37,299 nt of DNA, taken from a virus. Numbering within the stretch: the stretch's first letter is position 1; every line of letters begins with the position of its first letter. The DNA is taken from IMG/VR virus record IMGVR_UViG_3300046474_000174, positions 1-37,299 of that record; one strand, 5' to 3'. This document shows, piece after piece, positions 1 through 37,299 of this stretch. Made by a program: the position numbers and the translations under genes. The notes beneath the pieces are model-generated. The model was given only the letters and a program-made list of their open reading frames with translations, was not told where the DNA came from and searched no databases.

Positions 1-127
1 CGAAGAGGATATTCAGGTGCGCATCGACCGCACTCGCGACATGCAGATGGCGGCGGCGCGCGATCTGGGGAGTGCGGCCGCTGCGGCCGGCCAGCGCCGC
101 CATCCGCCAGCCTACCGCAAGCGCATC
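1..127. repeat. Terminal direct repeat, left copy (circularity overlap)
   Basis: Bases 1-127 are identical to 37173-37299. The repeat lies inside a coding gene whose frame joins perfectly across it, and 127 bp is a common assembler k-mer length. I therefore read it as the overlap of a circular assembly, not as a biological terminal repeat. A circular map is what a headful-packaging, circularly permuted phage would give. Confidence 0.9.
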
Positions 128-217
128 GAAATCGACGCTTGGCTGGAAGGCTTCGATGAGGCCATGGCGCCGGCAGCGCTGCCACCAGCGGCTGTGGGCC
201 AGATGGCGCTTTTCTGA
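1..217 (+). CDS. 3' end of DNA ligase LigA-related phage protein (gene crosses the contig junction)
   Basis: This is the C-terminal part of the gene that starts with GTG at 36832. Base 1 equals base 37173, and the reading frame continues without a break to the TGA at 215-217, giving a 185-residue protein on the circle. The tail holds an Ala-rich stretch, a basic segment (YRKRIEIDAW) and ends in GQMALF. An apparent Met at 17 is internal, not a start. See the entry at 36832 for the functional argument. Confidence 0.8.
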   Translation, partial: EEDIQVRIDRTRDMQMAAARDLGSAAAAAGQRRHPPAYRKRIEIDAWLEGFDEAMAPAALPPAAVGQMALF

Positions 218-235
218 AACACAACCAGGATCCAT

Positions 236-607
236 ATGAACCAGAACATCGAACACCTGCGCGAGCAGAACCGCAACCGCTTGATCGGTCTCGCGACCGA
301 ACATCTGCAGCTGGAAAGCATCGCCAGCGCAATCATCCCCATTCCGGGCGGCGACCGCGTGATCGCGATCGGGACGACGGCGCAGGTGAGCGCGCTGCTG
401 TTGGACGCGCCGCCCCCGCTGCTCAATGCCGACGAGCTGGCCGCGCTGCGCCGCTTTGACGAGTGCGCGCAGGACGGCGAGGGCTACGACGTTGCGCCGG
501 AAATGATGGCGCGCTTGGCGGAGATCGGCGTGGTTCGTCGTCTGGTCGGACGCTACTTCAAGGCAACCGAGTTCGGCATTCGCGTGCTAGAAGAGAGCCC
601 ATCGTGA
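236..607 (+). CDS. Conserved-style hypothetical phage protein, 123 aa
   Basis: The ATG is preceded by an AGGA ribosome site (ACCAGGATCCAT). The gene lies 18 bp after the ligase-related gene and ends in a GTGA overlap with the next one, so it belongs to the rightward early operon. The N-terminal half is helical and charged. The C-terminal third (from about residue 68, ALRRFDECAQ to GIRVLEE) reads like a small winged-helix fold with a terminal beta hairpin (GRYFKATEFGIRVL). The AT-rich protein at 1261 has a similar ending (GQRYLLTEEALSRL). I do not recognise a named family. A DNA-binding accessory role is only a guess. Confidence 0.7.
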   Translation: MNQNIEHLREQNRNRLIGLATEHLQLESIASAIIPIPGGDRVIAIGTTAQVSALLLDAPPPLLNADELAALRRFDECAQDGEGYDVAPEMMARLAEIGVVRRLVGRYFKATEFGIRVLEESPS

Positions 608-807
608 TCGAGCGTGGACAAGATCGCCGCCGTCTGCGCGCCTGGTTCAGCAGCCTGTCGCACGACCGGCGCCGCGTCGATGACCGGCGAGCGTGCGCGA
701 CGCCGCTGACTTGGTCGGAGCCGGTACCGGGCACCATCCGGCCGGGTGTAGGCGAGGTGGCGCCAGCGCGCGAGCGCCGCCGGGTGCCGGAATCGGGAAT
801 GGAATAA
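604..807 (+). CDS. Small basic hypothetical protein, 67 aa
   Basis: The GTG start at 604 overlaps the upstream TGA (GTGA), a coupling seen repeatedly in this genome. The product is rich in Arg and starts with a helical segment (VIERGQDRRRLRAWFSSL) followed by a Pro-rich tail. No motif is recognisable. The same frame is open upstream to 463, but those codons lie inside the previous gene. The coupled start and position in the operon support expression. Low complexity and strong GC bias mean a chance frame is possible. Confidence 0.45.
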   Translation: MIERGQDRRRLRAWFSSLSHDRRRVDDRRACATPLTWSEPVPGTIRPGVGEVAPARERRRVPESGME

Positions 808-819
808 GAGGAAAACGAG

Positions 820-1089
820 ATGAGCGAAAACGAACTGATTCAGCAAATGGCGGCCGCGGTGGCCCAGCACCTGCAGCCGGCAATTCCGGTCAACGTAGAC
901 CTATGGGACGTGGCCACCATCGCGCGCGTCTTGAAACGCAGCGAGAGCCAGGTGAGGAACCGGCTAATCTGCCTGCCGGACTTCCCGAAGGCGATTCGAC
1001 TGCCGGTGGACGGTGGCGGTCGCGGCAAGCCGCTGTACCGCGCGAACGAGGTGCTGGAGTGGACGCGGCGGTACCAGGACAGGCACTGA
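820..1089 (+). CDS. Excisionase / AlpA-like helix-turn-helix protein
   Basis: 89 aa, with AGAGGAAAACGAG just before the ATG. The N-terminal 25 residues are helical. From about residue 27 (VDLWDVATIARVLKRSES) a MerR/AlpA-type winged helix-turn-helix follows, with the wing-like RLPVDGGGRGKPLYRANEV and a final helix EWTRRYQ. This pattern, in which a site-specific helix is followed by a 'PLYRANEVLEW' segment, is typical of phage excisionases and AlpA regulators. It is the last gene of the rightward early operon, and the integrase lies about 440 bp away on the other strand. A recombination directionality factor is the best inference. A plain transcription regulator is the alternative. Confidence 0.65.
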   Translation: MSENELIQQMAAAVAQHLQPAIPVNVDLWDVATIARVLKRSESQVRNRLICLPDFPKAIRLPVDGGGRGKPLYRANEVLEWTRRYQDRH

Positions 1090-1145
1090 CATACCGATTT
1101 TTATCGTGCGGTGCTTGACATGTTTGCTGGAGTCAGGTGCGAAAT

Positions 1146-1174
1146 TTGACAATAAGTGCATCAAGTGTTACATT
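1146..1174 (+). promoter_or_regulatory. Sigma-70-like promoter
   Basis: A perfect -35 TTGACA (1146-1151), a 17-bp spacer and a -10 TACATT (1169-1174). It lies in the AT-rich gap after the excisionase-like gene and points into the hairpin/terminator unit at 1181-1230 and then the gene at 1261. Confidence 0.6.
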
Positions 1175-1180
1175 ACGAGC

Positions 1181-1230
1181 TGAGAGAAATCTCAAACAGG
1201 AAGGCCCCAATTTTTGGGGCCTTTTTTTTT
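1181..1230 (+). ncRNA. Candidate short RNA or attenuated leader (two hairpins, poly-U end)
   Basis: Immediately after the promoter at 1146-1174 comes TGAGA-GAAA-TCTCA (1181-1194), a 5-bp stem closed by a GNRA tetraloop. A short linker containing AGGAAGG follows, then a 10-bp terminator stem with nine or more T residues. If transcription starts near 1180 the product is a discrete RNA of about 50 nt. No coding sequence is seen in it. It may be a phage small RNA, or a leader that attenuates the gene at 1261. Confidence 0.4.
1201..1230 (+). terminator. Strong intrinsic terminator (rightward)
   Basis: AAGGCCCCAA (1201-1210) pairs with TTGGGGCCTT (1214-1223) around a TTT loop and is followed by a run of T to 1230. 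It would end the rightward early transcript after the excisionase-like gene. The downstream gene at 1261 would then depend on read-through. Confidence 0.85.
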
Positions 1231-1260
1231 GTTCGAAATATTCAACTATCTGGAGATATT

Positions 1261-1530
1261 ATGGAAGACGTAAGTAAACACGCTCAAATTCTGGCTGCGG
1301 CTATGGAGATCGGGGAAATTCAAATCAGGCATGAACTTGTCCCCGGGTTCCCATATCTGCGTGCAGGAGAGGTTGCGTTTGGATTTGAGAACCGGGCCGA
1401 AGCTGAGCAATATGTTGAAGCTCTGCACTACCTAACGCGTCATGGGTACTTTGTTGCCATGACGCCGTACCAGCATGGCCAACGGTACCTACTCACCGAA
1501 GAGGCGCTTTCTCGACTTCGGCAGGCTTAG
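1261..1530 (+). CDS. Small AT-rich hypothetical protein, 89 aa
   Basis: ATG at 1261 preceded by TGGAGA at good spacing. The product is acidic at the N-terminus (MEDVSKHAQILAAAMEIGE), has a short beta region (GEVAFGFENRAEAEQYV) and a C-terminal winged-helix-like ending (GYFVAMTPYQHGQRYLL). Base composition is visibly more AT-rich than the neighbours, suggesting a separately acquired gene (moron). Its TAG overlaps the TAA of the convergent integrase gene (1527-1530). It sits behind a strong terminator, so its expression is unclear. Function unknown. Confidence 0.7.
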   Translation: MEDVSKHAQILAAAMEIGEIQIRHELVPGFPYLRAGEVAFGFENRAEAEQYVEALHYLTRHGYFVAMTPYQHGQRYLLTEEALSRLRQA

Positions 1531-2531
1531 TCGAGCCGCGCCGCCATGTCTTCGGCGCTCTCATTGTAGTAGACCTGGAGCTGCTTCAGGTCCCGGTGTC
1601 CGACCATGCGCGCCAGGTCGAGCACGTTCAACTTTTTCGCCAGCCGAGTGATGGCCAGATGCCGCGCATCGTGGAACGTGGCGTCCTCGATCCCGGCGCG
1701 GCTCTTGGCCTTGCGGAAGAGGGCATCGAGCGACTTCGCTCCGATGCCGAAGACTGTGCCGCCTTCTTCGGGTTCCGGCAGCAGCTTTAGCAGCTCAGCC
1801 GCACGCGACGACAGCGGCACGGCGCGCTTCGTCCCGTTCTTCGTCATCGGCAGGGTTGCGACCCGCCCGCTGATGTGTTCCGGCATTAGGCCGCAGACTT
1901 CACCAGCCCGCATCGCGGTCTCGATCGCGAACAGGAACGCGATGCCGACGCGCTGGCTGATGCTCTCGACAGGTTCGGTCTGTTCGGAATCGATGCCGAG
2001 TGCCGCGCACAGTCGGTCAATCTCGTCTTGCGTGTATAGCCGGTCACGCGGCGGCGGGTCGGCCGGTCGCCGCACATCGGTGGTAGGCGACTTGGCGATC
2101 CACTTCCATTCCTTGGCGGCGCTGCTGAACACATGCGACAGAAGGTTGAGGTCGCGGTTGACCGACGAGCCGAGCACCGTTGTCAGCCGCTGATCGCGCC
2201 ACTTGCCCAGCACCTCGGGCGTGACGTCGGCCAGCTTCCAGTCCTTCAGCGGCACGCCGTCGACCGCCATACGACCGATCGCGGCCAGGCGGATGGCTTC
2301 TTTGTCGCGCCCGCGCTTGTGGACGGAAACCTCCTTCTCGTAGCGCCGGAATGCGTCGTCGACGGTCCGGCCGCGCTGGATGCCGGTCGCCTTTTCCTGC
2401 CTGATCTCGGTTTCGCGCTGCGCCGCCCAGGTGCTGGCCTCGCCCTTGGTCGAGAACGTGCGAGACTCGCGCACGCCCTGAACCGCCACTTGGACGCGCC
2501 AGCCGTTTTTTTCCTTCGATATCGATGCCAC
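1527..2531 (-). CDS. int: Tyrosine recombinase (phage integrase), 334 aa
   Basis: Catalyses site-specific integration of the phage circle into the host chromosome. The N-terminal 45 residues form an arm-binding type segment (GWRVQVAVQGVRESRTF), residues 55-150 a SAM-like core-binding domain, and the rest the catalytic domain. The catalytic set is visible: Arg208 in ETAMRAGE, Lys in the beta-hairpin near 231-235, HDAR (His287, Arg290), GHRD (His312) and the nucleophile Tyr in QVYYNESAEDMA (321 or 322). Length is normal for the family. The start is GTG at 2531 with GGAG upstream; the nearby ATG at 2544 is out of frame. It faces the early operon, and attP should lie upstream at 2540-2840. Confidence 0.95.
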   Translation of the reverse strand: MASISKEKNGWRVQVAVQGVRESRTFSTKGEASTWAAQRETEIRQEKATGIQRGRTVDDAFRRYEKEVSVHKRGRDKEAIRLAAIGRMAVDGVPLKDWKLADVTPEVLGKWRDQRLTTVLGSSVNRDLNLLSHVFSSAAKEWKWIAKSPTTDVRRPADPPPRDRLYTQDEIDRLCAALGIDSEQTEPVESISQRVGIAFLFAIETAMRAGEVCGLMPEHISGRVATLPMTKNGTKRAVPLSSRAAELLKLLPEPEEGGTVFGIGAKSLDALFRKAKSRAGIEDATFHDARHLAITRLAKKLNVLDLARMVGHRDLKQLQVYYNESAEDMAARLD

Positions 2532-2550
2532 TTGCTCGCTCCATGCTCAA

Positions 2551-2588
2551 CATTACGCGCGTAATTATGGCGTAAATTACGCGTAATG
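2551..2588. promoter_or_regulatory. Paired palindromic operators upstream of int
   Basis: ATTACGCGCGTAAT (2552-2565) and ATTACGCGTAAT (2576-2587) are both perfect palindromes. Together CATTACGCG (2551-2559) and CGCGTAATG (2580-2588) form an outer inverted repeat. They lie 20-57 bp before the integrase start codon, where they could bind the integrase, the excisionase-like protein or a repressor and control int. Confidence 0.55.
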
Positions 2589-2601
2589 GCTGCGTGCGTT
2601 A

Positions 2602-2692
2602 AGGTGACTGGAGGTGACGATAGTTGATAATCAGAGCGCTTGATGAATCACGTAAGCGCCTGATTTAATGAGGAAAGATGCGGAAAGGTGAC
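2602..2692. repeat. Direct repeats, candidate integrase/excisionase arm sites
   Basis: AGGTGAC occurs at 2602-2608, 2612-2618 and 2686-2692. AGCGCTTGAT (2635-2644) and AGCGCCTGAT (2655-2664) are 20 bp apart, about two helical turns. Phased short repeats beside an integrase gene are the usual form of attP arm-type sites. Which protein binds is not known. Confidence 0.45.
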
Positions 2693-2843
2693 AATTGTGC
2701 TGCATGTTCGTGGTGCCCGGAGCCGGAAACCGAAGCCCAGCAATATCAACGGGTTAGAAGGCTCGCGCGTAAATTTCGCGAAATGCTGTTGAGCTTTTAA
2801 AGGGTGCTGGTTCGATCCCGTGTTATTTTACCGCGGCTCGACG

Positions 2844-3077
2844 TCACAGCGTCGGCGCCTCCTTCACCACCGGCTCCTCGTCCAGCAGTGCACGCAGCGT
2901 GTCGGCTATGATCGCGGCCGTCGACGATGTCGGCGGCTGCCTGAAAAAGTCGTGGGACCGCAGCACGAGCGCGCGCAGCCGGTGCACTTCCCACAGCAGC
3001 GCGACGACATCGGGCTGCCCTCGGTTGCGATCACGGATGGCGAGCAGGTCTTCACGGCTAAGGGGAGGGCGTTTCAT
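2844..3077 (-). CDS. Small LexA-box-associated phage protein, 77 aa
   Basis: ATG at 3077, just inside a consensus LexA box (3089-3108). The product is MKRPPLSREDLLAIRDRNRG with a helical, charged middle (VVALLWEVHRLRALVLRSHDFF) and an acidic C-terminus. It resembles a kind of small beta-proteobacterial protein that I recall as being encoded next to SOS boxes, but I know no function for it. The open frame extends further upstream to 3134, but that would put the LexA operator inside the coding region, so the 3077 start is preferred. Confidence 0.7.
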   Translation of the reverse strand: MKRPPLSREDLLAIRDRNRGQPDVVALLWEVHRLRALVLRSHDFFRQPPTSSTAAIIADTLRALLDEEPVVKEAPTL

Positions 3078-3088
3078 GGTCGTCGAAA

Positions 3089-3108
3089 TACTGTATGAGC
3101 GTACAGTA
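3089..3108. promoter_or_regulatory. LexA (SOS) box
   Basis: TACTGT-ATGAGCGT-ACAGTA is a symmetric CTGT-N8-ACAG site, the consensus of gamma- and beta-proteobacterial LexA. It lies 12 bp upstream of the leftward gene at 2844-3077 and 60 bp upstream of the rightward gene at 3168, so it could control both. TATACT on the minus strand overlaps it and could be a -10 element. It implies that this small locus is switched on by DNA damage independently of the phage repressor. Confidence 0.85.
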
Positions 3109-3115
3109 TAGCGGC

Positions 3116-3152
3116 CGGGCTTGATCTGCCTCAATCTGCTGGGTCAAGCCCG
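3116..3152. repeat. Perfect 9-bp inverted repeat between the LexA box and the gene at 3168
   Basis: CGGGCTTGA (3116-3124) and TCAAGCCCG (3144-3152) are perfectly complementary across a 19-nt spacer. No T-run follows in either direction, so it is not a standard terminator. It may form a hairpin in the 5' leader of the rightward transcript or be a protein-binding site. Confidence 0.5.
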
Positions 3153-3167
3153 TGCGAGCATCGGGAA

Positions 3168-3407
3168 ATGGACCGACGAACCGACCGCCTCACGCAGCTA
3201 TACATCGATGCCGTGCTCAATGGCCTGCCGAGCATCGGGCAGCGGGAGGCGGCCGTTGTGTTGCGCGATCTTGGTGTGCCCGTCGTGACCGCGCTGCGTG
3301 TGCTTACGAGGCCGCAGGAGACGCGCCAGGCCGGGCGCCGGCCGGCAGCGACGACGGCGGCGCCGGGAATACCTGGTGCACATAGCCGCCTGACGTCGTC
3401 TGCATGA
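3168..3407 (+). CDS. Small hypothetical protein behind the LexA box, 79 aa
   Basis: ATG at 3168, without a strong ribosome site. The first 50 residues look like a real helical protein (MDRRTDRLTQLYIDAVL, then IGQREAAVVLRDLGVPV and ALRVLTRP); a small beta-proteobacterial protein family with this opening is familiar to me, but its function is not. The last 27 residues (RRPAATTAAPG...) are low complexity and run antisense to the end of the small leftward gene at 3304-3447, so the 3' ends overlap. It is the only rightward gene in this late region and is divergent from 2844-3077 around the SOS box. Confidence 0.5.
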   Translation: MDRRTDRLTQLYIDAVLNGLPSIGQREAAVVLRDLGVPVVTALRVLTRPQETRQAGRRPAATTAAPGIPGAHSRLTSSA

Positions 3408-3447
3408 CGAGCTTCTGCTCGGTCGACGTGATGACGTGGAAGTCCAT
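3304..3447 (-). CDS. Last gene of the late operon, 47-aa hypothetical protein
   Basis: ATG at 3447 shares its A with the TGA of the upstream gene (TGATG), so it is translationally coupled. The sequence is MDFHVITSTEQKLVMQTTSG then GYVHQVFPAPP and an Ala/Pro/Gly tail. The first 30 residues look like a beta-rich small domain. No function is recognised. Its tail overlaps the tail of the opposing gene at 3168-3407. Confidence 0.55.
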   Translation of the reverse strand: MDFHVITSTEQKLVMQTTSGGYVHQVFPAPPSSLPAGARPGASPAAS

Positions 3448-3674
3448 CACGACGTCGTCGCGGGGCCCGGTGCCGGATCTGGCGCCGGGGCAACTGCGGC
3501 AGCGGCGGCCGTCGACTGGTGCAGGCTGGCCGCGATCATCGAAATCAGCTGCGTGCCGACCTGGATTTTCATCGCCTCGGTGGCGTTGTTCGGGTGCAGC
3601 GCGATCACGGCCTCGCCGACGGCGGGCAGCAGCTTGGCCATGGCGGACATGAAATTGTCGAAATTGAAGCTCAT
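3447..3674 (-). CDS. Small hypothetical protein of the lysis cassette, 75 aa
   Basis: ATG at 3674 overlaps the upstream HNH gene stop (ATGA). The product begins MSFNFDNFMSAMAKLLPAVG, has a helical middle (ATEAMKIQVGTQLISMIAASLHQS) and a Pro/Ala tail ending ATTS. It has no clear membrane span. Position between the HNH and a 47-aa gene at the end of the lysis cassette suggests an accessory late function; I cannot name the family. Confidence 0.65.
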   Translation of the reverse strand: MSFNFDNFMSAMAKLLPAVGEAVIALHPNNATEAMKIQVGTQLISMIAASLHQSTAAAAAVAPAPDPAPGPATTS

Positions 3675-4108
3675 GCGGTTTCTCCTTGGGGTTGGGGTAC
3701 TTCGTCGGGGGAAAACTGGAAGTCGGCGCGCGCGTTGCGCTGCATGATCCAGATGGGGTACGGCAGCATGTGGATGCCGTGGTCCTTGCCGGTGTGATGC
3801 TTCTTGCACAGGACCAGCATGTTGTATTCGCTGTCGATGAAGTCTTCGGCCTTCGTGAACGTCGACCACGGGAAGTTGGGGTGCAGCGCGCGCATGCGGT
3901 CCCAATCGATTCCTTCGGCGTCGGCCCACTCGGCGTGGAAGTGGTGCACCTCGCGCTGGTCCTTGCTACCGCAGATCCAGCACGGGGTATCAAGAACTTT
4001 CACCAGGTGGTGCTTCGTGCGCGCGAACAGCGACGACTCGGTGCGCGGCTCGTGGTCGGGGTAGTAGATGTCGACCGAGAGGGTCAGCTTTTGCTCGTGT
4101 TCGTTCAT
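3671..4108 (-). CDS. HNH-type endonuclease-like protein, 145 aa
   Basis: ATG at 4108, coupled to the endolysin stop by ATGA. A zinc-finger HNH arrangement is visible: CWIC (Cys43, Cys46), EVHHFH (residues 53-58), Asn96 in SEYNMLVLC, then CKKHH (Cys101, His104, His105) and KDHGIH. Cys pairs plus the central His-His and a later Asn/His fit the beta-beta-alpha-metal fold. HNH proteins are common in phages with headful or cos packaging and often sit beside terminases. Here it is in the lysis cassette, so a role in packaging or host DNA cleavage is uncertain. Confidence 0.75.
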   Translation of the reverse strand: MNEHEQKLTLSVDIYYPDHEPRTESSLFARTKHHLVKVLDTPCWICGSKDQREVHHFHAEWADAEGIDWDRMRALHPNFPWSTFTKAEDFIDSEYNMLVLCKKHHTGKDHGIHMLPYPIWIMQRNARADFQFSPDEVPQPQGETA

Positions 4109-4563
4109 GTCGTCACCGTCTGATCGTAGAAAGCGAGGTTGCGGTCGCGGATGATGCTTTGCAGCTTCTTCGCGTAGTCGGGGTCGGTCGCGTAGCCGGC
4201 CACCTGCAGCTCGCGGGCCCAGTCGTAGCCGGTGGTCTGCTTGAAGCACTTCGCATAGCGCGGGTTCTTCAGCAGGAACTGCGCGTGGTCGACCATGCTG
4301 GCCAGCCAGCTCGGATAGGCCCGGAAGCGGTCTGGCATCTTCACCTCCTGGCCGCCCAGGTGCTCGGTGGTCTGGAACGTGACGGTCGGTCCGGGCCACG
4401 ACTTGTCCGCCTTAATGCCGAACAGGTTGTTGCCCGGCGCGCGTGCGCCCCACGAGGATTCGAGGGCAGCTTGGGCGAGGGTGATGGATGCCGGGATCCC
4501 GGTCTTGCGCTGGCAGTCCTGCGCGGCCTGGGCCAGCATGCCAATGAAGGCGCTAGGCGGCAT
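4105..4563 (-). CDS. Endolysin, GH73 glucosaminidase (FlgJ-like), 152 aa
   Basis: Hydrolyses peptidoglycan glycan strands at the end of infection. The fold signature is clear: helical start (FIGMLAQAAQDCQRKTGIPA), ITLAQAALESSWG with the catalytic Glu at about 35, NNLFGIKADKSWPG, the beta-lobe FRAYPSW, and the C-terminal YATDPDYAKKLQSII. It is a single-domain enzyme with no signal peptide or cell-wall-binding domain, so it needs the holin encoded just upstream. The start at 4563 has AGGAGA at good spacing and overlaps the holin gene by 11 bp. ATGA coupling links it to the HNH gene. Confidence 0.9.
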   Translation of the reverse strand: MPPSAFIGMLAQAAQDCQRKTGIPASITLAQAALESSWGARAPGNNLFGIKADKSWPGPTVTFQTTEHLGGQEVKMPDRFRAYPSWLASMVDHAQFLLKNPRYAKCFKQTTGYDWARELQVAGYATDPDYAKKLQSIIRDRNLAFYDQTVTT

Positions 4564-4915
4564 GATCGTCTCCTGAAGCGGCCGGCGCCGGCACATCAGG
4601 CGGCAGGTTGAACTTTGCGTTCGCCACCGCCTCGAGCTTGAACAGCGCGCGACTGCCCATGTGGGCCATGATGCCGCCAAGGGCATACTTCAGCGACGTC
4701 GGGGTACCGATGTAGTCGCACAGGTTCGCGACCACGATGCCGGTGAATCCGGCGATGACCAGCTCGCCGACGAATTCAGTGAAGTTCCAGGCACGGACGT
4801 GGCCCTCATTCATCTTGCGCATGAAGGAGGCCGCGCCACCCAGGAGTGACAAGATGATGAGTAGGACCCAGCTGAGCAGCACGTCGAGGGTGCCAGGAGT
4901 AGGGGACTGGTTCAT
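4553..4915 (-). CDS. Phage holin, 120 aa
   Basis: Forms membrane lesions that release the endolysin. Membrane segments are visible at residues 13-32 (LLSWVLLIILSLLGGAASFM), 51-69 (ELVIAGFTGIVVANLCDYI) and a weaker one at 77-94 (YALGGIMAHMGSRALFKL). This looks like the phage_holin_3/LydA-like family seen in many proteobacterial phages. The hydrophilic tail is Pro/Asp-rich. It directly follows the tailspike gene and precedes the endolysin. No overlapping Rz/Rz1 spanin pair was seen nearby. Confidence 0.85.
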   Translation of the reverse strand: MNQSPTPGTLDVLLSWVLLIILSLLGGAASFMRKMNEGHVRAWNFTEFVGELVIAGFTGIVVANLCDYIGTPTSLKYALGGIMAHMGSRALFKLEAVANAKFNLPPDVPAPAASGDDHAA

Positions 4916-4978
4916 GTGTACCTTTCAGGAAATTGGATCGAGTGTGAGAGTCAATTCGGGCTTTTCGACTGCGTCGCT

Positions 4979-7366
4979 TTACAGGGCTACCAGGCGCACA
5001 AACCACACGTTGGCGCCGTTGTTTACGCCGGCAGGCACTGCGGCCGACAGCGGGATCGCCAGAGATCCGTCGGTGTATCCGGCGGCAATGGTCGTGGCGT
5101 GCACGGTGCCGTCGGCGAGTTGAATGAAAACCCGGTCGCCCGTTGCGGGCCGGTTGCCCACAGCGCCGACGGACGTGACGGCGATGGAAGTCGAGCCGGA
5201 TACGGACGATCCACTCGTCGTCGCCGGCAGGCTATATGTCGCCTTGTACTGGCCGCCGAAGGCTTGCCTGACGTTTTGCGACTGTCCCATGTTCCAGTCG
5301 TCGCCATACAGGCCGGTGATCCGGCCATCGGACCACGACAGCGACAGTTCCGGCAGGATGTACGCCTTACCGCTGAAGGCCGCGACGTCATACCAGAGTG
5401 AGCCGTTGGCCGAGCGCACGCGGATTCCGGCACCTTGGCCGTTTTGCAGGGTCATCAGACCCATGTCGGTCAGGTTTGCCGACTGCCCGGCGAAGCGCAC
5501 GTCGTCAATGATGAAAGTGCCCGTAAACTGCGTATAGCCAAATGCAACGTCGGTGCGTATCGCGGCGTTCTGCAACCGGATCATGTCGAAGCTCGTGGAA
5601 GCGTCTGCGGATACCATGGAGCTGTCGTAGATGGTCGAGTGGCTGACTGCGCAGCACGCCAACTGTGGTACGGTCCCACTCAGCTTCAGCGAACAGTCAT
5701 GCATTCGCGCGACGAATTTCGGGTTCTGAACCTGCGTGAAGGCGTAGCCGCCACTGGAGAAAAAGCGGGTGTTGTAAAACGTGAAGTTGCGAATGGTCAC
5801 GGCCACCATGCTTTTTAGCTGGAACGCCTGCGTACCAATTTGGCAGTCGTCGAACTCCACACTGTCGGCCAGGATTGCATATGGGTCTGCTACCACAGTC
5901 GTGGAGAACACGGATCGCGAGTAGTTCTCCCAACGCGAACGGACGAACGAGAAGCTTGTGAAGTGTGCGAGAGCGGGTCTACCGCTCAGTCCATCGTGCG
6001 GAGCGCCACCAGAGCCGAACCAGACACTGTGCAGGGCATTCGCGTTGAAGTACGGCGCGGCCGGGTTCTTGTTCGTCCCGTCAAAGTAGCAATCCACCAC
6101 GCAGATCCGACCGTTCAAGCCCTGGAAGTACGTATTGCGGCTCGAGTCCGAAACGGGAGAGAAGTCGTAGTCGAAGTTGCCGCGGGCGATGCGGCACCGG
6201 ACCAGTTCAATGTCCGCGTCATCACCGTATGCGAAGCCCGTCTTGGCTACGTCATAGGTGGTGCCGAACGTGCAATCGACGAACTTCGCACGGGCTTTGA
6301 CGAACAAAAATTGGTCGAGACCGTTGCCGGAGAAATCAATCTTCTCGCACAGGATGTTCGGGATGTTCGTTGCGAAGTCAGCCTGGTTCCACCGCCAGGT
6401 GTAAAGGAAATACCCCTGGCTGTTCGTCATCTTGCCGTTGATGAAGCGCAGGTTTTTCGACGCGTTGCTCCCTACCAGCGTGGTCCATGAGAACGTGCCG
6501 ACGTAAGTGCCTGCAGCGATTGCGACTGTGCCGGTCAAGTTGGCCGCGAGCGTTACGGTGTTGCCGGAAATCGCGGTAATGGCGGTTGGCGTGGCCAGGG
6601 GAAAGTTCGATACGTTGTCGCCATACGAGCACCAGATCTGGTCACCCACCACGAACTGAGAAGCGTCTTCGAACACCAGCTGGTTTTGCCCGGTGGCCGC
6701 CTGTGCTGCCAGCTTGCCAACGTGCAGGGGACCGCGAATTTCGCCGCCACCCAGGTCGATCGTCACGTTGTCGGCATTGATATTCAGCTGGACGATCTTC
6801 AGCAGCGCACCGTGCATGTACAGCGTCTGTGCCGGCATGGTGAAATTGAGGGCCGTCACGTTGTACGCGCTCTTCGTCAGATGCACGTTTTTGCCGGTGG
6901 CCAAAGCCGCATTAAACGCCGCGGTGTCGTCGGCCACGCCATCGCCTATGGCGCCGAACTGCTCTGGCCTAACAAACGCGCGCAGCTCATCCCGTACCGT
7001 GGTCGGGATTGCGCCGATGCCCGCCTGGAGGAAGCCGATCAGGGATGCGCCACCAGATGCCGCGAGGCTCGCAATGAACGGCGCAACGCCGAATGGGTCG
7101 GTGTTGTAGTTGTCGACCGTGTAGATTGGCACGTCGAACGCATCGGTGATGACGACCTTGTATGAGCCGCTCCAGTAAATGAGCGCAGACCCGGTGGAAT
7201 CGAGCACGACCGGGTTCGTGTTCGGGATCGTCCCGGCCGCGTCCTGGTAGGTAACCTTGGGCGTGCTCGCGCCCGCCGCGTACGTGTAGACCTTGCCCCC
7301 GGCAAGTGGCTTGGAGCTGCCGGTATAGAAATACTGCTGCTTGCCTGTCGGCATCAGAGATGGCAT
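4979..7366 (-). CDS. Tailspike with head-binding domain and beta-helix, 795 aa
   Basis: Receptor-binding and probably polysaccharide-degrading tail protein. Residues 1-100 form the head-binding module common to short-tailed phage spikes (GGKVYTYAAGASTPKVTY, DAAGTIPNTNPVVLDSTG, YKVVITDAFDVPIYTVDN). From about 131 a pectate-lyase-like parallel beta-helix starts with the typical EQFGAIGDGVADDTAAFNAA. The middle has irregular beta-helix repeats to about residue 650, and the C-terminus (VSGSTSIAVTSVGA, GDRVFIQLADG) is a small beta domain. GAGGA precedes the ATG. Two terminators separate it from the ejection gene upstream, so its level may be set independently. Enzyme activity and substrate are not predictable from this view. 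Confidence 0.9.
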   Translation of the reverse strand: MPSLMPTGKQQYFYTGSSKPLAGGKVYTYAAGASTPKVTYQDAAGTIPNTNPVVLDSTGSALIYWSGSYKVVITDAFDVPIYTVDNYNTDPFGVAPFIASLAASGGASLIGFLQAGIGAIPTTVRDELRAFVRPEQFGAIGDGVADDTAAFNAALATGKNVHLTKSAYNVTALNFTMPAQTLYMHGALLKIVQLNINADNVTIDLGGGEIRGPLHVGKLAAQAATGQNQLVFEDASQFVVGDQIWCSYGDNVSNFPLATPTAITAISGNTVTLAANLTGTVAIAAGTYVGTFSWTTLVGSNASKNLRFINGKMTNSQGYFLYTWRWNQADFATNIPNILCEKIDFSGNGLDQFLFVKARAKFVDCTFGTTYDVAKTGFAYGDDADIELVRCRIARGNFDYDFSPVSDSSRNTYFQGLNGRICVVDCYFDGTNKNPAAPYFNANALHSVWFGSGGAPHDGLSGRPALAHFTSFSFVRSRWENYSRSVFSTTVVADPYAILADSVEFDDCQIGTQAFQLKSMVAVTIRNFTFYNTRFFSSGGYAFTQVQNPKFVARMHDCSLKLSGTVPQLACCAVSHSTIYDSSMVSADASTSFDMIRLQNAAIRTDVAFGYTQFTGTFIIDDVRFAGQSANLTDMGLMTLQNGQGAGIRVRSANGSLWYDVAAFSGKAYILPELSLSWSDGRITGLYGDDWNMGQSQNVRQAFGGQYKATYSLPATTSGSSVSGSTSIAVTSVGAVGNRPATGDRVFIQLADGTVHATTIAAGYTDGSLAIPLSAAVPAGVNNGANVWFVRLVAL

Positions 7367-7383
7367 GTGGTTCCTCTGGACGT

Positions 7384-7406
7384 AAAAAAAGCACCTCTCG
7401 GGTGCT
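7384..7406 (-). terminator. Intrinsic terminator upstream of the tailspike gene
   Basis: On the minus strand AGCACC-CGAGA-GGTGCT is followed by seven T. It is the second of two tandem hairpins between the ejection/transglycosylase gene and the tailspike. Confidence 0.8.
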
Positions 7407-7410
7407 GAAA

Positions 7411-7435
7411 AAGGAAAGCCGCACGAGGCGGCTTT
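7411..7435 (-). terminator. Intrinsic terminator after the ejection/transglycosylase gene
   Basis: On the minus strand AAAGCCGC-CTCGT-GCGGCTTT is followed by CCTTTTT. It lies 15 bp past the stop of the gene ending at 7450. Confidence 0.75.
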
Positions 7436-7449
7436 GATGTTGCGGTCGC

Positions 7450-10140
7450 TTAATGCCCGGTCAGGCGATTGCCTTCGCCTTGTCTACCCAGCTTCGAATT
7501 GGCCTTCATCGCATCGAGCAGCTTGTTTGATTCGCCCTCAAGTCGTTTCGACGCGGAGCGGCCGGCGATCTTGGCTCCCAGGACCGCCCCTGATTGAGTG
7601 CCAGGGCCGCCGAGCCATGGGTTTATAGCCGCGCCCATCGCGCCGCCGGCAACTGCCCCAGCCTTGCCAGCATGCTTTTCGATCAGACCGGGTTTGCTCA
7701 TGCGAATTTTCTGAAGTTCCGAGCCCTCGTACGAATGCTTGCCCGGCATGATTTGACCGCCCAGATTAAGCGTGTGGAATCGCTGAACCTCATCAGGGTC
7801 GAAGGTATTGATGATCTTCTGACCCACCACGGAGTTGAGCGCCTTATTGGCGTCGTTCTGGTTCCATACACCGGCTTTGCCCGCTCCTTTCTCATAGACC
7901 TCACGAGCCAGGGCGCCATGCATTTCGGCCTTTGCCGCCGCCGCCAAATCGCGCAAGTCCTGCGGTACGGCTGGCATGCCTTCTGGCGCCCCGCGCACGA
8001 TGCCGCGAGACAGGTCATCAAGCGTATTGTGAATGTGCGTCCACTTGTCGATGGACATATTGTTTAGTAAGGTCGGCAGCTTTTCCATTGCAGCCCCGTC
8101 CTTGATTCCATTCGCATCTGCGCCACCGAAAATCTCACTAATCGCCGGGGTATCCATGATGGTCTTTTCGGCCTTATGGAGCGCGTCCCCCATCTTGTAT
8201 GCGTCCGATCCGGCCGCCGCCGCAACATCCTGGTCGATTGCGCGGTTGATAGCCGCGATCGTGCGCGCGTTGTCGGGGGACCATCCCGCGTTGTTCGACT
8301 TCCGGACCGCATCCCAGGCGCCAACACTACCCGGCGCGTGCACCTCGCCCGTGAGGGGATCCTTGAAGCCCGTAGTGCGTGCGAGGTCGATCAGATCGCG
8401 GACACCCTCAACTACACCGGTATGCCCGTTGCGTTTCGCTTCCGCCATGAATTGCTTGTCCGCCAGTAGATTGTCGACGTGCGCGGACTGGATCGGATTG
8501 CCGCCAGACTCCGCCTTCGCGCGGTCGTAGAGCTCCTGCTTGGCCTGCTTGAAGTAGTCGGAAAGGCCGCCCTCGCCATGGAAGGCATCATTGATCACCT
8601 GGCCGCGCTGATAGTTATTGGTCAGGTTGGGATTCGCTCCTGTGGCTTCAATACGCGCCTCGGAAAAGTCTGTCAGCGCCTGCTGTTCCTTGGCGATCTG
8701 CTGGCGCAGCAGGATCTGGGCCGGAGTGTTTTCCGAACTATTCGCGTGCGTATACTCGCTGCGCAGCGTGTCCTCGTTGCCGGTGATGACGCCTTCGCGC
8801 ACCTTGCCATGGTCATCGCCCAGAATCTCGTTTGCGATCTTCGCACGGACCGCCTGCTCGTCGAGTGGCACGTCCTTCTGGATCTGCGACAGTTTCACCT
8901 GCGGGAATGCCGAGCTGCCGCCGCGCGCCGCGACCTCGCCGGTCAGCGCCGGATACGGGTTCAAATTGGCAGACGCCGCGCCAACGCCCGAAAGCGTCGC
9001 GACGGGCGGCGCCGGTGCCGCCGCTGCAGCTGGGGCAGGCTGGCCGCGTCCAACTGCCGACGCAGCACGGTCGAGCCCTGCGCGCACTGCTCCAGGCGCC
9101 GCCTTGGCAGCATCCAATGCAGCGCCGCCCAGTTTGCCGGCCACCACGTTGGCTGCGACACCCGGGACCATGTCATTGACGGTCGCCATCAGCGGGTTTG
9201 TAGAGCCCTTGACGAACGTGTTCTCGTACGCCTTGCCCGCGCTGGACAGCGCAGAGCCGACGGGCGAATCCATGAGCGCGTTCTTGGCCTTGCTCGCGAT
9301 TTCGCCGAGGCCTGCTATCGATGCCATGCCGCCTTCGGTTTGCGGCTGATAGGTCAACGCGTTCTGTACACGGTCGCCCAGACCCTTGGCTTCGTCGAAG
9401 TTCTTGCCGAGTGCGGCCGCGCCGAGACGCGTAGCGCCGCCGGCGATGCCGCCCAGCGCGCCGGTCGCCAACGTGGCCAGCGGTTCGACAGCAGCGCCAG
9501 GCAGGTCGGTGATGGATGTCTGGTGCGGGGCAGCGGCCGGCGCCGTGTTGGACGCATCCGCTTTCGCCATCAGTTGCGAGAACGGATCGGCATGCGGCGC
9601 CGCCTGGGCGGCTTTGCTGGTGCCAGTCGGTGCGGCGCCGGCCTTGGCCATCAGCGCAGAGAACGGGTCAGCGTCGGCCAGCTGCGCGCCGGGCGCCGGG
9701 CGCCCGCCGGCAGTCGGCGGCAGCCCGGGCATGGACTGCGGCGCCGCGCTGCCGCTCGCACCCTGGCCACCTTGGTAGGCCGCCATGATCGATTTCACGT
9801 AGCCTTGGGTTTCGGGGAAGGGTGGGACGCCGCCGTGCTTGTCGACCGCCCCAGGGCCCGCATTGTAGGCCGCCAGGGCCAGAGCAGGGTCCTTGTACTT
9901 GTCGAGCTGCTGGGACAGGTATTTGGCGCCGGCCATGATGTTCTGCACGGGGTCTGCCTGGTTGGTCACGCCCATGTCCTTGGCGGTGCCCGACATGACC
10001 TGCATGGGCCCGCGCGCACCTTTCGACGAGACCGCGCCAGCGTTGCCGCCGCTTTCCTGGCGCATGACCAGGGCGAGCAGCTTCGGGTCGACGTTGAACT
10101 GCCGCCCGGCCTGCTCCAGGATGTCGCTGTAATCTGCCAT
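7450..10140 (-). CDS. Ejection (internal virion) protein with lytic transglycosylase domain, 896 aa
   Basis: Ejected with the DNA to open peptidoglycan and help form a channel. Residues 1-120 are an SLT lytic transglycosylase: FNVDPKLLALVMRQESGGN with catalytic Glu at about 30, GARGPMQVMSGTAKDMGV, NIMAGAKYLSQQLDKY and ALALAAYNAGPGAV. Low-complexity Ala/Pro linkers follow, including a repeated ADPFS(A/Q)LMAKA motif near 160-195, then a long helical body (about 440-820) and a Gly/Ala-rich, potentially membrane-inserting segment near the C-terminus (GKAGAVAGGAMGAAINPWLG). The TAATG junction couples it to the gene upstream. Length is typical for the largest ejection protein of podophages. Confidence 0.85.
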   Translation of the reverse strand: MADYSDILEQAGRQFNVDPKLLALVMRQESGGNAGAVSSKGARGPMQVMSGTAKDMGVTNQADPVQNIMAGAKYLSQQLDKYKDPALALAAYNAGPGAVDKHGGVPPFPETQGYVKSIMAAYQGGQGASGSAAPQSMPGLPPTAGGRPAPGAQLADADPFSALMAKAGAAPTGTSKAAQAAPHADPFSQLMAKADASNTAPAAAPHQTSITDLPGAAVEPLATLATGALGGIAGGATRLGAAALGKNFDEAKGLGDRVQNALTYQPQTEGGMASIAGLGEIASKAKNALMDSPVGSALSSAGKAYENTFVKGSTNPLMATVNDMVPGVAANVVAGKLGGAALDAAKAAPGAVRAGLDRAASAVGRGQPAPAAAAAPAPPVATLSGVGAASANLNPYPALTGEVAARGGSSAFPQVKLSQIQKDVPLDEQAVRAKIANEILGDDHGKVREGVITGNEDTLRSEYTHANSSENTPAQILLRQQIAKEQQALTDFSEARIEATGANPNLTNNYQRGQVINDAFHGEGGLSDYFKQAKQELYDRAKAESGGNPIQSAHVDNLLADKQFMAEAKRNGHTGVVEGVRDLIDLARTTGFKDPLTGEVHAPGSVGAWDAVRKSNNAGWSPDNARTIAAINRAIDQDVAAAAGSDAYKMGDALHKAEKTIMDTPAISEIFGGADANGIKDGAAMEKLPTLLNNMSIDKWTHIHNTLDDLSRGIVRGAPEGMPAVPQDLRDLAAAAKAEMHGALAREVYEKGAGKAGVWNQNDANKALNSVVGQKIINTFDPDEVQRFHTLNLGGQIMPGKHSYEGSELQKIRMSKPGLIEKHAGKAGAVAGGAMGAAINPWLGGPGTQSGAVLGAKIAGRSASKRLEGESNKLLDAMKANSKLGRQGEGNRLTGH

Positions 10141-11666
10141 TATTGGGGCCCGTTGATGTAGCCGTTCTGAACGGCCCAGTTATATTGCTGGCGGAACGTC
10201 GCCTGTTCCTTCGCATTCATCGCCTTGACCATCGCCCCCACTTTTGCCGCCGGGAGCTGGTCGGCCACGAAGACGCGCGGATCCATCGCCGCGCCGAATT
10301 GCGACTTCCATTGCGAGTACTGCGCCGGCGGCAGTCCGGCGCTCTGCCAGGCCTGCATTCGCGCCTGATCCATGCGCTCGAGCGCCATGTTCACCTTCAC
10401 GACGTCCTGCGCGGCCAGGTTGGAAATATGCGTGTTTCCGTTGCCGGTCAGCGCCGCGGACAGCTGCGCGTCGGTCGCATGACCGAACGATGCCGCCTTC
10501 TGCTGCGCGTACTGGGTCAGGTACTTGTTGGCCTCGTCATAGCTGGCTACCTTGTCCGCCGGGCCGCCGAGCATCGCGACCACGCCGCGCACAGCGTTGA
10601 GCTTGTCGGCGCCGGTGCCGGTCTGCGCCTTCGACAGCGCGTCCGCAGCGTTCTGCAGCATGTTGACGCGCTTGCCCGATTCGGCGTTGGAAGCCTGGTC
10701 GGCCAGCAGTTGCTGGCCCGCGCCTTGGCCCGCTGCCGTTGCGGCCTCGCCCACGCCCGGCGCCTGTCCCGAGGGGATGAACCCGGGGCGTGTAGCCTGA
10801 GGCTGCGGGTACCGACCCGGCGCCTGCTGCTGGCCACCCTGCATGCCCGGCGGCAGCAAGTTGGGCGGGACGGTATCGCTGAACGGGATCGATCCCGGTT
10901 GCCCATCAGGCCCAACCGTCGGCATGCGACCGGTTGCTTGAGCAGGCGAAAGCCTCTGTTCGATCTTCGTGCCGACAATGCCAGGATTCGTGATCGGATT
11001 CGTGTCGCGGAACTCCGTCGTCGCGCCATCAGTCGTCGGGGTCGGGGTCGGGGTCAGTGCGCCCAGCTGCTGCGAAGCCGCCAATTGTCCGCGCAGGGAG
11101 TTTTGCAGCATGGCCGCTACGGCACCAGGCTGGTGCACCGCGTTGACGAACGGCGCTACGGCCAGCAGCGCCTGCGCGCGCGGCACGCCCTTGGCTTCGG
11201 CTTGGCTCATCGCCTCGCTCAGGGCATCGGTTGCCTGTGCTGGGTCGTACTGGCCGACGGGGGCAGTAATTCGCTTGTCCGCGAGCACGCCCTGGGCCGT
11301 CTGCAGCATGGTGTTTGCGTAATCCTTATGTAGGGCGAACATGTTCGTGTCGTTGCTGATCTGGCCGCCCTGGTTGCTGATCTGCTGGCCTTGCTGCGCG
11401 AGATTTTGCCCGGTCGCTGCCTGCAGGTTATATGCGGCGGCCGGGTTCCCAGCGAGATCGCGCTGCACGCCCAGCAGGTTCAGCTTACCGTCGGGTCCGG
11501 TGTTGCGCTGAATCGCCTGGCCGACTGCCTGATTGGCGTCCGTGTCCAGTTGGAGACGGTTGCCGGTCTGCTGGAGGTTCTTGTACTGCTGGACCTGGAG
11601 CAGGGTGGCCAACGGGTTGAAGTCGGGTGCTTTTGCCTGGAGCGGGATGGATGGGTCGAGAGCCAT
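10140..11666 (-). CDS. Ejection / internal virion protein, 508 aa
   Basis: Second of three predicted DNA-ejection proteins. It is almost entirely helical and Gln/Ala-rich, with an opening common to such proteins (FNPLATLLQVQQYKNLQQTG), a central Pro/Gln linker (about 220-310) and a helical C-terminal half ending in QQYNWAVQNGYINGPQ. There are no catalytic motifs. Position between the small ejection protein and the transglycosylase one matches the P22 gp7-gp20-gp16 and T7 gp14-gp15-gp16 order. Function is by analogy with position and composition, not motif. Confidence 0.75.
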   Translation of the reverse strand: MALDPSIPLQAKAPDFNPLATLLQVQQYKNLQQTGNRLQLDTDANQAVGQAIQRNTGPDGKLNLLGVQRDLAGNPAAAYNLQAATGQNLAQQGQQISNQGGQISNDTNMFALHKDYANTMLQTAQGVLADKRITAPVGQYDPAQATDALSEAMSQAEAKGVPRAQALLAVAPFVNAVHQPGAVAAMLQNSLRGQLAASQQLGALTPTPTPTTDGATTEFRDTNPITNPGIVGTKIEQRLSPAQATGRMPTVGPDGQPGSIPFSDTVPPNLLPPGMQGGQQQAPGRYPQPQATRPGFIPSGQAPGVGEAATAAGQGAGQQLLADQASNAESGKRVNMLQNAADALSKAQTGTGADKLNAVRGVVAMLGGPADKVASYDEANKYLTQYAQQKAASFGHATDAQLSAALTGNGNTHISNLAAQDVVKVNMALERMDQARMQAWQSAGLPPAQYSQWKSQFGAAMDPRVFVADQLPAAKVGAMVKAMNAKEQATFRQQYNWAVQNGYINGPQ

Positions 11667-11678
11667 TTTTCTCTTTCT

Positions 11679-12485
11679 TCAAGCGGTATATGGGACGCTG
11701 GCCGGAACATCGCCGCCGCCGTACAGAGGGTTTCCGGACGGGGTCTTGGCCGCGTTGTTCTGGGTCATGCCGTAAATCATCGCGTTGTTGCCCATGGTGC
11801 CCAGAGCACTCGTCAGCGCGTTCGCGCTACCGATGGTGCCCGCCGCCGATGCGTTTGCGCCGCTAGTCAGCGTGTTCGCGATATTCCCCGAGGTCTGCGC
11901 GCCGAGCGCACCCAGGCCGCCGGCCGCGTTCTGGCCGCTGCCCACGAGGCCGGTAAGGCGGTTGGCGTTGTCGGAAGCGCTCTTGTAATTTGTGTTGAAC
12001 GTGTTCAGCGCGCGTTGGTACACATCGTTGTATGTCGAATCGGCCAAGCCCGTTGCGTACGTCGACGCCCCTTTAAGCGCAGCGCCCGAAGTGCCCAGGC
12101 CGCGCGCCGCGGCGCTGTTCTGTGTCGCCTTCAGGCCCTGCTGCAGCGTGAACTGGTATCCCGGCGTCGCCTCGGCCTCTGCGGCCGTCGGCGCCGAGAA
12201 TCGCTGCTGCAGCGGGTTGCCGGGATCTGTGCCGTTGTAGCTCCATGTACCATCACCGTTCTGCGTGGCGTTGTAGCCCATGGCCTTGAGCAGTGGGGAA
12301 ATCGACGAGTTCCCCAGTTGCAGGTACGGGGCCATGTTCGCCTGCGTTTGCTGCCACTGCGAGCTCTGCATGTCGGCGCTGCGGTTCGCGGCGTCGGCCT
12401 GCTTGTTGGCTGCGCTTCTCGATGAGTTCGAGCTGATCACCGCTCCGCCAAGAGCGGCAGCTCCTGCCACTGCTGCTGCAACCAT
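11679..12485 (-). CDS. Small ejection protein (P22 gp7-like role), 268 aa
   Basis: ATG at 12485 with GGGAGA seven bases upstream. An apparent extension to 12590 runs into the GNAT gene and is not needed. A hydrophobic Ala/Gly-rich N-terminus (VAAAVAGAAALGGAVISS) could insert into membrane. A Gln/Ala/Asn-rich region follows (AANKQADAANRSADMQSSQW), then helical repeats of the type YNDVYQRALNTFNTNYKSA and a Gly/Ala/Ser-rich tail. This composition is typical of the first ejection protein of P22-like and related podophages, which enters the host envelope with the DNA. Confidence 0.75.
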   Translation of the reverse strand: MVAAAVAGAAALGGAVISSNSSRSAANKQADAANRSADMQSSQWQQTQANMAPYLQLGNSSISPLLKAMGYNATQNGDGTWSYNGTDPGNPLQQRFSAPTAAEAEATPGYQFTLQQGLKATQNSAAARGLGTSGAALKGASTYATGLADSTYNDVYQRALNTFNTNYKSASDNANRLTGLVGSGQNAAGGLGALGAQTSGNIANTLTSGANASAAGTIGSANALTSALGTMGNNAMIYGMTQNNAAKTPSGNPLYGGGDVPASVPYTA

Positions 12486-12487
12486 AA

Positions 12488-12943
12488 TTAATCTCCCAAC
12501 CATTTGCTGAAATACGTTTCGACCGGCGCCGCGCCGATGCGCTTGAACAGCGCGCTGGCGTCGGCGTGCACCTTTGAACCCATGAACCACCGCTGGACGC
12601 CGCGGCGCCGCAGTTCTGCCTCGACGAAGCGGAACATGCGCACCCCGGCGCTACCAGCGCGCCTATCGGCGCGCACGTAGAAAATGTCCATCGTGCAGGT
12701 CAGGCACGTGCTGTAATGCAGTCCGGGGGCGATGAAGCCGATGAAGTATCCGACCAGCTCGCCCGCGTCGCGCAGCGTCACGAAGATCAGGCCGCCGGCG
12801 CGCTCGCGCTCGATGTAGACGTGGTACTGCGGTGCCAGCGGCACCTTGTCCTGGTTCAGGGCTAGTTCGCGGTAGTGAAGCGGCAGCAGCACCTGCAATT
12901 CGGCCAGGCGCTCTTCGAACGATTCGACGTGGCAGGTGATCAT
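12488..12943 (-). CDS. GNAT-family acetyltransferase, 151 aa
   Basis: ATG at 12943, coupled by ATGA to the hydroxylase gene. The GNAT fold is visible: N-terminal helices (FEERLAELQVLLPLHY), strands with GGLIFVTLRD and GELVGYFIGFIAPGLHY, strand 4 with CTCTMDIFYVRADRRAGSAG (the R-x-x-G-x-[GA]-like acetyl-CoA loop is RRAGSAG), and helix MFRFVEAELRRRGV. It sits inside the virion gene block, so it may modify a virion protein or a host target during assembly. The substrate is unknown. Confidence 0.8.
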   Translation of the reverse strand: MITCHVESFEERLAELQVLLPLHYRELALNQDKVPLAPQYHVYIERERAGGLIFVTLRDAGELVGYFIGFIAPGLHYSTCLTCTMDIFYVRADRRAGSAGVRMFRFVEAELRRRGVQRWFMGSKVHADASALFKRIGAAPVETYFSKWLGD

Positions 12944-13509
12944 CGGCTGGTCCTGATGTCGACGACGATCTGGATGCGATCGGCGGCGCTGTTGTTGATG
13001 ACTTCGTGCTCGAGCTTGTTGTTGAACCACCAGACCTCGCCAGGACGCATCCACACTGTCTCGTCGGCACAGCGGAACGTGTTGCCCGGCTCGCTTTCCA
13101 GCACGATGTGGTGGCGCGAGTAGTATTCGGCATGCTCCGGGGTGTCGGCATGCGGGTAGATGACGCCGCCCGGGCGCAGCTTGTTGATCATGACGCGGCC
13201 CAGGCGCTCGCCCTGCACGCGCGCCATCAGGGCCATGATCAGGGGACGGGCCTCGTGGAGGATTTTGTAGGCCGGGTAGTCGATGCTCTCATGCGGATCG
13301 TGCGTCAGCCGGTGCTGCTCGAGCTCCTGCTGCGTCTCGTACACGCCCTTGACAGGGAACCGAAGCATGATCGTCTCGGTATCCCCGAAGGGCCCCTGCG
13401 GATAGTCGCGCAGGTAGGTGTCCTCTTTCCACAGGTGCGGATTGCGCTTGATCGCGGCCAGCAGAGGCATGATGTCGACGCCCTCGGCGATCTTCAGGAA
13501 ATGCTTCAT
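12940..13509 (-). CDS. Aspartyl/asparaginyl beta-hydroxylase-like dioxygenase, 189 aa
   Basis: Predicted 2-oxoglutarate/Fe(II) oxygenase of the AspH type, which hydroxylates Asp, Asn or related side chains. The metal triad is visible as His120-x-Asp122 in YPHADTPEHAEYYSRHHIVL and His168 in NNKLEHEV, with Arg178 in ADRIQIVVDI for 2-oxoglutarate. WMRPGEVWWFNN is the usual double-stranded beta-helix strand before the distal His. The N-terminal 60 residues resemble a substrate-binding segment (FGDTETIMLRFPVKG). It is coupled to the GNAT gene and lies among tail genes. Catalytic residues are complete, so it is probably active. Confidence 0.85.
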   Translation of the reverse strand: MKHFLKIAEGVDIMPLLAAIKRNPHLWKEDTYLRDYPQGPFGDTETIMLRFPVKGVYETQQELEQHRLTHDPHESIDYPAYKILHEARPLIMALMARVQGERLGRVMINKLRPGGVIYPHADTPEHAEYYSRHHIVLESEPGNTFRCADETVWMRPGEVWWFNNKLEHEVINNSAADRIQIVVDIRTSR

Positions 13510-13523
13510 GAATAATTCCTCGA

Positions 13524-13862
13524 TTAAGTAACCTCGCGACCCGAAATGCGGATCACGATCGCGCTGGCCGTGCCGGCAAGCGTCGAGATGGCATCGCCCG
13601 GCCCCAGGATCTGGCCGACTTGCTCGGGCAGCACTTCAGTCGCGCCGGCGGCAATGGTTTTCGTCTGCGTGATCACGTTGGACGATCCGGCCGTGCCGGA
13701 AGACGGGATGATGTTGATGGCCAACGTCGCGCTCGCGCCTGTCACGTTGGTGGCCGTGAACTTGTCGACGACGGTGCGCGTGCCGGGCGGCGCGGTGTAC
13801 TGCGTGGTCTGCGCGTTCTCGGCGAACTTGGCCTCGACGAGAGGCTTTGCGATGACGGTCAT
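13524..13862 (-). CDS. Virion-associated beta-rich protein, 112 aa
   Basis: ATG at 13862, ATGA-coupled to the upstream gene. The chain is almost all beta: TVVDKFTATNVTGASATLAI, a Gly/Ser turn region, then ITQTKTIAAGATEVLPEQVG, ending in AIVIRISGREVT. Alternating hydrophobics and many Thr/Ala residues suit a small jelly-roll or decoration-type domain. Its position among tail genes suggests a structural role. No family name is certain. Confidence 0.65.
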   Translation of the reverse strand: MTVIAKPLVEAKFAENAQTTQYTAPPGTRTVVDKFTATNVTGASATLAINIIPSSGTAGSSNVITQTKTIAAGATEVLPEQVGQILGPGDAISTLAGTASAIVIRISGREVT

Positions 13863-14239
13863 AATTGCTGTCCTTGTCTGATTGCTTCAATTTCGGTTGC
13901 CAGGCGCTGCACGGTGGCTTCCAGTGCTTCGATGCGAGCGTGCGGATCCTCCAGCGACGCGGCGGCGGCCGGCGGCGGCGTCTGGTCATCGGGCGGGATC
14001 ATCGGCGCAACCGGGGGCACCATGTGCATGGCATCGCGCAGGCTGAATAGTTGGGCGATGGTCTCAGCCAGCCCGGAATCGCCGCTTGGCACGATGCTCT
14101 GGTCGTCCGTTGTGACGCCCTGCGTATCGCCGGTGCGCCGGAGCAAAGTCATGAAGAACTGGAACCACACCGACGACATGCGCCCGTCCGGACCGACGAC
14201 CGGTACGCCCGGCGCCGGGATATTGCTCGCGACGCTCAT
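13859..14239 (-). CDS. Tail/neck-associated protein with C-terminal coiled coil, 126 aa
   Basis: ATG at 14239 overlaps the stop of the gp10-like gene (ATGA). The N-terminus (PAPGVPVVGPDGRMSSVWFQ) followed by FFMTLLRRTGDTQG is a recurring motif of short phage proteins encoded just after tail-hub genes. The middle is Pro-rich, and the C-terminus (ARIEALEATVQRLATEIEAI) is a clear coiled coil. A trimerising tail or fibre-attachment role is plausible, but unproven. Confidence 0.65.
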   Translation of the reverse strand: MSVASNIPAPGVPVVGPDGRMSSVWFQFFMTLLRRTGDTQGVTTDDQSIVPSGDSGLAETIAQLFSLRDAMHMVPPVAPMIPPDDQTPPPAAAASLEDPHARIEALEATVQRLATEIEAIRQGQQL

Positions 14240-15657
14240 GTCCGTGCCCTCGTCATATCGATCCATGCACCGTTGAGCGCCGTGCGCACGGGCGCGGTCC
14301 ACGACAGTTCGAACACACGATCGCGGGCGTAGCCCAGGCGCTGCCACTGGATCGACGTATAGAACTCGCCAAGTGCCCCGAGGTCATTCGGCACTGGCTG
14401 GCCCCACGTCACGCCCCTGGTGTCGCTCCAGCGCAGGAAAATCTGCGGCGCCGAGCCGTCGGGCATACCGGCGCCGACCTCCATATCGGCGACGAACTGG
14501 CGGAACAGCACGCGGTTGCCGTCGGCGCCCGAGATGTGGGGGAAGCTGCGGATGCGTGGGATCGGGTTGCCGTTGTCGGTGTAGGCGTTCGGATCCAGCG
14601 CATACAGGTTCCCGTTCTCCCAGTCCAGCACGATGTTCTGGCCGTCGTGGGCGGCGTGCGCGATCATGCGGTGGCGGCCGTAAAAGCCGTCGGTGTTCAG
14701 GTACACGCGCTGCGCCCACTGCTGCGTGGTGACGTCGAATGCCCAAGTCTTGTTCGCAGTCGGGAACGTGAGGACGTAAAACGCGTGGCCGCCTTGCAGG
14801 TAGCTGAACCCTACCGCGTCATCGATCCGCGAATACGTTGCGATCTCGGCCTCGAGCGCGTATGTGCTGATGCGCTCGGCGGTGTAGTTCCGGCCGGCGA
14901 ACACAATCCCTTGGCCCTGCAGATCGCGCCCAAGCCAGAACAGCGCCAGGTCAATCTTTGCCACACTGTACTTCGCCGCGCAGCCGTGCTCGATGAACAC
15001 GCCCGGCATGCGCTGGAACGTGAAGTCGGACGCGCCAGAGTTGAACCACACCTCCGTCGTCAACTCGCCGAACAGCCAGATTTCGCGGTGCATAACCGCG
15101 TGCGTCGCGAGGCTATCCGGATAGGTGTTCTTAGACGCGATGTCCAGTGGATCGAACGTCACGTCGTTGTACCGACTGATATAGAACTGCGGCGAGCCGG
15201 GCTTGTTGAAGATGAAGTAGCCGTCGACGTAGTCGACGCGGTCCGCACCGTAAAAGGCCTCGTCGGCGCACACGCTCATCGCCATGGATGCCAAGTCGAC
15301 GATGTAGCCGTTCGTAGAGCCGTCGACCACGAATAAGCTGGTCCCGTTGTCGACCATGGAGACTGGGCCGCTGTTGGTCGCCAGGGCGCCCAGCAAGATC
15401 CAGTTCCATGCCAGGTCGACGCAGTACAGGTTCGAGCCGATCGCGACGAACAGCTTGCCCGTGGTGGACCGGTAAAGTCCGCGGCCAGCCTGCGGCGCCG
15501 GCGGCGCCGACAGCAGCGTGAGGCCAGGCGTCGGGTAATGCGTCGCCGGCGCGTTCGCATCCTGCGGGTTCGGCTCGACGTATAGGTTCACGCAGCGCTG
15601 CGCGTCCGCGATCAGGCTGCGCGCCGCGTACGCGCCGCCGGTCAGTGCCACTCGCAT
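14236..15657 (-). CDS. P22 gp10-like packaged-DNA stabilisation / tail hub protein, 473 aa
   Basis: Tail needle-platform component that closes the portal after packaging. The N-terminus has the family opening (GAYAARSLIADAQRCVNLYV then PTPGLTLL), followed by beta-propeller-like repeats (GKLFVAIGSNLYCVDLA, SMVDNGTSLFVVDGSTNGYI, DGYFIFNKPGSPQFYIS) and the conserved central part with GELTTEVWFNSGASDFTFQR and GVFIEHGCAA. Length matches the P22 gp10 family. It lies directly after the gp4-like gene, as in P22. Confidence 0.85.
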   Translation of the reverse strand: MRVALTGGAYAARSLIADAQRCVNLYVEPNPQDANAPATHYPTPGLTLLSAPPAPQAGRGLYRSTTGKLFVAIGSNLYCVDLAWNWILLGALATNSGPVSMVDNGTSLFVVDGSTNGYIVDLASMAMSVCADEAFYGADRVDYVDGYFIFNKPGSPQFYISRYNDVTFDPLDIASKNTYPDSLATHAVMHREIWLFGELTTEVWFNSGASDFTFQRMPGVFIEHGCAAKYSVAKIDLALFWLGRDLQGQGIVFAGRNYTAERISTYALEAEIATYSRIDDAVGFSYLQGGHAFYVLTFPTANKTWAFDVTTQQWAQRVYLNTDGFYGRHRMIAHAAHDGQNIVLDWENGNLYALDPNAYTDNGNPIPRIRSFPHISGADGNRVLFRQFVADMEVGAGMPDGSAPQIFLRWSDTRGVTWGQPVPNDLGALGEFYTSIQWQRLGYARDRVFELSWTAPVRTALNGAWIDMTRART

Positions 15658-15660
15658 GCG

Positions 15661-16377
15661 TTACCTCGTGAAGTTGTCGGAATAGATGTTGTAGCGGCCG
15701 CCCACGCCCGCCAGGCCGGCCGGCATCGTCATGGATGGCAACTGCAGGTTCATGCGCTTAATCACGCGTTTCGCGTTCGCGGCCAGCCGCTGCAGGGTTG
15801 GCGTGGGCTCGACCTGGTATGACGGCGCCATGCAGATCGCCAGGTTGTAGCGGATCGCGAGCAGGTATTCAGGCGGCAGGACTACGTCGTCGGACGGCGT
15901 GGCGAACTGCGGCAGGGCGTCCAGCACGGACACGTGCAGCTCGTACTGCGCAGGCGGCACCGGATACCAGATCAGCTGGCCCAGCGGGTACGCTGAGTCG
16001 TAGAACACCGCGCTCGGCAGCGTTGACAGATTCTTGACCACGATGCGGTCGTAATCCTCGCGCGAGCGGATGACCTGCACCGGGGAGTCGGCCGGGATCG
16101 ACCCGTTGCTCAGGCGCGCGAAGGCGGCCTTGATGTCCGTGGGTCGTGCGCAGTCGAAATCGCCGCCAGGCCCGATGGTGTATGCGGCCGCGCCGGTGGA
16201 CTGCTTCGCGACGTTGATCAGGTGATACACAGACAGGCGCTCGCCCTGCCACTGCGCCAGCATCTGGTTTAGCGTGTTGAGCGAATCCTGCGTGTCATCA
16301 GGACTGATCGACTGGCCGATCCCCAGTGCGCCCAAATCCTTGAGCGCGAGTTTCATCAGGTCGAGCGCGGTTGTCAT
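15661..16377 (-). CDS. P22 gp4-like tail accessory / head completion factor, 238 aa
   Basis: Predicted to dock beneath the portal and extend it towards the tail hub. The opening helix bundle is diagnostic in style: TALDLMKLALKDLGALGIGQ, then DTQDSLNTLNQMLAQWQGER. The body has GGDFDCARPTDIKAAFARL and a later YDSAYPLGQLIWYPVPPAQY beta segment. The C-terminal helix (ANAKRVIKRMNLQLPS) is followed by a short tail. It is coupled to the 87-aa gene by TGATG and precedes the gp10-like gene. In P22 gp4 also has peptidoglycan hydrolase activity; nothing here confirms that. Confidence 0.85.
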   Translation of the reverse strand: MTTALDLMKLALKDLGALGIGQSISPDDTQDSLNTLNQMLAQWQGERLSVYHLINVAKQSTGAAAYTIGPGGDFDCARPTDIKAAFARLSNGSIPADSPVQVIRSREDYDRIVVKNLSTLPSAVFYDSAYPLGQLIWYPVPPAQYELHVSVLDALPQFATPSDDVVLPPEYLLAIRYNLAICMAPSYQVEPTPTLQRLAANAKRVIKRMNLQLPSMTMPAGLAGVGGRYNIYSDNFTR

Positions 16378-16640
16378 CAGGCGGCCTCGATGGCGGCGCG
16401 GATCTTGTCGTCGGACCAGCGCTTATCGACCTTGATGCCTTTGTCGGCGGCGGCCTGCATCAGTGTGGCGCGCTGCTCGACAGTGTCAGCGCCGCGCGAT
16501 GCTTCGTCGTCGGCCGGATCCAGCTCGGCCAGCAGTGCTTCCTCTTCGGCGGCGTTCTGCACGAGTTTGTCGCCGACCCACTTCGGGTATTCCTGATACT
16601 CGTACGGCTTTTCCGGCAAACCTTGATTGATGAGGGACAT
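16377..16640 (-). CDS. Small head-region protein with HeH/LEM-like C-terminus, 87 aa
   Basis: ATG at 16640. The product is acidic, with a Tyr/Pro-rich N-terminus (GLPEKPYEYQEYPKWVG), a helical middle (EEEALLAELDPADDEA) and a C-terminal helix-extended-loop-helix-like segment (AADKGIKVDKRWSDDKIRAA). Such small proteins commonly follow the coat gene in P22-like podophages. It lies behind the post-coat terminator, so it may be made at lower level than the coat protein. Confidence 0.7.
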   Translation of the reverse strand: MSLINQGLPEKPYEYQEYPKWVGDKLVQNAAEEEALLAELDPADDEASRGADTVEQRATLMQAAADKGIKVDKRWSDDKIRAAIEAA

Positions 16641-16650
16641 GGAAACTCCA

Positions 16651-16677
16651 GTGAAAGAAGCCCCGTCGAAGCGGGGC
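16651..16677 (-). terminator. Intrinsic terminator after the coat protein gene
   Basis: GCCCCG (16660-16665) pairs with CGGGGC (16672-16677). Read leftwards, it is followed by TTCTTTCAC, a short U-rich stretch. It lies 14 bp past the coat gene stop and may cause partial termination. Confidence 0.65.
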
Positions 16678-16690
16678 CGGGTGGGGTGGA

Positions 16691-17899
16691 TCAGCGGATG
16701 ATGCGGCAGGCCAGTTCAGGGTAGATCGCCTTCCAGCCGTACAGCACGTCCAGACGGCACGGCACGACATCGCTGTTGATGTTGTACTGTCGGACGATGC
16801 GCATCGAGATGCCTTTGTGCATACGGCGGCCGCCCCATGCGCCGTACTGGCTCATGTCTTCCAGGTCGGCGCTCACCAGCGTGAAGGCGTCCTTGTGGTA
16901 GGCAACGTTGGCGACGTACTGCGTGTTAGCCGCCACGTCCCAGGTCACGGTCGCGGCGTTGGCCGGGCTGCCGGTGACGGTCTGGTACTGCTGGTTGCTC
17001 GCCGCGGTATTGATCGCCGGGAAGATCGACAGGGTGGCGTTACCCGAGCCGTCGGCCGTGGCCGCAGCGGTTACGACGAACTGGCGCAGGACGCCGGTGC
17101 TTTGGCGGTTCTGCGGGTTGACGGCGTACACGTTCTGCAGCACGAAGGTGTCGCCAGCCGCGACGGTCGCGCCAGCACCCAGGCCGGTCACGACGAGGGT
17201 CGAGCCGGTCTGGCCCGCTCCCGACACGGTGCCGTTGCCGCGCGTGCCCGAGGTCAGCACGTTCACGTTCTGGTCCATGCCGATGTCGAAGCCCAGCGCG
17301 GTCGGCGAGAAGATGCCCGATTCGTACTGCTCGCCGATCTTGTTGGACGGATTCAGCAGGCCAGCCGCGCTCTTGACCATCGAGCCGTTGGTGGCCGGGT
17401 CCCACACGATGGTGCGCCTGCCGTCGCGCGGCACGGCTTCGTTGTCCAGCTTGACGCCGGCGTTCAGCAGGGCCGAGATGTCGTTCGGCGTGGTGCCTAC
17501 GGTGCCGATGCCGTTGGCGACCGATCCGACCAGGCCGAGGCCGTCGTAGTCGATCTTGTTGGCGATCGTGGCCATGGCCGGGGCGATGTAGCGCTCGGCG
17601 AATTCGTCAACGGTCAGGGTCAGTTCCTGGCTCGAGAATTGGAAGTCGACGCCGAACTGCGTGGTCAGCGCGATCGGCACGCTGGTTTCCACGACGTTCT
17701 CGAGGCCCAGGTTGGCGCCCGAGCGGCCGACGAAGCGCACCGGCTTGCGGGCGTTGACGGTGTTACCGATCTTGGCGCCGCTGACGGCGAATTGTCCGTC
17801 GTACTGGCGGTTCACGCGGGATGTGAACGACAGGTTGTTCTCCAAGAGCATGAGCGAGTGGTCCAGGATCTTGGTGGGGGTGAGCAGAGTATTTGCCAT
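16691..17899 (-). CDS. Major capsid protein, P22 coat (gp5) family, 402 aa
   Basis: Forms the icosahedral shell. The N-terminus (NTLLTPTKILDHSLMLLENN, then VNRQYDGQFAVSGAKIGNTV) and VDFQFSSQELTLTVDEFAER are typical of the P22 coat/Gp5 family with the HK97 fold. The insertion-like domain lies near 180-290 (Gly/Thr/Ala-rich). The C-terminus (AYHKDAFTLVSADLEDMSQYG, RQYNINSDVVPCRLDVLYGW) is the usual P-domain ending. Length is close to P22 gp5 (430 aa). It follows the scaffold gene by 15 bp and is followed by a terminator. Confidence 0.9.
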   Translation of the reverse strand: MANTLLTPTKILDHSLMLLENNLSFTSRVNRQYDGQFAVSGAKIGNTVNARKPVRFVGRSGANLGLENVVETSVPIALTTQFGVDFQFSSQELTLTVDEFAERYIAPAMATIANKIDYDGLGLVGSVANGIGTVGTTPNDISALLNAGVKLDNEAVPRDGRRTIVWDPATNGSMVKSAAGLLNPSNKIGEQYESGIFSPTALGFDIGMDQNVNVLTSGTRGNGTVSGAGQTGSTLVVTGLGAGATVAAGDTFVLQNVYAVNPQNRQSTGVLRQFVVTAAATADGSGNATLSIFPAINTAASNQQYQTVTGSPANAATVTWDVAANTQYVANVAYHKDAFTLVSADLEDMSQYGAWGGRRMHKGISMRIVRQYNINSDVVPCRLDVLYGWKAIYPELACRIIR

Positions 17900-17914
17900 G
17901 TTGCTACTTCCTTA

Positions 17915-18646
17915 TCATTTACGGTTTTGTTTGCGCCACGCGATGTACTCGGCCGGCGACGCGAACTCTTCCGGCTCGGCCGGGGTCGTCCTGCTGCCGA
18001 CAGGGGTAATCGGGGCGGGTGCTTTCGATACAGGGGGCGGCGGCGCGGCCTTGCTCAGGGATGCTTCGAGCTTGGCCAGTTCGCGCGCCTGCTTGAGCGG
18101 AGGAAGCGACAGGATCCGGTCGGCCTCGTCGGGGTTCGCGCCGAGGTGGTTGAGAACCTTGTGGCCCTCGTCCATGTCGGTCACGACTTCGAGGAAATCG
18201 CGGCTGATCTCGCCGACGTTTTGCAGCGTGCGGAGGTTCGCCTCGAAGTTCGGATCAGCCTTCACGCCTTCCTGGAACACGCGATTGCAGGCCTGGTTGA
18301 AGTTCTGGTCCGCGATCTTCGCGGCGGCGCGCTGCTCGACGAGCTGGTCGATGTCCGGTGCTGCCGGCTGCTGGCCTTGTTGCTGCTCGGTCGGCTGTCG
18401 GTACTGGGCCAGTTCGGCGGCGAGGGCTTCGCGCTGTCGTTGTTCCTCGCGCATCTTCCGCGTGAGTTCTCCGATGCGCCGTTGCGCCCAGTCGGTCTTG
18501 GGCTTGGGGTCTTCCTGCGGCGGCTCGGTGCCTTGCGCGGTTTGCTCGGTGCTCGATTCCGGGCTGGTTTGGGCGAGCGTTTGCGCCTGTTCGGTGTCCG
18601 TAGGCGATGCGGATTGCAGCGGGTTGGTCTGGTCTTCGGTTTGCAT
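17915..18646 (-). CDS. Scaffolding protein, 243 aa
   Basis: Assembles the procapsid and then leaves it. The gene sits between portal and coat genes, as in P22. The sequence is highly charged and helical, with a Gln/Thr-rich N-terminus, a coiled coil at about 65-105 (RIGELTRKMREEQRQREALA), helices to 175 and a Pro-rich C-terminal region ending in a basic WRKQNRK, suited to coat binding. The ATG at 18646 is chosen because an upstream ATG at 18709 lies inside a terminator hairpin. The ribosome site before 18646 is weak. Confidence 0.75.
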   Translation of the reverse strand: MQTEDQTNPLQSASPTDTEQAQTLAQTSPESSTEQTAQGTEPPQEDPKPKTDWAQRRIGELTRKMREEQRQREALAAELAQYRQPTEQQQGQQPAAPDIDQLVEQRAAAKIADQNFNQACNRVFQEGVKADPNFEANLRTLQNVGEISRDFLEVVTDMDEGHKVLNHLGANPDEADRILSLPPLKQARELAKLEASLSKAAPPPPVSKAPAPITPVGSRTTPAEPEEFASPAEYIAWRKQNRK

Positions 18647-18690
18647 GGTCTGGCCAAGAAAGGGCCCGGTGATACGCGCCGGTACGGTCA

Positions 18691-18724
18691 AACAAAAGGG
18701 CCGCTCCATAGCTGGAAGCGGCCC
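18691..18724 (-). terminator. Intrinsic terminator between the 102-aa gene and the scaffold gene
   Basis: GGGCCGCT (18698-18705) pairs with AGCGGCCC (18717-18724). Read leftwards, the stem is followed by TTTTGTTTG. It lies 20 bp past the stop of the gene ending at 18746. Confidence 0.8.
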
Positions 18725-18745
18725 GGATCCGGAGAGCGGCGATGC

Positions 18746-19054
18746 TTAACGCATGCCGCCGATGATGTATTGCTCGCTGGTCGGCGTGATGCTGCCGCCG
18801 GTCGTGTTCACGTAGGTGATCGACAGTTGGTTCGGGTTCTTCACGACCACGTTCAGGATGCCGAGGCCGGTCTGGTGCGACGCCTTGTTGATGTCGACCG
18901 AGTCGCCAGGCATCACGCCCGGCACGGCGAACGTCTGCTCGCTGGTGGTGTTGGCCCCGACGGCGGTCGGCGTCAACGTCTGCGCGATGCGGTAGAAGCC
19001 CATGACGGGCGCCGGGCTGGAGCCCAGGTCTTGCAGAAGGCCGGGAAAGCTCAT
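18746..19054 (-). CDS. Small head-associated protein, 102 aa
   Basis: ATG at 19054, coupled to the portal stop by ATGA. After a short helical start (SFPGLLQDLGSSPAP) the chain is beta-rich: FYRIAQTLTPTAVGANTTSE, QTFAVPGVMPGDSVDI, GILNVVVKNPNQLSITYVNT, ending TPTSEQYIIGGMR. This pattern suits a small beta-sandwich such as a capsid decoration or stabilising protein. No enzyme motif is seen. The gene is bracketed by two terminators, one inside the portal 3' end and one after its own stop. Confidence 0.7.
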   Translation of the reverse strand: MSFPGLLQDLGSSPAPVMGFYRIAQTLTPTAVGANTTSEQTFAVPGVMPGDSVDINKASHQTGLGILNVVVKNPNQLSITYVNTTGGSITPTSEQYIIGGMR

Positions 19055-21168
19055 TGCGGTTGTCCTTGTGATTGGTCAGGCATAAAAAAACCGGCTTGCG
19101 CCGGCTGTTCGGGTTGCGGCTGGCCTTCTGGAGGCCCGCTTTGCATCATCTGCATGACGACCTGCGTCGCCAGGTGCGATACAAGCGCTGGATCAACCGG
19201 GCCCAGCGCCTGTATGCGCTTGGTCTCGGCGTCGTAGCTCTTGATGTTCACTTCCTGCTGCTCGCGGCCCTCGCGCGCCTCCTGCAGCATCTGCGACAGG
19301 TGCTCGATCATCTGGCCCATGTGCGCCATCTTCTGTTGCATGTCCTGCTCGGCCGGGCTCGGACCATCGCCCAGTAGCGCAGGTGGGATGGCGCGGCGCA
19401 GACGCTCGGCCACGTCCTGGGCCATCGGGAAGTCCGCGGCTTTGAACAGCAGGTCGCCGACCTTGTTCATCAGCTCCTCGTTCTGGCCGATGATCTGCGA
19501 CAGCGCGTGGAACGCCTCGGCGCGGCGCGTCTCGAAGCTCGGGCCGACCTCGACCGTCACGTCGTATCGCCCGATGCCCGGGTTGTAGATCAGCTGTGCA
19601 GCCTGCTCTGGAGAGGGCTTCTCGTTCGGGCTCATCTGCACCGGCTGGCCGTTCTGGTCCCCGACCGGATGCGCCTGATCTGGGTCGATCTGCGCGAACT
19701 GCTCGCTGCCGTCCTCGCCGACGATGCGCAGCACACGCGCGGTGTCGTAGACCTTCGGAATCAGGTCGACCAGGATGCGGCCGGTGAAGCGGATCGCGCG
19801 CGCCAGGTTGTCGATGAAGTGGTAGGTGGCCTTGTCGCCCTGCCGTTGCCGCGCCTGGATCGCCACGCCGGCGTCCGCGTTGCTCTGCTGGCCAAAGTTC
19901 TCCTGGTACTGGCCCGAAGCCATCATCAGTTCCTGCTGCGCGGTCTGCATCGCGGTCAGGTAGGCCTGCGCGCCGACGGGCGGCTGCTCACGCTGCGGAC
20001 GCGGGATTTCGCGTCCGTCTTCGGTCACGCTGTTGTAGGGTAGGTACGGCGCGTTCTCGTGGTTCGCGTTCGCCCACATTGACTCGTAGCCCTCGATAGC
20101 CTCGGCCGGCGCCACGTACGGCGTCTTCGTCTGCAGTGCAATGAACTCGGTCTGCGCGGACGACATGAAGTTGTACATGCGCTGCGGGTCTTTCAGCGGG
20201 CGCACGTGTCCCTTGCGCTCGATCTTGCCGTCGATGTCGATTTCCTCGCCGATGACGCGCACGATCGGGATATAGCGGCCCGGCCACTCGCGGGTGTCGA
20301 TCACCTTATCGCCGGCGATCTTGTACCAGGTGATGGTCGGCTGCTCGACGGTGCGTCGCTTGATCGACTCGTCGCCCTCGACGGCCTTGCGTTCGTCCTC
20401 GTCCAGCTCGGACAGCAGAACCGGGCCGCGGGCAGGGTGCGCGACCAGCGTGTCGTTCTTGGCGCCCTTGGTGAAATACTCCGCCACGCGAATGCGGTCC
20501 TTGCCCATCCAGGAATTGCCCTGGCCCTCGCTCGGGAACACGATTTCGCCCGCCGTCTCGCCCGGATACGCCGCTTCGAACTCCTCACGGCTCATGTCCT
20601 CGAACACGAAGCCGAACTTGGCGTCCGCGCCGTCGCCAGATTGGATGTCCGGATCCAGATAGACCGACTGCGGGTTCTTCACCCGGCGGATGAAAATCTC
20701 CTGGTCGAAGCTGCCGTCGTGCGCGTACTCGGTCACGATGCGCCAGTAGCCGATGCCGCCCTGGACCGCAAACTCGGTAGCCGTGTCGTAGGCGATCTCG
20801 GCGTGCGAGTTGTACTCGATGTGGCGGATGACGCCGTCGAGGATTTTTGCGATCTGGACGTCAGCGTTGCCGTCGATCGGCAGCACCTTCACGCTCGGCT
20901 TATTCTGCTTCGCGTCGTTGATAATCTGCAGGCAGTGCTGGCGGACCTTGTTGATGGTCAGGCAGGGCCGGCCCATCCGCTTGCGGCGCTGGGACATGTC
21001 CTCGTCCCACTGCCAGCCGTTGTCAGCATCACCGTTGGCGAACCGGACGTCTTCGACGAAGCGCTTGCGGAATTCACCCTCGACCTCCTGGCAGCGCTCG
21101 AATCGCTTCTGCGCCTGCTGGACGATCTTATCGGGACCGGACGGCGTTTCTTTTTTCTTGCGTGCCAT
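19051..21168 (-). CDS. P22-type portal protein, 705 aa
   Basis: Dodecameric ring at the capsid vertex through which DNA is pumped and ejected. P22-portal family features include the opening QQAQKRFERCQEVEGEFRKR, DVRFANGDADNGWQWDED, RPCLTINKVRQHCLQIINDA and KQNKPSVKVLPIDGNAD. The wing and stem regions follow (TATEFAVQGGIGYWRIVTEY, IFIRRVKNPQSVYLDPDIQS), and the C-terminal helical barrel is Gln-rich (DMQQKMAHMGQMIEHLSQML). Length fits P22 gp1 (725 aa). The last codons (AQAGFFMP) double as an intrinsic terminator. Confidence 0.92.
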   Translation of the reverse strand: MARKKKETPSGPDKIVQQAQKRFERCQEVEGEFRKRFVEDVRFANGDADNGWQWDEDMSQRRKRMGRPCLTINKVRQHCLQIINDAKQNKPSVKVLPIDGNADVQIAKILDGVIRHIEYNSHAEIAYDTATEFAVQGGIGYWRIVTEYAHDGSFDQEIFIRRVKNPQSVYLDPDIQSGDGADAKFGFVFEDMSREEFEAAYPGETAGEIVFPSEGQGNSWMGKDRIRVAEYFTKGAKNDTLVAHPARGPVLLSELDEDERKAVEGDESIKRRTVEQPTITWYKIAGDKVIDTREWPGRYIPIVRVIGEEIDIDGKIERKGHVRPLKDPQRMYNFMSSAQTEFIALQTKTPYVAPAEAIEGYESMWANANHENAPYLPYNSVTEDGREIPRPQREQPPVGAQAYLTAMQTAQQELMMASGQYQENFGQQSNADAGVAIQARQRQGDKATYHFIDNLARAIRFTGRILVDLIPKVYDTARVLRIVGEDGSEQFAQIDPDQAHPVGDQNGQPVQMSPNEKPSPEQAAQLIYNPGIGRYDVTVEVGPSFETRRAEAFHALSQIIGQNEELMNKVGDLLFKAADFPMAQDVAERLRRAIPPALLGDGPSPAEQDMQQKMAHMGQMIEHLSQMLQEAREGREQQEVNIKSYDAETKRIQALGPVDPALVSHLATQVVMQMMQSGPPEGQPQPEQPAQAGFFMPDQSQGQPQ
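19084..19104 (-). terminator. Intrinsic terminator embedded in the 3' end of the portal gene
   Basis: Read leftwards, CCGGC-GCAA-GCCGG (19091-19104) is followed by seven T. The hairpin and T-run encode the portal residues around AQAGFFMP and end about 30 bases before the start of the 102-aa gene. Confidence 0.75.
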
Positions 21169-21186
21169 GTGTTATCCCGTCATTTT

Positions 21187-22599
21187 TCATGGCGCACCGA
21201 TTACATTCGTAATCGCCTGGGCCACGTCCGCATAGCCGGCGCCAGTCGGGTGCAACGTATCCGAGTACAGGCCGAGCGCGTTGGTTGTGTCGTACGAAAC
21301 GAACCGCTGGGTAAGATTGATGAAAGGCGTGTTGTTCGCGACGGCTACCTGCTTCATCACGTCGATGTAGCGGGCCTGCTGCGCGACGCTCGCCGACGAC
21401 GTGCTCGACGGCACCCCGGACACCAGTACTACGTCGCCTGTCGTCAGCGCTGCGCTGACGATGGTCTGCAGGTTGGTCTTGTAAGTCACCAGGTCAGTTG
21501 TGTTGCCCCAGTCATTGATAGTCAGGCAGATCACCGACAGGTCCGGTGCGACCTGCGTGATGTTGGACGCTGGCGTCACGTTGTTGATATACGAAGCGTT
21601 GGCCGTTGCCCAATCCGCCACCTTCGACCCATGCCAGCCGAGGTTGAGCACGTCGACCTTCTTGCTGGTCGAGTCGTACGTCACCATCCCCGCGATGTAG
21701 ACGGATCCGCCGCTTGTCCGGGCGACGCCCAGCACGCTGGTACCGAGCGCCTTCGTGATCGTGACTTTCTTGATCGCCCCTGTGCCGCTGGGGGTCACGG
21801 TCGCCAGCGCAGCGCCGCCATCGGCGTTGACAGTGAACGTGCCGCTGCCCGCCAGGTCGGCATACCAGACCTCGGCCGTGTCCCACGACACCCCGGGCGT
21901 AAACGTCATGGTGTCGGTAATACCGTTGGCGCGCATGCTATTACCGTTCAGCACGTACGAGGACTGCACCCAGTTGGGCGCGGCCACGCGCGGGTCGGTC
22001 GCAGGCAGCATGTTCCTGCCCCAGGACGAGGCCGCGGTCGCTGCAATGTAAAACGAGCTCAGGATCGATGCCACAAACGAAGGGTAGGACGCCGCAACGG
22101 CGTTGTTCGTGCCGCCGCCGGATGAACCGGTGCCAGCCGTGGTGGAGTCACCGATCAGCGCGAGCTTTGCCCTGCCGGTCCCGGCGCGGACGCCTGCGAG
22201 AGCCTTGCGCCACCGGGTCAGGTTCGCCGGGGAAGCGTTGAAGACGCCGGGTTTTGCGTTCTGCTGCACAGAGCTGAGGTTGACGGCGCCCCAGTCTTGC
22301 TGGAGGAACGCCAGCGAGCCTGCCAGTGGCACTGAGTCGACGGTCAACGATGCGGCGCCCCCGAGCGCTGTCACGCGCACGTAGGCCGCCTTGTTGCACA
22401 GATCGGCGGCGGCCGCGGTCACGGCGCCCATCGCCCAGGCCGCCCAAGTTGCCACGCCATTCACGATCGAGGCGGCGTCGGCGGTGGTGTATTCGACGAG
22501 CGCTGAGCCGCCCGCCGCGGGCGATACGCTTACGAGCGCGCCCGGGGCCACGAATTGCGGCGCGCAGACGGTCCCTGCGAGAATATTCACAGTCGGCAT
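21187..22599 (-). CDS. SGNH/GDSL-type hydrolase, 470 aa
   Basis: Predicted esterase or deacetylase. Residues 1-140 form a separate beta-rich domain with a repetitive Ala/Val/Thr composition. The catalytic domain starts at about 143 with AKLALIGDSTTAGTG (nucleophile Ser152), has block II in NLGWHGSKVADW, block III in VICLTINDWGN (the Asn) and block V in YSDTLHPTGAGY (Asp447, His450). All SGNH residues are present. A beta insertion (AEVWYADLAGSGTFTVNADG) sits in the middle. It lies between terminase and portal, and phage SGNH proteins of this kind often deacetylate host surface polysaccharide as virion enzymes. No signal peptide is seen. Confidence 0.85.
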   Translation of the reverse strand: MPTVNILAGTVCAPQFVAPGALVSVSPAAGGSALVEYTTADAASIVNGVATWAAWAMGAVTAAAADLCNKAAYVRVTALGGAASLTVDSVPLAGSLAFLQQDWGAVNLSSVQQNAKPGVFNASPANLTRWRKALAGVRAGTGRAKLALIGDSTTAGTGSSGGGTNNAVAASYPSFVASILSSFYIAATAASSWGRNMLPATDPRVAAPNWVQSSYVLNGNSMRANGITDTMTFTPGVSWDTAEVWYADLAGSGTFTVNADGGAALATVTPSGTGAIKKVTITKALGTSVLGVARTSGGSVYIAGMVTYDSTSKKVDVLNLGWHGSKVADWATANASYINNVTPASNITQVAPDLSVICLTINDWGNTTDLVTYKTNLQTIVSAALTTGDVVLVSGVPSSTSSASVAQQARYIDVMKQVAVANNTPFINLTQRFVSYDTTNALGLYSDTLHPTGAGYADVAQAITNVIGAP

Positions 22600-22624
22600 T
22601 TCTATTCCTTTCGTTGGGCGTGTC

Positions 22625-24076
22625 TTAGCCCATCCAGCCGCCTACGTTGGTCGGCATTACGTGTTTGTGTTCGCGAGGTTTCTTCTTGTCCTTGACCATG
22701 AAGGACATCATCAAACTGTCGGCCATGTTGGGCGACGGGATCTTCTTCGCGCGCATCTCGTCTTTGCTCACCAGCTGGATCATCTTCGAGCCAGCCGTGC
22801 GCTTACGCTGCTGGCGGACCAGCTCGGTTTTCAGTTGCTGCAGTTCCTTAATGCCGCTCGACAGGCTAATCATCGTGGCCGGGTCGTGGTATTCGCCCTT
22901 GGCGATGGCCTCGTATGTTCGTTTGAAGCGGTCGCGCAGGAGCCACCAGCCCATGGCGCGCAGGTTCCGGAAGACGTCCTCGTTCTTCCTATCCTCTTCG
23001 TACAGGCCTGGCCACGGCGAGTCGGCCGCGCCGAAGCCCTGCACGTCGATGTTGCGGCCGGAGATGCGCTCCTTGAGCCCGACCTTGACGCCGGCGCCAA
23101 CGCCGATGCTGTCGTAGACAATGATGTCGGCCCGGTAGTCGAAGGCGTCGTCGAACGTGCGCGTGATCGCGTCATCGATGTCGCCGTCCGTCCAGCGTGC
23201 GACGTCCTCGACGAGCATGCCGTAGCGCTTTGTGATCGCCTTCGCGTCGGCGCCGCTGTCGGCTGGGTCGAACCCGACGACACGGTCGCCGCGCGGCTTG
23301 TATTTCAGCCTCGTGTGCGCGTCGATGGCGGCGTCGACCCATTCGGGCTCAATCACCGAGTCCTCGTAGTCGGCGTTGCATTCGCCTTCCCATACGTGCA
23401 GGTACTTCTTGAAGTTTGCGGCCTTGTCGCGCTCCATCTCGATGCGCAGCACCTCGGGGAAGCGGGGGTTGTCGCGGTACGAGACCTTGCGCACGTACGT
23501 GTAGTCGTCCTCGAAGAAGCCAGGGCGGCCGGCGGCGATTTCGCGGTTGATGTGCTCGATGTAGGGCAGCACGAAGCGCTTGTACGTCGGCGCGTCCGGC
23601 TCGTTCGGGTTGAAGCTGATCCAGATTTCGGAACCAGCAGCGCGAATGGTCGGAATCAGCACCTTCCAGCTGTCTTCGGCGACGTTCTCGGCCTCTTCGA
23701 TCCACACGATGTCGTAGCCGAACTTCGATTTCAGCGACGTGATGTTGCGCGACAGGCCCACGAACTTGAAGCACGAGCCGTTGCGGCCATAGATGCCGTC
23801 GCGCTGCACGTCGAAGAAGCCCTGCAGGCCGAATTTCTCGATCTTCGCGACGATCAGCGCGTAGCTGGATTCCTCCATCGAATTCTGGAACTCGCGGCCG
23901 CACAGGATCTTCTTGCCGTTCGCCCAGGCGTTCCAGACGAGGATTTCGGCAATCTCCTCCGATTTGGCGCCGCCGCGGCCGCCGAATGCTACCTTGATCC
24001 GCTTCGGGTAGAGCAGGAACTCGAAGGCCTCGAACAGCTCAATTTCCATCTGGCCGGACAATCTTGAAGGTGACAT
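22625..24076 (-). CDS. terL: Terminase large subunit (PBSX/Terminase_3 type), 483 aa
   Basis: ATPase and nuclease of DNA packaging. Walker A is GGRGGAKS (about 32-39), Walker B is YDIVWIEEAE (121-130) and the coupling motif is ISFNPNEP (153-160). The nuclease domain shows acidic residues at GFDPADSGADA (Asp270), IIVYDSIGVG (Asp322) and NMADSLMMSFM (Asp453). Length is normal. The gene overlaps the small subunit by 38 bp from 24076; a second ATG at 24049 (MEIELFEAFEF) would overlap by 11 bp and is equally possible. A headful (pac) mode is consistent with the circular assembly. Confidence 0.95.
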   Translation of the reverse strand: MSPSRLSGQMEIELFEAFEFLLYPKRIKVAFGGRGGAKSEEIAEILVWNAWANGKKILCGREFQNSMEESSYALIVAKIEKFGLQGFFDVQRDGIYGRNGSCFKFVGLSRNITSLKSKFGYDIVWIEEAENVAEDSWKVLIPTIRAAGSEIWISFNPNEPDAPTYKRFVLPYIEHINREIAAGRPGFFEDDYTYVRKVSYRDNPRFPEVLRIEMERDKAANFKKYLHVWEGECNADYEDSVIEPEWVDAAIDAHTRLKYKPRGDRVVGFDPADSGADAKAITKRYGMLVEDVARWTDGDIDDAITRTFDDAFDYRADIIVYDSIGVGAGVKVGLKERISGRNIDVQGFGAADSPWPGLYEEDRKNEDVFRNLRAMGWWLLRDRFKRTYEAIAKGEYHDPATMISLSSGIKELQQLKTELVRQQRKRTAGSKMIQLVSKDEMRAKKIPSPNMADSLMMSFMVKDKKKPREHKHVMPTNVGGWMG

Positions 24077-24446
24077 TGGTCGCGATCGGGTTTCCGTCCT
24101 GACCGCCGTGGTTCAGGTCGACCTTGTCGCCGAACTCCTTCGGCTTCAGCCGCTGGGCGACCTTGATGCGTGTGTCGATCCGCAGCTTCGCTTTCTGGAG
24201 GCCCTCAGGGGTCAGCGGGGCTTTATCGGCGATCTCGGTGCATTCCTCGATGCCGCCGTACAGCTGCTCGACCTTCGCGGCCTCGTACATCGTCGCGAAC
24301 TCGGGGATGTTGGCGCGCCAGCGGAACACGGTGGCCTTGCTGGGCATGCCCTTCCGCTTGCAGATGGTCGCGATGCTGTCGGTGGTGGAGGCCATGGCGG
24401 CGCAAAACTTCGCGCCAAGCTCCGGCGTGTAGGTGGTCGCGGTCAT
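24039..24446 (-). CDS. terS: Terminase small subunit, 135 aa
   Basis: Recognises the packaging site and recruits TerL. The N-terminal half carries a helix-turn-helix (ATICKRKGMPSKATVFRWRA, about 27-46) of the family seen in Bordetella/Burkholderia podophages. A helical oligomerisation segment follows (EFATMYEAAKVEQLYGGIEE, RIDTRIKVAQRLKPKEFGDK), and the C-terminus (NVTFKIVRPDGN) is the usual TerL- or portal-binding tail. It starts five bases past the T-run of an intrinsic terminator. Confidence 0.9.
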   Translation of the reverse strand: MTATTYTPELGAKFCAAMASTTDSIATICKRKGMPSKATVFRWRANIPEFATMYEAAKVEQLYGGIEECTEIADKAPLTPEGLQKAKLRIDTRIKVAQRLKPKEFGDKVDLNHGGQDGNPIATNVTFKIVRPDGN

Positions 24447-24460
24447 GGTGTTCGGTCCAA

Positions 24461-24494
24461 AAAATGGCCCGGCACGCTGGTGGGCGGCCGGGCC
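24461..24494 (-). terminator. Intrinsic terminator immediately upstream of the small terminase gene
   Basis: GGCCCGG (24466-24472) pairs with CCGGGCC (24488-24494). Read leftwards it is followed by ATTTTTTGG. The terS start codon is about 15 bp beyond, so terminase expression requires read-through. Confidence 0.8.
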
Positions 24495-24530
24495 GAAGTC
24501 CCGCAGGAGCGGGCAGGAGACGCAGGGAGT

Positions 24531-24632
24531 TCAGGAAGCAGGGCGCATGCGCATGATGGCGCGCATCCGTTCGAGTTGGAGGACGATGCGCGCCCAGCGG
24601 TCAGCGTCGGGATCGAGGGTCTGGACGTGCAT
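24531..24632 (-). CDS. Very small helical protein, 33 aa
   Basis: ATG at 24632 with GGAG five bases upstream and a TGA at 24533-24531. The product starts MHVQTLDPDADRWARIVLQ and ends in RAIMRMRPAS, an amphipathic helix with regular Arg spacing. It fills the gap between two terminators just before terS. Small ORFs here are common in related phages but often not annotated. The ribosome site supports translation; function unknown. Confidence 0.45.
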   Translation of the reverse strand: MHVQTLDPDADRWARIVLQLERMRAIMRMRPAS

Positions 24633-24648
24633 GGTGGCTCCGGAAAGC

Positions 24649-24680
24649 AAAAAGCCCCGCGTCATCGCTGACTGGGGCTT
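24649..24680 (-). terminator. Intrinsic terminator after the 83-aa gene
   Basis: AAGCCCC (24652-24658) pairs with GGGGCTT (24674-24680). Read leftwards it is followed by TTTTTGCTTT. It lies between the candidate late promoter at 25060 and the terminase genes. Confidence 0.8.
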
Positions 24681-24789
24681 CGGATTCGTTCACGCCGCGG
24701 GCTGCCATCAGGCAACCGAACACGTCATGATCGACGGAAATAAATTGTTGTGTGGAATTTACTGCTGAGATTTCCGGCTGTCAAGTCTT

Positions 24790-25041
24790 TTAGAAATCTG
24801 CAGCAGACCGTTGTTGCGGCGGCGGAAGCGGCTCCGCGTCTCGTACTGCGAGCATCGCATCGGCGATCGCATATGCACCCTTCGCGATGTCGGCTTGGGT
24901 CGTGCTACCGCTTGGTGTGCTCAACGTTCCGTTAGCCGACATCGCGAATATTTGGGGCAATACCTGCGCTGCGAAGTAGTCGCGCAGGGTCATGCCATTG
25001 CTCATGTCGCTGCTACCCGGGAATGCATATTTACTTGACAT
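24790..25041 (-). CDS. Conserved phage hypothetical protein, 83 aa
   Basis: ATG at 25041 with CGGAGAGC upstream. The central motif NGMTLRDYFAAQVLPQIFA followed by ADIAKGAYAIADAMLAVRD is a recognisable small phage protein type of unknown function found near replication or packaging genes in many proteobacterial phages. The N-terminus contains MSSKYAFPGSS and the C-terminus is a short Pro/Gln tail. It is the first gene after the candidate late promoter. Confidence 0.75.
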   Translation of the reverse strand: MSSKYAFPGSSDMSNGMTLRDYFAAQVLPQIFAMSANGTLSTPSGSTTQADIAKGAYAIADAMLAVRDAEPLPPPQQRSAADF

Positions 25042-25059
25042 TTTTGCTCTCCGATTTTC

Positions 25060-25081
25060 GTTATACGCGATCCCTATCGCG
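25060..25081 (-). promoter_or_regulatory. Candidate late promoter with inverted repeat
   Basis: Leftward reading gives ATCGCG... as part of the perfect inverted repeat CGCGAT-CCCT-ATCGCG (25066-25081), which directly abuts TATAAC (-10-like, 25065-25060). No good -35 is present at the right distance, and the repeat sits where an activator would bind. The promoter is just downstream of the candidate late regulator gene (25128-25496) and would drive the late operon. Confidence 0.5.
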
Positions 25082-25127
25082 TTGATTCAATGCTAACACA
25101 TCGGAGCTTGCAATATGGCAAGGATGA

Positions 25128-25496
25128 TTACCGGTCGGCCGTCGCAGCCGCGGCCTCGATCGCACGCTGCGCCTGCCGGAACAGGTTGACGAAGACGGTC
25201 GCCGGCCGGTGCGCGATCGCCATCTTGCGGCACACGACGTTCGGGTCGGCTTGGCGGATGTAGCACCAGTACAGCAGCATGCGGTGCTTGGTCTCGAGCT
25301 CGCGCATGCCGCGCTCGATCAGGGCCGCGTCCGCCTCATCCAGCTTGCGGCGCTCGGGCACGGGCATCTCGCCTTCCGCCTCGCGGCGCAGCTGGTCACA
25401 GAACGCGCCGGTGGGGCTGATGCCGACGCGGGTGGTGTCACGGAAGACCCTCGCCCAGTTCTCCAGGCGCGAGCCGATGTCGCGGCGTTCGGTCAA
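25128..25496 (-). CDS. Candidate late-gene regulator (antiterminator Q-like / HTH protein), 122 aa
   Basis: The upstream gene ends with TGA overlapping a TTG (TTGA), so I take the TTG at 25496 as the start: TERRDIGSRLENWARVFRDT. The C-terminal half is a helical, sigma-region-4-like HTH arrangement (ALIERGMRELETKHRMLLYW, CYIRQADPNVVCRKMAIAHR, ATVFVNLFRQAQRAI). This kind of protein, placed between RusA and terminase, is often annotated as antitermination protein Q or a phage late regulator. The following late operon contains many terminators. The assignment is by position and fold style, not by a decisive motif. Confidence 0.55.
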   Translation of the reverse strand: MTERRDIGSRLENWARVFRDTTRVGISPTGAFCDQLRREAEGEMPVPERRKLDEADAALIERGMRELETKHRMLLYWCYIRQADPNVVCRKMAIAHRPATVFVNLFRQAQRAIEAAAATADR

Positions 25497-25669
25497 GCTA
25501 CGTCCTCCCGCAGCTGGCCGTTCGACGCGACCACACGCAGCCGGGCGCCGCGCACCTTCCGGGCCGCGAGCAAGATCATGGCCGCGACGCGGAAGCCGCC
25601 GGCAAACCCGCCGATGAAGCCGACGGCGAAGCAGGCGGCGCAAGTGAGGGCGGATTGCTCGGGCGTCAT
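25493..25669 (-). CDS. Small membrane protein, 58 aa
   Basis: ATG at 25669, ATGA-coupled to the RusA gene, and its stop overlaps the next start (TTGA). One clear membrane span at about 8-35 (LTCAACFAVGFIGGFAGGF plus VAAMILLAA) is followed by a basic cytoplasmic tail (RKVRGARLRVVASNGQLRE). No family recognised. Both couplings make it a real gene in the middle operon. Confidence 0.65.
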   Translation of the reverse strand: MTPEQSALTCAACFAVGFIGGFAGGFRVAAMILLAARKVRGARLRVVASNGQLREDVA

Positions 25670-26097
25670 GCGGCCTCTCCCGCGACCTCGATCACATGCA
25701 CCACCGCGCTCGGCGTCTCGCTGTAGCGCTTCTCGATCATGATGCGCACCACCTGGGCGTCGTCGGCCCACACGATGCCATTGCAGCCGTCCTTGATCCC
25801 CTTGAGCACGTTGTCGGCGTCGGGCTTCTTGGTGGCGCAGATCGTGCCGGCGACGGCGGCCGCGCGGCGCTTGTTCGACCAGCTGGCCGGCACTTGCAGG
25901 TTCAGCGTCACCGACAGTGCAACCGGGCGCGCCGTCGGCTCGGTGCCGCGCATGGCGGTGCTGGCCGCAAGCTTCACCAGGTTCTCGTAGCTGGCCGTCT
26001 TGGCCGGCGTGTACGCCACGACGTGCGCACCGCGGCGGGCGAACTTGGGGCGGCCCTTCGCTACAGGCTGGCCGGGGATGGTGAAGGTGGTCATCAT
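25666..26097 (-). CDS. rusA: RusA-family Holliday junction resolvase, 143 aa
   Basis: Cleaves four-way DNA junctions made during recombination and replication, clearing branches before packaging. The N-terminal strand GQPVAKGRPKFAR is the RusA start pattern. The active-site Asp residues lie in KKPDADNVLKGIKDG (Asp93, Asp95) and IVWADDAQV (Asp112, Asp113), with a conserved Lys later in IEKRYSE. Length (120-145 aa) fits the family. Two adjacent ATGs (26097 and 26094) are possible starts. It is coupled to the small membrane protein gene. Confidence 0.92.
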   Translation of the reverse strand: MMTTFTIPGQPVAKGRPKFARRGAHVVAYTPAKTASYENLVKLAASTAMRGTEPTARPVALSVTLNLQVPASWSNKRRAAAVAGTICATKKPDADNVLKGIKDGCNGIVWADDAQVVRIMIEKRYSETPSAVVHVIEVAGEAA

Positions 26098-26153
26098 GGA
26101 TCAGGTTCTCCCGTGTCGTTGTTGTGCGCCCGGGCTGGCCGGGCGGGTGGTGG

Positions 26154-26810
26154 TTATTCGACGATCAGCCAGTCCTCGGCCAGGGCATCGCTGCCGCTGG
26201 GCGCCCAGGTGCTCACGGTGTCATCGGCGCCCTTGAGCGCGAGGTAGGCGTTGTAGGGGACCATGCCGCCTTCGCCTAAGAAGGCTTTCGCGGCGCCCGT
26301 CTGCGCCGGGTAGCTGTTGGCCGGCACCAGGTAGGCGAACATGCCCTTGCCATTCCAGCCGGCGCGCGCCACGCGCTGGCCGGTCTTCAGCGCGGTCAGT
26401 GCGGTACCGAAGGTCAGGCCGGTGGGCGACGAATGCGCAGTCACGGTGCCGGCCGGCTCGTAGGTCGCCGCGAAGATGTCGGGTTTGCACGCGTAGTGCT
26501 CGCCCTGCACGCCGGTGATGATCCAGTCACCCGGGCACACGATGTGTCCGCCTTCCAGCGTCTCGATCCAACCGTGGTTATGCATGATGTCGCCGCAGTG
26601 CTTGCATGCCTGATAGCCGTCCATTTCCGGCGTACGGTAGCGACGCACGATAGACCCCTCCCAGTCGTTTTCACGGCGATGCACTGGGCTGAATTCACGC
26701 GGCTGGCCGTTCTCGAAGCCATGCACGACGGTCGCATAGTCCTCCGGATGGTCGCCGTTCTTGAACCACTGCGTTGCCTCGATGACGACGGGCTTTTTGC
26801 GAAATTCCAT
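26154..26810 (-). CDS. Two-domain protein with C-terminal Tad2-like (DUF2829) anti-defence domain, 218 aa
   Basis: Residues 1-118 form a small phage domain of unknown role: FRKKPVVIEATQWFKNGD, a possible zinc site CKHCG with later His residues, and LEGGHIVCPGDWIITGVQGE then KPDIFAATYEPA. Residues 131-218 match the DUF2829/Tad2 pattern: LTFGTALTALKTGQRVARAG, RAGWNGKGMF, and the ending STWAPSGSDALAEDWLIVE. Tad2 proteins are known to bind and sequester signalling nucleotides of Thoeris (and some CBASS) defence. Gene context is the leftward early operon, where anti-defence genes are commonly expressed soon after infection. The domain call is strong; activity is inferred. Confidence 0.85.
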   Translation of the reverse strand: MEFRKKPVVIEATQWFKNGDHPEDYATVVHGFENGQPREFSPVHRRENDWEGSIVRRYRTPEMDGYQACKHCGDIMHNHGWIETLEGGHIVCPGDWIITGVQGEHYACKPDIFAATYEPAGTVTAHSSPTGLTFGTALTALKTGQRVARAGWNGKGMFAYLVPANSYPAQTGAAKAFLGEGGMVPYNAYLALKGADDTVSTWAPSGSDALAEDWLIVE

Positions 26811-26819
26811 GTCTGCCTT

Positions 26820-27086
26820 TCAGGTTGTTGTCGTCCCCGCTTTTGCGGGAACCGTTGGTGCGCTCGCGCGCGAAATGGTCTCTCTACCCCTGCGCTGCTC
26901 CGGTGGCATCTGTGCTTTCCGGGTCTCCCACGCTCCCTGCTCGTTGAACAGGACGCAGCGCGGGTCGGTCGAGTGCACGGGCTTGTCGAAGCCCTCGCAG
27001 TGGCCTGGGCCGTCCTCGTTGCGCCGCTGGGATGCGGTCGGGATGAAGCGGGCACAGATGCGGCAGGGCAGCGGCTCGCGGTTCAT
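26820..27086 (-). CDS. Small zinc-finger-like protein, 88 aa
   Basis: ATG at 27086, coupled by ATGA to the DUF1376 gene. Cys/His residues are spaced as CRIC, GHCEGF, DKPVH and DPRCVLF, a likely single zinc site. Residues after about 55 are low complexity. The last codons (VPAKAGTTTT) are encoded by a short palindromic repeat (CCCGC-TTTT-GCGGG), suggesting that the reading frame has been extended by a repeat insertion. Function unknown. Confidence 0.65.
   Translation of the reverse strand: MNREPLPCRICARFIPTASQRRNEDGPGHCEGFDKPVHSTDPRCVLFNEQGAWETRKAQMPPEQRRGRETISRASAPTVPAKAGTTTT
26831..26853. repeat. REP-like palindrome, copy 1
   Basis: GTCCCCGC-TTTT-GCGGGAACC (within 26831-26853) resembles the palindrome at 33683-33702 and the short chromosomal REP-type repeats of many proteobacteria. 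It lies at the 3' end of the gene at 26820-27086. Confidence 0.5.
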
Positions 27087-28120
27087 GCGGCTCGGCCTCC
27101 GTTGCGCTGGGCCTGCTCGAACGCGGTGACGCGGGCTTGCCACTCGTCGTAGCTTTCGTCCGTGCCCTTCGGGTCGAGGCCCTGGGGCTTGCGTGGCGGG
27201 GCCGGTGGGACAGGTGCGGCGATTGCTGCCGCTGGTGCGCTCTGCTTCTGCAGGACGGTCTGCACGGCCTTGTCGAGGTAGACGAGCCCGATGGCCTCGC
27301 CTGGCTTGAACTGCCGTGCTCTGGCGATCGCTGCGGTCAGCACGTCCTTGGTGACGCGAGGTTCGGCAGCCCAGGCAAGCACGATGGCGTCGCCCGGCGT
27401 TGCGTCGATGCCGCCGTCTCGCAGCATGGTCACGATGGCGGTGACCCGCTTCGACTCCCGGGGGTGGTCGTCGTCGTCCGATTGCGGGCCGGCACCAACT
27501 TCGGTTGAGGCTTGAGACGACGATGAAGATTTAGAAGTTAACTGTCCCTGTCCCTCTCCCTGTCCCTTGGAGTGGTTTTCACCAGTGACATCGCTCGTTT
27601 GTCCTCGGGACATCTTGGATTTGTCGCTAGGGACAGGTAGCGGCTGTCCCACGGGACAACCAGCAGAAAGCCACGCATCGAATTCGGGAAACTGGATGCT
27701 TGTCCCGTGGCGCTCGTTGTGCTTCTTGATGCGCGCGCATTCGGTTTTCAGGCGCTGTCGCAGCTTCGCGGTCCAGGCTTCGTTGGCCTTTTCGGCGACG
27801 ACAGCGTGATACAACCGGCCATCGCTGCACTTCACCCAGCCACGCATGGCTCCGTCGCGAACCTTCAGCCATTCCTTCACGACGCGGCCGTAGCCGGCGT
27901 ACTGGGCCAGGACCTTGTCGTCATCGGGCAGGCTGGCGGCCGGGACCTGGTGCCAGGACGCGCACCACAGCAGCACGGCGCAGCGGAATTCGTCGGCCTC
28001 GGCTGTCACGGCCAGGTCGCTGTCGCGCAGGCGCACGACGTCGAGCGGCATGAAGGCGAAGTCGCGCAGGTCGCAGTCGGGCGGAGTGAGCGGCGCGGGC
28101 AGGTTGGACATGGCGTCCAT
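27083..28120 (-). CDS. DUF1376-family replication-associated protein, 345 aa
   Basis: The start at 28120 forms a TGATG overlap with the upstream stop. Residues 22-115 match DUF1376 (FMPLDVVRLRDSDL, AEADEFRCAVLLWCASWHQV, KVRDGAMRGWVKCSDGRLYH), a family related to phage replication proteins that are probably initiators or primosome-loading partners. The middle (about 160-235) is low-complexity Ser/Gly/Gln, and the C-terminal part has a helical domain (VTAIVTMLRDGGIDATPGD). The DNA for the linker contains many TGTCCC/GGGACA motifs, possibly the replication origin. No helicase or primase gene is adjacent, so host enzymes are probably used. Confidence 0.75.
   Translation of the reverse strand: MDAMSNLPAPLTPPDCDLRDFAFMPLDVVRLRDSDLAVTAEADEFRCAVLLWCASWHQVPAASLPDDDKVLAQYAGYGRVVKEWLKVRDGAMRGWVKCSDGRLYHAVVAEKANEAWTAKLRQRLKTECARIKKHNERHGTSIQFPEFDAWLSAGCPVGQPLPVPSDKSKMSRGQTSDVTGENHSKGQGEGQGQLTSKSSSSSQASTEVGAGPQSDDDDHPRESKRVTAIVTMLRDGGIDATPGDAIVLAWAAEPRVTKDVLTAAIARARQFKPGEAIGLVYLDKAVQTVLQKQSAPAAAIAAPVPPAPPRKPQGLDPKGTDESYDEWQARVTAFEQAQRNGGRAA
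27543..27706. repeat. Cluster of TGTCCC/GGGACA motifs, candidate origin iterons
   Basis: TGTCCC occurs at 27543, 27549, 27561, 27645 and 27701; its complement GGGACA occurs at 27607, 27630 and 27653. The pair at 27645-27658 forms TGTCCC-AC-GGGACA. Eight copies in 164 bp is far above chance. They lie in the low-complexity linker of the replication protein gene, as lambda ori lies inside gene O. Confidence 0.55.
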
Positions 28121-28557
28121 CAGTAGTACCCCACGTCCATGTGTTCGGCCGCGTAGGCGCTGATTATCTCGGCCATTTCTGCCTTGAAGTCGAAGTCGAC
28201 AAGCGGGACAGGAATACCGGCCTGGCGGATCGCGGCCAACATGCAGGCAGGGCAACCGTCCGAGGCTTCACGCAATTTCGGCGTGGCGGCAGCGATCGCC
28301 TGGGTGAATTCCTCGTATTCCTTCGTCCAATTGCAGTTGGCATCGAATTCAACAGGAACATTCGACGGCAAGATCGCCACCAGGGCGCGCAGCCCTTCGG
28401 CATCCGGCCCGTTGCCACCATGGATCAGCCGGCAGGCGCGGCAGGCGCGCGCCGGGTTCATCGTGCAATGGCGTTCGTGCTTGGCCATGGCGTGCGCCTG
28501 CAGACCGGCGCGGTTGCAGAAGTCGCACCAGTGGCGCTTGACGGTTTTCGTTCTCAT
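28120..28557 (-). CDS. Zinc-finger-type phage protein, 145 aa
   Basis: ATG at 28557, ATGA-coupled to the upstream 71-aa gene. Residues 8-34 show a C2H2-like site (HWCDFCNRAGLQAHAMAKHE, then RHC), followed by ARACRACRLIHGG, so two zinc sites are likely. The middle (VAILPSNVPVEFDANCNWTK) and a second Cys pair (SDGCPACMLAAIRQAGIP) precede an acidic C-terminus. Nucleic-acid binding is likely. It resembles uncharacterised early proteins of Burkholderiales phages. Confidence 0.7.
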   Translation of the reverse strand: MRTKTVKRHWCDFCNRAGLQAHAMAKHERHCTMNPARACRACRLIHGGNGPDAEGLRALVAILPSNVPVEFDANCNWTKEYEEFTQAIAAATPKLREASDGCPACMLAAIRQAGIPVPLVDFDFKAEMAEIISAYAAEHMDVGYY

Positions 28558-28769
28558 GGCGGATTTGCTCCAGCCAGTTCCAGCGTGGGCTTGACGACCG
28601 CGCGCGCGAAGACGACGGCCTGGCGATCACGCCAGCCTTTCTGCCAGTCCGCGATGGCCGGCGCGCCCGGGTTCATGTGGTGATCATCGATGGCGCGGCC
28701 CTGGTCGAACGCGTCGGCGCCGCGCTGGCGCATGATCTCGGGGGTAGCTGCTTTGATCGAGAGGTCCAC
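28554..28769 (-). CDS. RMF/CrpP-like small protein, 71 aa
   Basis: GTG at 28769 shares its G with the upstream TAG. The pattern RGADAFDQGRAIDDHHMNPG then IADWQKGWRDRQ follows the RMF/CrpP style (G-x-x-A-x-x-x-G-R, a Pro/Asn turn, then W-x-x-G-W). RMF dimerises ribosomes in stationary phase. Phage relatives of this fold are of unknown role. The similarity is by motif only, and the C-terminal 20 residues do not belong to it. Confidence 0.6.
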   Translation of the reverse strand: MDLSIKAATPEIMRQRGADAFDQGRAIDDHHMNPGAPAIADWQKGWRDRQAVVFARAVVKPTLELAGANPP

Positions 28770-28945
28770 TATTCCTTCCCCCCTTCATCGGTCGCAGTGC
28801 GCAGCTGCTGCCGCACGAGCTTTTGTGCATCGGCGGCGCGGCTGTCGGGCCCGGCCTTCTCGATGCAGCGCACGACGAAGTTCCAGATGACCACACGGCG
28901 GTCGGGCGAGAACTTCGGCGGCGGATTCTGTGTTTGTTCGTTCAT
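28769..28945 (-). CDS. Small hypothetical protein, 58 aa
   Basis: ATG at 28945 with GAGGA upstream; the TAG at 28771-28769 overlaps the next GTG start. The product starts MNEQTQNPPPKFSPDRRVVI and continues WNFVVRCIEKAGPDSRAADA with an amphipathic helix, then an acidic end (ATDEGGKE). No motif recognised. The ribosome site and the coupled stop make it a likely real gene in the leftward early operon. Confidence 0.65.
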   Translation of the reverse strand: MNEQTQNPPPKFSPDRRVVIWNFVVRCIEKAGPDSRAADAQKLVRQQLRTATDEGGKE

Positions 28946-28966
28946 TCAATCCTCGGGGTGAAACGG

Positions 28967-29206
28967 TCAGGAACGCATGTATGCAGCCGGGCGCACGCTG
29001 CGAGCCGGGGCAAACTTGGCCTGAAATGGGACCAGACTGGGCCTAGCTCCCGGGCGGCCCTCTGGCTTAACATTTCCGCGAGGCAGGCAGCAGTCGCGGA
29101 TGTGCGTGCTGACCGACTTCCTCACGGCCTTGGCGTTGGCGACGATCGCCAGGAAGTCGTCGACGGTCACGTGCGATTTCAGGGTGATGCTTCGGTTTTC
29201 TTTCAT
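28967..29206 (-). CDS. Small ribbon-helix-helix-like protein, 79 aa
   Basis: ATG at 29206 with a near-perfect AAGGAG ribosome site. The first 40 residues (SITLKSHVTVDDFLAIVANA, then KAVRKSVSTHIRDCCL) read as a beta strand followed by two helices in the pattern of Arc/MobC-type ribbon-helix-helix proteins. The rest is an Arg/Pro-rich tail. As the second gene after cro it could be an early regulator. The fold call is tentative. Confidence 0.6.
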   Translation of the reverse strand: MKENRSITLKSHVTVDDFLAIVANAKAVRKSVSTHIRDCCLPRGNVKPEGRPGARPSLVPFQAKFAPARSVRPAAYMRS

Positions 29207-29307
29207 GGTGCTTCTCCTTGACGGTGGTTCTCGGTGGGGTATTTCATCGGGGGTACTTCGGTGCAATCGCTCAATTGCAACTGCCTGTGCGCAACTTTCG
29301 AGGCGCG

Positions 29308-29333
29308 AAAAAGCCGCAGGGGTTACTGCGGCT
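29308..29333 (-). terminator. Intrinsic terminator overlapping the end of cro
   Basis: AGCCGCAG (29312-29319) pairs with CTGCGGCT (29326-29333); read leftwards it is followed by TTTTTCG. The hairpin loop includes the cro stop codon. It would stop leftward early transcription unless antitermination or read-through occurs, like lambda tR1. Confidence 0.8.
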
Positions 29334-29565
29334 GGGATTCGGGATGGTTGGCGAGCTCGGGCCAGATGCGTTGCCAGTCGTCGGGGAACATCTCGCGGCG
29401 CGTGACCAAGCCGCCAGTCGCGGTCTCGATCGCCGCGCCGTAGATGACCGGGATCGGACGTGTTCCATCGGCCCAGCGGCTTACGTCTGGGGCATGCGCG
29501 CCTATAGCCTTGGCCAGTGCTGCTTGTCGGCCGCGCTCTTGGGAGAGGTAAGTTTTGATGTCCAT
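29323..29565 (-). CDS. cro: Cro/YdaS-type repressor, 80 aa
   Basis: ATG at 29565, divergent from the CI-like gene across the operator region. The N-terminal 45 residues form a helix-turn-helix typical of Cro/YdaS (MDIKTYLSQERGRQAALAKA, then GAHAPDVSRWADGTRPI), with a C-terminal extension (IWPELANHPESQPQ). The leftward promoter leaves only about one or two bases before the ATG, so the mRNA may be nearly leaderless. It should bind the same TAGCG-N3-CGCTA operators and promote the lytic programme. Confidence 0.8.
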   Translation of the reverse strand: MDIKTYLSQERGRQAALAKAIGAHAPDVSRWADGTRPIPVIYGAAIETATGGLVTRREMFPDDWQRIWPELANHPESQPQ

Positions 29566-29573
29566 GAGGACAG

Positions 29574-29638
29574 AATATAGCGATTCGCTAAACGTCGTCA
29601 ATAGCGAATCGCATATTTCAAAGTTTAGCGCTATGCTA
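29574..29638. promoter_or_regulatory. Right-type operator/promoter cluster (three operators, leftward early promoter)
   Basis: Three 13-bp operators: TAGCGATTCGCTA (29578-29590), TAGCGAATCGCAT (29602-29614) and TAGCGCTATGCTA (29626-29638), with centres exactly 24 bp apart. Leftward promoter: -35 TTGACG (29601-29596), 16-bp spacer, -10 TATATT (29579-29574), overlapped by the first operator. The third operator overlaps the likely -10 of the rightward repressor promoter (TATGCT, 29632-29637). The first site is perfectly symmetric; the other two are weaker. Confidence 0.85.
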
Positions 29639-29650
29639 TTTAATGCTCAG

Positions 29651-30391
29651 ATGCAAACAAATGACGAAGTCCGCCGGCAGAACCTCTTGATCGCGATCGA
29701 ACGCGCAGGCTCGGCCGCAAAGCTTGCGGAAGCGGCCAAGACGTCCCCCGCCTACCTGAGCCAGATCAAGAACCGTACTCCCGACAGCAAATCGGGTACG
29801 CCCAAGACCATGGGTGACGATATGGCGCGCCGTATTGAGGCCGCAATCGGCGAGCAGCCCGGATGGATGGACGTCGCCCGGGAGTCACAAGAGGCATCGA
29901 GCGTGACAGCGGACATCCTCCACCTGGTGCCGGGCGCCAAGCGTGTGCACGCGGCCGATCAAGATGATCCGAGCATGACTCAGATCAAGAAGGTAAAGAT
30001 CAAGGTCCAGGCTGGCATCACGGGCTTCCAGGTCGAGCCAGAACACTACGATGGCGAAACCCAGGGCGTGCCCACCAGGTGGATGCTGAGGGAAGGACTA
30101 AGTCGCGATGCATTGATCTCGACGACCGTGCGCGGCGAGAGCATGGAGCCGGCTTTGTACGACGGTGACGTGATCGTCGTGAATACGCGAGATACAAAAT
30201 TAGTCGACGGCGCGGTCTATGTTGTGAATTACGAGGGTGAGGCCGTGGTCAAGCGGTTGATTCGCGATGCCGGGCAGTGGTGGCTATCGTCTGATAATGC
30301 GGATCAACGGAAATATCACAAGAAGCAATGCAAAGGAGCCGAGTGCATTGTAATTGGCAAGGTCGTGCGGAAAGAAAGCACGCATATATAA
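29651..30391 (+). CDS. cI: CI-like repressor with S24 autoprotease domain, 246 aa
   Basis: Maintains lysogeny by repressing both early promoters. Residues 5-65 form an HTH DNA-binding domain (AAKLAEAAKTSPAYLSQIKN). The S24 peptidase domain starts at about 112, with the Ala121-Gly122 cleavage pair in VQAGITG, catalytic Ser164 in RGESMEPALYDGDVIVVN and Lys201 in GEAVVKRL. All self-cleavage residues are present, so SOS/RecA induction is expected. The start at 29651 is preferred; an in-frame ATG at 29633 lies inside an operator. It is followed at 32 bp by two lipoprotein genes that may be co-transcribed in lysogens. Confidence 0.92.
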   Translation: MQTNDEVRRQNLLIAIERAGSAAKLAEAAKTSPAYLSQIKNRTPDSKSGTPKTMGDDMARRIEAAIGEQPGWMDVARESQEASSVTADILHLVPGAKRVHAADQDDPSMTQIKKVKIKVQAGITGFQVEPEHYDGETQGVPTRWMLREGLSRDALISTTVRGESMEPALYDGDVIVVNTRDTKLVDGAVYVVNYEGEAVVKRLIRDAGQWWLSSDNADQRKYHKKQCKGAECIVIGKVVRKESTHI

Positions 30392-30423
30392 CGATGCGGC
30401 ACGCTTGTGCTGGATGGGGTGAA

Positions 30424-30699
30424 ATGAAAAAGATTATCATTGTGGGTTCACTTGCTCTTGCCGGTTGCGCGAGCAATTCCGGGATTGTCGCAATGGGCCA
30501 AGATACATATTTCGTGTCACGCCAAGCGGCAACTGGTTTTACTGGAATGGGGACATTGAAGGCCGAGGCAATTGGTGAGGCAGTGCAGTTTTGCGGCACC
30601 AAAGGTAAGGCACTCCAGGTTGTCTCTTCAAGTGACGCCAAGCCACCCTACATTCTTGGCAATTTTCCGAAAACAGAAATGCAGTTCAAGTGCGTCTGA
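30424..30699 (+). CDS. Small lipoprotein A, 91 aa (possible lysogenic conversion gene)
   Basis: A lipoprotein signal is clear: MKKIIIVGSLALAGCASNSG with the lipobox LAGC, so the mature protein starts at Cys15. The mature part has VAMGQDTYFVSRQ, EAVQFCGTKGKALQVVS and ends MQFKCV. The two remaining Cys (in FCG and KCV) could form a disulfide in the periplasm. The sequence is more AT-rich than the flanks. It follows the repressor gene on the same strand, so it is probably made in lysogens. Compare the related gene at 30712. Confidence 0.8.
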   Translation: MKKIIIVGSLALAGCASNSGIVAMGQDTYFVSRQAATGFTGMGTLKAEAIGEAVQFCGTKGKALQVVSSSDAKPPYILGNFPKTEMQFKCV

Positions 30700-30711
30700 T
30701 GAGGTATTAAA

Positions 30712-30984
30712 TTGAAGCCAATTGCACTAATTCCTTTCATGGCCATACTCGCGGCCTGTCAATCTGTTAGCGATGTTGTCCCGACTGGCCAAGGATCCTA
30801 CCTGGTCGGCGCTGTAGTACATGAGGGCATGAAATCTGATGCGGAAGTGACTGCGCTGAGTATTAAACGCGGCACGGAATTTTGTGGCGCGATGGGAAAA
30901 CGATTTGAGCTGATGAATGCATCGAATGGTGGAACGCAGGGGTGGACGCCACAGCAGTCGCAAATCATGTTTCGATGCGTTTAA
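30712..30984 (+). CDS. Small lipoprotein B, related to A, 90 aa
   Basis: TTG start with GAGG upstream. Signal and lipobox: MKPIALIPFMAILAACQS (LAAC). The mature part shares a pattern with lipoprotein A: V-x-x-GQ-x-x-Y-x-V, FCG-x-x-GK and an ending in QIMFRCV, although overall identity is low. It lies 12 bp downstream of A. Two paired, diverged copies suggest an ancient duplication with kept function. Envelope location and position behind the repressor fit superinfection exclusion or host surface change, but neither is proven. Confidence 0.75.
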   Translation: MKPIALIPFMAILAACQSVSDVVPTGQGSYLVGAVVHEGMKSDAEVTALSIKRGTEFCGAMGKRFELMNASNGGTQGWTPQQSQIMFRCV

Positions 30985-31008
30985 AAATAATCCCCGCTCG
31001 CGGCGGGG
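30985..31008. terminator. Hairpin after the lipoprotein genes, possible terminator
   Basis: CCCCGC (30992-30997) pairs with GCGGGG (31003-31008). There is no T-run on the rightward side, but the leftward reading gives ATTATTTTTAAAC. It lies only seven bases after the lipoprotein B stop. Confidence 0.45.
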
Positions 31009-31076
31009 AATGAGACCTGATCAATCAGGCATGCGGTGTGCAATTCTATCGAAGTCCAAAACTACGAAAGGTACGC

Positions 31077-31310
31077 ATGGCTTTTTATAAATATCAGCAA
31101 GCAGTAAGTCCAAATCAAAACTCGGCCTTTGATGTTCTACATGCGCCAGGTGCCATCACTCCTAACTCAGGAATATATCGATGCACTGGATGTGGGCGTG
31201 AAATGGTCTCTGTGGCAAACCATCATATGCCGCCGCAAAATCACCACGCCCATTCACCAGCTCAAGGCCTGATCAGGTGGCAGCTGGCTGTAATGTCGAC
31301 CCACGCGTAA
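31077..31310 (+). CDS. Protein-L-like small zinc-ribbon protein, 77 aa
   Basis: ATG at 31077 after CGAAAGG. The sequence FYKYQQAVSPNQNSAFDVLH, GIYRCTGCGREMVSVANHHM, then PPQNHHAHSPAQGLIRWQL is a recognisable small protein type, sometimes annotated 'protein L', found in many beta- and gamma-proteobacteria and in prophages. CTGC plus a cluster of His residues suggests metal binding. The function is unknown. It is AT-rich like the lipoprotein genes upstream and probably part of the same accessory block. Confidence 0.75.
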   Translation: MAFYKYQQAVSPNQNSAFDVLHAPGAITPNSGIYRCTGCGREMVSVANHHMPPQNHHAHSPAQGLIRWQLAVMSTHA

Positions 31311-31593
31311 GAGCAGGGTGACGCAACGCGAGCGCACATACTTTTTCGCGCTCGTACCATCCCCACATAATCGGCGCCATGGTCGCCAGCGCCTGGGCTA
31401 CGCCCACCAGCTTCGATGCGGACATGTTTTCCTGCATGAATTCCATGACCAGCTTCACGTCGACGTCCATCTCCAAATCGCACTTCGCTCCTACGCGCGG
31501 CACTCCCAGCGCCTGAGTGACGAAGCTTGTCTCACTTACTGCAGCCGAATTGCACTGGTTCTGCTCGTGCAGATCCTGTTGATTCGTTCCCAT
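31273..31593 (-). CDS. Possible leftward hypothetical gene in the immunity region, 106 aa
   Basis: ATG at 31593 with a GGAGGA-like site close upstream. The composition looks protein-like: NQQDLHEQNQCNSAAVSETS, DLEMDVDVKLVMEFMQENMS, ASKLVGVAQALATMAPIMWG, then a basic end. It converges with the protein-L-like gene, overlapping its 3' end by 38 bp. It lies in the 470-bp gap before the rightward early promoter. No motif is recognised, and I cannot exclude a chance frame. Confidence 0.45.
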   Translation of the reverse strand: MGTNQQDLHEQNQCNSAAVSETSFVTQALGVPRVGAKCDLEMDVDVKLVMEFMQENMSASKLVGVAQALATMAPIMWGWYEREKVCALALRHPALTRGSTLQPAAT

Positions 31594-31604
31594 CCATCCT
31601 CCAT

Positions 31605-31627
31605 GCCGCACACGATGCGGCTTTTTT
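31605..31627 (+). terminator. Intrinsic terminator (rightward) before the rightward early promoter
   Basis: GCCGCA-CACGA-TGCGGC (31605-31621) followed by six T. It would stop transcription from the repressor/accessory genes from entering the rightward early operon. Confidence 0.8.
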
Positions 31628-31691
31628 ACGCCCAGACGCCGGGCCGGCGCGCCCGAGGTGTTCGAGCCTGTCGAGAGTCTAACGAAAAATT

Positions 31692-31742
31692 TAGCGCATC
31701 GCTATAAATAATGCTTGACGCAATTTAGCGAAACGCTATACG
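31692..31742 (+). promoter_or_regulatory. Left-type operator/promoter (rightward early promoter with two operators)
   Basis: Operators TAGCGCATCGCTA (31692-31704) and TAGCGAAACGCTA (31726-31738) share the TAGCG-N3-CGCTA form of the repressor region. The promoter is TTGACG (31715-31720), a 16-bp spacer holding the second operator, and TATACG (31737-31742). It has the same -35 and spacer length as the leftward promoter at 29574-29601. It drives the recombination operon that starts at 31787. Confidence 0.85.
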
Positions 31743-31786
31743 ATCACTCCATCGCAACAGCCCAGCAGGGCAGATGGAGACCTCCG

Positions 31787-32158
31787 ATGGATCGCTTCCC
31801 CTACGACGCCGAGGCGCGCGAAAACCGCGTCATCGAGCTGATTGACGCCCGCATTCACGCCATCCGGCACGACATCCGCGTGAACCGCGCGTCGACCGTT
31901 GCCGCCGTGGTGGACCGGCTGGACCTCGGCAACTTCGAAGGCGATGCGCGCGACATCCTCCGTGCAGCCGTGGTCGGCCATTCCGCAGCGGTGGGCGTCG
32001 ACCACGCGGCAGCCGTCGAGGCGGCCATCTACTTCGAAGCCGAGGCGCTGGCCGAGCGCGACATCGCCGACATGGAGCGTCGCCGCGCCGAGTCCGCCCG
32101 CGAGAACCGCATCGAGCAGCGCGTGTGGAACCACTTCTTCGCACGGAGCGCGGCATGA
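31787..32158 (+). CDS. First gene of the rightward early operon, 123 aa, unknown
   Basis: ATG at 31787 with TGGAGA seven bases upstream; the -35 and operator lie just before it, so the longer frame from 31715 is not used. The product is almost wholly helical and charged (AEARENRVIELIDARIHAIR, then AVVDRLDLGNFEGDARDIL and ERDIADMERRRAESARENR). It is the first early gene after the promoter, a position used in many phages for antitermination or host-takeover proteins. I recognise no family. Confidence 0.75.
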   Translation: MDRFPYDAEARENRVIELIDARIHAIRHDIRVNRASTVAAVVDRLDLGNFEGDARDILRAAVVGHSAAVGVDHAAAVEAAIYFEAEALAERDIADMERRRAESARENRIEQRVWNHFFARSAA

Positions 32159-32364
32159 CCTGCGCCCACTGCAACGACACGGGCAGCCTGTCCAAGAACG
32201 TCACCGGCTATCTGGACTGCCCGCACTGCGGCGCCGCCGAAGAGCGCGCCCGCGTCGAATCGTGGGCCCGCCGCGCGGCCCCGGGCGCCGGCCTGATCGA
32301 CGTCTGGACCATCTACCAGCACGGCAAGGCCGCTGCGGCCGGTACCGATCGGGAGGCCGCATGA
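32155..32364 (+). CDS. DnaJ-like zinc-ribbon small protein, 69 aa
   Basis: ATG at 32155, coupled by ATGA. Two Cys pairs, CAHCNDTGS and CPHCGAA, match the CxxCxGxG-type zinc knuckle of DnaJ and of many small phage proteins. The C-terminal part is helical (RARVESWARRAAPGAGLIDV). Nucleic-acid or protein binding is likely. It is coupled to the next gene. Confidence 0.7.
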   Translation: MTCAHCNDTGSLSKNVTGYLDCPHCGAAEERARVESWARRAAPGAGLIDVWTIYQHGKAAAAGTDREAA

Positions 32365-32567
32365 CCGCCGCCCGCATGGCGCGCCGCCTGGTGCGCAAGA
32401 TCGCCAAACCGGTCGTGCTGTGGTGGACGGACCGCGCGTTGCGCGAGGCCGAAGATCAGGCGGACTTTTACATGCACCTGCGCCGCGCCGCGGCCCCGAT
32501 GGAGCGCCGCCAGCGCGAGCGCGCCGTGCAGCTGGTCGGCCGCCGCAACGAGATTCGGGGGTGGTAA
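32361..32567 (+). CDS. Small basic helical protein, 68 aa
   Basis: ATG at 32361, ATGA-coupled to the preceding gene. It is Arg-rich (TAARMARRLVRKIAKPVVLW) with an amphipathic second half (EDQADFYMHLRRAAAPMERR, QRERAVQLVGRRNEIRGW). No known motif. It is three bases from the next gene start, so it belongs to the operon. Confidence 0.6.
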   Translation: MTAARMARRLVRKIAKPVVLWWTDRALREAEDQADFYMHLRRAAAPMERRQRERAVQLVGRRNEIRGW

Positions 32568-32569
32568 GC

Positions 32570-32809
32570 ATGGTCTGCGCATCCTGCGGCGGCAACGTGA
32601 CCTGGCGGGGCCCCATCACCAACCTGACCCATACCGAGTGCGCCGACTGCGGCGCGATCAACAACCAGCTGGTCGACCCAGCCCGACGAAGAAGAGGACG
32701 ACGAATGATCCGCCACATCCGCAACCAGTACCTGCTGTCCCTGCGCGCTGGCTTCCGCCCGCGCAAGGCAGCGGCCCGCGCGCTGCGCACCTACGTTTTC
32801 GGCTTCTAA
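32570..32809 (+). CDS. Zinc-ribbon small protein, 79 aa
   Basis: ATG at 32570. Two CxxC pairs form a ribbon (VCASCGGNVTWRGPITN, then ECADCGAINNQL), followed by a basic linker (ARRRRGRR) and a C-terminal helix (MIRHIRNQYLLSLRAGFRPR). An internal ATG at the helix could also be a start, but the full frame is preferred because its N-terminus is a clean zinc ribbon. Probably an early nucleic-acid-binding protein. Confidence 0.65.
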   Translation: MVCASCGGNVTWRGPITNLTHTECADCGAINNQLVDPARRRRGRRMIRHIRNQYLLSLRAGFRPRKAAARALRTYVFGF

Positions 32810-32822
32810 CCTGGAGAGCAAC

Positions 32823-33674
32823 TTGAACGCACCACAGACCACCCACCTGGCCACGCGCCAGGACAACGCGCCAGTGCGCGCCGGCTTCTTCGATGCCGCC
32901 GGCTTCGACCTGATCCAGCGCGTCGCCAAAGCATTCTCCAGCTCGACGCTCGTGCCGGCGCAGTACCAGAACAACGTCGCCAACTGCATGATTGCGCTGA
33001 ACCTTGCGCAGCGCTTGAAGGCCGACGAGCTGATGGTGATGCAGAACCTGTACATCGTGCACGGCAACCCGGGCTGGTCGTCGAAGTTCCTGATCGCCAG
33101 CGTGAACACGTGCGGCCGCTACAGCGCGATGCGTTACGAGTGGCGCGGCGAGGCAGGCGCGCCGGACTTCGGCTGCCGCGCATGGGCAATCGAGCGCGAG
33201 ACGGGCGAACGCCTGGACGGCGCCTGGGTCGACTGGAACATGGTCCGCGCCGAGGGCTGGGACAAGAAAAGCGGATCGAAGTGGAAGACGATGCCGCAGC
33301 AGATGTTCATCTACCGCGCTGCGGCGTTCTGGCAGCGCGCGTACGCGCCGGAAATCAGCATGGGCCTGAGCACCGCCGAGGAAATGCAGGACATCGTCGA
33401 CGTGTCCGCCGACGGCAGCTTCACGATCACGCAGGAGCCGCAGCGCGCCGACATGCGCCAAGTGCACATCGTCGAGCAGGGCAGCGACGGCGCTGTCCAG
33501 CAGTTGCCGACGTGCACGGTCGAGCACTTCGACTTGAAGAAGTCGGAATGGCGCGACCTGATCCACTCGGGCAAAAAGACCGTGCCGCAGCTGATCGCCA
33601 TGATCGAAACCCGCCAACTGCTGACCGACGACCAGAAGCTGACTATCGACAGCTGGCTGCACGAAAACGACTAA
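32823..33674 (+). CDS. recT: RecT-family single-strand annealing protein, 283 aa
   Basis: Anneals complementary single strands during phage recombination. The family core is visible: GFFDAAGFDLIQRVAKAFSS, LVPAQYQNNVANCMIALNLA, MVMQNLYIVHGNPGWSSKFL, then RAEGWDKKSGSKWKTMPQQM and IYRAAAFWQRAYAPEISMGL. The start is TTG at 32823 with GGAGAG upstream. It is followed at 51 bp by the exonuclease gene, forming the usual annealase plus exonuclease pair (as in RecE/RecT). Confidence 0.9.
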   Translation: MNAPQTTHLATRQDNAPVRAGFFDAAGFDLIQRVAKAFSSSTLVPAQYQNNVANCMIALNLAQRLKADELMVMQNLYIVHGNPGWSSKFLIASVNTCGRYSAMRYEWRGEAGAPDFGCRAWAIERETGERLDGAWVDWNMVRAEGWDKKSGSKWKTMPQQMFIYRAAAFWQRAYAPEISMGLSTAEEMQDIVDVSADGSFTITQEPQRADMRQVHIVEQGSDGAVQQLPTCTVEHFDLKKSEWRDLIHSGKKTVPQLIAMIETRQLLTDDQKLTIDSWLHEND

Positions 33675-33682
33675 ATCGCGGC

Positions 33683-33702
33683 GTCCCCGCGCAAGCGGGG
33701 AC
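33683..33702. repeat. REP-like palindrome, copy 2
   Basis: GTCCCCGC-GCAA-GCGGGGAC is a perfect 8-bp stem with a GCAA tetraloop, in the gap between recT and the exonuclease gene. It resembles the palindrome at 26831-26853. Confidence 0.6.
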
Positions 33703-33725
33703 CCTCAACCTCACCAAGGAAAAAC

Positions 33726-35489
33726 ATGGCAACCATCCACAATCTAGTCCAGGGCTCGCCGGAGTGGCAGCAATACCGGCTCGAAAAGTTCGGCGCCAGC
33801 GAAGCGGCCGCGATGTTGGGTATCTCGTCGCTCGTGAAGCGCAACGAGCTGCTGCACATGAAGGCGACCGGCACCGCGCAGGAGTTCAGCGACTGGGTGC
33901 AGAAACACATCCTCGACTACGGCCACCATGTGGAAGCGCTGGCGCGCCCTCTGGTCGAAGAGCTGATCGGTACCGAGCTGTACCCGGTGACGTGCTCGGA
34001 TGGCCTCTTGTCGGCGTCCTGCGATGGCCTGACCATGGCCGAGGACGTCGCTTTCGAGCACAAGCAGTGGAATGCGGCGCTGGCCGCCGCTGTCGCGGCC
34101 GGCGAGCTGCCGGACGAGTATATGCCCCAGTGCCAGCAGATCATGATGGTCACCGGCTGCGGCAAGGTCGTGTTCGTGTGCTCCGACGGCACGCTCGACA
34201 ACTTCGTGCACATGGACGTGCTGCCGGACCCGGCCTGGCAAGAGCGCATCCGCGACGGCTGGACGCAGTTCGAAGCCGACCTGGCCGAGTACCAGCACGT
34301 TGAGGTATTGCCGCCGCCGGTCGCTGCCGCCGTGCAGGACTTGCCGGCGCTGTCGATCCGCGTCGACGGGCAGCTGAGCCTGAACCACAACCTCGTGCTG
34401 TTCGGCGAGAAGCTGCAGTCGTTCATCGCCGACATCGACACGAACCCAAGTGACGACCAGGCCTTCGCGGATGCCGAGCAGGCCATCAAGGTGATGGAGC
34501 GGGCCGAGACCGCGCTGGGCGCCGCCGAGGCGTCCGCCCTCGGCCAGATCTCGACCGTCGACGAGATGGTGCGCACGGTCGCCAGCTACAAGGAACTGGC
34601 CCGCAAGACCCGCCTGATGCTGGAAAAGGTCGTCAAGGCGCGCAAGGAGACGATCCGCGTCGAGATCCAGCAGGCCGGGAAGGAGCGGGCCGCGGCTCAC
34701 ATTGCTGCGCTGAACGCGCGCCTGGGCAAGCCGTACATGCCGGCCGTCGCCGTCGACTTCGCCGGCGTCATGAAGGGCAAGAAGACCGTGACCAGCCTGC
34801 GCGATGCTGTCGACACCGAACTGGCCCGCTTCAAGATCGAGGCGAACGCAGTCGCCGACCGCATCCAGATCAACCTGGGCACGCTGCGCGAGCTGGCCGC
34901 CAATCACGCTTTCTTGTTCGCTGACACGCCGGCCATCGTGCTCAAGGAAGCCGACGACTTGACCGCGCTCGTCAAGCTGCGCATCGCTGAGCACGAACAG
35001 GCCGAAGCTGCGAAGGCGGAAGCGCTGCGCGCACGGATTGCGGAGGAAGAGCGCGCCAAGGCCGAGAAGGCGGCAGCGGATGCCGAGCGCGCACGCGTCG
35101 CCGCGGAAACGAAGCGTCAACTGGACGAGCAGGCCGCGAACGTGGCTGCGGCCCGCGCCCAGCAAGCGGCAGCAGCGCAGGCAGCTGCCGCCACCCAGGT
35201 GCAAACCGAGCCGCAAATTATTCCGGAAATTATTCCGGAGCCGGCGCCGGCCCAGGTGACGCCGATCGACGCCGCGCGCGCGCCGGCCGACGACGCAATG
35301 TTGCGCCTGGGGCAGATCAACGAGCGCCTGGCGCCGATCGTGCTGACTTCCGAGGGCCTGAGCCGCTTGGGCTTCGCGCACGTCATGACCGACAAGTCGG
35401 CCAAGCTGTACCGCGAATCCGACTTCCATCGCATCTGCTCCGCGCTGATGCGCCACATCGCGGCCGTCCAGCAGCCGAAGGCCGCGTGA
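33726..35489 (+). CDS. YqaJ/lambda-Exo type exonuclease with long C-terminal extension, 587 aa
   Basis: Residues 1-200 are a YqaJ-type recombination exonuclease: GASEAAAMLGIS, DYGHHVEALAR, the catalytic SCDGLT (Asp100), FEHKQW (Glu111, Lys113), then DEYMPQCQQIMMVTG. It degrades one strand to supply substrate for the RecT partner. Residues 215-430 resemble a DUF1351-type region (DQAFADAEQAIKVMERAETA, VRTVASYKELARKTRLMLEK). Residues 430-500 form an Ala/Glu coiled coil, followed by a Pro-rich linker and a C-terminal domain (LSRLGFAHVMTDKSAKLYRE). The typical enzyme is 200-330 aa, so this is a fusion with proteins usually made separately. Confidence 0.85.
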   Translation: MATIHNLVQGSPEWQQYRLEKFGASEAAAMLGISSLVKRNELLHMKATGTAQEFSDWVQKHILDYGHHVEALARPLVEELIGTELYPVTCSDGLLSASCDGLTMAEDVAFEHKQWNAALAAAVAAGELPDEYMPQCQQIMMVTGCGKVVFVCSDGTLDNFVHMDVLPDPAWQERIRDGWTQFEADLAEYQHVEVLPPPVAAAVQDLPALSIRVDGQLSLNHNLVLFGEKLQSFIADIDTNPSDDQAFADAEQAIKVMERAETALGAAEASALGQISTVDEMVRTVASYKELARKTRLMLEKVVKARKETIRVEIQQAGKERAAAHIAALNARLGKPYMPAVAVDFAGVMKGKKTVTSLRDAVDTELARFKIEANAVADRIQINLGTLRELAANHAFLFADTPAIVLKEADDLTALVKLRIAEHEQAEAAKAEALRARIAEEERAKAEKAAADAERARVAAETKRQLDEQAANVAAARAQQAAAAQAAAATQVQTEPQIIPEIIPEPAPAQVTPIDAARAPADDAMLRLGQINERLAPIVLTSEGLSRLGFAHVMTDKSAKLYRESDFHRICSALMRHIAAVQQPKAA

Positions 35490-35507
35490 CATGGCCGGCC
35501 AGCGCCC

Positions 35508-35723
35508 GTGCCTGTGGAGGTCCTGCACTGCCGCGAGCAGGACTTCCAGCGTTTCCTCGGCGTCGACGGCGAAGACGCCGCCGCGCGCCGCGTGAAGGAG
35601 GTCTGCGAAATCAGCTCGCGCGCCGAGCTGGACCGCGACGCGGCCGCGCAGGCGCGCTGGGATGAGCGGATCCGGCGCGCGTACCTGAACTATCAAAAGC
35701 AGCACCCCACCAACCACCAATAG
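35508..35723 (+). CDS. Small hypothetical protein, 71 aa
   Basis: GTG at 35508, 18 bp after the exonuclease stop. The product is helical: PVEVLHCREQDFQRFLGV, then AAARRVKEVCEISSRAELDR and WDERIRRAYLNYQKQHP. There is no obvious ribosome site before the GTG, but the frame is well formed and fills an operon gap. The two Cys are not in a zinc pattern. Probably an early accessory protein. Confidence 0.6.
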   Translation: MPVEVLHCREQDFQRFLGVDGEDAAARRVKEVCEISSRAELDRDAAAQARWDERIRRAYLNYQKQHPTNHQ

Positions 35724-35741
35724 GACCAGGAGATGTAACGA

Positions 35742-36431
35742 ATGAATGCCACCTCGAAAAACGAACAGAGCAGCCTCGCCGGCATGGGCGACGACGATCA
35801 GGCTCCAGGCCACATGATCGCGCGCGTCAGCGCCGTCGCCGTGAAGCTGGTATTCCCGTTCGCCGCGCAGCAGGACATCCGCTACTACCTGAACGGCGTG
35901 AACATCCGCCCGCTGAGCGACGGCACCGTGATGGTCGTTGCCAGCGACGGCCACCGCATCATCGTGGTCCGCGACCCGCACGGTTACGCCGAACGCGAAA
36001 TGATCGTCCGCGTCGACAAGGACGCCTTGAAGCACGCCAGCAACGCCAAGCACACCTTGGACGTCATGTCGAACGGCACCGCGATGTTCTCGGGCGAGGT
36101 GGCGCAGCCGCTGTTCATTCAGCCTGGTAACTCGCTGATCGACGGCGCGTTCCCGCGGGTTGAGCGCGTCATCAACACGTTCGGCTACCGTGAGGGCATC
36201 GCCGGCTCGGTCAATCCCGGTTACCTAGCCGACGCGCTGGCGATCGCCAAGAGCTTCGGCAACTCGATCCGCTTCTTCACGCGCGACGCCGATAGCCCGC
36301 TCAATTTCGTGCTGGGTGGCCTGGGCGACTTGGAATGCTTCGGCGGGATCATGAAGTTGCGCGACAACTTCGACGTGCTGCCGCGCTGGTTCCCGATGCC
36401 GGGTGAAGTCGACTCGCTGAACGACATCTGA
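35742..36431 (+). CDS. DnaN-like (sliding-clamp-related) protein, 229 aa
   Basis: Residues 36-80 match the central domain of the DNA polymerase III beta clamp: VFPFAAQQDIRYYLNGVNIR, then TVMVVASDGHRIIVV, which parallels the clamp motif 'QDVRYYLNG...TDGHRLA'. A second clamp-like domain follows (FIQPGNSLIDGAFPRVERVI). With about 230 residues it holds at most two of the three clamp domains. It could trimerise, or modulate the host clamp. It is in the recombination operon with a ribosome site (AGGAG) before the ATG. Confidence 0.75.
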   Translation: MNATSKNEQSSLAGMGDDDQAPGHMIARVSAVAVKLVFPFAAQQDIRYYLNGVNIRPLSDGTVMVVASDGHRIIVVRDPHGYAEREMIVRVDKDALKHASNAKHTLDVMSNGTAMFSGEVAQPLFIQPGNSLIDGAFPRVERVINTFGYREGIAGSVNPGYLADALAIAKSFGNSIRFFTRDADSPLNFVLGGLGDLECFGGIMKLRDNFDVLPRWFPMPGEVDSLNDI

Positions 36432-36442
36432 CGGAGACCATC

Positions 36443-36835
36443 ATGGAGAACACCTTCTTCGGCCGCCGCAAGAGCGCCGCCAACCTGTCGAACGCCGAGA
36501 AGATCGCGCGGCGCGCCAACGCGATCAAGCGCTTCCGCGAGCTGCTGGCCGTGCGGCCGATGACCGTCAACGAGCTGGCCGACGTAGTGCAGCTGCCGCC
36601 GAACACGGTCTACCAGTACCTGTGCCAGATGGCCGAGGACGGCGAGGCGCAGCGCCAGGGCGAAGGCGCCGTCGGGCGCCGCACGCGGTGGATCTTGGGC
36701 GCCGAAGAAGGTGAGCGCGAGGACCACGCGCCGCGCACGCAGGGCGCCGTCATCGTGCCGGCCGTGCAGGTCGGCATGTGGCGCGATCCGCTGGACGTCG
36801 CGCTGTTCGGGCCAGCGCGGGGAGCTGCGGCGTGA
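36443..36835 (+). CDS. Winged-helix DNA-binding protein, 130 aa
   Basis: ATG at 36443. The central part is a winged helix-turn-helix (FRELLAVRPMTVNELADVVQ, PPNTVYQYLCQMAEDGEAQR, then a wing GEGAVGRRTRWIL). The N-terminus is basic and the C-terminus (VQVGMWRDPLDVALFGPARG) is a short conserved-looking tail that could bind another protein. It overlaps the next gene (GTGA). An early regulator or replication accessory protein. Confidence 0.7.
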   Translation: MENTFFGRRKSAANLSNAEKIARRANAIKRFRELLAVRPMTVNELADVVQLPPNTVYQYLCQMAEDGEAQRQGEGAVGRRTRWILGAEEGEREDHAPRTQGAVIVPAVQVGMWRDPLDVALFGPARGAAA

Positions 36836-37299
36836 AAGCCGCGTCCAGCCGTGTGGCGCCGCCGCTGTCGCCGGCCGGGTCGAAGATCGTCCAGCGGCGA
36901 ATCCAGATGTTCGTCCACTCGTACCTGTACTACGTGCTGGATCGGCCGATCGTGAGCGATGCCACGTGGCAGCGCTGGGCGAACGAGCTGGCCCTGATGC
37001 AGCGGAACCACCCGAAGCTGGTCCTGAACTTCTACGACGAGGACTTCGCTGACTGGGACGGCAGCACGGGCATGCACTTGCCGCAGTATCCGTGGGTTGT
37101 CGATCGCGCCGACCACCTGTTGCACCTGCATGAGCATGGCGAGCTGCGCGCCGGCCACTTGAGGCCGGAGCACGAAGAGGATATTCAGGTGCGCATCGAC
37201 CGCACTCGCGACATGCAGATGGCGGCGGCGCGCGATCTGGGGAGTGCGGCCGCTGCGGCCGGCCAGCGCCGCCATCCGCCAGCCTACCGCAAGCGCATC
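36832..37299 (+). CDS. DNA ligase LigA-related phage protein, 5' part (continues at base 1)
   Basis: GTG at 36832 overlaps the upstream TGA; on the circle the gene runs to base 217 and encodes 185 residues. The core (IVQRRIQMFVHSYLYYVLDR, PIVSDATWQRWANELALMQR, then DWDGSTGMHLPQYPW) matches the small phage family described as 'DNA ligase LigA-related', which resembles the N-terminal Ia domain of NAD-dependent ligase and lacks the adenylation domain. It cannot be a ligase by itself. The C-terminal region is Ala-rich. Confidence 0.75.
   Translation, partial: MKAASSRVAPPLSPAGSKIVQRRIQMFVHSYLYYVLDRPIVSDATWQRWANELALMQRNHPKLVLNFYDEDFADWDGSTGMHLPQYPWVVDRADHLLHLHEHGELRAGHLRPEHEEDIQVRIDRTRDMQMAAARDLGSAAAAAGQRRHPPAYRKRI
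37173..37299. repeat. Terminal direct repeat, right copy
   Basis: Identical to bases 1-127; see the left copy. It closes the circle and should be removed when computing genome length (37,172 bp). Confidence 0.9.

Follow-up and report, generated by a model that had tools for sequence, protein, structure and literature searches.

The window, the whole 37,299-nucleotide stretch analysed here (virus record IMGVR_UViG_3300046474_000174 in IMG/VR, which also classed its ends), carries a gene whose product joins a C-terminal Tad2 domain to a separate front domain. In a related phage, nearly the same Tad2 stands in frame behind a different front module. The new result is this modularity: one Tad2 core is found preceded by various front domains that are not related to each other. 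Judged by its sequence, the protein would be of a known kind, a Tad2 sponge, in a modular form with an exchangeable accessory module at the front. Our preferred reading, to which we assign a probability of roughly 0.6, is an early-region counter-defence protein combining a messenger-binding Tad2 domain with an exchangeable PGDYG-like accessory, probably holding zinc. The Tad2 domain would most likely bind and sequester an ADP-ribose messenger made by a TIR enzyme; the N-terminal module, most likely an exchangeable accessory, may tune how the sponge assembles, how stable it is or where it is placed, or may add a second binding function.

Gene layout, early-region setting and the Tad2 domain

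The open frame lies on the minus strand; it starts with ATG at 26810 and reaches its stop at 26154, giving 218 codons with no internal stop (Table 1). PHROGs splits the product into the same two domains: residues 1–121 form a family of their own, phrog_419 (E 3e-31), and the Tad2 part matches phrog_872/1048; NCBIfam returned no match for the 218-aa protein. The original prediction described a true fusion in a single ORF with an N-terminal domain widespread in phages. Both points are borne out, the former by the same pairing in seven other contigs (loci L002, L003, L070, L163, L203, L209 and L210), the latter by the phrog_419 match together with matches in the phage collection. The whole-protein AlphaFold2 model has a pTM of 0.48, so it does not fix the relative placement of the two domains.

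Table 1. Features of the Tad2 fusion gene and its surroundings, in window coordinates
Feature	Coordinates	Strand	Basis or remark
Whole gene: PGDYG-like N-terminal domain, linker and Tad2	26154..26810	-	218 aa; open frame, Pfam/PHROG
N-terminal domain, residues 1-120	26451..26810	-	phrog_419; PGDYG PF14083 below threshold; AlphaFold2
Predicted metal site C69, C72, H79, C92	26535..26606	-	covariation across 106 aligned N-domains
Linker, residues 121-130	26421..26450	-	residues 123-128 with pLDDT < 50
Tad2 domain, residues 131-218	26157..26420	-	PF11195, ModTad2, Foldseek, VIA-align
Segment replaced by an unrelated N-terminal domain in L021	26432..26807	-	flanking blastn blocks
Possible ribosome-binding site GAAAGG before the ATG	26816..26821	-	read off the sequence
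RusA Holliday-junction resolvase, next gene downstream	25666..26097	-	PF05866 E 2e-36, phrog_140
Small ORF upstream	26820..27143	-	no family match; 26820-27101 aligns to L021
Replication protein	27083-28255
YdaS/Cro-like gene	29323-29601		divergent from CI-like repressor
CI-like repressor	29555-30391		divergent

The leftward early region contains, in order, the replication protein, the small ORF, the Tad2 fusion, RusA, a functionally unassigned ORF and the terminase genes; the expected position beside RusA was found, with the resolvase directly downstream. The phage is apparently temperate. Its YdaS-like gene (PF15943) occupies a Cro-like position, divergent from the CI-like repressor. Over 25100–29700, the best-covering deposited phage is Burkholderia phage Magia, which covers 17%.

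At the C-terminus, the Tad2 signature anticipated earlier is present as RAGWNGKGMF (residues 149–158) and SDALAEDW (residues 207–214), and the proposed HMM check against PF11195 gave a match over residues 133–217 with 79 bits against a cut-off of 25 (E 4e-22). The predicted structure likewise resembles solved Tad2 proteins: Foldseek pairs it with 9eib (TMt 0.83, E 1e-10), and VIA-align gives Z 13.0 and rmsd 2.5 over 87 aligned residues. The nearest solved relative is ModTad2 from Myroides (phmmer E 1e-25, 60% identity over the aligned stretch); in the fold ranking it is followed by SptTad2, tied in Z, then by SPO1 Tad2 and AcrIIA7/HgmTad2. Seven of the eight Tad2 columns conserved at 75% or more are matched by the window protein, and at the eighth the window has T201, where ModTad2 likewise has threonine. 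W152, the tryptophan of GWNGK, is a residue that we take to be part of the Tad2 ligand pocket. A FastTree phylogeny of few columns (92), from which L070 is absent because its profile match is too short, places the window protein and ModTad2 in one supported group of 35 rows (support 98), with 75 of the 175 inner branches left open.

According to its entry title, PDB 9eib is ModTad2 crystallised with His-ADPR, and PMC13299392 states that ModTad2 inhibits type II Thoeris by binding this compound. This co-crystal of the nearest solved relative makes His-ADPR, the type II Thoeris messenger, our best guess for what the window protein would sequester, and its Tad2 domain may be described, at the level of a best guess from this comparison, as a putative His-ADPR sponge.

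The front domain and its predicted metal site

Three types of front domain need to be distinguished: the a-type, to which the window N-domain belongs; the c-type, which is PGDYG-like and lacks the CCHC insert; and the b-type, whose L020 copy matches phrog_2293. Modelled alone from 106 aligned sequences (AlphaFold2), residues 1–121 of the window protein reach a mean pLDDT of 95.0 and a pTM of 0.83. The order of elements is a strand at 11–14, then an insert with strands at 29–33 and 36–40 and a helix at 42–47; after the insert come four strands (80–84, 87–91, 96–99 and 105–108) and a helix at 110–116.

C69, C72, H79 and C92 are all present in 60 of the 106 aligned N-domains, 38 lack both Cys and His throughout the five positions compared, and 8 are partial; of the 60 sequences possessing all four residues, 49 have a further His at the position of H77. 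This covariation argues strongly for one predicted metal site characteristic of a long subfamily, and the N-terminal PGDYG-like domain probably holds zinc. The zinc site suggested earlier is upheld as a candidate, its positions covarying, but its ligands would be C69, C72, H79 and C92 and not the CKHC motif alone.

Structure searches with the front domain were less informative than those with Tad2. Against the PDB, Foldseek found nothing at E <= 0.001 (best E 0.6, a Tudor domain), and the best VIA-align score was Z 2.3 for the decoration protein of phage L (rmsd 3.9 over 61 aligned residues), which does not in itself make the fold new. Among the viral models of BFVD there are 32 matches at E <= 0.001, seven of them annotated as PGDYG protein (E 1.7e-5 to 7.4e-4). 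The Pfam PGDYG family (PF14083) aligns to residues 92–128 with 17.3 bits, under its cut-off of 27. Profile comparison with hhalign paired the a-type with the PGDYG profile at a probability of 29–38% over 17 columns only; PGDYG against the c-type gave 99.6%, a value that is not independent, as the PGDYG profile absorbed c-type rows in iteration. The a-type N-domain gave nothing against the b-type, Acb4 and Tad2 profiles, and nothing directly against the c-type (probability 0.1), while one individual PGDYG-like sequence, L274, gave weak matches to both a-type and c-type (probabilities 8.8 and 17.5). Taken as suggestive, these matches hint that the a-type may be akin to the c/PGDYG type. PGDYG-like domains are frequent in phages, and no solved structure of one was found here.

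Exchange of the front domain and the partners of Tad2

The clearest view of the exchange comes from L021 (IMGVR_UViG_3300046794_000174), a collinear relative of the window phage. Two blocks flank the front domain in blastn: window 26808–27101, which includes the start codon (86.7%), and 25670–26431, which starts in RusA, covering most of that gene, and continues through Tad2 into the end of the linker (92.7%). Between them (26432–26807) blastn found no match. Where the window has these 376 nt, L021 has 298 nt (3695–3992) encoding an in-frame b-type domain, with the lower breakpoint inside the linker at about codon 127. Further out, collinearity between window 25490 and 30187 consists of patchy blocks of 69.5% to 90.6%. 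The two related phages form one natural pair distinguished at this gene almost only by the front domain: the reading frame is kept, and the Tad2 that follows hardly changes.

The combination of b-type and Tad2 recurs in L018 and L020, whose Tad2 DNA is 92.0% and 93.6% identical to that of the window, with patchier similarity around it than in L021. A third, c-type, front domain precedes Tad2 in L029 and L030 (88.3% and 86.4% DNA identity to the window). Codon differences from the window Tad2, given as synonymous/non-synonymous, are 13/3 for L021, 15/2 for L020, 18/2 for L018, 17/8 for L029 and 20/8 for L030; by this measure Tad2 is evidently under purifying selection behind different partners. 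This bears on the idea that the front domain keeps Tad2 from forming its tetramer, so that sponge activity is lost in the fusion. Apart from the low pTM of the whole-protein model, which would fit such a block, the evidence argues against it: selection appears to maintain the domain, the conserved Tad2 columns are kept and fusions are common. We regard a lost activity as very improbable.

Tad2 had been described as a domain that usually stands alone. Among the matches listed, 120 loci yielded 114 unique motif-drawn Tad2 ORFs, and 64 of them have fewer than 40 aa in front, a length measured from the earliest start codon that follows a stop, which may overstate the coding part of an extension. 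That description accordingly stands in part, but at least 39 of the 114 have a recognisable partner. By type, 30 of the listed ORFs carry a c-type domain, two Acb4, one an a-type and 17 another extension; by eye or cluster, the last class includes two b-type (L116, L089), two PGDYG-like (L097, L194) and two Tad2-like (L150, L195) extensions, and several of those remaining look non-coding.

Across the whole collection of loci, unique ORFs comprised 61 c-type+Tad2, 8 a-type+Tad2, 4 Acb4+Tad2, 1 a-type+Acb4 and 1 c-type+Acb4 fusions, next to 192 a-type ORFs without a Tad2 or Acb4 partner and 127 Tad2 ORFs without these partners, in counts that are biased because resemblance to the window protein was what brought many of the loci in. 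Two divergent fusions lie outside these counts, one in L320 that the profiles missed and one in L528, a contig added afterwards. One reference set comprises 120 of 129 entries; it leaves out eight Tad2 rows and L319, which duplicates contig L003. In the c-type (61) and a-type (8) fusions with Tad2, the PGDYG-like domain comes first. In the phage collection, 844 records match, and only one of them spans 80% or more of the window protein. A PF11195 survey of 369 genomes of one class gave three with a match, including the centre genome, which is too sparse for a fusion rate. A text search of the literature, whose sources did not cover the main Tad2 papers, showed no visible report of these fusions.

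A second sponge family also takes part. Acb4 (PF13876) and Tad2 (PF11195) are joined in one ORF in L086:1029-1670, L218:7725-8267 and L223:7689-8273 according to Pfam, in L174 (minus strand, by profile) and in L529:1504-2058; the last is a named example, ORF47 of Pasteurella phage Pm86, matching both PF13876 and PF11195. Some phages therefore combine two sponge families in one protein. Acidovorax phage AP1 has a c-type+Tad2 ORF followed directly by a PF13876 gene, and Latilactobacillus phage TMW 1.2272 P1 encodes a 182-aa Tad2 ORF with 33.6% identity along the entire query. A c- or PGDYG-type domain stands before Acb4 in L320, L405 and the second ORF of L029, and in L302 the a-type domain lies after Acb4, not before it.

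Other arrangements were observed on the side. L307:6173-7297 fuses an a-type domain to NADAR (PF08719, E 3e-29). In L320, a short c-type domain with Acb4 (804-1214) is adjacent to an ORF (1251-1811) in which an a-type domain is joined to a divergent stretch that looks Tad2-like by eye. DUF4406 precedes Tad2 in L232:7695-8285 (at the Pfam cut-off, 22 bits) and L242:549-1139 (by clustering). L150, L195 and L260 form one cluster with a divergent second Tad2-like domain before Tad2, sub-threshold in Pfam for L150. A further shuffled C-terminal module, HQQRV-like, recognised by eye and ending in RIAxF, recurs in L203, L227, L146, L080 and L037, where the domain ahead of it is Tad2, Acb4, a-type or c-type. 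Finally, in L253:7964-8539 from Roseospira marina, a-type and Tad2 lie in adjacent, different frames, as overlapping genes or a broken fusion.

The variety of partners raises the question of whether the fusion means anything. Under neutral mosaicism, the early region shuffles short frames, linker fusions persist as harmless products and the N-domain has an unrelated job. Consistent with this are the diversity of Tad2 partners (PGDYG-like c and a, b-type, Acb4, DUF4406 and a second Tad2-like domain) and the scatter of a-type labels on the Tad2 tree, where seven a-type rows require seven label changes against a shuffled mean of 6.9. At least five of these changes are forced by supported branches, and for our preferred reading they speak for a recurrent a-type+Tad2 fusion. 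Three observations argue the other way: one partner type, the c-type, dominates the listed ORFs; both sponge families, although unrelated, have PGDYG-like domains attached, a pattern not obviously favoured by random joining; and the swap is modular and in frame. Even with stand-alone N-domain copies that show no sponge enrichment nearby (see below), we consider neutral shuffling rather unlikely.

Possible roles of the front domain and comparison with known systems

The suggestion that the N-terminal domain itself acts against host defence was compared with the neighbourhoods of three locus sets, each among the matches listed: 119 a-anchored loci (1,040 kb; 119 of 120 stretches, all but L045, which was already among the loci), 120 RusA-anchored loci (1,122 kb) and 120 Tad2-anchored loci. 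The 119 a-anchored loci contain no separate Tad2 and one separate Acb4 ORF, and the 120 RusA-anchored controls contain three and two, respectively. Counted by locus, Tad2 or Acb4 occurs near the N-domain in 1/119 against at most 5/120 (p 0.21, uncorrected, three tests), which speaks against an anti-defence reading. Conversely, separate a-type copies occur in 5/120 Tad2-anchored and 0/120 RusA-anchored loci (Fisher p 0.06, uncorrected), a non-significant hint in its favour. Acb4 lies near Tad2 in 10/120 against 2/120 loci (p 0.03, uncorrected, among the matches listed). Of the 201 unique a-type ORFs, 192 lack a sponge partner (Tad2 is the partner in 8, Acb4 in 1), and neighbourhoods of stand-alone copies are not enriched in sponges. 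The anti-defence claim for this domain is so far not supported, and its joining to Tad2 may have no particular functional meaning.

A dual inhibitor would require the N-domain to be an anti-defence factor of its own. It might be another sponge, help by degrading the messenger or inhibit a different system, and a single gene would then counter two defences. The fusions are what favours this link: Tad2 with Acb4, another known sponge; the a-type family with Tad2, Acb4 (L302) and NADAR (L307); and c/PGDYG types before both Tad2 and Acb4. The neighbourhood counts weigh against it, since N-domain loci are no richer in sponges than RusA loci, and no catalytic or pocket signature was recognised in the N-domain. 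Nine a-type fusions, hand-picked from 31 with at least 40 aa behind the domain and 36 with at least 50 aa in front, were mostly sub-threshold in Pfam: six matched only PGDYG at this level, with no named partner, and one only a peptidase. We judge such a dual inhibitor unlikely.

More broadly, we speculate that PGDYG-like domains, the putative zinc-holding one of the window protein among them, could be a general partner module of phage sponges, binding a second messenger or a messenger-making enzyme and exchanged in frame beside a Tad2 or Acb4 core. We hold this to be doubtful; if true, PGDYG exchange beside a constant core would change which defences one protein blocks. Under our preferred reading of a sponge with an accessory module, the proteins described here are natural constructs for asking how modular sponges are, what PGDYG-like domains do and whether counter-defence is widened by domain exchange. 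For specialists, the interest lies in a clean natural swap, a metal-site subfamily and double-sponge fusions.

To our knowledge, Tad2 sponges have so far been studied mostly as single domains. ModTad2 (Myroides odoratus prophage; PDB 9eib, 8v3e) agrees with the window protein in Tad2 sequence, fold and tree group, but it stands alone at about 88 aa, whereas the window protein has an additional 120-residue domain in front. SPO1 Tad2 (8smf), AcrIIA7/HgmTad2 (8kbi, 8kbj) and SptTad2 (8wjd) share the same PF11195 fold with the window (VIA-align Z 11.7 to 13.0) at 37–46% identity; SPO1 Tad2 and AcrIIA7 fall outside its 35-row tree group, and SptTad2 is absent from the tree. By entry title, the solved ligands of these proteins are gcADPR (SPO1), cADPR (Hgm, AcrIIA7) and cGG (Spt, AcrIIA7).

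Among fusions, the Acb4+Tad2 protein of Pm86 (ORF47) resembles the window protein in that a single ORF encodes a different phage domain followed by Tad2. Its front half belongs to a characterised family of cyclic-dinucleotide sponges, as PMC11722364 describes: PF13876 is the Acb4 family, all eight of the tested homologues bound 3'3'-cGAMP, and extensions of unknown use were noted in homologues. The window N-domain differs in this respect, as the protein has no PF13876 match at E up to 1. PHROG 872 shares the layout of the window protein, with a small PGDYG-like domain that also precedes Tad2 (L072 matches it over residues 1–162); its front domain is of the c-type without the CCHC insert, unlike the a-type module of the window protein.

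Follow-up and report, generated by a model that had tools for sequence, protein, structure and literature searches.

A candidate phage replication origin within the linker-coding region of a DUF1376 gene

The window analysed here is a complete IMG/VR virus record of 37,299 nucleotides, and inside its putative replication gene one hexamer, TGTCCC/GGGACA, recurs eight times between positions 27543 and 27706. The locus raises the question of what such a cluster does within a coding sequence. The original prediction had proposed it as the phage origin, lying inside the initiator gene as in lambda. We assign a probability of about 0.86 to the reading that the cluster is a theta-type replication origin of the phage, bound by the product of its own DUF1376 gene.

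The array and the gene that contains it

Every predicted copy of the hexamer was found in place, with plus-strand TGTCCC starting at 27543, 27549, 27561, 27645 and 27701, and the inverted GGGACA at 27607, 27630 and 27653. The whole window contains 22 copies versus 15.9 expected. Eight of them fall within 0.44% of the sequence, in line with the predicted local enrichment, and the remaining 14 do not exceed expectation. No other 6-mer in the whole window exceeded five copies per 170 bp, and the array is thus its densest 6-mer cluster. Synonymous-codon shuffles of the gene, in which the protein was kept, gave a mean of 1.2 copies and a maximum of 6, and never eight in 10,000 shuffles. The copies fall in three codon phases and two orientations, indicating that amino-acid repeats are not their source and that the DNA rather than the peptide is constrained, as had been suggested. 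The encoded segment had also been described as low-complexity Gly/Gln/Ser; this is true of the part encoded by the tandem tail (GQGEGQGQLTSKSSSSSQ), whereas the dyads encode an ordinary-looking linker (CPVGQPLPVPSDKSKMSRGQTSDVTG).

The gene (27083–28120, minus strand) encodes a 345-residue DUF1376 protein, P0001, and its ATG start at 28120 is supported by a TGATG junction with the upstream gene. The protein matched PF07120 at residues 23–111 (E=1.5e-8; 35.3 bits versus a curated cut-off of 30.1) and, in PHROGs, 'replication protein' (E=4.5e-52) and 'primosomal protein' families. The Pfam scan of P0001 returned DUF1376 only, with neither a RepA_N nor a lambda O match, and a sequence search of the PDB gave nothing beyond a chance match (E=0.63). 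In the AlphaFold2 model, the DUF1376 domain (27788–28054, minus strand) adopted a winged-helix-like fold with pLDDT above 90 across nearly all of its length, and a long helix (residues 106–138; 27707–27805, minus strand) continued from this N-terminal domain. The nearest folds found by Foldseek for the N-terminal part were the RepA_N initiators 4pta and 5kbj, at an E of 0.3–0.4 and a TM score of ~0.4; the Foldseek E values, 0.3–1.5, were not significant. The linker encoded by the array DNA, residues ~160–219, was of low confidence and predicted to be disordered, and the domains on either side of it were modelled confidently. A helical C-terminal domain (residues 220–294; 27239–27463, minus strand) is a candidate recruiter of the helicase or primosome, by analogy with lambda O and pSK41 Rep.

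Downstream of the initiator gene lie genes for a Tad2-like protein, RusA and the terminase. The first of these (26154–26810, minus strand) belongs to the early operon, with the initiator gene on one side and RusA on the other, and its 218-residue product has at its end a Tad2-like domain, as in Thoeris anti-defence (E=4e-22). The window ORFs scanned included neither a helicase nor a loader gene. A 229-residue ORF at 35742–36431 (plus strand), adjoining YqaJ-type and RecT-like recombination genes, showed a weak match (E=2.9e-5, short of the curated cut-off) to the central domain of the sliding clamp, DNA polymerase III beta.

The cluster resolves into two elements, helically spaced dyads (27577–27658) and a 6-bp tandem tail (27542–27568). 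In gene order, 14-bp dyads of the form TGTCCC-NN-GGGACA recur every 22–23 bp and are followed by the purine-rich 6-bp tail and then by an AT-rich patch. An outlying single TGTCCC half-site (27701–27706, plus strand) encodes the Gly-Thr of HGTS. Four dyads of 13–14 bp start at gene positions 463, 486, 509 and 531, the first two being good matches and the last two degenerate. Dyad 1 (TGTCCCACGGGACA, 27645–27658, matrix score 20.8) is the composite palindrome of the original prediction, and dyad 2 (TGTCGCTAGGGACA, 27622–27635, score 21.1) lies 23 bp from it. Dyad 3 (TGTCCTCGGGACA, 27600–27612), 23 bp past dyad 2, is degenerate and one base shorter, and its low score of 5.7 results from the missing base. 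Dyad 4 (TTTCACCAGTGACA, 27577–27590, score 11.5), a further 22 bp on, is also degenerate; in a by-eye alignment with three relatives (L023, L083 and L097) its position is occupied by TGTCCCTCGGGAAA. The tail reads AAGGGACAGGGAGAGGGACAGGGACAG on the coding strand (27542–27568, minus strand). The adjoining patch (TTAACTTCTAAATCTTCATC, 27522–27541, minus strand) is a candidate DNA-unwinding element, with 61% AT over 36 nt versus 34% for the gene, a value reached in 0 of 100 codon shuffles.

A cumulative GC-skew minimum, anticipated for an origin, was not seen: the window has no extremum at the array, and its cumulative maximum lies at ~30–31 kb, where gene orientation changes. Averaging over 62 relatives gave a small shift that is confounded by the array's own composition. 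GC skew was set aside as uninformative in both the window and the relatives.

Layout and recognition words in related genes

We compared the array with a first set of 98 related genes from IMG/VR, GTDB genomes and phages. In 85 of the 98, codon shuffling gave a clustered hexamer the lowest attainable p, 0.01; it was mostly the same GGGACA word, located at nt 420–620 of the gene, down to ~45% protein identity. Wider sampling, by similarity to chosen queries, extended the set to 164 non-redundant genes, whose word classes were set by simple counting, six labels being changed after inspection. The words were TGTCCC (76 genes), TTCC-NNN-GGAA (36), TGTCAC/GTGA (21), GATCGC-type (8), GTCC-NNN-GGAC (6) and GCGACA (1), word class F being weakly supported; a clear word was absent in the remaining 16. 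Repeats at the same site in relatives, which the prediction had called for, are thus present, with the same word in many genes and a different one in others. The DUF1376 gene of Paracoccus phage Pben1 is without the linker and showed no clear array.

The spacing of the dyads was conserved along with their position. In class A (TGTCCC), the right half followed the left half at 8 bp in 90 cases, and the next dyad came 15 bp after that, giving a period of 23 bp. Dyad spacings were 23, 22, 11 and 45 bp for TGTCCC, 21, 22 and 33 bp for TTCC-NNN-GGAA, and 22 bp for GTCC-NNN-GGAC, and in every word class they approximated multiples of 11 bp, as expected of helical turns. With a class-A matrix trained without the window, site density in relatives was 11.1 per kb in the linkers and 0.009 per kb in flanking sequence.

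Operators for transcription of the operon, bound by the initiator or another phage factor, would also account for short, helically spaced palindromes, and the origin would then be located elsewhere. In the window, an isolated strong dyad (TGTCCATGAGGACA, 29559–29572, score 16.5) indeed adjoins the start of an S24-type repressor ORF. However, the sites of relatives are confined to the mid-gene linker, away from promoters, and the repressor-side dyad has no counterpart in the flanks of relatives. Furthermore, the dyads are always found together with the tail and the AT patch, and the coupling of five different words to a helix of the initiator itself (see below) points to self-recognition. We therefore regard operators as very unlikely. 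A general autoregulation model was dropped as well, the sites being nearly absent outside the linker.

The purine tail was kept across word classes, and its reading frame varied between genes (GQGQ, GTGTGT, DGDG). Whatever the word, the AT fraction in relatives was 0.52 in the 20 nt that follow the tail and 0.34 further on. Leucine was encoded by TTA in 59 of 120 cases (49%) just past the tail versus 65 of 4147 (1.6%) elsewhere. A 29-base pattern combining the tail with TTAA occurred at 18 loci in the entire IMG/VR collection, all 18 of them at a DUF1376 gene. In L051 and L056 the tail expands to 12 or more units, which resembles slippage and would suit an explanation in which the repeats are a by-product, arising from the low-complexity Gly/Gln linker and from repeat slippage in a genome rich in GC. 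Against this, codon shuffles never gave the observed count of copies, which lie in three phases on both strands; words switch along with the helix at constant spacing, and the tail is kept in other frames. Such a by-product has next to no chance of being the explanation.

A perfect hairpin with a stem of at least 7 bp, mostly within ~20 nt past the tail, was observed in ~19% of related genes (including L065, L093, L098, L218, L289–L292 and L304) versus 3.7% in codon shuffles, and the window is without one. In its commonest form a variable stem is closed by C(TNNC)G, with loops TGAC, TAAC, TATC, TGGC and TGTC. The stems vary in sequence and keep their complementarity, and the hairpin is possibly a single-strand priming element.

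In annotated relatives the gene is part of a replication module, its neighbours being DnaB (phi297), a DnaC-like loader with DnaB (Hali), a primase-helicase (CF3a, Ostro) or YdaV (Rac). A ParA-like protein is also encoded nearby in phi297, and dyad arrays are typical of partition sites too, as would be expected if the array were a parS-like centromere or the partition/incompatibility site of a plasmid-prophage. However, the window stretches scanned yielded neither a ParA nor a ParB gene, and the sites lie inside a replication gene, beside an AT-rich patch for which a centromere has no use. We consider a partition site highly improbable in place of the origin.

Association of the word with the N-terminal module

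Across 10,585 gene pairs, identity in residues 113–141 predicted whether two genes share a word with an AUC of 0.976, whereas identity in the DUF1376 domain was a weak predictor (0.755) and the C-terminus had no predictive value (0.501); shared ancestry is not corrected for in these values. The AUC of a sliding scan peaked at 0.97–0.98 at residues 121–138, the helix end (TECARIKKHNERH region), which is the best predictor of the DNA word, and then fell toward the array (0.90, 0.83, 0.68). This drop is inconsistent with a pure linkage gradient, but alignment quality drops there too, and the association between word and helix is partly confounded by close physical linkage.

The trees of the two modules gave different pictures. 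Within a set of 44 genes that have the same C-terminal type as the window, the DUF1376 tree required 3 changes of word class, the minimum for four classes, and the C-terminal tree required 13 or more. The few changes on one tree and the many on the other indicate that the N-terminal module and the dyads move together, and these associations suggest that the pair recombines against the C-terminal module. A specificity determined by a single residue beside the helix (HGT versus HAT/HGA) was also considered and was dropped, since those codons are themselves the first hexamer (GGGACA encoding Gly-Thr).

On balance, we lean slightly towards a broader reading in which a large family of DUF1376 phage initiators has in-gene origins, the helix end (residues ~121–138) reads the dyad, and helix and dyads swap as a cassette. 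Such a unit would recombine between phages with different C-terminal domains, and the code relating helix residues to dyad words would be readable from natural sequences.

For the origin itself we infer the following sequence of events. The origin would occupy the part of the gene that encodes the linker, predicted to be disordered, joining the DNA-binding domain to the C-terminal one. The winged-helix-like N-terminal domain, with its long basic helix, would bind the 14-bp dyads, probably in dimeric form; at the 22–23-bp spacing, the dimers would stack along a single face of the DNA helix. The nucleoprotein complex may then open the AT-rich patch beside the purine tail, and the C-terminal domain would recruit the host DnaB or primosome. 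Recruitment of host DnaB is presumed to be direct because no helicase or loader was found among the ORFs scanned in the record. Points that speak against the origin reading are the two degenerate dyads of the window, the related genes that show no clear word, and the lack of a GC-skew extremum at the array.

Comparison with known in-gene origins

Among the closest known layouts is the lambda origin, located inside gene O of lambdoid phages (PMC7466680, PMC8508860). In both systems the initiator gene carries, midway along its length, an AT-rich tract and repeats with internal dyad character, which are initiator-binding sites in lambda and candidate ones in the window. Both have four repeats, with a number that varies among relatives, and in both the repeat-bearing DNA codes for the linker between the DNA-binding and helicase-side domains. 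However, the window protein belongs to DUF1376 and is no lambda O homologue by Pfam; the comparison with lambda in the original prediction is borne out for the layout and fails for the protein. In addition, the repeats of the window are 14-bp dyads at 22–23 bp, the window's family has a conserved purine-rich 6-bp tail between the dyads and the AT patch, and no P-like loader was found in the window beside the initiator gene.

A second similar system is the pSK41-type RepA_N replicon, in which the Rep boxes lie centrally in rep and the origin-encoded linker is dispensable as protein (PMC5703833). In its Rep, a winged-helix domain at the N-terminus binds DNA, and primosome components are recruited by a helical domain at the C-terminus (PMC5703833). 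P0001 resembles it in the candidate in-gene origin encoding a linker and in the predicted helical C-terminus, and its predicted winged-helix-like N-terminus may have a similar fold. However, P0001 has no RepA_N Pfam match, and the A+T-rich bends of the pSK41 site (PMC5703833) contrast with the GC-rich palindromes and exchangeable words of DUF1376 genes. The best explanation by analogy is that the DUF1376 system would work like the lambda origin in O and like pSK41 RepA_N, while being a member of neither by sequence.

We found no study of DUF1376 function in the literature searched, and the family is annotated as unknown. Nothing found there on DUF1376, YdaU, oriJ mapping or in-gene origins of these phages maps or names this layout. 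New, as read from the sequences, would be a role for DUF1376, a layout shared across the family and recognition cassettes that can be exchanged. If the origin reading is true, many phages and prophages, the cryptic Rac included, could have their origin mapped and their initiator assigned by sequence alone. The family would then provide, on a single scaffold, five or more naturally occurring initiator/site specificities, with which one could study how the specificity of an origin changes even as that origin stays confined to a coding gene. For origin finding in general, codon-shuffle-resistant dyad arrays could be sought in initiator linkers.

The Rac prophage of E. coli K-12 has been reported to have an active origin, oriJ (PMC3945230), and its YdaU is a DUF1376 protein (E=2.7e-26) whose gene adjoins the DnaC-like gene ydaV. 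The ydaU linker contains TGTT-NN-AACA three times, at 33 and 23 bp, together with a purine tail and a C/G hairpin. YdaU thus shares the Pfam family and the in-linker layout of the window gene, but it differs in its word and has only 17% identity to the window protein over the N-terminal region. If helix and dyads do form a cassette, YdaU would mark the origin of Rac. In some Rac-like prophages (L430, L433 and L435), an insertion of ~110 residues follows the YdaU purine tail and replaces the hairpin. Two members of another DUF1376 subgroup (L452 and L453), with the helix end SRKxNAxRW, have the same purine tail preceded by direct repeats of 11 bp (CCCACAAGGAT), and these repeats are a candidate further recognition word.
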